A stretch of 34,711 nucleotides of DNA from positions 1 through 34,711 of the forward strand of contig CAMAMB010000018.1 of assembly GCA_945836755.1 (NCBI GenBank), written 5' to 3'. The position numbers and the translations under genes are program-made. The DNA is from an uncultured Bacteroidales bacterium. GTDB taxonomy: Bacteria > Bacteroidota > Bacteroidia > Bacteroidales > Bacteroidaceae. Below, piece after piece: positions 1 to 34,711 of this stretch (position 1 is its first letter; every line of letters starts with the position of its first letter). The notes beneath the pieces were generated by a model. The model searched no databases. It had not been told where the DNA came from and worked only from the letters and a program-made list of their open reading frames with translations.

Positions 1-99
1 TAGGTTAGTGCTTTCCGTTTTCTGTGGCCGCGAAGGTGACGGATGGTGGGCCGACTGCGCGCCCGTCTTCCGTCCACGTCCGTCACTCCGTTGCCGCTG

Positions 100-107
100 C
101 AAAGATA
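100..107 (-). promoter_or_regulatory. Possible promoter -7 element pointing out of the window
   Basis: The minus strand reads TATCTTTG, an exact match to the Bacteroidetes -7 consensus TAnnTTTG. It would drive a minus-strand gene that begins left of position 1. No convincing -33 TTTG is seen at the expected 19-bp distance, so support is weak. Confidence 0.3.
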
Positions 108-204
108 CAACGGCGCGATACGGCCTTTCCGCATTATCTCCGATTGGTCCGCCCTTCCTCAGGCCGCAAGCACCCCGCCATCCATGCACCATAGCCTCAA
201 GCCG

Positions 205-535
205 CAGACCCCGGTGCTACATTTGTGGCAGGTGGCAGCGTCAAATCCTACATACGTAACGCAGTGTATATCAACTGTCTAAAAAATCAGTGCAAGGTTG
301 TAGGAAGAAACTGCACACCTCTTTCGTAAAGGCTTCCCGGCGCCCACGGCCCTCGCCTCTGACCGGCCACAAAATCATAAAAAATTTCTTCCCTGCCTCC
401 CGGCGACCCCGCCAAGGCATGTAACTTCCCCTCCAAGGCATCCGGCAACTCCGCCATGGCATGTAACTTCCCCGCCAAGGCATGTAGTAAAAACTGGAAG
501 CAGCCCAGGAAAAACTGCAATGCTTCCCATGAGCC
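205..535 (-). repeat. Long intergenic repeat, degenerate copy R1
   Basis: Positions 211-305 align with 14655-14750: GTGTATATCA, AAATCAGTGCAAGGTTGTA and CTACATACG appear in the same order with the same spacing. The right part (490-530) carries the same hairpin as the other copies, arms CTGGAAGCA and TGCTTCC. The middle is diverged and replaced by 21-bp tandem units. R1 has the same orientation as R3 and is inverted relative to R2. There is no coding capacity. Confidence 0.65.
412..495. repeat. 21-bp tandem repeat array (about 4 units)
   Basis: Units begin at 412, 433, 454 and 475, exactly 21 bp apart. Each starts CCAAGGCAT or CCATGGCAT, and most continue with GTAACTTCCCC. The array lies within repeat copy R1, and the related GATGCCTTGG core (reverse complement CCAAGGCATC) recurs in copies R2 and R3. 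The period equals about two turns of B-DNA. Confidence 0.7.
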
Positions 536-585
536 TCTCTTGCACGGGGCCTGCTTTTGCGTTAGTCGTCCGCCCGCAAACCCAC

Positions 586-861
586 CTATATATAAACACG
601 CCGGACGCGCCGGCCTCTCTGCGAGGCGGCGCTCACGCCCGTGTAAGTGCCTGAGAAGATGAAGCGGTAGAGGTTCGACGAGCAGTCTATGCTCTCTTCT
701 TCCATGGGCCGCAACTCGGCCCAGGTGAAGCAGAGGTTGCCGTTGCCCGTAGGATTATTCTGCGCGGCCTCTACGTTGAAGCGCACATAGCGGTAGGCGC
801 TGCCAAGGTCGAGGGCTTCGCTGCCTGTGCCCGTGGGCAGGTGGGCTACTCTTTCTGACAA
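586..861 (-). pseudogene. Possible F5/8-type C (discoidin-like) domain remnant
   Basis: The minus-strand frame encodes a segment containing YRYVRFNVEAAQNN followed by LCFTWAELRP. This resembles the ending strands of Bacteroidetes F5/8 type C (discoidin) carbohydrate-binding domains, in which YRYVRF and an aromatic-x-x-E-L/F motif recur. The frame has no ATG start (it would need TTG at 861), is bounded upstream by a stop, and runs into unrelated arginine-rich sequence. It is best read as a decayed fragment of a larger surface or glycan-binding protein. It could also be a chance frame; the family assignment is from memory of the motif. Confidence 0.35.
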
Positions 862-976
862 TTAACTTGTTAACAGCAAATGTTGTCTCTCTATGTTTCG
901 CTTGGGAAATGTGATATGATCCATAGTATTCGTTTGAAAAAGTGTAGAGTGCGCTATCCGTTTGCTTGAAAAAATG

Positions 977-984
977 TAGTTTTG
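977..984 (+). promoter_or_regulatory. -7 promoter element upstream of AAA ATPase
   Basis: TAGTTTTG matches TAnnTTTG, 23 bp before the ATG at 1008. No clear -33 TTTG at 19 bp is present, so only the -7 box is supported. Confidence 0.4.
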
Positions 985-1007
985 CAGGACGAAAGTAAAC
1001 GAGAGTT

Positions 1008-2399
1008 ATGCTGAAGAGGAAAATAGAAACGGTTTTAACACAGTGGAAGAAGTCTGAGAATAGAAAGCCCCTTGTGATAAAAGGGATACGGCAATGCGGA
1101 AAGACATACATTGTTCAAAAATTCGCAAAGGAGAATTATAGGAGTGTAGTTTATATGAACTTCATTCTTGAACCAGATAAGAAGTCCGCCTTCACTGGCA
1201 ATATAGATGTTGACACCATTATTCTCAACCTCTCAGCTTTGATTCCAAGAAGTCGTTTTATTGATGGGAACACCTGCATTATCCTTGATGAGATTCAAGA
1301 GTGTAAGGAGGCAAGGACAGCTTTGAAGTCATTCCATATAGATGGTCGTTTTGATGTGATTGCCACAGGCTCTCTTTTAGGAGTGAAAGGCTATGGCAGA
1401 AACAAGAAGAATAAGAAGGACGGCCAGGATTCTGTTCCTGTAGGATATGAAACAGTAATTGAAATGTATCCCCTCGACTTTGAAGAATTCCTTTGGGCCA
1501 ACAAAATTAGTGATACAGTTATAGACTCTATCAAATCATCATTCGAAAACGAGAAGGCTGTTCCCGAGGGAGTTCATGCGGCAATGATGGAGTTGTTGTA
1601 CAGATATGTCATTGTCGGAGGACTCCCCGAAGTGGTAAATTGTTACCTTGAAACGAAGAACATCGAACTTATATATAAGGTACAGCGCAATCTCATAGAC
1701 GGATATGAAGAGGACATGGCTAAATATGCGGATGATACAGACAAACCACATATCCGCGAATGTTTTGAGTCCATTCCGAAGCAGTTAGCCAAAGAGAACA
1801 AGAAGTTCCAATATTCTGTAGTCAAGAAGGGAGGACGGGCTTTGCAATACATCGGTAGTATCCAATGGCTGGAAGATGCAGGGATAGTTCGTAGATGTTA
1901 TAACACTACGATTACGGAGTTGCCGTTAGAAGGCAACTCCATTAAAGATTGCTTCAAGGTGTATACCACAGACATAGGTATTCTTATGGGGATGCTCGAC
2001 TATGGCACTCAAGCGGATATCTTAAAAGGCAATCTTCTTGGATATAAAGGAGCTATCTTCGAGAATCTCATGGCTGATTTTCTCTCCAAGTCTGGGCAGA
2101 AACTATACTATTTTCATAAGGATAGTGGTCTTGAGTTGGACTTCTTGGTAAGGTTCAGAGGCGAGTGTGTCATACTTGAAGTCAAGGCAAAGACCGGCAA
2201 AGCAAAAAGCATGACTACAGTTCTTAAGAATAAGAATGTGTATCATGTCAAGAATGCTATCAAATTGGGTAAATATAATGTTGGACGTCAGGGGGATATT
2301 CTCACCATTCCACTTTACATGGGTTTCCTTGTCGTGGACAAGGTAGCGGATTCTATTATACCTGATATTGATTTGAGTGCATTGACTACTACCCTATAA
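1008..2399 (+). CDS. AAA ATPase with C-terminal DUF4143 domain
   Basis: The 463-residue protein has an N-terminal AAA_14-type ATPase domain and a C-terminal DUF4143 domain, typical full length for this family. Visible motifs are Walker A GIRQCGKT (residues 26-33), Walker B IILDE (91-95), a sensor-like IATGS (118-122) and the family motif GGLPEVV (204-210). The C-terminal part has E352, D378 and an ExK at 391-393, arranged like a PD-(D/E)XK nuclease fold. Members are widespread in Bacteroidetes and archaea as solitary genes; their biological role is not established. The gene is clearly AT-richer than the window average and uses many AAA/ATA/TTT codons, which suggests horizontal acquisition. 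It is followed by a non-coding stretch and a broken SIR2-like gene. Family assignment is confident; function is unknown. Confidence 0.9.
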   Translation: MLKRKIETVLTQWKKSENRKPLVIKGIRQCGKTYIVQKFAKENYRSVVYMNFILEPDKKSAFTGNIDVDTIILNLSALIPRSRFIDGNTCIILDEIQECKEARTALKSFHIDGRFDVIATGSLLGVKGYGRNKKNKKDGQDSVPVGYETVIEMYPLDFEEFLWANKISDTVIDSIKSSFENEKAVPEGVHAAMMELLYRYVIVGGLPEVVNCYLETKNIELIYKVQRNLIDGYEEDMAKYADDTDKPHIRECFESIPKQLAKENKKFQYSVVKKGGRALQYIGSIQWLEDAGIVRRCYNTTITELPLEGNSIKDCFKVYTTDIGILMGMLDYGTQADILKGNLLGYKGAIFENLMADFLSKSGQKLYYFHKDSGLELDFLVRFRGECVILEVKAKTGKAKSMTTVLKNKNVYHVKNAIKLGKYNVGRQGDILTIPLYMGFLVVDKVADSIIPDIDLSALTTTL

Positions 2400-2977
2400 A
2401 TATAGTTGTGTGGCAAAACAGAAACTGATGGGTATTAAAGAAAAGAGTCAGCTGAGGTTATTCACTACCATGTGATACTTCTAGGATAACGTCATTTGAG
2501 AAACTGATAGTTGCACACCATTCTTTTACAGCTCCGGCCAACTGCGATGTCATGGTCCGGCAAAAGATTACCTTCCAACGACAGTTCAAAGGTTTTGCCA
2601 CTTTTGCACATCGGTAGGATTATTATTTGCAGAAACCTCCATCATTGGCAGGGACGCCATCCTGCCTTAGGGGCAACCCTGTGTGATGGTTGTGGACACT
2701 TAGGATGACGTCCAAATACACTATTTATTCCTGCAGCCCATATAATTATTGACCACCAGCCTTGTCTTCCCTTCAAATAACCCTTATATTTGTCGAATAA
2801 CAAACGGTCTGGTGGCATGGTATATTCCTTCTTGCCCTTCCACCTGGCGGGAAAGTCGCAAGGGACTCCCCGTAGCCTCCTCCGTCGGATAGGCTGAGCC
2901 TTCATGATGGGCAGCTGTGTCAGCACCCGTAGTATAGTTTCAGAAGACCAACAGATTATACATATACCTATCAACCA
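2400..2977. other. Non-coding stretch, possibly degraded sequence
   Basis: No frame on either strand gives a recognisable protein. A long minus-strand frame through 2642-3319 overlaps the SIR2-like coding sequence in its upstream half; its 2642-2907 part contains a basic segment (MKAQPIRRRRL) that I could not assign to any family. Base composition is intermediate between the AT-rich ATPase gene and the GC-rich chromosome, as expected for old, decaying foreign DNA. Confidence 0.5.
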
Positions 2978-3621
2978 ATGGGCACTAATCATATTATCGC
3001 CAATTTGTCTCCCTCCACTAAGATGTCGATGGACAAGGTGAAGCGCTTTCTCAATGCGGGGAAAGCTTCTGTGATGGTGGGATGTGGGTTTAGCCTTAAT
3101 GCGGAGGATGATGGTACGGGGCAGATGCGCGATTGGAATAGTCTGAATGTGGATTTGTTCAAGTCGCTGTACAGTCGAGCACCTCTTGCCGAAGAGATGG
3201 CAGGGCTTAGCCCTATACGTTTGGCCTCCCAGGTCAAGGCCGTGCATGGAGAGCATGAGCTGAATGAGATAATCATGAACGCCCTGCCCGACAAGAGCGT
3301 TTTTCCCGGCAGTCTCCATAAGAAACTAATGAAGTTGCCCTGGCGTGATGTTTTTACCACCAACTATGATACTCTCCTTGAGAGAAGTTGCGACGAGAGT
3401 GGTTGTGCTTACACCTTGGTATCCACGAAGGACACCCTCATATACAGCAAGTCACCTCGTATCACCAACCTTAAAAGATTACTTGTTGAGAAGGCTCTAA
3501 AGGAGCGCCCCAAGCAGTCGCAGAGGCATGGGCACACGAATTCAACAACCCGGAGCAGTTTAGAGATGTACGACAGGGGTGGATGGAAGGACGCGAGATG
3601 GTCGTACGCCTAAAGGACTAA
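2978..3621 (+). pseudogene. Truncated SIR2-like protein, chimeric 3' end
   Basis: Residues 18-162 look like the N-terminal half of a SIR2-like (SIR2_2 type) domain: VMVGCGFSLNA (32-42) as the nucleotide-binding glycine motif, and FTTNYDTLLER (126-136), the conserved Asn-Tyr-Asp motif of the family. After YSKSPRI (position about 3463) the usual KLHG segment is missing and the sequence becomes unrelated; the frame ends at 3613. In a second frame, 3493-3621 encodes a sensible-looking tail (VAEAWAHEFNNPEQFRDVRQ) ending in a stop at 3619, apparently the 3' end of another or the same gene shifted out of frame. SIR2-like domains in anti-phage proteins degrade NAD+; here the protein is too short to be complete. 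I read it as a deletion/frameshift relic within the AT-rich island. Confidence 0.65.
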
Positions 3622-3644
3622 GACCCTCCATTACATGACCCTTA

Positions 3645-4820
3645 ATGAAACCTATTAAATCTTGCTATATGGCACGTCTAAAGACTTCAAAAGGATATTT
3701 ACTATACCAGCGGCATATCCTCGACTTTGGCCACAAGGTGATAAATAAGGAGGTAATGCTCGACAACTTGCGGGTGCTGGCGCTCTACCTTGATAAGATA
3801 GACATTAACTGGGGGCCGGCTTTTGGCACACTGATAGGCATCGTTCGCAATGACGACTTTCAGCCCTGGAAGCCTGTCTTCGACATCTACATTCTCAAAG
3901 AAGATGAGGAACGCTTTAAGGACGTGCTGTGGTCGCTCAGCGAGGTTGGCTTCACGCTTGTGAGGCATGAGCGCAGGGGGCGATACTACCTCGTAAGAAA
4001 TGATGAATTTATCAAGGTCTTCGTCCTGACCAAGGTCTGCGCTGAGGTGCGGCACACCGGCAGCTCCGACTATATCCATGAGAAGTATCTGCAAAACACC
4101 GTGAAGTGGGACTTCAAAGGGGTGGAGCTGAATGTGCCTCAGGAGGTTGACGAGTATCTCACCTTCCAGTACGGCGACTGGACTGTGCCCAAGCAAACTG
4201 TATGGTATAACCATGGCCTGCTCAGGCGTGGGTTCGAGCGACTCAAGACATGGACGCTGGACCATCTGCCTGATAGCCTCTATTATAAGTGGATACTCTA
4301 TCGGCGCCGAGCCGACTTCCAACGCTTCAAAGCCCATTGCGAGATAGCGGGCATACCTCTGCCACAGCATATACAGCTGGCCAGCATGCAGCCGAGACAC
4401 TACAAGAGAGTGCTCACCGTCGGCGTCTACGACCTGCTGCATAAAGGCCACGTGGAGCTATATAGACGTGCCAAGGGACTGGGCGACTATCTCATCGTGG
4501 CGGCGCAGGACAGCGACTTCATACTGAAATATAAACCGACGGCCAAGGTGCTCAATTCGACCGATGACCGCAAGTATATGATTAAAGCCATTCGCTATGT
4601 GGATGAGGTGATTACCTACACAGACGTTGACCGCATAGTAAAGGAGATAGACTTCGACCTCTTCGTCACAGGGCCGGACCAATGCCACGAGGGATTTCAG
4701 CGAGCCATCAAATGGTGTGAGGAACATGGTAAAGAACACATTGTACTCGGCCGCACCGATGGTATAAGCAGCAGCGAACTGAAAGCTAAGATTGCCGCGA
4801 AGACACAGAAAGCGAAATAG
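3645..4820 (+). CDS. LicD-like / cytidylyltransferase fusion protein
   Basis: The 391-residue protein has two parts. Residues about 40-190 resemble LicD-family phosphotransferases, with GTLIGIVRNDDFQPW (61-75) matching the LicD GTLLGAxR...F.PWD signature. Residues about 255-385 form a nucleotidyltransferase: VGVYDLLHKGHVELYRRAK (259-277) holds the HxGH motif (H266-H269), and RTDGISSSEL (370-379) is the C-terminal signature of glycerol-3-phosphate and choline/ethanolamine-phosphate cytidylyltransferases. By family knowledge the C-terminal half makes a CDP-activated small alcohol (CDP-choline or CDP-glycerol type) and the LicD half transfers the phospho-alcohol to a surface glycan. The acidic DDDID cluster of LicD is reduced here to KPVFD (76-80), so transferase activity is doubtful. 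The gene stands alone between a pseudogene and a repeat; an alternative start is Met9. Confidence 0.8.
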   Translation: MKPIKSCYMARLKTSKGYLLYQRHILDFGHKVINKEVMLDNLRVLALYLDKIDINWGPAFGTLIGIVRNDDFQPWKPVFDIYILKEDEERFKDVLWSLSEVGFTLVRHERRGRYYLVRNDEFIKVFVLTKVCAEVRHTGSSDYIHEKYLQNTVKWDFKGVELNVPQEVDEYLTFQYGDWTVPKQTVWYNHGLLRRGFERLKTWTLDHLPDSLYYKWILYRRRADFQRFKAHCEIAGIPLPQHIQLASMQPRHYKRVLTVGVYDLLHKGHVELYRRAKGLGDYLIVAAQDSDFILKYKPTAKVLNSTDDRKYMIKAIRYVDEVITYTDVDRIVKEIDFDLFVTGPDQCHEGFQRAIKWCEEHGKEHIVLGRTDGISSSELKAKIAAKTQKAK

Positions 4821-4967
4821 GCTGCCGGCTGCCGGGCGCTGGGCGCAGTACCAAGCTCACCCTGACAAAGCGTTTGCGCTGAACTCTAACGAGCCTCCGG
4901 ACCATGCCGCAAGGAGAGGCCGGGCCATGCCGGCTAACGGCAAAATGGCAGGCTGCATATACGGCTC

Positions 4968-5009
4968 ACTGGAAGCAGCCCAGAAAAAACTGCAATGCTT
5001 CCAGTTTTT
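4968..5009 (+). terminator. Hairpin with T-run inside repeat R2
   Basis: A perfect 10-bp stem, ACTGGAAGCA (4968-4977) with TGCTTCCAGT (4996-5005), an 18-nt loop and then TTTT. The shape is that of an intrinsic terminator for transcripts coming from the cytidylyltransferase gene. The same stem is conserved in copies R1 and R3. Confidence 0.5.
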
Positions 5010-5090
5010 CTTAGATGCCTTGGCGTGGTGAGGCAAGCAGCCGGACAATTTCTTAGATGCCTTGGCGTGGTGAGGCAAGCAGCCGGACAA
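5007..5090. repeat. 42-bp exact tandem duplication
   Basis: Two identical 42-bp units abut at 5007-5048 and 5049-5090, each starting TTTCTTAGATGCCTTGG and ending CCGGACAA. The length is twice the 21-bp period seen in other arrays here. Copy R3 has only one unit, so the number varies between copies. Confidence 0.9.
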
Positions 5091-5649
5091 TTTTTCTGTA
5101 CTATCAGTGGCAGGTTGGCAGTCTGCCACATGACGCATGCCCCTACTTACGGCACATGTTTGCTATTTCCACATACAACCTTGCACTGATTTTACAACCG
5201 ACTGATATACATGGGGTTGCGTATGTAGCATTTGGCGCACCAACCTGCCATGAATGTAGCATTCGTGGCAGCATCGGAGGTGGCCGGTGGAGGGGACGCG
5301 CGCCCGGTGCAAGGTGGAAAGCCCATCCCCCCATCCGGCAAGCCCCGAGCGAGGTGTGTGTAAGGTCTGCGGCTTAGTTTCTGTGTAAGGTTTACGCCCG
5401 TGTGTGTAAGATGAGTGGCAGGTGTGTGCAAGGTGGAGAAGGCCTATCTGCCATACGTAAGAGGTTGTTACATAGACGGATAGTGCGACAGTGTATGAAA
5501 TGGCAGAAGAAATGGGAAACTACCTTGTATACCCATGTGGCGACCATTTGTGGGCACGCAGCAGGGCCTGACCAATCGCAGGCAATGCAGTGGCTTGTAG
5601 GCAGACGCCACGCCATGAGGGGCAAAGGCAGTGACGATGATAACCAAAA

Positions 5650-5679
5650 GGGATGACGCCTCGTGAGAAGCATCATCCC
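5650..5679. terminator. Hairpin downstream of queF
   Basis: Stem GGGATGA (5650-5656) with TCATCCC (5673-5679). It lies 3' of the minus-strand queuosine operon, beyond a stronger hairpin at 5741-5768. There is no T-run on the minus strand, so it is a weak call. Confidence 0.3.
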
Positions 5680-5740
5680 TCAATCGCAGAGGTTGCCGGT
5701 GTTGTGTAAGACTGCAATATCTCTCGTCTTCCTATTCTGG

Positions 5741-5768
5741 CTCTCAGCCCCATGGTGCCGGCTGAGAG
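5741..5768 (-). terminator. Terminator-like hairpin after queF
   Basis: A perfect 9-bp stem, CTCTCAGCC (5741-5749) with GGCTGAGAG (5760-5768), 65 bp past the queF stop on the minus strand. It lacks a U-tract, like several other gene-end hairpins in this window. Confidence 0.45.
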
Positions 5769-5832
5769 GGAGGACTATATCGGCAGGGCACAAAGCCATA
5801 GCTCGTCGCCCCCTCCTCGTCGTATCATCCTG

Positions 5833-6294
5833 CTACAAGTCGTGCTGGCGGAGGCGGAAGGCGGCCAGCTCTTCGTACTTCGTGCCGGGTCGACCGTAGT
5901 TGGCAAAGGGGTAGATGCTGATGCCTCCCCGGGGTGTGAAGATGCCGGTCACCTCGATGTATTTGGGGTCCATGAGGCGCACGAGGTCCTTCATGATGAT
6001 ATTGATGCAGTCTTCGTGAAAGTCGCCATGGTTGCGGAAGCTGAAAAGGTATAGCTTGAGGCTTTTGCTTTCAACCATGCGTTCGCCGGGTAGGTAGGAG
6101 ATGCGTATCTCTGCAAAATCCGGCTGACCGGTAATGGGGCAGAGGGAGGTAAACTCGGGACAGTTGAAGCGCACCCAGTAGTCGTTTTCCGGATGTTTGT
6201 TCACGAAGGTCTCGAGCACCTCAGGGGCATAGTCTTGACGGTATTCGGTCTTTCGGCCCAAGGCTTGAAGTTGTAAGTCGTTGCGCATAGTCAT
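5833..6294 (-). CDS. queF: NADPH-dependent 7-cyano-7-deazaguanine reductase QueF
   Basis: The 153-residue protein is a type I (unimodular) QueF, which reduces preQ0 to preQ1 with NADPH in queuosine synthesis. Diagnostic sequence is present: [12 protein letters not shown] (50-61) with the catalytic Cys52 and Asp59, the ESKSLKLY substrate motif (75-82), and HED (93-95) with the preQ0-contacting Glu94. Length is normal for the short form. It is the last gene of the minus-strand cluster yhhQ-queC-queF, 54 bp after queC. The start at 6294 gives MTMRND; the second ATG at 6288 is equally possible. Two hairpins follow the stop. Confidence 0.95.
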
Positions 6295-6348
6295 ATTATT
6301 ATAATAGGAACGTGATGGGGTAGGGGCTTAGTGAGGGGAGGGCAATGG

Positions 6349-7011
6349 CTACATGGCCGTCTCTTTCCGGTGAAGATATTCTTCCAGTCCACGGCGCCGG
6401 AGCTTGCAGGCAGGACAGTGGCCACAGCCATCGCCCGGCACACCTCGATAGCAGGTGAGGGTGCGCCTGCGTACGAGTTCGAACACACCGAGCTCGTCAG
6501 CCAAGGCCCAGGTCTGACACTTGTCAAGCCACATCAGTGGGGTATGAATGACGAATTGGTCATCGAGCGCCAAATTGAGCGTGACGTTGAGCGACCGGAT
6601 AAAGGAGTCGCGACAGTCCGGGTAGCCCGAGAAATCTGTCTGGGAGACACCGGTCACTAATTGGTGAATGCCATGCTCGCGGGCGTAGATGGCGGCCACA
6701 CTAAGGAAGAACAGGTTGCGTCCGGGTACGAAGGTGTTGGGAAGTCCTGCTGCAGGCTGTGCGGTGTCCATCTGAATGGAGGCATCTGTCAGCGAGCAGT
6801 GGGAGAGACTGCTGATGAAGCTGACGTCCTTCTTCTCAAAAGGGATGCCGGCCTCGCGACAGATGTCCTCGGCTATTTCCACTTCACGGGCGTGGAGCTG
6901 ACCATAAGTGAAGGATAGGGCACGCACTTCGTCAAAGTGGCGCTTGGCCCAAAAGAGGCAGGTGGTGGAGTCTTGCCCACCGCTGAGTATGACTAAAGCT
7001 GAACTGTTCAT
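6349..7011 (-). CDS. queC: 7-cyano-7-deazaguanine synthase QueC
   Basis: This 220-residue ATP-dependent enzyme converts 7-carboxy-7-deazaguanine and ammonia to preQ0. It has the PP-loop SGGQDST (10-16) for ATP and the C-terminal zinc cysteines C187, C196, C199 and C202 in the pattern C-x8-C-x2-C-x2-C. Also present are [10 protein letters not shown] (90-99) and GYPDCR (129-134), conserved in the family. It sits 38 bp after yhhQ and 54 bp before queF on the same strand, so the three probably form one operon. queD and queE are not in the window. Confidence 0.95.
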
Positions 7012-7049
7012 GGGGATATGTGGATGGGGAATGGCAGAAAGTCAAAAGG

Positions 7050-7778
7050 TCATAGCTCAAAGACCTTCCACGGGCTATAGGATATATCGGTGTCAACCAC
7101 GTCGATATGTTCCCACTTCTTGAGGGCACGCACCACTCTGATAGTAAGGGGAAGGATGACGATCTCATAGAGCGTCTTGAGCACCACCTGGTTAATCATC
7201 AAGAAGGGCATCACGTCCCAGGGCACTACTCCGCCCAGGGCGAGAGGGAAGAACAGCAGGGAGTCGGCTGTTTCGCCCACTAAGGTCGAAGCGATGGCAC
7301 GCCAAGAAAAGTGGGCAGTGGCGTGGCGCCCATTGGCCTTAGTGCGTTCTGCAGCTTTCATCACGCTCATCACGTAGGCATTGAGGAAAGAACCCACCAG
7401 GAAGGCAAGAAATGAGGCCGCGGCTATGCGGGGGGCCAGACCGAATATGGCGTGGAAGCCCTCTTCGCCTTGCCAGTAGGGCGCTGCCGGCAGTAAGTCG
7501 GCCAGAAAGCCGAAGAGCACAAACAGGAAGTTCATGACGAACCCCAGCCATATGACTAGACGGGCCCGCTGATAGCCGTAGACCTCGACCATGCAGTCGT
7601 TGATGATATATGACACGGGGAAGACAATCAGCCCTGCCGTCAGCGACAAGGGGCCAAGCTGTATCTGTTTTACTTCAAGGAGATTGGCTGCTATCAAACA
7701 CATGGAGAAGAGCATTCCAAGCAGCAAGAAGGGAATGCTCACCGTCGCCGGGCGACGGGAAGACTTTGAAGTGGGCAT
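7050..7778 (-). CDS. yhhQ: Queuosine precursor transporter (YhhQ family)
   Basis: The 242-residue multipass inner-membrane protein belongs to the YhhQ/QPTR (DUF165) family, which takes up queuosine precursors such as preQ0/preQ1. Several hydrophobic helices are visible, with the family-typical VSYIINDCMVEVYGYQRARL and SWRAIASTLVGETADSLLFF segments; the latter holds the conserved GE-D-S. I chose the ATG at 7778. The open frame runs on to 7952, but the extra 58 residues are low-quality coding sequence with no family match and correspond to a GC-rich foldable leader. It is the first gene of the operon with queC and queF, so salvage and synthesis appear co-regulated. Confidence 0.9.
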   Translation of the reverse strand: MPTSKSSRRPATVSIPFLLLGMLFSMCLIAANLLEVKQIQLGPLSLTAGLIVFPVSYIINDCMVEVYGYQRARLVIWLGFVMNFLFVLFGFLADLLPAAPYWQGEEGFHAIFGLAPRIAAASFLAFLVGSFLNAYVMSVMKAAERTKANGRHATAHFSWRAIASTLVGETADSLLFFPLALGGVVPWDVMPFLMINQVVLKTLYEIVILPLTIRVVRALKKWEHIDVVDTDISYSPWKVFEL

Positions 7779-7792
7779 ATTCTTGTTTTTAA

Positions 7793-7894
7793 CGAGGTTA
7801 GACAAGCACTCGAGCTGCCCCCGGACGGTCTCCCGACACACAGCCTCAGCATTGGCTGACCGTGCCGAAGTACCGGATTGGAAGGGGGTGCAGC
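7793..7894 (-). promoter_or_regulatory. Structured 5' leader of the queuosine operon (candidate cis-regulatory RNA)
   Basis: On the minus-strand transcript several nested stems can form. P1 pairs GCTG+CCCCC (plus-strand 7814-7822) with GGGGG (7884-7888) and CAGC (7891-7894), leaving a 2-nt bulge. P2 pairs ACGGTC (7825-7830) with GACCGT (7858-7863). P3 pairs AGCC (7842-7845) with GGCT (7854-7857). A fourth small stem pairs CGAG (7793-7796) with CTCG (7809-7812), just before the yhhQ start. The pairings are seen in the sequence; a regulatory role, for example sensing a queuosine precursor, is inference. I do not recognise the canonical preQ1-I sequence signature. Confidence 0.4.
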
Positions 7895-7907
7895 GTTTTT
7901 CTGGGCG

Positions 7908-7915
7908 CGAAGATA
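7908..7915 (-). promoter_or_regulatory. Near-consensus -7 element for the queuosine operon
   Basis: The minus strand reads TATCTTCG, one base off TAnnTTTG. Transcription from here would give a leader of about 125 nt containing the stems described at 7793-7894. Confidence 0.35.
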
Positions 7916-8033
7916 CCACATTATGATAAATAGATTGTATTTTTGAAGCCATAATCTCTCACATGGCGGCATCTACCGGCTTGTTGCCGGGTTTATGGTC
8001 TGCCGCCCTCCTCCAATAATTCTCTATTGTACT

Positions 8034-9680
8034 ATGAAATTCTCACACATTCTTCTTGCTGCGGCCAGTCTCTTGTCCCTTCCCATCGCGGCAGCCGAAC
8101 CTCTCCCTCTCATTCCTCTGCCGGTCTCCGTGCAGCAGGGCCAAGGCCACTTCCCTCTCAAAGAACGTCTGAAAGTGTTTGCCGATGCATATCCCGGCGA
8201 TAGCATCGCTATGGTGCTGAACCGCTTTGGTCGTGACCTCACCAAGGCCACCGGTATCAAGGTGGTGAAGGGTAAGGCCAAAAACGCAGAGCTTAGTCTC
8301 AGGCTCAACAAGCAGCTGGGTCCCGAGGCTTACTCCCTGCAGGTAAGCAGTGACGGCATCCGGGTGGAGGCCGCACGCCCTGCCGGTTTCTTCTATGCCT
8401 TGCAGACACTGAAGCAGCTTATGCCCTCTCGGGCTGTCATGGCCGGTGTGGCCGGAGCGGTGAGCGAGGTGAGTGGGTGGAAGCTCCCCGAAGTCACCAT
8501 CAACGACACTCCCCGTTTTGGGTGGCGTGGCTTCATGCTCGACGAAGGGCGTCATTTCTATGGCAAGGAAGAGATAAAGAAGCTGCTTGATGTGATGGCG
8601 GCCTACAAGCTCAACCGTTTCCACTGGCACCTCACCGAAGACCAAGGGTGGAGGCTTGAAATAAAGAAGTATCCCCTGCTGACCGACGTGGGGGCAACTC
8701 GTCAGAGTAAGGTTCTTGCGTGGGGCGATGTGAAGCCCGACGGACAGACTTACGCCGGGTACTATACCCAGGATGATGCTCGCGAAATTGTGGCTTATGC
8801 CCGCGAGCGCTTCATCGAGATAGTGCCCGAGGTGGATATTCCCGGCCACTCTCAGGCCGCCGTGGCTTCTTATCCCGAGTTCCTGAGCTGCGATCCCGAG
8901 AATAAGCACGAAGTGTGGCTTTGGCAGGGTGTGTCAGGCGATGTTATCAATGTGGCCAACCCCCAGGCTGTACAATTTGCCAAAGACGTAATAGATGAAC
9001 TCACAGATATCTTCCCCTTTGGCTACATTCACCTCGGCGGCGACGAATGCCCCACTCATAAATGGGAAAACAATGCCCTCTGTCAGGAACAGCTCAAGCA
9101 GATAGGCTCCTCTAATTATCGTGACCTTCAAATCAACTTCTATCGCCAGCTCAAGGAACACATCGCCACCAAGCCGGCTGCCCGCCAGCGCTCCCTCATC
9201 TTCTGGAACGAAGTGCTCCACGGCAATACCGCTCCGCTCGGCAGCGACATTACCATCATGGCATGGGTGGGGGCCGACGGGGCTGCCCTCGATGCCGCCA
9301 AGCGTGGGCTGAAGACCATTCTTACTCCGCAGATACCTTATTATATCAACCGTCGCCAGTCTGACCTGCCTACTGAGCCGCGTTCCCAGGGCTACGGTAC
9401 CGAGACAGTCGAAGCCGTCTATAATTACGTGCCTATGAACAATGTGCCTGCTGAATTGCAGCCACAGTATATGGGAGTGCAGGCCAATTTCTGGACCGAG
9501 TGGGTGGAAGATGCCTCCACGGTGCAGTATCTCACTTTCCCGCGACTGGCGGCCGTAGCCGAAGCCGGATGGACTCCGCAGTCCCTGCGCAAGTATCCGG
9601 ACTTCCTTCAGCGGCTGCAGGCTGAGGCTGATTTCTATCAGCTGAAGGGAGTGAACTACGGGAAGCATGTCTTCCGGTAG
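8034..9680 (+). CDS. Beta-N-acetylhexosaminidase, GH20 family, secreted
   Basis: The 548-residue exo-glycosidase removes terminal GlcNAc/GalNAc from glycans. Start chosen at 8034, where MKFSHILLAAASLLSLPIAAA forms a Sec signal peptide; the frame extends 13 codons upstream without gain. Residues about 22-155 are the GH20b accessory domain and about 165-500 the GH20 barrel. Key motifs are RGFMLDEGRHF (165-175), NRFHWHLTEDQGWR (194-207), EVDIPGHS (266-273) and the catalytic Asp-Glu pair D337/E338 in HLGGDECPTHKWE. Likely periplasmic or surface-located, serving host-glycan or peptidoglycan-fragment breakdown. It is monocistronic and ended by a strong hairpin. Confidence 0.93.
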   Translation: MKFSHILLAAASLLSLPIAAAEPLPLIPLPVSVQQGQGHFPLKERLKVFADAYPGDSIAMVLNRFGRDLTKATGIKVVKGKAKNAELSLRLNKQLGPEAYSLQVSSDGIRVEAARPAGFFYALQTLKQLMPSRAVMAGVAGAVSEVSGWKLPEVTINDTPRFGWRGFMLDEGRHFYGKEEIKKLLDVMAAYKLNRFHWHLTEDQGWRLEIKKYPLLTDVGATRQSKVLAWGDVKPDGQTYAGYYTQDDAREIVAYARERFIEIVPEVDIPGHSQAAVASYPEFLSCDPENKHEVWLWQGVSGDVINVANPQAVQFAKDVIDELTDIFPFGYIHLGGDECPTHKWENNALCQEQLKQIGSSNYRDLQINFYRQLKEHIATKPAARQRSLIFWNEVLHGNTAPLGSDITIMAWVGADGAALDAAKRGLKTILTPQIPYYINRRQSDLPTEPRSQGYGTETVEAVYNYVPMNNVPAELQPQYMGVQANFWTEWVEDASTVQYLTFPRLAAVAEAGWTPQSLRKYPDFLQRLQAEADFYQLKGVNYGKHVFR

Positions 9681-9725
9681 TCGCAGCCTCCCCCGCAGAG
9701 CATGCTTCTCGACATAAGCTTACTT

Positions 9726-9777
9726 GACACAAGGCGCACCTCGTTTATCTTCCCTTGAACGTGGTGCGCCTGTTGTC
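9726..9777 (+). terminator. Terminator-like hairpin after hexosaminidase
   Basis: A 9-bp perfect stem, AGGCGCACC (9732-9740) with GGTGCGCCT (9763-9771), extended by GACA/TGTC across a 2x2 internal loop. No U-tract follows. Confidence 0.5.
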
Positions 9778-9873
9778 GCAGCATGATGGCTTCCATGTGT
9801 CAGGATATTTGACCCCTTTCTAAGAGAATGGTTTAATTTACCCCACAGAATAGCCACAAATTCTTGTAGCAAG

Positions 9874-9904
9874 TTTGTAACAAATATAGTTTCTATTACC
9901 TTTG
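9874..9904 (+). promoter_or_regulatory. Bacteroidetes promoter of the VTC/DUF4956 cluster
   Basis: TTTG at 9874-9877, exactly 19 bp, then TACCTTTG at 9897-9904: a perfect match to the TTTG-N19-TAnnTTTG consensus. It lies 59 bp upstream of the ATG at 9964. Confidence 0.8.
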
Positions 9905-9963
9905 CGGTGTTATAGGGCTCTCAGTTCCTCCGCGAGCGCAACCTTCAATCTGTGTCATTGACT

Positions 9964-10740
9964 ATGAAAACCACACACGCTCAAATCAACCGGATATTGC
10001 ACGAGATGCCGCCCATCACGCTTGACGAGATGCACCAGATACGTCTCATGAAGCGCACCGACAGCAAGTACGTCACCAATGTCACTACCCTGCTGCGCCT
10101 GCTCCGGCTGGCGCAGGGTCACTATTATGCCCAGCAGAATGAAGGCAGCTTCATCAGTCCCTACGCCACCACCTACTGGGACTTGAAGGGTGGACCCACC
10201 ATGTTCAGCCTGCATCAGGCAGGCCACTTGCCGCGCACCAAGGTCAGGGTACGCACCTACGTCAGCTCGGCCCAGTCGTTTCTCGAGGTCAAGAAGAAGG
10301 ACAACCACGGCAAGACCTCTAAGAAGAGGGTGAGCGTACCCTCAGTTGATGCCGTCATGAACGACCATGTGGGCGAAGACTTCCTCCACCAGCGCACCGG
10401 CCTCACCTTCAACATGTTGCAGCCCACTGTCGGCAACAGCTTCAGCCGCATCACTCTTGTCAATTATGAGAAGACGGAGCGCCTCACCATAGACTTCGGC
10501 CTCCACTTTCACAACTATCAGACAGACTGCGACAAAGACATGGACGACGCTGTCATCATCGAGCTGAAGCGCGACGGCCGGGCTCCGTCTCCCATCCTGC
10601 CCTTGCTGCGCACCCTGCGCATCAAGCCCTCGGGCTTCAGCAAGTACTGCATAGGCTCTGTGGTAACCAACGAGGGTCTGCGTGTCAACCGCTTCAAGAA
10701 GCGCCTTATCAAGATAGGCAAGGCCGTAGCCCGCGCCTAA
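9964..10740 (+). CDS. VTC-domain polyphosphate polymerase-like protein
   Basis: The 258-residue cytosolic protein matches the VTC domain, the tunnel-shaped polymerase that makes polyphosphate from ATP in yeast Vtc4. Expected charged tunnel residues are visible: KRTDSKY (30-36), KVRVR (93-97), the EVKKK segment (108-112), IIELKRD (198-204) and FSKYCIG (225-231). It lacks an SPX domain and membrane helices, as in bacterial homologues. Start chosen at ATG 9964; a GTG at 9952 adds four residues. It is first in a run with DUF4956 (78 bp later) and DUF2490. Whether the product is polyphosphate or another anionic polymer is not established for bacterial members; the partner genes suggest envelope function. 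Confidence 0.85.
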   Translation: MKTTHAQINRILHEMPPITLDEMHQIRLMKRTDSKYVTNVTTLLRLLRLAQGHYYAQQNEGSFISPYATTYWDLKGGPTMFSLHQAGHLPRTKVRVRTYVSSAQSFLEVKKKDNHGKTSKKRVSVPSVDAVMNDHVGEDFLHQRTGLTFNMLQPTVGNSFSRITLVNYEKTERLTIDFGLHFHNYQTDCDKDMDDAVIIELKRDGRAPSPILPLLRTLRIKPSGFSKYCIGSVVTNEGLRVNRFKKRLIKIGKAVARA

Positions 10741-10818
10741 TCCATGAGGCCGGGCCCGCCCCCCGGATATAGTTCATACCATTCATATCAACCACTTCCT
10801 ATTTAACCACCTCCTGTC

Positions 10819-11487
10819 ATGAACCAACTTCTCTCCAACTTCTTCTCGGCAGAGAATTTCACCCTGAGCCCCAACATCCTCAGCCTCGTGATGGCCCTCG
10901 TGCTCAACACGCTCGTCACCTGGCTGATTGTCCACTTCTTCTACTACCCCAAGGGCCACCGCCGCGACTATTATTTCACCTTCGTCCTGCTCTCCGTGAG
11001 CATCTTCATGCTCATCTCCTTGCTTCTGCAGGGCGCTACCGACATGGGTATAGGCGCTGCCCTTGGCCTCTTTGCCATATTCGGCATCATACGTTACCGC
11101 ACAGAGAGCGTGCCCATACGTGAGATGACCTACCTCTTCACCCTCGTCGCCCTCTCCGTCATCAATGGCCGCTATACCACCTTCACCGTGCTCGAGGAGC
11201 TGCTTATCAATGCTATCTTTATAGCCTGCGTTTGGGCTTGCGAGACTTTCCTCACCTCCAGTAAGGAAGGATGTAAGTATGTGAAGTATGACAACATCGA
11301 CCTCATACGGCCCGACCGCATGGACGAGCTCAAAGCCGACCTCGAACAACGGCTCGGCATTAAAATCACCCGTATCGACGTGGGGGCGGTTGACTTCCTT
11401 ACAGACATGACGATGCTGCGTGTCTTCTACTACGATCCTGAAGGACGCATCAAGTCGGTTGATCGCTTGCTAAAGATACCTAACTGA
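10819..11487 (+). CDS. DUF4956 membrane protein
   Basis: This 222-residue integral membrane protein has about four to five helices in its first 145 residues (roughly 20-44, 52-70, 75-92, 103-118, 124-142) and a soluble C-terminal domain of about 75 residues. The signature GLFAIFGIIRYRTESVPIREMTYLF (about 81-105, most of it visible) is characteristic of DUF4956. DUF4956 genes commonly neighbour VTC-domain genes in Bacteroidetes and Firmicutes, so a complex or a transport/regulatory partnership with the polymerase is plausible. The function is unknown. It lies in the same transcription unit, 32 bp before the DUF2490 gene. Confidence 0.88.
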   Translation: MNQLLSNFFSAENFTLSPNILSLVMALVLNTLVTWLIVHFFYYPKGHRRDYYFTFVLLSVSIFMLISLLLQGATDMGIGAALGLFAIFGIIRYRTESVPIREMTYLFTLVALSVINGRYTTFTVLEELLINAIFIACVWACETFLTSSKEGCKYVKYDNIDLIRPDRMDELKADLEQRLGIKITRIDVGAVDFLTDMTMLRVFYYDPEGRIKSVDRLLKIPN

Positions 11488-11519
11488 TTTCTCCTCCCAT
11501 CCTCTCCATCCCCCCATCT

Positions 11520-12398
11520 ATGAAGAAGCTCCTTACCGCCCTCTTGCTCGCTGCTCCCCTGTCGCTACATGCCGGCGACGATTTCGGCCTCTGGACAGGC
11601 GTGGCCGTGCAGAAAGACATTAGCAAGAAGTTCAGTGCCGAAGCCTCCCTTGACTTCCGTGCCGAGGACAAGTTGCGCCGGGCTGCCCGCTGGGACCTCG
11701 GGCTCGGCGCCAGCTACAAGCCTTTCAAGTTCCTCAGTTTCGGCGTAGGCTATGACTACATCTACCAGCAGGTGCCCTCTGAGGCCAAAGAGAAGTGGGA
11801 GCTGCGGCTTGACGACGACGACGAGCCCGTGCTCGATGCCGATGGGGCACCGCAGTACGACTTCAAAGGCTACAACCTCGACCATGCCTTCTGGCGCTCC
11901 AAGCATCGCTTCAGCCTCAGTGCCAGCGGCAAGGTAGACGTAGGCCGCTTCACCTTCTCACTCAGAGAGCGCTATCAGTATACACGCACCCTCGGCACCA
12001 CCTGCGACCGCGACAAGTATCGGGGGCCGATACCGCCCGAGATGCTGCAAGGTGGATACGCCGGAGAGGTGTATGAGTGTGGAGACCAGGCGTTTACCAC
12101 GCTCAAGCATGAGACCGACACCAAGCATGCCAAGACGTCCCACTATCTGCGTTCCCGCATAGGCATCGACTACAACATAAACCATTGCCCCGTCGATCCC
12201 TTTGCCAGCATCGAGTGGTACAACAATCTCAAAGAGGGGCTTGAGCTCAACAAGCAGCGCATCATGGTGGGCGCCGAGTGGAAGATTACCAAGAAGCACC
12301 GCATAGAGGCCGCCTACCTCTATCAGAGCACCCATGGTGACGATGACGACGAGGCCGACCTCCATGCCATCACCCTCAGTTACAAGTTTAAGTTCTAA
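11520..12398 (+). CDS. DUF2490 outer-membrane beta-barrel protein
   Basis: The 292-residue protein begins with a signal peptide (MKKLLTALLLAAPLSLHAG) and continues with alternating amphipathic strands such as FGLWTGVAVQKDISKKFSAE and FLSFGVGYDYIYQQ, ending in ITLSYKFKF with a terminal Phe typical of outer-membrane barrels. It matches DUF2490. An acidic loop (LDDDDEPVLDADG) and a Cys-containing insertion (TTCDRDKY...YECGD) are distinctive. Its position behind the VTC and DUF4956 genes suggests an outer-membrane component of the same pathway, but no direct function is known. A hairpin follows at 12408-12447. Confidence 0.82.
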   Translation: MKKLLTALLLAAPLSLHAGDDFGLWTGVAVQKDISKKFSAEASLDFRAEDKLRRAARWDLGLGASYKPFKFLSFGVGYDYIYQQVPSEAKEKWELRLDDDDEPVLDADGAPQYDFKGYNLDHAFWRSKHRFSLSASGKVDVGRFTFSLRERYQYTRTLGTTCDRDKYRGPIPPEMLQGGYAGEVYECGDQAFTTLKHETDTKHAKTSHYLRSRIGIDYNINHCPVDPFASIEWYNNLKEGLELNKQRIMVGAEWKITKKHRIEAAYLYQSTHGDDDDEADLHAITLSYKFKF

Positions 12399-12407
12399 GG
12401 TCTATCG

Positions 12408-12447
12408 GCGGCTCACCGGCCGGCATCTACCCGGCGGGCTGAGCCGC
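12408..12447 (+). terminator. Hairpin between DUF2490 gene and the next gene
   Basis: Stem GCGGCTCA (12408-12415) with TGAGCCGC (12440-12447). It may partly terminate or attenuate transcription within the cluster. There is no U-tract. Confidence 0.35.
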
Positions 12448-12466
12448 TGCCTCAACTCTTACAGCC

Positions 12467-12892
12467 ATGAAACATTTACTACTCTCTCTCCTCCCGGCCC
12501 TCTGCTGCCTCTCGGCAGGGGCGCAGACTTATGGCTATCTGACGTTACGCACCGGCCAAGATCATGCCGTCAGTTTCTCGTCCGAGGCTCTCAAACTCAC
12601 CTTTGCCTCCGGCCAGGTGACCGTCTCCGGTGCAGGCCAGGCGGCCACCTTCCCCTTGTCCCAGCTCACCTCCATGGCCTTCACCACAGAGGCCGCCGGC
12701 ATTCACGATGTCAGCCTTGATAGCCGCCGTGTCACCATCCTCAATGGGCGGCTCCGCGTCGAGGGCGCTGAAGGCGCTCCCGTAAGCCTGTGGTCAAGCG
12801 ACGGCCGCAGCCTCTCCCCCGCAGCTCTTCTTCCCCGCGGCGTCTATATGGTACGTGTAGGGGGACAAACCTTTAAAGTACTGGCACGATGA
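12467..12892 (+). CDS. Small secreted protein with sorting-domain-like C-terminus
   Basis: The 141-residue protein has a clear signal peptide (MKHLLLSLLPALCCLSAGAQ). The rest is beta-rich; its ending, SLWSSDGRSLSPAALLPRGV followed by a short VRVGG strand and a basic terminus, resembles the last strands of type A sorting domains used by the type IX secretion system (the D/NG-R/Q...L..G.Y.V pattern). Its stop codon overlaps the start of the next gene (ATGA at 12889-12892), so the two are translationally coupled. I do not recognise a named family for the N-terminal part. A role as an accessory of the downstream beta-helix protein is inference. Confidence 0.75.
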   Translation: MKHLLLSLLPALCCLSAGAQTYGYLTLRTGQDHAVSFSSEALKLTFASGQVTVSGAGQAATFPLSQLTSMAFTTEAAGIHDVSLDSRRVTILNGRLRVEGAEGAPVSLWSSDGRSLSPAALLPRGVYMVRVGGQTFKVLAR

Positions 12893-14130
12893 AACGTCTA
12901 TCCTTCACCCTCTTCCGCGCCATGCTCAGCCTTTGCGTGGCCTCATTGCCCCTCATGCGAGTGGCCGCACAGACCATGAAAGTATACACCGGACAGGTCT
13001 GCACCGTCTATCCGGCCTCACTCACCGGCGAGATGCCCTTCAGTCAAAACGGCGACCTGCTCACCATCCACGGCAAAGCCTTCTCCACCTCACAGGTGGA
13101 CAGCATCATCGTAGACCGCAGTGCCTGCCCCTCCTCACAAGTGGATGTCAGATACGCGGGCGCCAAAGCCTGGGTCACAGTGGCGGGCAACGTGGCCGCT
13201 CTACTCAACGTCAGTGTGGAGGGCGCCCATGTCAGTGTGCTGCAAGACGCAGCCCTCGCCACAGAGGTCACATACAGCCTCAGCGGACAGAGCACGCAGG
13301 GCTCCTTCGCCATGGACGGCGAATACAAAGCCACTCTCCTGCTCAATGGCCTTACCCTCTCCAACACTGACCGCGCGGCCATCGACATTGCCAATGGCAA
13401 GCGTATCGCCGTCAAGCTGCCCGCAGGCACCACGACCACCCTCAGCGATGGCGCCACCGGCCTTCAGAAAGCCTGCTTCTTCATCAACGGCCATGCCGAG
13501 TTTGAAGGCAGAGGCCAGCTGGTGCTCACAGGGAATGCCCGCCACGCCTACGCCTCTGACGAGTATACCTCCTTCTCCACCGACTTCGGCAGCCTCACCG
13601 TCAATGCTGCCCAGAACGACGGTCTGCACATAGGCCAGTACCTCGACCTGCGTGGAGGCACCTTCATCGTCAAGGGCACAGGAGGCGACTGCTTCGACAT
13701 CGAAAAGACCAAAGACCCCACCGACGAGGACAACGGCTTCGTGCGCATCAGCGGCGGAAGCCTGGATCTCAGTGTGACTACCGACGACACCAAGGGCCTC
13801 AAAAACGACTCCCTCTTCTACATCACCGGCGGCATCGTCAAGGCCAACGTAGCCGGCAATGGCTGCAAGGGCATCAGCGCAGGATGGGACATGTTTATCA
13901 ACGACACCTCGGGCAGCGCACCCTCCATCGAGATGACCGTCAGCGGCACCACCTACATGCCCGGTAATGAATTGCTTGAATCAAAGTGCCGCGGCATCAA
14001 GGGCAAGCATAATCTCACCTTCAACGGCGGTACCATCCGCATGACCGTCACCGGCAATAAGGCCAAGGGCATCTCTTTAGATGGGTCGTGGATCTATGTC
14101 AAGGGGTCAACCAACGTGTTGCCCTCCTGA
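12889..14130 (+). CDS. Cthe_2159-type carbohydrate-binding beta-helix protein
   Basis: The 413-residue secreted protein starts with a signal peptide (MKRLSFTLFRAMLSLCVASL...AAQ). From about residue 125 it has repeated short beta-helix turns: YKATLLLNGLTLSNTDRAAI, FINGHAEFEGRGQLVLTG, LRGGTFIVKGTGGDCFDIE, ISGGSLDLSVTTDDTKGLKN, VKANVAGNGCKGIS, FNGGTIRMTVTGNKAKGIS. This rung pattern with G-K-G-I motifs is that of the Cthe_2159 family, calcium-containing parallel beta-helices reported to bind acidic polysaccharides. Such proteins recur beside VTC and DUF4956 genes, which supports a polymer-binding role at the cell surface. It overlaps the upstream gene by 4 bp and is followed directly by a strong hairpin. 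The C-terminus stops soon after the last rung, with no capping or sorting domain, so slight truncation is possible. Confidence 0.82.
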   Translation: MKRLSFTLFRAMLSLCVASLPLMRVAAQTMKVYTGQVCTVYPASLTGEMPFSQNGDLLTIHGKAFSTSQVDSIIVDRSACPSSQVDVRYAGAKAWVTVAGNVAALLNVSVEGAHVSVLQDAALATEVTYSLSGQSTQGSFAMDGEYKATLLLNGLTLSNTDRAAIDIANGKRIAVKLPAGTTTTLSDGATGLQKACFFINGHAEFEGRGQLVLTGNARHAYASDEYTSFSTDFGSLTVNAAQNDGLHIGQYLDLRGGTFIVKGTGGDCFDIEKTKDPTDEDNGFVRISGGSLDLSVTTDDTKGLKNDSLFYITGGIVKANVAGNGCKGISAGWDMFINDTSGSAPSIEMTVSGTTYMPGNELLESKCRGIKGKHNLTFNGGTIRMTVTGNKAKGISLDGSWIYVKGSTNVLPS

Positions 14131-14158
14131 CGCCTGTTCCCCTCGCTCCTCCGGACTT

Positions 14159-14196
14159 GAGGCTGAGCCGTCATCGTAGTGTGACGGCTCAGCCTC
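14159..14196 (+). terminator. Terminator-like hairpin closing the VTC cluster
   Basis: A perfect 15-bp stem, GAGGCTGAGCCGTCA (14159-14173) with TGACGGCTCAGCCTC (14182-14196), and an 8-nt loop. It is the strongest hairpin in the window and starts 28 bp after the stop codon. No U-tract follows. Confidence 0.65.
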
Positions 14197-14312
14197 ATTG
14201 CTATGTCCGCGAGGCAGAGATGCTCCCCGCGCCCCGGGCAGAGACACCCAGCCGCCCGTCTTTCGCCGCCGGCATGTCGGGGTGGCGTGTTGTCAGGCCA
14301 GACCTACCGCTC

Positions 14313-14944
14313 CATGCCCTATACAAGGTGGTTACCCATTTCTTCTGCCATTTCATACACTATCGCGCTACACACCTATGTATCAAATTCTTACGTATGG
14401 CAGATAGGCCTTCTCCACCTTGCACACACCTGCCACTCATCTTACACACCCTACTACTTATCTTGCACGCCCGGCCACTCATCTTCCCCCCCCGGCCACT
14501 CATCTTGCACACATTTGCCATCTCCCTTACACGGAAACCTCGTCGCAGGCCTTACTCACACTTCGCTCGGCGCTTGCAGGATGGGGAGATGGCCTACCCA
14601 CCTTGTACCGGGCGCGCATTCCCTCCACCGGATACCTCTGACGCTGCCACCAATGCTACATTCATTGCAGGTTGGCGCGCCAAATGCTACATACGCAATT
14701 CCGTGTATATCAGGTGGTTGTAAAATCAGTGCAAGGTTGTAAGTGGAAATGGCAAACATGTGCCGTAAGTAGGGGCATGCGTCATGTGGCAGACTTCCAA
14801 CCTGCCACTGGTCGTACAGAAAAATTGTCCGACTGCTTGCCCCATCCTGCCAAGGCATCTAAGAAAAACTGGAAGCATTGCAGTTTTTCCTGGGCTGCTT
14901 CCAGTGAGCCGTATATGCAGCCTGCCATTTTTCCGTTAGCCGGC
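14313..14944 (-). repeat. Long intergenic repeat, copy R3
   Basis: This is an inverted counterpart of R2. The 34-bp segment at about 14754-14787 (GCAAACATGTGCCGTAAGTA onward) is identical to the reverse complement of 5130-5163, and the flanking blocks follow in the same order. It also includes the conserved hairpin (14868-14877 with 14896-14905) and a 21-bp array (14431-14514). R2 and R3 face each other about 8.7 kb apart. Confidence 0.8.
14431..14514. repeat. 21-bp tandem array inside R3 (4 units)
   Basis: Four units start at 14431, 14452, 14473 and 14494, each resembling GGCCACTCATCTTGCACAC. The corresponding part of R2 (about 5380-5440) has fewer and more diverged units. The array therefore expanded or contracted after the two copies separated. 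Confidence 0.75.
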
Positions 14945-15004
14945 CGGGCAGCGGGGAGAGTGCTCCCGTTGCTCCGACATGCCGCTTGTGGGGTAGAGGG
15001 CATA

Positions 15005-15036
15005 CAAAAAACCTGCGGAACACGGTCCCACAGGTT
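15005..15036 (-). terminator. Rho-independent terminator of the small lipoprotein gene
   Basis: On the minus strand AACCTG...CAGGTT pairs (15031-15036 with 15010-15015), with an additional 3 bp inside, followed by six T residues. A classic intrinsic terminator, about 65 bp past the lipoprotein stop. Confidence 0.8.
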
Positions 15037-15100
15037 TCAGTTTCTCTCGTTGTTCGGGAGTTTCGCTTTAGCTACCAGCTAAAACTCGTGCTTAATATAA

Positions 15101-15298
15101 TTAGGCAGCGGGTTCAGCAACGGTGTCAGCAGCAGCAGAGTCAGCAGCAGCAGAATCAACAACTGCAGAGTCAGCGGCGCTGTCAACGATAGCAGAGTCA
15201 GCTACAGAGTCAGCAGCAGCTGCATCAGAAGTCTTGTTACCGCAAGAAGCGAAAGAGATAGCTGCGAAAGCTACGAACATGAAAACTAACTTTTTCAT
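15101..15298 (-). CDS. Small Ala/Asp/Ser-rich lipoprotein
   Basis: The 65-residue product begins MKKLVFMFVAFAAISFASCG: a lipoprotein signal peptide with cleavage before Cys19. The mature part is nearly all Ala, Asp, Ser and Val in repeats of the form DSAxxDSAADSA, highly acidic and probably disordered. It has its own perfect promoter and an intrinsic terminator, so it is a real, probably well-expressed gene despite low complexity. Similar small repetitive lipoproteins occur in Bacteroidales, but their function is unknown to me. The repeated GCAGACTCT-type codons could expand or contract by slippage. Confidence 0.8.
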   Translation of the reverse strand: MKKLVFMFVAFAAISFASCGNKTSDAAAADSVADSAIVDSAADSAVVDSAAADSAAADTVAEPAA

Positions 15299-15352
15299 TG
15301 TGTGTGAAATAAGAATTTAAGTAAAACAATCAATTGTCTTTCGAAAACGGTG

Positions 15353-15383
15353 CAAAGGTACGGCCTTTTCCATACCCTCCAAA
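15353..15383 (-). promoter_or_regulatory. Bacteroidetes promoter of the small lipoprotein
   Basis: Minus strand: TTTG (15383-15380), exactly 19 bp, then TACCTTTG (15360-15353). A perfect consensus match, about 55 bp upstream of the start codon. Confidence 0.8.
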
Positions 15384-15614
15384 TTTTTGTCAGTCTTTTT
15401 TAGAAGAAAAGGCCATCTATTTAATAGTAATTACACTTACGCTATCAGAGTGTCAAGTATATATAGCAAATCTGCGTTACCTGCGTGAGCCGGTTCGTCG
15501 TCTTCATGTCCTTGCCCGGTGGTGGGTGGAGGGTGTGTGTGGCTTTGACCGGGCAGAGGGCGGAGGCCGGATGGCGGGACACGCGTTTTGACCGACGGGC
15601 TGTGCTTGTCAGAT

Positions 15615-15656
15615 GGCTGAGCGTGTCCGCGGGGAGGCTGAGCGTGTCCGCTGGGT
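15615..15656. repeat. 21-bp tandem duplication
   Basis: GGCTGAGCGTGTCCGC followed by five bases occurs twice, at 15615 and 15636. It shares only its period, not its sequence, with the other arrays. Confidence 0.7.
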
Positions 15657-15676
15657 AGCGCTGTGTCCAGCCGGTG

Positions 15677-16105
15677 TCAGTGTGCGCCGTTGCTGAGTGT
15701 GAGGCGGCGGCTCGTGTCGGGCAGTTCGTCGAGGTGGATGTGGAGGGTGTCTTCCGGCAGATAGGTGTCGACGATGTCCGGCCACTCTATGAGGCAGAGG
15801 TGTCCGGAGTAGAAGTAGTCTTCGACACCGATGTCGAGGGCTTCCTCAGGACGGTTGAGGCGATAGAAGTCGAAGTGGTACAGGGGCTGGTTGAGCTCGT
15901 CTGACCAATACTCGTTGACGATACTGAAGGTGGGTGAGTTGACCACGTCGGCCACTTTGAGGGCTTCGCAGATAGCTTTGATGAGGGTGGTCTTGCCCAC
16001 GCCCATCTTGCCGTGGAAGGCGAGGACGGTGGCGTCGCCGGCAGCCCGTAGCAGTTGGCGGGCCGCTTGTGGCAAATGGGCGTGGGTGGGAATGAGTATC
16101 TCCAT
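15677..16105 (-). CDS. tsaE: tRNA threonylcarbamoyladenosine biosynthesis ATPase TsaE
   Basis: The 142-residue P-loop protein helps TsaB/TsaD form the universal t6A37 modification of ANN-decoding tRNAs. It has Walker A GKMGVGKTT (32-40), SPTFSIVNEY, HFDFYRL and CLIEWPD, all family signatures. Length is normal for the single-domain protein. It lies 50 bp after recA on the same strand, so co-transcription is possible. Confidence 0.95.
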   Translation of the reverse strand: MEILIPTHAHLPQAARQLLRAAGDATVLAFHGKMGVGKTTLIKAICEALKVADVVNSPTFSIVNEYWSDELNQPLYHFDFYRLNRPEEALDIGVEDYFYSGHLCLIEWPDIVDTYLPEDTLHIHLDELPDTSRRLTLSNGAH

Positions 16106-16155
16106 GATGGGTTGGGAGGAATGGCTGCAGATGGTGGCGAAGGCGGTGGCCCGTC

Positions 16156-17184
16156 TTAAAGTTCTTCGTTCTGCTGCTTGAGAGCTTCGGCGATTTTTGC
16201 CTCTATCTCTTCGGAGAGTTCGGGGTTGTCTTTGATGATTTTCTTGACGGCGTCACGTCCCTGTCCGAGGCGTGTCTCTCCGTAGCTGAACCATGAGCCG
16301 CTCTTCTTGATGATGCCGAGGTCTACGCCGAGGTCTACTATTTCGCCGGTGCGTGAGATGCCTTCGCCGAAGGTGATTTCAAATTCGGCTTTGCGGAAGG
16401 GTGGGGCGACCTTGTTCTTGACCACCTTGACGCGCACCTGGTTGCCGATGGGTGTGTCGCCGTCTTTTAAGGTAGTGACGCGGCGAATGTCGAGGCGCAC
16501 GCTGGCGTAAAATTTGAGGGCGTTGCCGCCTGTAGTGGTTTCGGGGTTTCCGAACATGATGCCAATCTTCTCGCGCAGCTGGTTGATGAAGATGCAGGTG
16601 GTGTTGGTCTTGCTGATGCTGGAGGTGAGCTTGCGGAGAGCCTGGCTCATGAGGCGTGCCTGGAGGCCTACCTTGTTGTCGCCCATGTCTCCCTCTATCT
16701 CTGCCTTGGGGGTAAGGGCGGCTACGGAGTCGACGACGAGGATGTCAATGGCAGAGGAGCGGATGAGCTGGTCGGCTATCTCGAGTGCCTGTTCTCCGTT
16801 GTCGGGCTGCGAGATGAGCAGTTCGTCGACGTTGACTCCGAGTTTGGCTGCGTAGAAGCGGTCGAAGGCGTGTTCGGCATCGATGAAGGCGGCTATGCCC
16901 CCGTTCTTCTGTGCTTCGGCGATGGCGTGGATGGCCAGGGTGGTCTTGCCGGACGATTCGGGCCCGTAGATTTCGATGATGCGGCCTTTAGGGTAGCCGC
17001 CTACGCCGAGGGCAGCGTTGAGGGCGAGGCTTCCCGTGGGGATTACTTCGACGTTTTCGATTTTCTCGTCGCCAAGCTTCATGATAGACCCCTTGCCGAA
17101 GTCTTTCTCTATCTTGGCCATGGCTGCCTGCAAGGCTTTGAGGCGGTCGGCGGCAGCGCTGTTATTTTCTTCTGATTTTGCCAT
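16156..17184 (-). CDS. recA: Recombinase RecA
   Basis: The 342-residue RecA forms ATP-dependent filaments on single-stranded DNA for strand exchange and SOS signalling. Walker A is GPESSGKT (74-81); also visible are [11 protein letters not shown] (Walker B), the L1 region around [17 protein letters not shown] and the L2 segment [18 protein letters not shown]. It has a short C-terminus, typical of Bacteroidetes. No LexA-type operator is recognisable upstream. It follows bcp by 54 bp on the minus strand. Confidence 0.98.
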
Positions 17185-17238
17185 AGTCGGTGGTATGTGG
17201 GGTAGTGGTTGTGGCCCGGCAGGTAGGGCGGTGTGGCC

Positions 17239-17694
17239 TCAGAGGGCAAGCACCTGCTGGGCGTGTGTCTTTGTCTTGATCTCTTTGGGTGTGAAGATAT
17301 GGGCGATGCGTCCCTCCTCGTCTATGAGGAAGGTGGTGCGAAAGGTGCCCATGTAGGTGCGGCCGTACATCTTCTTTTCTCCCCACACGCCGTAGGCTTC
17401 GACCCAGGCTTTGTCGGTGTCGGCGATGAGGTGGAAGGGGAGGCCTTGCTTGGTGATGAAGTTCTGGTGGGAGCGTTCGCTGTCTATGCTGACGCCGATC
17501 ACTTCGTATCCGGCCTGGCGCAGCTCGTCGTAGTGGTCGCGCAGGCTGCAGGCTTCGGCTGTGCAGCCGGAGGTGCTGTCTTTGGGATAGAAATAGAGTA
17601 CTACCTTTCGGCCGCGATAGTCGCTGAGGCGTATTTCTTGGCCGTGTTCGTTGCGACCACAAAGGTCGGGTGCCATGTCGCCGATGTGTAACAT
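17239..17694 (-). CDS. bcp: Thioredoxin-dependent thiol peroxidase (Bcp)
   Basis: This 151-residue peroxiredoxin of the BCP/PrxQ type reduces peroxides using thioredoxin. The peroxidatic Cys44 lies in FYPKDSTSGCTAEACSLRD (35-53), with resolving Cys49 five residues on, the atypical 2-Cys arrangement. I chose the ATG at 17694 (MLHIGDMAPD), which matches the usual N-terminus; the frame continues upstream to 17781 with poor sequence. It is followed by recA. Confidence 0.93.
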   Translation of the reverse strand: MLHIGDMAPDLCGRNEHGQEIRLSDYRGRKVVLYFYPKDSTSGCTAEACSLRDHYDELRQAGYEVIGVSIDSERSHQNFITKQGLPFHLIADTDKAWVEAYGVWGEKKMYGRTYMGTFRTTFLIDEEGRIAHIFTPKEIKTKTHAQQVLAL

Positions 17695-17777
17695 AGTGTA
17701 GGGATAGGGGGAGGATGTGTGGGGGTGATAGTCAGGTTGGAGGGCGACCGTCGGTGGGGCGGTCAGAAGGCTGTGGG

Positions 17778-18023
17778 TCATTCGAGGCCGCCTTCTTGAA
17801 GTGCCCGCTGCACTTTGAAGAGCAGGTAGACCTGGGGAGAGTATGTGGGGTTCTCCCTGAGAGTGTCGGCTATCTCGAAGTACAGCGTGAGGGTATGGCG
17901 CAGGTCGGCCATGTAGGTGGCTTGGTCAAGGTGCAGGTCGTCGGGCAGTTTGTCCCACCGCTCTCTGAACCAGGCCTTGACCTGTTCCACTTCTTCGAGA
18001 GAGTAGAGCTTTTTATATTCCAT
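17778..18023 (-). CDS. Small DUF6965-like protein
   Basis: The 81-residue soluble protein contains LPDDLHLDQATYMADLRHTL and NPTYSPQVYLLFKVQRALQE, which resemble the short DUF6965 family (LP..L.LD.A.Y..D...., NPTY...L..L..I...L). The function is unknown. It may be transcribed separately, because a -7 element sits only a few bases upstream of its start. The bcp gene follows 83 bp later. Confidence 0.7.
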   Translation of the reverse strand: MEYKKLYSLEEVEQVKAWFRERWDKLPDDLHLDQATYMADLRHTLTLYFEIADTLRENPTYSPQVYLLFKVQRALQEGGLE

Positions 18024-18030
18024 GGTGTGG

Positions 18031-18038
18031 CAAAGTTA
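18031..18038 (-). promoter_or_regulatory. -7 element just upstream of the DUF6965-like gene
   Basis: The minus strand reads TAACTTTG (TAnnTTTG), ending 8 bp before the ATG at 18023. If used, the mRNA would be leaderless or nearly so. No clear -33 box at 19 bp. Confidence 0.45.
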
Positions 18039-18080
18039 CAAAAACCTGTTGAGAGGGCTTGGCCTGCGCTTTCTGTTTTT

Positions 18081-18131
18081 GAGCGCCCCGGCGAAGGTGC
18101 GGCGCCGAAGGTGCGGCGGGAGCGGGCGCTC
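18081..18131 (-). terminator. Hairpin after the SRPBCC gene
   Basis: GAGCGCCC (18081-18088) pairs with GGGCGCTC (18124-18131). The loop contains a GCGAAGGTGCGG-like direct duplication. It lies just past the stop of the SRPBCC gene, with no U-tract in that direction. Confidence 0.4.
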
Positions 18132-18139
18132 TTTGGCCC

Positions 18140-18610
18140 TTAGCGCAGGGCGGTGAGCATCTGTGCCAGGCCGTCGGCCGCTTGCTGCAAGGGCTTGGCC
18201 ACCATGCCTTTCATGAAGAAGTTGACTTCGGCGCCTACGGTCACCCGCAGCTTGGCCTCGTATGTGGTGTGGGGCAGCAGTTGTATCCACAGGTAGAGCT
18301 GGACGGGCGCCCCTTCTGAGGCAAACTTGATGCACTTGGGTTCTTCGCGCTCCACGATGCGCAGGGTAATCTGTCCGAGGGGAGAGCTGATGTGGAGGGC
18401 GTCCTGCTCGAAGGTCATCTGCTCGGCCACCTGCTGCAGTTGGTTGAGCTTGTCCTCGGGCACTTGTGCGGCCAGCTGTTCCTTCACTGCGGGGTCGGTG
18501 AGACGTTCACGCAGCCCTTCGAGGTTGCGCAGGTCAGAGAGGCGGGCGTAAGCCTCTGCCTGTGGGAGAGATACTATCTTGACTTCGCTTTCAAATTTCG
18601 AGAGTGACAT
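18140..18610 (-). CDS. SRPBCC (START-like) family protein
   Basis: The 156-residue protein begins MSLSKFESEVKIVSLPQAEA and has the pattern of Bacteroidetes SRPBCC proteins: N-terminal strand, YARLSDLRNLEGLRERL helix, then strands DALHISSPLGQITLRIVERE and VQLYLWIQLLP, and a long C-terminal helix (AKPLQQAADGLAQMLTAL). Such helix-grip folds bind hydrophobic ligands; no ligand can be named. It is 35 bp after the sulfatase gene and probably co-transcribed with it. Confidence 0.75.
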   Translation of the reverse strand: MSLSKFESEVKIVSLPQAEAYARLSDLRNLEGLRERLTDPAVKEQLAAQVPEDKLNQLQQVAEQMTFEQDALHISSPLGQITLRIVEREEPKCIKFASEGAPVQLYLWIQLLPHTTYEAKLRVTVGAEVNFFMKGMVAKPLQQAADGLAQMLTALR

Positions 18611-18645
18611 GTGTGGTATGGGAAAAGGTGAATAGATGGTTGCGT

Positions 18646-20151
18646 TTATCGGGTGAGGGTCTCCATGATCCGCCTAAGGCGTTGGAGCACATGGGGCTTG
18701 CTGCCGGCCATGTTGTGGCGCTCCTGGGCGTCGTGCTTCAAGTCATAGAGTTGTGGCTCGGGGCTATATCCTGTCTCGATGCGTGGTCCCCAGGTGATGA
18801 GGGGGCCTCCCTTGCTGGGCGGGATGTACTTGTAGCGCTGTGTAGTCAGGGAGAGGGAGCGGTTGGAGGCCATGCTGACGGCATAGTCGCGTGGTTTGGC
18901 CGACCGTCCGAGCCATGTGGCGAGGCTGTTGCGGCTGTCGGGCGCTTCGTTTTCCTCGGTGCTTACTCCGACAAGGGCTGCGAGGGTGGCCGCCAGGTCA
19001 ATGTGTGAGCAGAGGGTGTCTTGGCGCTTGCCCTTGGTGACGGCTTCGGGCCAGTAGACGATGCAGGGCACTCGGCTGCCGGCTTCAAAGGCGCTGTACT
19101 TGCCTCCGCGCCATGGGCCGCCGGGTTGGTGGTCGCCGGCTAAAGGGATGGCCTCGTCGGCGTAGCCGTCGTCGAGCACCGGTCCGTTGTCGCTGGTCAG
19201 TATCAGCAGGGTGTTGCGGTCAAGCCCCTCCTGCCGCAGGTAGCTGACGAGCTGCCTCACTGCATCGTCAAACTGCATGATGGCTTCGCCGCGCAGCCCC
19301 ATCACACTCTTGCCGCGGTAGCGTTCGTGGGGCATACGGGGCACGTGCACATCGTTGGTGCAGAGGTAGAGGAAGTAGGGCTCGGCCTTATGGCGGGCTA
19401 TGAAGCGGATGGCGTGGGCCATGATGGAGTCGGAGATGTCCTCGTCGCGCCAGAGGGCCTTCCCTCCGCCCTTCATGTAGCCTATGCGCGAGATGCCATT
19501 GACAATGCTCTGGTCGTGGCCGTGCGAGGGCTTTAGCTTGGTCAGCAGTTGCGGGTGTGTCTTCCCCGTGGGCTCGCCTTCGAAGTTGCTGCGGTAGCTC
19601 ACGCTGATGGGGGCTGCGGGATCATGGTTGACCACCCGGCCGTTTTCCACATAGACACAAGGCACTCTGTCGGCGGTGGCTGCCATGAGGTAGTGGTAGT
19701 CGAAGCCCAGGTCCTGGGGCGACTGGTCAAGCTGACCGTTCCAGTCTTGCCGGCCGGTGGCGGAGCCCAGCCCCAGGTGCCACTTGCCGATGGCGGCGGT
19801 GGCGTAGCCGGCCCTCTTGAGCAGGTCGGCCACTGTGGTCTGCGTGGGCGTGATGATCATGCCGGCATTGCCCGCTGCCACGTCGGTGCCGCTCTTGCGG
19901 AACGGGTAGCACCCTGTGAGCAGGGCATAGCGCGAGGGGGTGGAGGTCGAGGCACAGGCGTGCATGTTCGTCATGCGTACTCCCCGGGCGGCGAGGCTGT
20001 CTACCGTGGGTGTGCTGACCCTCTGCGCCCCGTAGCAGGAGAGGTCGCCGTAACCCAGGTCGTCGGCCACAATCACGATGATGTTGGGCCGTTGTTGGGC
20101 CGAGGCCAGCAGGGCTGTCATGGCGGAGAGAGAGAGTATTGATTTCTTCAC
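18646..20151 (-). CDS. Secreted sulfatase (Ser-type formylglycine motif)
   Basis: This 501-residue family S1-type sulfatase hydrolyses sulfate esters, probably on host or dietary glycans. It has a signal peptide (MKKSILSLSAMTALLASAQQ), the metal-binding VADDLGYGD (28-36), the maturation motif S70-T-P-S-R (70-74) and GKWHLGL. The residue to be converted to formylglycine is Ser, not Cys, so it depends on an anaerobic radical-SAM maturase (anSME), not seen in this window. ILTSDNGPVLDDG and GGPWRGGKYSAFEAGSRVP are typical of the family. The substrate cannot be told from sequence alone. Divergent from pyrE. Confidence 0.92.
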   Translation of the reverse strand: MKKSILSLSAMTALLASAQQRPNIIVIVADDLGYGDLSCYGAQRVSTPTVDSLAARGVRMTNMHACASTSTPSRYALLTGCYPFRKSGTDVAAGNAGMIITPTQTTVADLLKRAGYATAAIGKWHLGLGSATGRQDWNGQLDQSPQDLGFDYHYLMAATADRVPCVYVENGRVVNHDPAAPISVSYRSNFEGEPTGKTHPQLLTKLKPSHGHDQSIVNGISRIGYMKGGGKALWRDEDISDSIMAHAIRFIARHKAEPYFLYLCTNDVHVPRMPHERYRGKSVMGLRGEAIMQFDDAVRQLVSYLRQEGLDRNTLLILTSDNGPVLDDGYADEAIPLAGDHQPGGPWRGGKYSAFEAGSRVPCIVYWPEAVTKGKRQDTLCSHIDLAATLAALVGVSTEENEAPDSRNSLATWLGRSAKPRDYAVSMASNRSLSLTTQRYKYIPPSKGGPLITWGPRIETGYSPEPQLYDLKHDAQERHNMAGSKPHVLQRLRRIMETLTR

Positions 20152-20327
20152 AGGCTGAGTATGTGGCGGGAGATGGGGAGGGGCGTGGTGGCTCGATGGT
20201 CACGTGTGGCAGAAAGCAGAGTGGACGGGCGGCTGCGTCCGCCGCAGGCAGTGCTTCCTCGTGGGCGAGGCGGCGGTGCCGGGCCGTAGCCTCGCCTCGT
20301 GGCCTTGGTTGACCCCCTTTTTCGGTT

Positions 20328-20335
20328 CAAAAATA
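20328..20335 (-). promoter_or_regulatory. Possible -7 element for the sulfatase gene
   Basis: The minus strand reads TATTTTTG, a TAnnTTTG match, but about 175 bp upstream of the start codon and without a -33 TTTG at 19 bp. Weak. Confidence 0.3.
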
Positions 20336-20377
20336 CAAATTCTATGCCACACGGCCTTATCGCTTGGTAGAAAAACG

Positions 20378-20385
20378 TACCTTTG
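20378..20385 (+). promoter_or_regulatory. -7 element upstream of pyrE
   Basis: TACCTTTG, a perfect TAnnTTTG match, 41 bp before the start. No TTTG at the ideal -33 spacing. Confidence 0.5.
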
Positions 20386-20426
20386 CTATCGCCTCCCGTG
20401 AGGAGTAACCCTATTTTACATTGTAC

Positions 20427-21065
20427 ATGCCTATGAGTAACTTACAAAAAATCTTTGCCGAGAAACTCCTGAATGTCAAGGCCATCAAGTTGCAGCCCGA
20501 GCAGCCCTTCACCTGGGCCAGTGGCTGGAAGTCGCCTTTCTATTGTGACAATCGCAAGACCCTCGCCTTTCCTGCGCTGCGCAGCTTCGTCAAGCTGGAG
20601 CTGAGCCGCATTGTGGCTGAGAAGTATCCGGAGGCCGAGGCCGTGGCCGGCGTGGCCACGGGGGCCATTGCCCAGGGGGCATTAGTGGCCGATGCGCTGT
20701 CCTTGCCCTTTGCCTACGTGCGTTCCAAACCCAAAGACCACGGCATGGCCAATCTCATTGAGGGCGACCTGCAGCCGGGCATGAAGGTGGTGGTCATCGA
20801 AGACCTCATCTCTACGGGCGGCAGCAGCCTGAAGGCTGTCGAGGCCCTGCGGGCGCATGGCTGTGAAGTGGTAGGCATGGTGGCCAGCTACACCTATGGT
20901 TTCCCCGTGGCCGAAGAGGCTTTTGCCAAAGCCGGGGTCGAACTCACCACGCTGACCGACTATGAGGCCGTTGTCGAGACCGCCTTGCAGACGGGCTATA
21001 TAGAGACCAAACACGTCGACCTGCTCCATCAGTGGCGGGCCAACCCTGCCGAGTGGGGCCGTTAA
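20427..21065 (+). CDS. pyrE: Orotate phosphoribosyltransferase
   Basis: The 212-residue enzyme joins orotate and PRPP to give OMP in pyrimidine synthesis. The PRPP-binding motif is VVVIEDLISTGGSSLKAVEAL, with acidic pair E-D followed by STGGS; also FTWASGWKSPFYCDNRKT near the N-terminus and the flexible-loop segment YVRSKPKDHG with catalytic Lys. ATG 20427 is used; 20433 is equally likely and better matches usual homologues (MSNLQK). A hairpin follows the stop. Confidence 0.96.
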   Translation: MPMSNLQKIFAEKLLNVKAIKLQPEQPFTWASGWKSPFYCDNRKTLAFPALRSFVKLELSRIVAEKYPEAEAVAGVATGAIAQGALVADALSLPFAYVRSKPKDHGMANLIEGDLQPGMKVVVIEDLISTGGSSLKAVEALRAHGCEVVGMVASYTYGFPVAEEAFAKAGVELTTLTDYEAVVETALQTGYIETKHVDLLHQWRANPAEWGR

Positions 21066-21088
21066 GCCGTTGACGTATGTATAGATAG

Positions 21089-21119
21089 CTCCCGCCTTGT
21101 GCTACGGCCATGGCGGGAG
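21089..21119 (+). terminator. Terminator-like hairpin after pyrE
   Basis: CTCCCGCC (21089-21096) pairs with GGCGGGAG (21112-21119), 15-nt loop, 24 bp past the pyrE stop. No U-tract. Confidence 0.5.
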
Positions 21120-21158
21120 TCTCACATGATAGAATTTCTCATTCCTTCACACCTTTCC

Positions 21159-22568
21159 ATGAAACGTTTCTCCCTCTTTCTGTGCTGGCTCACCGTGTCC
21201 CTCGCGGCCTTGGCCGAGGGCCGTGCCAAGTATGTGTTCTACTTCATCGGCGACGGCATGGGCGTCAATCAAGTCAATGTGACCCAGACTTACCTGGCCG
21301 CATTGGAGGGCCGCATAGGCATCAAGCCCCTCTGTTTCACCACCTTCCCGCAGGTGGCCCTGGTTACTACTTACTCTGCCACCAATGGGGTGACCGACTC
21401 CGCAGCCGGTGGCACGGCCTTGGCCACGGGCCACAAGACCCGCAATGGGGCGCTCGGTGTCGAGGCCGACGGTCAGACGCCGGTGAGCAGCCTGGCCTAC
21501 ATGGCGCGGGCCGCAGGGGCCGCCGTGGGCATTGCCACCTCCGTCAGTGTCGACCATGCCACCCCTGCCGCCTTCTACGCCCACCAGGGGCAGCGTGGCT
21601 CTTACTATACCATCGGGCAGGACCTCATCAAGGCCGGCTTCGACTTCTACGCCGGCAGCGACTTCCTCCAACCGCAGAAGAAGGATGCCGCCGACGCCTC
21701 GCTCTACCGACAGGCCGAGGAGGCCGGCTTCACCCTGGCCCGGGGCTACAAGGACTATCTCAAGAAGAGCAAAAAGGCTGAGCGCCTTATTCTACTGCCC
21801 ACCGAGGCCACGCTCAAACGCTCGGCCAACTCGCTGCCTTATGCCATCGACCGTCTTGACGGCGACATGTCGCTCGAAGAGATTACCCGCGCTGCCGTCC
21901 ACTTCCTCTCCAAGCAGTCCAAGGACGGCTTCTTCCTCATGGTAGAGGGAGGGAAGATAGACTGGGCCTGCCACAGCAACGACGTGGCCACCGTCATTCA
22001 CGAGGTGATCGACATGGACAAGGCCATCCGCGTGGCTTTCGAGTTTATGGCACAACACCCCGACGAGACCCTCATCGTGGTGACCGCCGACCACGAGACG
22101 GGCGGCATTGTCATGGGCCGTGGCCCGTATGAGCTGCACACCGACCTGCTTCGCTACCAGCGCCTGAGCGTCGAGGCCTATGCTGCCCATCTGAAGGAGC
22201 TGCACGCCAGCCTCGGCGAGGGGCTTACCTGGGACGTGGTGAAGAAGGACCTCACCGACCACTGGGGGCTCATGGGCCCCGTGGCTGTCAGCGACCGTCA
22301 GGAAGCGCGCCTCAAGCAGGCCTACGAGGCGCTGGTGAAGGGAGCTTCTGCTGACAAGAAGTCGCTCTACGCCAGCGTCAACGGCCTTGCCGACGAGGCC
22401 CGTGCCATTCTGGCGGAGTGCGCCCTCATAGGGTGGCAGAGCGGTGGCCACTCCAACGGCTACGTGCCGGCCTTTGCCACCGGCGTTGGCGCCTCGCTCA
22501 TACACGGGCAGATGGACAATGTAGAACTGCCTCTGCGCATAGCCGAGGCTGCCGGCTATCGGCCCTGA
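21159..22568 (+). CDS. Alkaline phosphatase, secreted
   Basis: The 469-residue phosphomonoesterase of the PhoA superfamily has a signal peptide (MKRFSLFLCWLTVSLAALAE). The metal ligand Asp32 lies in YFIGDGMGVNQ, the phosphorylated nucleophile Ser81 in TDSAAGGTALATGHKT, and further metal-binding motifs are VEGGKIDWACHSND, VVTADHETGG and a C-terminal SGGHSNG. Start chosen at the signal peptide; the frame reaches upstream to 21099 through the pyrE hairpin. It acts in the periplasm to release inorganic phosphate. No Pho-box-like site is recognised. The next gene starts 10 bp later. Confidence 0.93.
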   Translation: MKRFSLFLCWLTVSLAALAEGRAKYVFYFIGDGMGVNQVNVTQTYLAALEGRIGIKPLCFTTFPQVALVTTYSATNGVTDSAAGGTALATGHKTRNGALGVEADGQTPVSSLAYMARAAGAAVGIATSVSVDHATPAAFYAHQGQRGSYYTIGQDLIKAGFDFYAGSDFLQPQKKDAADASLYRQAEEAGFTLARGYKDYLKKSKKAERLILLPTEATLKRSANSLPYAIDRLDGDMSLEEITRAAVHFLSKQSKDGFFLMVEGGKIDWACHSNDVATVIHEVIDMDKAIRVAFEFMAQHPDETLIVVTADHETGGIVMGRGPYELHTDLLRYQRLSVEAYAAHLKELHASLGEGLTWDVVKKDLTDHWGLMGPVAVSDRQEARLKQAYEALVKGASADKKSLYASVNGLADEARAILAECALIGWQSGGHSNGYVPAFATGVGASLIHGQMDNVELPLRIAEAAGYRP

Positions 22569-22578
22569 CCTTTGGCTT

Positions 22579-23229
22579 ATGACGTCACGCTGCCTGATCC
22601 TCCTGCTGTGCCTGCTCCCCTTCCCCGCCGCGACGCCGCCGCCGGTCGAGGGCTTCACGGCCTCGCCCATCCCCGACGCCGTGTGGCAGCGCATGCAGGG
22701 CAGAAGCTACCACCCGGGTTGCCCCGTGGGCCGCGACGAGTTGCGCTACCTGCGCCTGCTCCACTACAACCTCGAGGGTGAGGTCAAGAACGGCGAACTC
22801 GTCTGCCATAAAGAGCTGGCGGCCGACTTGCTTGCCATCTTCCGGCAGCTCTTCGAGGCGCGTTATCCCATCGAGCGCATGTTGCTTGTCGACGACTACG
22901 GGGCGGACGATGTGCGCTCCATGCAGGCCAACAACACCTCCTGCTTCAACCATCGCCGTATAGCCGGCACAAACCGTCTGTCGCTCCACAGCTACGGTTG
23001 CGCCGTCGACCTCAACCCTCTCTACAATCCCTGGGTCTCGGCCGACGGCAAGAAGGTGAGCCCCAAGCAGGGCAGGCCCTACGCCCGGCGCTCGCATCCT
23101 TCGCCCTACGTCATCAAGCAGGGCAACCTGGCCCTTCGCCTCTTCCGCCGCTATGGCTTCACGTGGGGCGGTAGTTGGCGCAGGGCTAAGGACTATCAGC
23201 ATTTTGAGAAGAAGCTATCACAGCCTTGA
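22579..23229 (+). CDS. M15-family D-Ala-D-Ala carboxypeptidase-like protein
   Basis: This 216-residue exported protein has a short hydrophobic leader (MTSRCLILLLCLLPFPAATP). The zinc motif is intact: SLHSYGCAVD (135-144; H137 and D144) and DYQHFE (205-210; H208), as in the M15 VanY/endolysin-like peptidases that cleave peptidoglycan stem peptides. NNTSCFNHRRIAGTNRLS before the motif is typical of the M15C subgroup. It lies 10 bp after the phosphatase stop, so the two are probably co-transcribed, and ends at a bidirectional terminator. Confidence 0.88.
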   Translation: MTSRCLILLLCLLPFPAATPPPVEGFTASPIPDAVWQRMQGRSYHPGCPVGRDELRYLRLLHYNLEGEVKNGELVCHKELAADLLAIFRQLFEARYPIERMLLVDDYGADDVRSMQANNTSCFNHRRIAGTNRLSLHSYGCAVDLNPLYNPWVSADGKKVSPKQGRPYARRSHPSPYVIKQGNLALRLFRRYGFTWGGSWRRAKDYQHFEKKLSQP

Positions 23230-23264
23230 CAGCCGGCATGCCGCGGCCGCAAGGCACATAAAAG

Positions 23265-23310
23265 AAAGCGCTGCAAGTGAGCTTTTACAACTCATTTACA
23301 GCGCTTTTTT
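23265..23310. terminator. Bidirectional terminator between M15 gene and tRNA-Pro
   Basis: AAAGCGCTG (23265-23273) pairs with CAGCGCTTT (23299-23307), continued by a second stem AAGTGAG/CTCATTT. T6 follows on the plus strand, and a T-rich stretch (TTTCTTTT) on the minus strand. Confidence 0.85.
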
Positions 23311-23317
23311 AAAGCAG

Positions 23318-23392
23318 TCGGGATGACTGGATTCGAACCAGCGACCACACGCCCCCCAGACGCGTACTCTAACCGGACTGAGCTACATCCCG
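23318..23392 (-). tRNA. tRNA-Pro(GGG)
   Basis: The minus strand folds into a complete cloverleaf: acceptor CGGGATG/CATCCCG, D arm GCTC/GAGT, anticodon stem CGCGT/GCGTG around loop CTGGGGG (anticodon GGG, decoding CCC/CCU), T arm GCTGG/CCAGT-type around TTCGAAT. The 75-nt gene has discriminator A and no encoded CCA. Confidence 0.92.
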
Positions 23393-23403
23393 AATTGCGA
23401 GTG

Positions 23404-23433
23404 CAAAGGTAATGCTTTATTTGATATTGGCAA
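23404..23433 (-). promoter_or_regulatory. Promoter of tRNA-Pro
   Basis: The minus strand has TTG (23433-23431), 19 bp, then TACCTTTG (23411-23404), 11 bp upstream of the tRNA 5' end. Confidence 0.65.
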
Positions 23434-23544
23434 GGGTTCGGGGACTATTTTTTTATGATTTCCCGATAAATCTTTCCGTGCGGTGCAACCTTCGGAGGCC
23501 GACGCCATGCTTCCGGGGCATCAACGCCATGCCTGGAGCTTTTT

Positions 23545-23740
23545 CTACATGTACATCTAAGAAAAACTGCATGTACATCTAAGAAAAACTGCATGTACAT
23601 GCCGTTAAAACTACATGTACATCTAAGAAAAACTACATGTACATGCCGTTAAAACTACATGTACATCTAAGAAGAACTACATGTACATGCCGTTCGAACT
23701 ACATGTACATCCAGAAAAAAACTACATATACATGCAGGTA
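23545..23740. repeat. 22-bp tandem array with palindromic ACATGTACAT core (9 units)
   Basis: Units start at 23545, 23567, 23589, 23611, 23633, 23655, 23677, 23699 and 23722. Each begins CTACATGTACAT or CTGCATGTACAT and ends in an A-rich linker. Two linker types alternate: CTAAGAAAAA in units 1, 2, 4 and 6, and GCCGTTAAAA-like in units 3, 5 and 7, giving a 44-bp higher-order period. This is not a CRISPR, because there are no unique spacers. Confidence 0.9.
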
Positions 23741-23810
23741 GAGCGAGTGAGGATGGCGGGGCGGGTCGGCGTGGGTCCACGAAGCGTGGAGGCTTCATAC
23801 GCATATTTAG

Positions 23811-23835
23811 ATATGCATGCGCGCGTGCGCGCGTG
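23811..23835. repeat. Alternating purine-pyrimidine (Z-DNA-prone) tract
   Basis: ATATGCATGCGCGCGTGCGC continues to 23835 with strict purine-pyrimidine alternation, a sequence type prone to Z-DNA. It lies about 70 bp past the 22-bp array. Confidence 0.6.
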
Positions 23836-23862
23836 AGGGAGCGGCCTGGGGCGGGGCAGAGG

Positions 23863-24480
23863 CTATGGCACCGCGTTGAAGTTGTGGAGCAGCGAACTGA
23901 GGTTGGCTGTGAAGAGGCGCACGCTGATGGCCAGCAGAATGATGCCAAAGAATTTGCGGAGCAGGTAGATGGTCGATTTGCTGATGACGCGTTCCACCTT
24001 CTCCGTGGCCTTGAGCACGACAAACACGAAGATCATGTTCAGCAGCAGGCCGAGGAGAATGTTGATCTGTGCATACTCGGCGCGCAGCGAGAGCAGGGTG
24101 GTGAAAGAGCCTGCGCCGGCTATGAGCGGGAAGACCACGGGCACGAGGGTGGCTTCCTTGATAGGGCCGCTGTTCTTGAATATCTCTATGTCGAGTATCA
24201 TCTCTAAGCTCATGAGGAAGATGACGAAGCTGCCGGCCACGGCAAACGACTCAATGTCGACGTTGAAGAGGCGCAGCATGGCGTCGCCTAAGTAGAAGAA
24301 TGTCACCAGCAGGATGGTGGATATAAGGGTGGCTTTCCAGGCGTTGACGGGGCGGCCCTGCTCTTTGAGGTTGATGAAGATGGGGGTGGAGCCGAGCACG
24401 TCGATCACGGCGAAGAGCACGATGAAGGCGCTGGCTATTTGCTGGATGCTGAGGCGCGAGAGCAGGTAATCAGTGGTCAT
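23863..24480 (-). CDS. MarC-family integral membrane protein
   Basis: This 205-residue protein has about six membrane helices, with the MarC family pattern: AFIVLFAVIDVLGSTPIFINL near the N-terminus and VPVVFPLIAGAGSFTTLLSL in the middle (PL.AGPG-like loop, here PLIAGAG). Family members were named for the multiple-antibiotic-resistance locus, but their transport function is not settled. It is the last gene of the holB-ricT-gldH run, 89 bp after gldH. Confidence 0.9.
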   Translation of the reverse strand: MTTDYLLSRLSIQQIASAFIVLFAVIDVLGSTPIFINLKEQGRPVNAWKATLISTILLVTFFYLGDAMLRLFNVDIESFAVAGSFVIFLMSLEMILDIEIFKNSGPIKEATLVPVVFPLIAGAGSFTTLLSLRAEYAQINILLGLLLNMIFVFVVLKATEKVERVISKSTIYLLRKFFGIILLAISVRLFTANLSSLLHNFNAVP

Positions 24481-24569
24481 GATGGGGGGGGGTAAGTCAG
24501 ATAAATGAGGGGGAAGGGCAGGCCGTGCATTCCGGTGTGACGCTCCGAGGTCAGCCTGCCGGGCGGCCT

Positions 24570-25070
24570 CTACGGCTGAGGGTCTAAACGCAGTCCCACG
24601 TCGGCCACTCCGGGCAGCATGTCGCGGCGCATGAGGTGGACGATGTCTACATCCATGGTAGAGGCTGTGTCGAGGCTGAGCAGCCTGAGGGGCCGGCTGT
24701 GCTGGTAGAGGCTGATGCCGTTGACCCTGACCGCCTCGGTGTCGGAGAGCAGCTTACACTCGACGGTGTCGGTGAAGACGGTGTCGGGACGATGGAGGCG
24801 GGTGCGCACGGCGAGCCAGATGGAAGTGTAGGGATAGCTCCCAGTGGCCGAGGTGCGCAGATACAGGCTGAGAAGTGCGCTGCCGCTGTGGGCGATGGTG
24901 TCGATGTGGAAGCGGAGCGTGTCGGCGGGTTCCCATCCTTCGATGTCTGTGGGCTGATAGGCAAAGAAGAGTGGCCGCCGTTCGCAGGCTGTGGAGAGGC
25001 AGGCTGTCAAGGCGATGAGGACGCCTGTGATGGCCCGCGACAGGCGGTGGGTGTGGGTGAGGCTTGGCAT
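24570..25070 (-). CDS. gldH: Gliding motility lipoprotein GldH
   Basis: The 166-residue lipoprotein has a signal peptide ending in two possible lipobox cysteines (LTAC24, STAC29). The mature part matches GldH: FFAYQPTDIEGWEPADTLRF near the N-terminus and SLYLRTSATGSYPYTSIWLAV in the centre. In gliding Bacteroidetes GldH is needed for motility; in non-gliding Bacteroidales its role is unclear. Placement directly downstream of ricT is conserved in the order. It is periplasm-facing, anchored by lipid. Confidence 0.85.
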   Translation of the reverse strand: MPSLTHTHRLSRAITGVLIALTACLSTACERRPLFFAYQPTDIEGWEPADTLRFHIDTIAHSGSALLSLYLRTSATGSYPYTSIWLAVRTRLHRPDTVFTDTVECKLLSDTEAVRVNGISLYQHSRPLRLLSLDTASTMDVDIVHLMRRDMLPGVADVGLRLDPQP

Positions 25071-25151
25071 GGAGCAGTGGCGGTGTGACTGAGTGTGCTC
25101 AACCGTGGAGGGCGGCGTCTCTCGTGGTGACGGGCCGTGAGGCCATGGCGG

Positions 25152-26609
25152 CTATTGGGGTCGTGCGGGCCGCGGGCGACGTCCTCGCTGGTTACCTGAG
25201 GGCTTGGCGGGATGAGGCTCGGCGGCTTCGGTGGAGGCGGGCTGCGGCGCTTTGGCCTCAGAGCGGGCGGCCTGGCCGGCGGCACCCTCGGCTGGGCGGT
25301 CGGCAGCGCCTCGGCGCTTGCGGCTCTTCTTCTTTCTGGCCTGGTCGAAGCGTGTGAGGTCTTCTTGCTCTACGAGGTCGAGCGAGCGTGGAGGTTCGGG
25401 GGCTACGTCAGAGGCCAGGCATTCCGGCTTCTTGCCTTCTGCGTTCATGCGGATGACCTCCTGTGCCCTTTCGGTGGGGATGGCCACGACGTTGATGGCC
25501 ATGCGTCTGTCGGTGCTGTAGTAGATAAGGCCTGCGAGTATGTCGGCTTTGAAGAAGTAGTAGGTGGCGTCTTCGGTCTCGAGGGTCTGGTTGCGCTCTG
25601 GCAGGCGGCGTGCGGCCTCCATGTAGGTGTCCACTTCATAGTTGAGGCAGCACTTCAGCTTGGCACACTGCCCTGCGAGCTTCTGGGGGTTTGGAGTGAT
25701 GTCCTGGAAGCGGGCAGCTGCCGTGCTTACGGAGCTGAAGTTTTTCATCCAGGTGGCACAGCAGAGCTCTCTGCCACAAGGCCCAATGCCGCCTATGCGT
25801 CCGGCCTCCTGGCGGGCACCTATCTGCTTCATTTCTATACGCACGTGGAAGGTGTCGGCAAGCACTCTGATGAGCTTGCGGAAGTCGACGCGCCCGTCGG
25901 CTATGTAGTAGAAGATGGCCTTGTTGCCGTCGCCCTGATATTCTACATCGCCAATCTTCATTTGCAGGGCGAGGTCCTTGGCTATCTGGCGCGAGCGGAT
26001 CATGGTATCGTGCTCGCGGGCCTTGGCCTCTTGGTATTTCTCCATATCTACGGGCCTGACCTTGCGATAGACCCGGCGTATCTCTGTGCCCTGGCGGAGG
26101 TTGGCCTTGCGCATCTGCAGCAGCACGAGGCTGCCGGTGAGTGTGACCACGCCGATGTCGTGGCCGGGCTGGGCCTCTACTGCCACGACGTCGCCCTTGA
26201 CGAGGTCGAGGTGGTTGTCGTTGCGGTAGAAGCCCTTGCGGGTGTTCTTGAACTGCACCTCTACGTAGTCGGTGGTGTCGAGGTTGCCGGGCACTCCGGC
26301 GAGGTAGTCAAAGACGTTGAGTTGGTGGTCGCTTGGCCCGCAGCCCCTGGCGTCTAAGTCGGAGAGGCACTTGTTGCCCCAGTAGACGTGCGGGCAGGTG
26401 GGGTCGGCGAGCCTGAGCCCTTCGAGGGGCTTGGGCCTGCCGGCTGAGGCTGTGGCGGCGCCGACGCCGTGGGGCGCAGCCGTGGCGGGAGCGCCGGGAC
26501 TGTCGGCCTCGGTGGCTTCGAGAGTGCCGGTCGCGGCGGCGATGGGTGTGTCGGTGGCCTGCGCTTGGGCTTCGGCAGGCTGTATGTCGTCTGTGGAGTA
26601 GGGGGTCAT
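25152..26609 (-). CDS. ricT: PSP1/RicT-family regulatory iron-sulfur protein
   Basis: The 485-residue protein carries a central PSP1 domain. Residues 1-65 are a low-complexity Ala/Pro-rich extension. Then come cysteines C72, C81, C90 and the segment leading to the PSP1 core, GPCGRELCC (276-284) and GQCAKLKCCLNYE (313-325), which hold the conserved cysteines that bind Fe-S in RicT/YaaT. The C-terminal tail from about 415 is strongly basic (ARKKKSRKRRG and GRRPRPARP). In Bacillus RicT acts with RicA and RicF on RNase Y-dependent RNA processing; the role in Bacteroidetes is not established. Start chosen at 26609; the open frame upstream is unlikely. It lies 76 bp after holB. Confidence 0.88.
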   Translation of the reverse strand: MTPYSTDDIQPAEAQAQATDTPIAAATGTLEATEADSPGAPATAAPHGVGAATASAGRPKPLEGLRLADPTCPHVYWGNKCLSDLDARGCGPSDHQLNVFDYLAGVPGNLDTTDYVEVQFKNTRKGFYRNDNHLDLVKGDVVAVEAQPGHDIGVVTLTGSLVLLQMRKANLRQGTEIRRVYRKVRPVDMEKYQEAKAREHDTMIRSRQIAKDLALQMKIGDVEYQGDGNKAIFYYIADGRVDFRKLIRVLADTFHVRIEMKQIGARQEAGRIGGIGPCGRELCCATWMKNFSSVSTAAARFQDITPNPQKLAGQCAKLKCCLNYEVDTYMEAARRLPERNQTLETEDATYYFFKADILAGLIYYSTDRRMAINVVAIPTERAQEVIRMNAEGKKPECLASDVAPEPPRSLDLVEQEDLTRFDQARKKKSRKRRGAADRPAEGAAGQAARSEAKAPQPASTEAAEPHPAKPSGNQRGRRPRPARPQ

Positions 26610-26685
26610 TGTCGTTATATCTTTATGACGATGGTTGGATAGACCGTGTAGGAGGTGTGTGGGCGGCAGTGGCCGGGTCGTGCGG

Positions 26686-27825
26686 TCAGCGGCTGCCCTT
26701 GAGCAGGAGCATGATGAGTTTGAGGGCAAGGTCGAAGAATACCATGCGGGCGTTGACATTCTGCTCAATATCCCGCTGGGCGGCGGCCAGTTCGTCGGTG
26801 AGAGAGATTACGTTCTGCTCATTGACAAAGCGGGCGAAGCGCACACTGAAGTCAGCCTCGCGAGCCGTCTGATAGTTGAGCTGCCGTTGCCCGAAGTTGT
26901 AGATAAAGTTTTCCCGGACCATGTGTTGGGCGTAGTCTAAGAAAGCTTTTTGCTTTTCGCGCCCCCATTGGGCCACCTGCTCTGCCCAGGCGTAGAGTTC
27001 CTTGACCTTGCGGGCGTAGCAGAGGCGCATGAGCAGGGCGAAGAGGTCGAAGAAGACGACCTGGTCTTCGTCGCCCCTGACCTGCTCCAAGGCTTTGGTG
27101 TAGCTGCCGGTGGCGATGTGGGCCAGCTGTCGGGCCACGTCGTGGCCTAAGCCGTTGCGGGCGACAAGGGCCTCGGAGAGCGTTTCCTCGGCGATGGGCG
27201 GGAAGTCGATGCGCTGGGTGCGGCTCAGGATGGTGGCCAGCATGCGTTCGGGGTGGCTGGTGGTCAGGATGAAGACCACGCCCTGTGGCGGCTCCTCCAG
27301 AATTTTCAGCAGCTTGTTGGCAGTGGCCTCGTTCATCTGGTCAGCATTCCAGATAATGACCACCCGATGGCCACCCTGGCTGCTGACGAGAGAGAGTTTG
27401 CCAATGATGTGCTCCGCCTCGGCCACGCTGATGAGGGTCTGCTTCTTCTCCAATCCTATGCGGTTGAACCATGTGGAAAGCGAGAAGTAGAGGGAGTCGG
27501 CAAGCTGCTCCCGCCACTCCTTGATGAAGTGGTCACTCAGCGCCTGGCTTCCGCTGCTTTTGGGCTTGTAGACGGGAAAGATGAAGTGTAGGTCAGGGTG
27601 CACCCATCGCTGCATCTGGTGGCAGGCTTGACAGTGGCCGCAAGGTCTGCCCTCGCTGTCGGGCCGGCTACATAGCAGGTGGGAGGCCAGCGCCAAGGCC
27701 GCGGGCAGCTTGCCACAGCCCTCTATGCCGGTGAAGAGCAGGGCGTGGGGCACTTTCCCCTCACGCACCATGGCGAGAAGGGTGTCGGTCACTTCGGATT
27801 GCCCTATAACTTCTTCAAACAGCAT
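26686..27825 (-). CDS. holB: DNA polymerase III delta-prime subunit
   Basis: The 379-residue clamp-loader subunit opens MLFEEVIGQSEVTDTLLAMV. The P-loop is GIEGCGKLP (33-41), with Leu in place of the usual Thr/Ser, consistent with delta-prime not hydrolysing ATP. A four-Cys zinc module follows (C52, C62, C65, C68). Further motifs are IIWNADQMNEATANKLLKILEEPP and ILSRTQRIDF, with the arginine finger region SR. ATG at 27825 chosen, as upstream codons are not family-like. First gene of holB-ricT-gldH-marC. Confidence 0.93.
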   Translation of the reverse strand: MLFEEVIGQSEVTDTLLAMVREGKVPHALLFTGIEGCGKLPAALALASHLLCSRPDSEGRPCGHCQACHQMQRWVHPDLHFIFPVYKPKSSGSQALSDHFIKEWREQLADSLYFSLSTWFNRIGLEKKQTLISVAEAEHIIGKLSLVSSQGGHRVVIIWNADQMNEATANKLLKILEEPPQGVVFILTTSHPERMLATILSRTQRIDFPPIAEETLSEALVARNGLGHDVARQLAHIATGSYTKALEQVRGDEDQVVFFDLFALLMRLCYARKVKELYAWAEQVAQWGREKQKAFLDYAQHMVRENFIYNFGQRQLNYQTAREADFSVRFARFVNEQNVISLTDELAAAQRDIEQNVNARMVFFDLALKLIMLLLKGSR

Positions 27826-27902
27826 GTCACAAGCAGGGTGTTGGGGTGAAACTTTACGGGAGAGGCAGCCACGGCGGCAGAGGCAGGGGCTCTCTATCAC
27901 TG

Positions 27903-27910
27903 CAAAAGTA
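27903..27910 (-). promoter_or_regulatory. -7 element of the holB operon
   Basis: The minus strand reads TACTTTTG (TAnnTTTG), 77 bp upstream of the chosen holB start. No clear -33 box. Confidence 0.5.
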
Positions 27911-27973
27911 CAACAAACCTTGAAAAGGGCTAAGAAAATGAGATAAATGTCTGCGCGACGGGGCCCAATGTAT

Positions 27974-28006
27974 GGGCAAGCGCGGTCCCCGGGGGCGCGC
28001 TTGCCC
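27974..28006. repeat. Perfect 11-bp inverted repeat
   Basis: GGGCAAGCGCG (27974-27984) pairs with CGCGCTTGCCC (27996-28006) around an 11-nt loop holding CCCCGGGG; outer bases ATGT/ACAT can extend the stem. It does not follow any gene end. Confidence 0.7.
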
Positions 28007-28031
28007 TACATGGTCGGTCAGTCAACAAACG

Positions 28032-28070
28032 ACGGACGCGCCGACTCCCTTTGCAGGGCGGCGCGTCCGT
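28032..28070. repeat. Perfect 12-bp inverted repeat
   Basis: ACGGACGCGCCG (28032-28043) pairs with CGGCGCGTCCGT (28059-28070) around a 15-nt loop. It lies 26 bp from the preceding hairpin, again with no adjacent gene end. Confidence 0.7.
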
Positions 28071-28211
28071 ATGACGAGGGGGCGTGGCGGTGGCGGCGTG
28101 GGCTGGAAGTGGCGACGCTGTGGGGCGATGACGGCCGTAGACGACGAGGGCTCAGAAGGGTCTGACCGATGGCCGAACCGACATGTAGGTGATACTTTTT
28201 TGGGTTACCGC

Positions 28212-28242
28212 TTTGTATTTCCCCATGCTTGCACTACCTTTG
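28212..28242 (+). promoter_or_regulatory. Bacteroidetes promoter of the ferredoxin gene
   Basis: TTTG at 28212-28215, exactly 19 bp, then TACCTTTG at 28235-28242. A perfect consensus, leaving a leader of about 95 nt before the ATG at 28343. Confidence 0.8.
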
Positions 28243-28342
28243 CCCGCAGTTCTTTCCCGCAGGCCGCATGGGGCGCGGGGCGGACAGCTCCATAGACATA
28301 TAACTCACACACTTACTCACAATCTCAATCATTTTTACAACT

Positions 28343-28510
28343 ATGGCTTACGTTATCAGTGACGACTGCATCGCCTGTGGCACTTGCATCAATGAATGCC
28401 CCGCCGGCGCCATCTCCGAAGGTGAAAAGTATTCTATTGACCCCGACGCTTGCGTAGAGTGTGGCACTTGCGCAGATGTTTGCCCCTCCGGCGCCATCTC
28501 ATTAGGCTAA
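28343..28510 (+). CDS. 2[4Fe-4S] ferredoxin
   Basis: The 55-residue clostridial-type ferredoxin carries electrons in the cytoplasm, for example for pyruvate:ferredoxin oxidoreductase or hydrogenase. Two CxxCxxCxxxCP motifs are intact: CIACGTCINECP (residues 9-20) and CVECGTCADVCP (37-48), separated by the expected spacer, each followed by a GAIS turn. It has its own consensus promoter and an intrinsic terminator, so it is monocistronic and probably strongly expressed. Confidence 0.96.
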   Translation: MAYVISDDCIACGTCINECPAGAISEGEKYSIDPDACVECGTCADVCPSGAISLG

Positions 28511-28531
28511 TCAGTCAATCACTCAGCAACG

Positions 28532-28579
28532 AAAGAGGGAGTGTCAGGGCCACAGAGGCTATGGCGCCCCCTCTTTTTT
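28532..28579 (+). terminator. Rho-independent terminator of ferredoxin
   Basis: AAAGAGGG (28532-28539) pairs with CCCTCTTT, followed by a T-run ending at 28579; inner bases (GGCC/GGCGCC region) can add further pairs. Confidence 0.75.
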
Positions 28580-28726
28580 ACCTCCCTTCGGCGGCCCTGT
28601 TGGCGGGTCAGGCGAGGCTCAACGAGCATGGTCATGGCCGGTGGGTGTGCAATAAAAGAGCCCTCCTTGCGTTATATCATTTAGAGGCTTCGTGCCTCGG
28701 TCTTCACTCTCCGCTTATCCCCTGTC

Positions 28727-29440
28727 ATGAAGCATTGTATGCGCCCCCTTGTTCTACTGTGTTTTGCCTGCCTCGCTCTGGTGAGTGTCGGGCAGCCCCG
28801 GCGCATCCAGCACAAGCCCTTCATTGACGAGCGCGACTTCCATTATGGCTTCTTCGTGGGGCTGCACGACCAGTCGCTGCGGCTGCAAAACAATGGGCGG
28901 ATAGACCCCGAGACGGGCGAGCAGTGGGTGGGCACCACCGACCAGATGAACCTGGGCTTCAATGTGGGCGTGCTCGGCGAGTGGAAGCTCACAAAATACT
29001 TCGCCCTTCGTCTGACCCCCTCCCTCTACTTCGGCTCCAAGCATCTCGTCATGAGAGAGACCGGCACTCATCGCAGCGAGCAGGACGACCTCAAGTCGTG
29101 TTATGTGGGCGTGCCCGTCCACCTGAAGGTCAGTGCTCCCCGCTTCAACAACTATCGTCCTTACGTCGTGGCAGGCGTGGCCCCCCTCTACGACCTCACC
29201 ACCGGCAGTCGTACCCTGCTTCGCACCAAGCCCTTTAACCTCATGCTCGAGGCCGGGCTCGGTTGCGACATTTACCTGCCCTTCTTCAAGTTCATACCCG
29301 AGCTCAAATTCAGCCTCGGGCTCGGCAACGTCTTACAGAAGAAGCGCACAGACCTCACCGACCCCGCCGACCTCATCTACACAAAGAGTGTGGACAAGGC
29401 CACCATCGGCCTCGTGACCCTCAATTTCTACTTCGAGTAA
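28727..29440 (+). CDS. porT: PorT-family outer-membrane protein (T9SS-associated)
   Basis: The 237-residue barrel protein has a signal peptide (MKHCMRPLVLLCFACLALVSVGQ). The body matches PorT/SprT: DFHYGFFVGLHDQSLRL, then FALRLTPSLYFGSKHL, CYVGVPVHLKVSAPRFNNYR and IPELKFSLGLGNVL, ending ...IGLVTLNFYFE. PorT is an accessory of the type IX secretion system and forms an outer-membrane barrel. The window contains no other core T9SS gene, so an orphan location is normal. The related family of PorT-like OmpA-type beta-barrels is the main alternative assignment. Confidence 0.82.
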   Translation: MKHCMRPLVLLCFACLALVSVGQPRRIQHKPFIDERDFHYGFFVGLHDQSLRLQNNGRIDPETGEQWVGTTDQMNLGFNVGVLGEWKLTKYFALRLTPSLYFGSKHLVMRETGTHRSEQDDLKSCYVGVPVHLKVSAPRFNNYRPYVVAGVAPLYDLTTGSRTLLRTKPFNLMLEAGLGCDIYLPFFKFIPELKFSLGLGNVLQKKRTDLTDPADLIYTKSVDKATIGLVTLNFYFE

Positions 29441-29447
29441 CCCCGTT

Positions 29448-29477
29448 CATGCCTCTGCCAGAGTGAGCGAGGCATGG
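29448..29477 (+). terminator. Hairpin directly after porT
   Basis: CATGCCTC (29448-29455) pairs with GAGGCATG (29470-29477), 7 bp past the stop. No U-tract; a second hairpin with a T-run follows. Confidence 0.4.
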
Positions 29478-29507
29478 TCATAGTGGTACACACCTCCACA
29501 GAGATGT

Positions 29508-29546
29508 CCTATTTGTCGACATGGATCGGCGAATAGGATTTTTTAA
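29508..29546 (+). terminator. Intrinsic terminator of porT
   Basis: TCCTATT (29508-29514) pairs with AATAGGA (29533-29539), followed by a run of T. Weak 7-bp stem but correct architecture. Confidence 0.5.
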
Positions 29547-29659
29547 TTGGTCGAGGTTTCGCCGTTTGTGAGAATGTATGTTTATTTGCGGTGAGAATAC
29601 TACTCACCCCTCCGCACATGCGGTGGGGACTATCTGTTCACCCTTTAATAACGCTCGTC

Positions 29660-30541
29660 ATGAAGCTCAAAAATCTCTGCTCGCGGTCAGATCCGCCCCA
29701 GGCCTTCCGCGCCATCAGCAACGAGCACTTCACGGTGCTCGCCAACTTCGACCTCAAACTCTGCGAAGGCACGGTCAAACGTAAGACCGACGCCTACACC
29801 GCCTTCCTCTGCGACCGAGGAAGCTGTACACTACTCATAAACAACGAGACTTACACCCTCGGGAAGGGAGACCTCTTGTTTTGCCCGCCGGGCACACGTA
29901 TAGAAAGCACAGAAATATCTACCGACTTCCATTCGAAGGGCTTCTATCTGACACGCCCCTTCTTCACGGAGCTCATCAGCATTCCCTTTGCCATGTGGAA
30001 CGTGAACCGCTATCTCAGCCGCAGGCCGGTGCTCACGCTGCCTGATAAGGCGTATGCGGTGTTCTGCCAATTTTATGACCTCATCAGTGAGCGCGTGGCC
30101 GCATACGAGCCAAGTCCCACCCGCACCAGCCTCATCACCATGCTCATGCAGGCCCTCATTGTGGAGTTCCACGCAGCGATGCAGCAGATGATAGATACGG
30201 CTCCGGCACGCTACACCTCGGGCGACAACCTCTATCGGCGCTTCCTCAACCTCCTATTCAGCACTTACCCCAGACCGCGCGACGTCAGCTGGTATGCCGA
30301 CCAGCTCAGCGTCTCACCCAAGTATCTGAGCAATGTATGCAAGGAGAATAGCCGGCTGACGGCCTCCAAGCTCATTCAGCGGCAAGTCATGGAGGACGTC
30401 AAGCGTATGCTCGTCCGTCCTGACAAGTCAATCAAAGAAATAGCCGGTGAACTCAACTTTAACACCATCTCCTTCTTTGGCAAGTATGTGAAGAAGAATT
30501 TGGGCATGTCGCCCAAGACCTACCGTGCCACATTGTCATAG
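29660..30541 (+). CDS. AraC-family transcriptional regulator
   Basis: The 293-residue regulator has an N-terminal cupin-like ligand domain (YTAFLCDRGSCTLLINNETY then LGKGDLLFCPPGTRI) and a C-terminal double helix-turn-helix from about residue 205: WYADQLSVSPKYLSNVCKEN and IKEIAGELNFNTISFFGKYV, ending GMSPKTYRATLS. Start chosen at 29660 (MKLKNLC); the frame runs upstream to 29591 without family similarity. The target is unknown; the adjacent nitroreductase is convergent, so it is not an obvious regulon partner. Confidence 0.9.
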   Translation: MKLKNLCSRSDPPQAFRAISNEHFTVLANFDLKLCEGTVKRKTDAYTAFLCDRGSCTLLINNETYTLGKGDLLFCPPGTRIESTEISTDFHSKGFYLTRPFFTELISIPFAMWNVNRYLSRRPVLTLPDKAYAVFCQFYDLISERVAAYEPSPTRTSLITMLMQALIVEFHAAMQQMIDTAPARYTSGDNLYRRFLNLLFSTYPRPRDVSWYADQLSVSPKYLSNVCKENSRLTASKLIQRQVMEDVKRMLVRPDKSIKEIAGELNFNTISFFGKYVKKNLGMSPKTYRATLS

Positions 30542-30641
30542 TGGCAGCGTCTATCCCCCTCATTCTCCACATTGATGTACGCCTACAGTGGGGCAGGCAG
30601 CGGCTGATGGCCCTGCATCTCCAAGTCCCTCTGTCATGCGA

Positions 30642-30688
30642 AGACGGCAAGCGCCGAGGCCCTGAGGGCGAACGGACGCTTGCCGTCT
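30642..30688. terminator. Perfect hairpin between convergent genes
   Basis: AGACGGCAAGCG (30642-30653) pairs with CGCTTGCCGTCT (30677-30688), a 12-bp perfect stem between the AraC-type gene (+) and the nitroreductase (-). It would serve both strands; no U-tract. Confidence 0.6.
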
Positions 30689-30708
30689 AATGTATATGCG
30701 TCAAGGCA

Positions 30709-31236
30709 CTACACGCGGTAGATGCAGGCCTTACGCTCAAGCCGCGGTGAAGGCTCTCCCTCCGTGTAGCCTAAGGCCAGGAAGCCTATGCCTTCGTGCT
30801 CGCCCTCTATGCCGAGGCCGCGAAGCCACTCCTGCCACTCGGGAAGCTCGAACATCTCCCGGGCGCGGTTTATCCAGCAGCTGCCTAAGCCCAGGGCGTG
30901 AGCGGCCAGCATCATGTTGCCCATGACGAGGGTGCCGTCGTACACATGATTGGGGTTAGCCTTCTCGCTGACCACGAGCAGGTAGACGGGCGCTCCGTAG
31001 AAGGGGTCGGCCATGGGGTGGGAGAGAAAGCGGGCGTTGGCCTCGCGTATCTTCGCCTGTGTGGCAGGGTCGGTGATGGCGATGATCTTCCAGGGCTGAC
31101 GGCTCTTGCCGGAGGCGGCATAGGTGCCGGCTTCCATGATGCGGTCCACCAGTTCGGCGGGCACGGCCGTCTGTTTGTACTTGCGGATGCTGCGGCGCGT
31201 CAGTAGCGCCTCCATAACGGGATTGTCTTGTGTCAT
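30709..31236 (-). CDS. Nitroreductase family protein
   Basis: The 175-residue FMN-dependent oxidoreductase begins MTQDNPVMEALLTRRSIRKY. Family signatures are RRSIRKY (FMN phosphate contact), AASGKSRQPWKIIAI, and GSCWINRAREMF in the middle, with GFLALGY near the end. ATG at 31236 chosen; 36 extra upstream codons look non-coding. Likely acts on quinones or nitroaromatics with NAD(P)H; the physiological substrate is unknown. It lies 127 bp after clpB on the same strand, separated by a hairpin. Confidence 0.92.
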   Translation of the reverse strand: MTQDNPVMEALLTRRSIRKYKQTAVPAELVDRIMEAGTYAASGKSRQPWKIIAITDPATQAKIREANARFLSHPMADPFYGAPVYLLVVSEKANPNHVYDGTLVMGNMMLAAHALGLGSCWINRAREMFELPEWQEWLRGLGIEGEHEGIGFLALGYTEGEPSPRLERKACIYRV

Positions 31237-31286
31237 GATGTGAAGAATGTGTGGAGAATATGTCAGAAGGGTGGTGAAGGGGGCGT

Positions 31287-31309
31287 CATGGCAGGTGCCG
31301 CCTGCCATG
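31287..31309 (-). terminator. Terminator-like hairpin after clpB
   Basis: CATGGCAGG (31287-31295) pairs with CCTGCCATG (31301-31309) around a 5-nt loop, 55 bp past the clpB stop. No U-tract. Confidence 0.5.
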
Positions 31310-31363
31310 TGGTATACAAAAAGTATGCCTAAGGGTGGCGGCACGTGTTAAATGTAGTGTAGC

Positions 31364-33961
31364 TTAGTTGGCGAAGCTCAGATGGTCTTCCCGGGCCTCC
31401 ACCCGGATGGGCAGTGCCTTGTCCACCGTGCCCTCCAGCAGGGCTTTGCTGAGGTCGTTCAGCAGCAGGTGTTGCAGGGCACGCTTTACGGGACGAGCAC
31501 CAAATTCGGGGTCGAAGCCGGCCCGGGCCACCACGCGTATGGCCTCGTCGCTGACGTGAAGCTCTACGTCCTGGCGGGCCAGCAGACGGCAGATGCCTGT
31601 CACCTGGAGGCGGACAATCTCTTCTATCTGCGTCTCGCTGAGTGGCTCGAACATGATGATGTCGTCTATCCTGTTCAGGAATTCGGGCCGGATGGTCTGC
31701 TTCAGCATCTCCAGCACCTCGGTCTTGGCGCTCTCGATGGTGCGCTCGCGTTCGGCCGTTCCGGCAGGGGCCAGGTGCTCCATCTTCTGGCGTATCATGG
31801 ACGAGCCCAGGTTGGAGGTCATGATGATGAGCGTGTTCTTGAAGTTGACGGTGCGGCCTTTGTTGTCGGTCAGTCGGCCGTCGTCCAACACCTGCAGCAG
31901 GATGTTGAACACGTCGGGGTGGGCCTTTTCGATTTCGTCAAACAGCACCACGCTGTAAGGCTTCCTGCGCACAGCCTCGGTCAGCTGGCCGCCCTCTTCG
32001 TAGCCCACGTATCCCGGAGGCGCGCCTACCAGGCGGCTCACGCTGAACTTCTCTTGATATTCGCTCATGTCTATGCGCGTCATCATGTTCTCGTCGTCAA
32101 AGAGGAAGTCGGCCAGGGCCTTGGCCAGCTCCGTCTTGCCCACGCCGGTGGTGCCTAAGAAGATGAACGACCCAATGGGGCGCTTGGGGTCTTGAAGGCC
32201 GGCACGGGCCCGGCGCACAGCGTCGGAGACGGCAGCGATGGCCTCTTCCTGACCGATCACCCGCTTGTGGAGCTCCTCTTCTAAGTGGAGCAGCTTGTGG
32301 CGCTCGCTCTCCATCATGCGACTCACGGGAATGCCGGTCCAGCGGGCCACCACGTCGGCTATGTCGTCGGCGGTCACCTCTTCTTTCACCATGGCCTCCG
32401 TGCCTTGGCGCGAGCGCAGGCGCTCCTGCTGTGCCTTGATGTCGTCTTCGAGCTGGCGCAGTTTGCCGTAGCGTATTTCGGCCACTCGTCCGTAGTCGCC
32501 TTCGCGCTCTGCCCTGTCGGCCTCAAACTTGAGTTGCTCCATCTGCTGCTTGTCTTGCTGGATGGCGGTGAGCACCTCCTTCTCGCCCTGCCACTTGGCA
32601 CGCAGCTCCTTCTCCTGCTCCTGCAGGTCGGCAATCTCCTTATTGAGCTGGGCCAGCTTGGGCTCGTCGTTCTCGCGCTTGATGGCCTCGCGCTCTATCT
32701 CGAGCTGGCGCAGCCGGCGGCTAATCTCGTCTAACTGTTCAGGCTGAGAGTCGCGCTCCATGCGCAGCCTGGCCGCAGCCTCATCCATGAGGTCGATGGC
32801 CTTGTCGGGCAGGAAACGGTCTGAGATATAGCGGTGGGAGAGGTTGACGGCCGCAATGAGGGCATCGTCCTGGATGCGCACACGATGGTGGTTCTCGTAG
32901 CGTTCCTTCAGGCCGCGCAGGATGGAGATGGCGTCTTCGGGCGAAGGTTCCTCTACCAGCACCGTCTGGAAACGCCGCTCCAGCGCCTTGTCTTTCTCGA
33001 AGTACTTGCGATACTCCTCCAGGGTAGTGGCCCCTATGCTGCGTAGCTCGCCTCGCGCCAAGGCCGGCTTCAGTATGTTGGCGGCGTCCATGGCTCCCTC
33101 GCCCTTGCCGGCTCCCACGAGGGTGTGTATCTCGTCGATGAAGAGGATAATCTCTCCCTGAGCGCCCGTCACTTCGTTGACCACGCTCTTGAGCCGCTCC
33201 TCAAATTCGCCCTTATACTTGGCACCTGCCACGAGGGCGCCCATGTCGAGCGAGTAGAGCTTCTTTTCTTTCAGATTGTCAGGCACATCGCCGCGCACGA
33301 TACGCTGCGCCAGACCTTCCACGATGGCCGTCTTGCCCGTGCCGGGCTCGCCTATGAGCACCGGATTGTTCTTCGTGCGCCGCGAGAGTATCTGCAGCAC
33401 GCGGCGTATCTCCTCATCGCGACCAATGACGGGGTCGAGCTTCCCGTTGCGGGCTTCCTCCACAAGGTTGCGCGCATACTTCTGAAGGGCCTGATAGGTG
33501 TCTTCGCTCGACTCCGACGTAGCCTTGCGGCCTCCGCGAAGCTCGTCGATCGCTCTTTTCAGGCTCTCACTCTCCATGCCCGCGTCTTTGAGCATCTGCG
33601 AGGCATGGCTGCCCACCTCGAGCAGGGCTAAGAGCAGGGCCTCTAAGCCCACGTATGTGTCGCCCATGGCCTTGGCCTCTTCCCGGGCCTTCAGCAGCAC
33701 CTTGTTCGTGTCGCTGTCAAGGTAAACCTCCCCGCCGCTCACCTTGGCCTGACGGGCAAGTTCCTGTTGCACAGCCGCTTGAATGCCTTGTTCGTTCACT
33801 CCCAACTTACCGAGCAGGAAGCGGGTTACGTTTTCGCCTTCTGCCAACACACCGGCCAGCAGATGCAGTGGAGTTACAGCCTGATGGCCGTAGCTCGTGG
33901 CACGTTCTGCAGCCGTCTGCACAGCCGCCCGTGCCTTGATGGTAAATTCTTCGAAGTTCAT
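31364..33961 (-). CDS. clpB: ATP-dependent disaggregase ClpB
   Basis: The 865-residue AAA+ chaperone works with DnaK to rescue aggregated proteins after heat stress. Domain order is normal: N-domain (about 1-145), AAA1 with Walker A GEPGTGKT (204-211), a long coiled-coil middle domain (about 400-535; [20 protein letters not shown] onwards), AAA2 with GTTGVGKTE (about 605) and the pore loop [10 protein letters not shown]. The middle domain distinguishes it from ClpA/ClpC. No CIRCE-like operator is seen upstream. Confidence 0.97.
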
Positions 33962-34243
33962 ATAGATTATAATTTAAGAGGTTACGATTGAATGACCTGC
34001 TTCTCCTGCAGGCGAGTCGTGCGGCCGGGGCTGCACGAGAGCCGGAGCACGGTCCGCGTCATGGGACTCAGCACGCCGTGGCCCATCCTGCGGCAGGGTT
34101 ACCCCATTATCTACAAACCGCCTGCCATGCCCGCAATGATAACATTCTTTCGTACTTGCTGCCAAATTGGCAGACGCAGCCCCTCCCTACGCCTGGCAAG
34201 ATAGCAGTCCCCTCGCCCCATCATGAAGACCATAATAAATAAT

Positions 34244-34270
34244 CGCGTGTGCGCGCACGCGTGCGCGCAC
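34244..34270. repeat. Perfect palindromic alternating purine-pyrimidine tract
   Basis: GTGCGCGCAC occurs at 34249-34258 and 34261-34270 separated by GC; the full 22 bp is its own reverse complement, and each arm is itself a palindrome. Strict purine-pyrimidine alternation favours Z-DNA or a cruciform. Confidence 0.75.
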
Positions 34271-34519
34271 AATAGTGTCCTGTCCGCCATCATGGGCTTA
34301 CGCGAGGTGACGCCGGCGAATAGACCGATACGCTACCGGCTCAACGACAATCTCATGCCGATACGTCTTTGCGCAATGCAGTCCTGCAGCCATGCTACCC
34401 GTATGGCAGGCAATGCTGCTGTGAAGGCGTTCATGCGGTAGGCCAAATCCGATGGTCCTCGACCGGTTGGGAAGAAATCATATCCTCCAGTCTGACCCAG
34501 CCGGCAGGTCTAAGATTTC

Positions 34520-34651
34520 CTGCATGTACATGTAGTTTTTCCTAGATGTACATGTAGGAAAAACTGGATGTACATGTAGAAAAACCTAGATGTACATGTA
34601 GAAAAAACTGGATGTACATCTAGGAAAACCTGGATGTACATCTAGGAAAAA
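34520..34651. repeat. 22-bp tandem array with GATGTACATC core (6 units)
   Basis: Units start at 34520, 34542, 34564, 34586, 34608 and 34630. Each has the form CTGGATGTACATCTAGGAAA plus two bases. The core is palindromic (CATGTACATG, GATGTACATG or GATGTACATC). It is clearly the same family as the array at 23545-23740, with variant linkers. Confidence 0.9.
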
Positions 34652-34711
34652 CGGGGAGCATTGGAGTGATAGGGGTTGGCGATGTCGGTCTTGCGGGCCG
34701 CCGCGGATGCT

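Follow-up and report, generated by a model that had tools for sequence, protein, structure and literature searches.

A five-gene VTC-DUF4956 operon in an uncultured Bacteroidales bacterium, a candidate envelope polyphosphate system

In yeast Vtc4, Arg264 and Arg266 are reported to be essential and R264A/R266A/E426N to be inactive. In bacteria, a VTC gene has been described in the accessory cassette CotH-VTC(PPP)-DUF4956-DUF4832, which adjoins the Gram-positive pelDEADAFG genes (PMC7112168; PMC12345266, both as excerpts). In the related cassette of S. intermedius, deletion of VTC led to no reported change in aggregation or Pel level in these excerpts, whereas deletion of the DUF4956 gene SIR_1592 increased Pel and decreased aggregation; according to the same excerpts, the SIR_1592 product combines an MgtC-like membrane part with an intracellular ACT domain (PMC7112168; PMC12345266). 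BT3498-BT3499 of Bacteroides thetaiotaomicron is listed in the excerpt of PMC10434189, in a single row of a table on the iron response (-7.6, with a second value of 0.175). Cthe_2159 proteins are reported to bind cellulose and polygalacturonic acid. In the literature searched, partly excerpts, no published test of the product of a bacterial VTC was found, nor was a description of a form with DUF2490, a type IX secretion system (T9SS) protein and Cthe_2159. An earlier note on the present locus had called the system undescribed; within the literature searched this holds for the latter form, but the VTC-DUF4956-CotH cassette had been published beside Pel loci.

Layout of the five-gene unit

In the window (the whole stretch of DNA analysed, 34,711 nt), five co-directional genes at 9964-14130 encode, in order, a VTC protein, a DUF4956 protein, a DUF2490 protein, a small secreted protein and a Cthe_2159 protein (Table 1). 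All five are real and had been named correctly: four match Pfam families, and the small protein, which has no Pfam family above cut-off, was identified by its T9SS fold and relatives. The VTC reading frame opens at GTG 9952; ATG 9964 was judged by inspection to be the likelier start.

Table 1. Features of the VTC-DUF4956 unit and the evidence for each
Feature	Position	Strand	Evidence
Bacteroidetes-type promoter (assumed consensus), TTTG-N19-TACCTTTG	9874..9904	+	Pattern scan
VTC-domain protein, predicted cytosolic polyphosphate polymerase	9964..10740	+	PF09359, E 2e-22; Vtc4 key residues
DUF4956 membrane protein	10819..11487	+	PF16316, E 4e-54
DUF2490 protein, predicted outer-membrane beta-barrel	11520..12398	+	PF10677, E 2e-31
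Small secreted protein with C-terminal T9SS type A sorting domain	12467..12892	+	Fold and relatives
Cthe_2159-type beta-helix protein	12889..14130	+	PF14262, E 8e-41
Perfect 16-bp hairpin at the end of the unit	14158..14197	+	Hairpin scan, folding energy

The consensus promoter proposed ahead of VTC is present, as a pattern which we take to be of the Bacteroidetes type. This pattern occurs twice per strand in the window; in the relatives it lies upstream of VTC in only 10/78 cases and upstream of DUF2490 in 0/78. A sigma-70 match at 9724 overlaps the hairpin located 3' of the GH20 gene (9726-9777).

The hairpin at the end of the unit has fully paired arms (14158-14173/14182-14197, 16/16; -38.8 kcal/mol, z -6.8). 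It had been called the strongest in the window. Among the hairpins listed (25 of 33), none has a longer fully complementary stem, but the one at 9715-9785 is nearly as strong (-33.6, z -6.9). The hairpin that closes the unit has no T-run on its 3' side. Therefore, its role as a terminator is considered only probable, and for the same reason it is missing from the list that gave the sigma-70 match.

Active site and envelope components

The VTC protein matches PF09359 with 80.4 bits (cut-off 23). This is the sole Pfam match in its 262 residues, and neither an SPX domain nor a Vtc membrane domain was found. A profile of 31 diverse bacterial VTC proteins retrieves yeast Vtc4 (3g3q, E 8e-19), and 16 of the 19 columns invariant across diverse bacterial members are identical in Vtc4, including the catalytic Arg264, Arg266 and Glu426. 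The window protein agrees with Vtc4 at 20 of the 26 strongest profile positions; the identities include K35=K200, R95=R264, R97=R266, K110=K281, K120=K294, R162=R361, E200=E426, K202=K428, S226=S457 and K227=K458, and the differences are at Y250, A260, A262, H283 (K112 in the window), S375 and F459. These ten Vtc4 residues, of which all but R264, R266 and E426 are presumably tunnel-lining, are invariant in the 31 members and kept in 5/5 complete copies outside the phylum. Judged from its residues, the window protein has a Vtc4-like active site. The proposed polymerase activity is compatible with it, since the three catalytic residues and seven further basic or polar ones are identical to those of Vtc4.

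The predicted model of the DUF4956 protein (mean pLDDT 77.8) shows five long helices followed by a mixed alpha/beta domain, which weakly resembles ACT domains. Arg94 is present in 154/154 relatives and Arg92 in 96%. Fold searches with profile and model gave no convincing match and, among the rows listed, no Vtc chain.

The DUF2490 protein has a signal peptide and a terminal Phe by inspection, and weak OMP_b-brl and Porin_4 matches lie below cut-off. In the small secreted protein the CTD sorting fold is present. Its family matches TIGR04183 in 26/36 and PF18962 in 16/36 members (E<=0.01), and the window copy matches neither; by fold and relatives, it is T9SS cargo. The T9SS translocon SprA is encoded in the genome (PF14349, E 5e-220, at G000:C4). 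The sorting-like end noted earlier is thus a T9SS sorting domain, and the suggested layout over cytosol, inner membrane, outer membrane and surface is supported. The Cthe_2159 gene overlaps the preceding gene by 4 nt. Its product matches the solved structure 4peu (profile E 7e-26, profile positions 102-324), and its N-terminal stretch resembles that of the small protein in an hhalign comparison that covered the signal peptides (96%, E 4e-9).

Conservation, gene partners and occurrence of PPK and Ppx genes

Conservation of the association outside this genome, proposed as a check in the earlier note, was found within the clade and is not general. All five genes are present in 50/65 named relatives with enough downstream contig, and the genes beyond the unit vary. 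Relatives with DUF4956 proteins 43-74% identical to that of the window have retained the gene order, so that the association exceeds chance. VTC lies no more than 400 nt upstream of DUF4956 in 78/78 named loci with room, and the DUF2490 barrel adjoins the pair in 65/65. Judged by their titles, many of the relatives' genomes come from the rumen or the gut. The alignments used part of the relatives' matches (A1, 31/80; A2, 31/81; A4, 36/75; A5, 28/65).

The order-wide set comprised 74 regions, reduced to 72 loci because the ORF caller gave no VTC frame in L156 and L178; L222 (10-base filler) and L223 (no VTC frame) were left out, and an opposite-strand frame was picked at the DUF4956 position of L218. 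DUF4956 is present in 68 of the 72 loci, DUF2490 in 32, a CotH kinase in 23, Cthe_2159 in seven and the small protein in one; CotH and Cthe_2159 never occur together. At 39 loci, some on short contigs, DUF4956-VTC has neither on the same strand, and therefore these surface partners are not core: VTC-DUF4956 is the core of the system. Among 26 CotH proteins found, 22 were scanned and 20 match CotH; the 22 include 10 (Pfam) or 11 (NCBIfam) with a T9SS tail and five with a beta-helix. Two-component genes recur near several loci, in clusters of eight and seven loci with one member each named by Pfam.

Outside the phylum, phosphate-labelled neighbours were found at 5/6 VTC-DUF4956 loci examined, a raw count without background. 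They are Phytase-like genes, a PHO4 phosphate transporter, Porin_O_P, or an acid phosphatase with phosphonate uptake genes. Of 11 plasmid records that carry DUF4956, six were examined.

VTC-domain genes occur in 144/295 genomes of the order and 188/301 of the family. The source genome has no match to PPK1, PPK2 or Ppx-GppA, and at 85% completeness these absences are weak. Over the order, 90 genomes have VTC and PPK1, 54 VTC only, 101 PPK1 only and 50 neither, a distribution consistent with independence (p 0.47). The corresponding numbers for the family are 21, 167, 68 and 45 (p 3e-19). Among the genomes listed, PPK1 is in all 21 members of genus g2 and all 19 of genus g3, and the genus-level test is weak (p 0.046). 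A role of VTC as a general stand-in for PPK1 was rejected: exclusivity in the family is clade-structured, and there is none order-wide. As a result, VTC polyphosphate need not be the sole pool.

Interpretation and comparison with known systems

On the established gene identities, conserved order, Vtc4-like active site and T9SS sorting fold, the operon is best, though tentatively, read as an envelope polyphosphate system, in which synthesis is coupled to export and surface retention. From its conserved residues, VTC would form polyphosphate from ATP in the cytosol. DUF4956 might couple this synthesis to the inner membrane, as a translocator or a regulator, and the DUF2490 barrel might pass or position the product. 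The Cthe_2159 beta-helix and the small protein would then hold the polyanion, or its binding partner, at the surface. The five-gene unit, shared by many gut and rumen Bacteroidales, suggests that they may export polyphosphate to the surface. Polyphosphate seems a plausible identity for the anionic polymer; no glycan synthase was found among the nine window proteins scanned. This reading is supported by the kept Vtc4 residues, the VTC-DUF4956 linkage, the phosphate-labelled neighbours, the unmatched PPK1, PPK2 and Ppx, and the presence of SprA. It is weakened by the lack of a phenotype in the excerpted S. intermedius VTC deletion, the independent occurrence of VTC and PPK1 over the order, the lack of a convincing fold match for DUF4956 and the restriction of DUF2490 to 32/72 loci. 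In a bolder and quite improbable form, VTC-DUF4956 would pump polyphosphate outward as a phosphate currency of the surface. At loci with a T9SS-exported CotH, it would supply this partner with phosphoryl groups in the extracytosolic space, which lacks ATP; here, with the T9SS protein, the beta-helix would bind it, perhaps through calcium, and build a phosphate-rich surface coat.

The pair might instead form a cytosolic phosphate-status sensor: polyphosphate would stay internal, and the ACT-like domain would tune an envelope glycan or surface protein, with the secreted genes as targets. The effects of SIR_1592 deletion, the ACT domain ascribed to it in the same excerpts, the weakly ACT-like model and the recurring two-component genes are consistent with such a sensor. 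We consider it unlikely; it leaves unexplained the barrel at every named locus with room, although the barrel is far from constant order-wide. The reported ligands of Cthe_2159 proteins, the rumen and gut relatives, and the CotH kinases in the same slot would fit a surface-adhesion operon for plant polysaccharide, with Cthe_2159 and the T9SS protein as binders of acidic glycans and the role of VTC-DUF4956 limited to energising or phosphorylating their assembly. The 39 loci lacking both surface partners argue against it, and adhesion also seems improbable.

The superfamily of tunnel-type triphosphate enzymes (TTM) includes hydrolases. Like other members, VTC might catalyze another reaction, such as hydrolysis of short polyphosphate or of nucleoside triphosphate, as the lone VTC domain and the six differing positions, His283 among them, would allow. 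Since the ten Vtc4 residues are invariant in the 31 diverse members and kept in the complete copies outside the phylum, this is very unlikely.

The Vtc4 residue match, the T9SS cargo assignment, the VTC-DUF4956 core with CotH or Cthe_2159, and the phosphate neighbours outside the phylum are new. With its five parts, the operon is a compact system that lends itself to testing, and it occurs in relatives of cultured commensals. Export of polyphosphate, if it takes place, would give gut bacteria a further way to place polyphosphate on their surface, and could account for the supply on which secreted CotH-type proteins draw extracellularly.

The unit shares with the Pel accessory cassette, as excerpted, a VTC gene with adjacent DUF4956 and a secreted partner. 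It differs in having DUF2490, T9SS cargo, Cthe_2159, its own promoter and a Gram-negative envelope, and in that no CotH was found among the nine window proteins scanned, which include the whole unit. These nine gave no Pel protein. With the eukaryotic VTC complex (Vtc4 with Vtc1/Vtc3; PMC9911596, in excerpt) it has in common a catalytic domain that agrees in its core residues and, in the proposed polyphosphate system, synthesis that would be coupled to a membrane partner, whereas the window protein has no fused SPX or Vtc membrane domain. BT3498-BT3499 has the same succession of DUF4956 and DUF2490 (PMC10434189, in excerpt). The Cthe_2159 protein is of the same family as Cthe_2159 of Clostridium thermocellum (4peu), and differs from it in carrying a further N-terminal stretch.

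Composition and conservation of the five-gene unit

The assembly to which the window belongs, as contig 18, is 85% complete. By DUF4956, the nearest named isolate among the matches listed is Prevotellamassilia timonensis (74% identity, residues 19-222). The VTC, DUF4956, DUF2490 and Cthe_2159 proteins of the window were all above the Pfam cut-off, and the fifth gene codes for a 141-aa secreted protein for which the Pfam scan gave no family above cut-off. Of the sigma-70-like matches in the region, the best overlaps the hairpin 3' of the GH20 gene. It should be added that the 64-nt repeat copy at 14855 has 30 matches at E ≤0.001 in its own genome, itself included, and that the PG1828 family gene is adjoined by TsaE and by an ORF that is RecA-like by inspection.

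Features of the window and of its own assembly (G000)
Feature	Position	Strand	Basis
Five co-directional genes with flanking signals	9874-14197	+	gene calls, Pfam
Bacteroidetes-type promoter	9874-9904	+	pattern scan
Perfect 16-bp hairpin	3' of last gene of unit		
Strong hairpin, -33.6 kcal/mol, 3' of GH20 gene	9726-9777		
Dispersed repeat, core CTAAGAAAAACT	4955-5018; 14855-14918		
Local arrays of related ATGTACAT units	23534-23710; 34509-34652		
PG1828 family lipoprotein, Ala/Asp/Ser-rich repeat tail	15101-15298	-	
Second Cthe_2159 gene, outside operon	G000:C30:2301-3005		E 3e-10

The best 80 named loci were collected through DUF4956 alone, and the other members were sought with profiles built on the proteins of the window; this set is biased, since it is composed of the best DUF4956 relatives. 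VTC lies within 400 nt upstream of DUF4956 in all 78 loci with room. Where at least 4.2 kb is available downstream (65 loci), DUF2490 is always present, Cthe_2159 occurs in 55, the small secreted protein in 52 and the complete set in 50. The row of five is uninterrupted in 56 loci including the window. Neighbouring genes lie a median of 3 to 29 nt apart, and in 23 of 57 loci the small gene runs 4 nt into the Cthe_2159 gene. The gene directly downstream is variable (40 clusters over 51 loci); upstream there is some conservation, two clusters taking in 20 and 19 of 55 loci. The unit proteins diverge in step, with pairwise distance correlations of 0.71-0.89 (57 loci; no control family), which shows shared inheritance, not interaction.

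Core and partners across the order

Alternate VTC matches listed for 295 genomes of the order gave 74 stretches, of which 72 contained a VTC ORF and were counted; this sample was judged less biased than the named loci. On the same strand and within the counted neighbourhood, some contigs being short, DUF4956 was found at 68 of the 72 loci, DUF2490 at 32, the kinase CotH at 23, Cthe_2159 at 7 and the small secreted protein at one. Therefore, VTC-DUF4956 is the core, DUF2490 is a frequent partner, and the five-gene form of the window is that of one clade.

CotH and Cthe_2159 never shared one of these 72 loci. In some loci either occupies the same slot and is followed by a lipoprotein of fn3-like type and a small gene (CotH in locus L172, Cthe_2159 in L160). 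Of 26 CotH proteins found, 22 were scanned; ten carry a T9SS tail (Pfam) and five a right-handed beta-helix, which means that beta-helices and export by T9SS turn up repeatedly in the CotH form as well as in the Cthe_2159 form. CotH-type proteins of about 1000 aa adjoin DUF4956 and VTC in L163, L164, L180, L185, L191, L201 and L203. In addition, two clusters recur near VTC loci (L190, L172, L210, L213 and others), often directly 3' of DUF2490: one of His_kinase type in 8 loci and one of LytTR response regulators in 7, each with one Pfam-named member.

Polymerase residues and a proposed export model

A profile of 31 diverse VTCs matches yeast Vtc4 (E 8e-19). Vtc4 is identical at 16 of the 19 columns invariant in their alignment, the exceptions being R91/A260, K93/A262 and T175/S375 (VTC/Vtc4). 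The window VTC agrees with Vtc4 at 20 of the 26 strongest positions of the profile, including K200, R264, R266, K281, K294, R361, E426, K428, S457 and K458, and differs at Y250, A260, A262, H283, S375 and F459. According to two reports, R264 and R266 are required for polyphosphate synthesis (PMC8749416), and R264A/R266A/E426N impairs catalysis in a complex that couples synthesis to translocation (PMC9911596). This conservation is good evidence that the window VTC is of the polymerase type, and activity is predicted.

The proposed coupling of synthesis to export has evidence against it. In Streptococcus intermedius, which has the same core, single-gene deletions of DUF4956 and CotH altered Pel level and aggregation, and for the VTC mutant no change was reported (PMC12345266). 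PPK1 is also present in 90 of the 144 VTC genomes of the order; the two co-occur freely. In G000 itself, at 85% completeness, the PPK1, PPK2 and Ppx-GppA families gave no match, although VTC is present. Because of the deletions and the PPK1 co-occurrence, and since transport is something we only infer, we place export slightly below an even chance. The operon might instead serve sensing, adhesion or other TTM chemistry.

Phosphate context and relation to known systems

A DUF4956 search of plasmid records gave 11 matches, and the loci of six of them were inspected. The arrangement in Deinococcus taeanensis is CotH-VTC-DUF4956; Aminobacter and Shinella both have DUF4956-VTC-Phytase-like (a family name, as is Porin_O_P); Nitratireductor has DUF4956-VTC-PHO4 transporter with a phytase-like gene by annotation; in Pseudoalteromonas, DUF4956 and a Porin_O_P gene accompany an incomplete VTC; and in Deinococcus QL22 the annotation places an acid phosphatase and genes for phosphonate uptake close by. 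Phosphate-labelled neighbours thus occur in five of these six loci outside the phylum, a raw count without background frequency. An outer-membrane porin stands where DUF2490 would in a single case. Within the order, PHO4 and Porin_O_P genes lie near VTC locus L148 on the opposite strand.

A literature search by domain names, with subscription journals mostly outside its reach, found no description of the DUF2490/T9SS/Cthe_2159 form. The earlier note had proposed an undescribed system; the core VTC-DUF4956 cassette is already in print, and the operon is therefore a variant on a known type of system.
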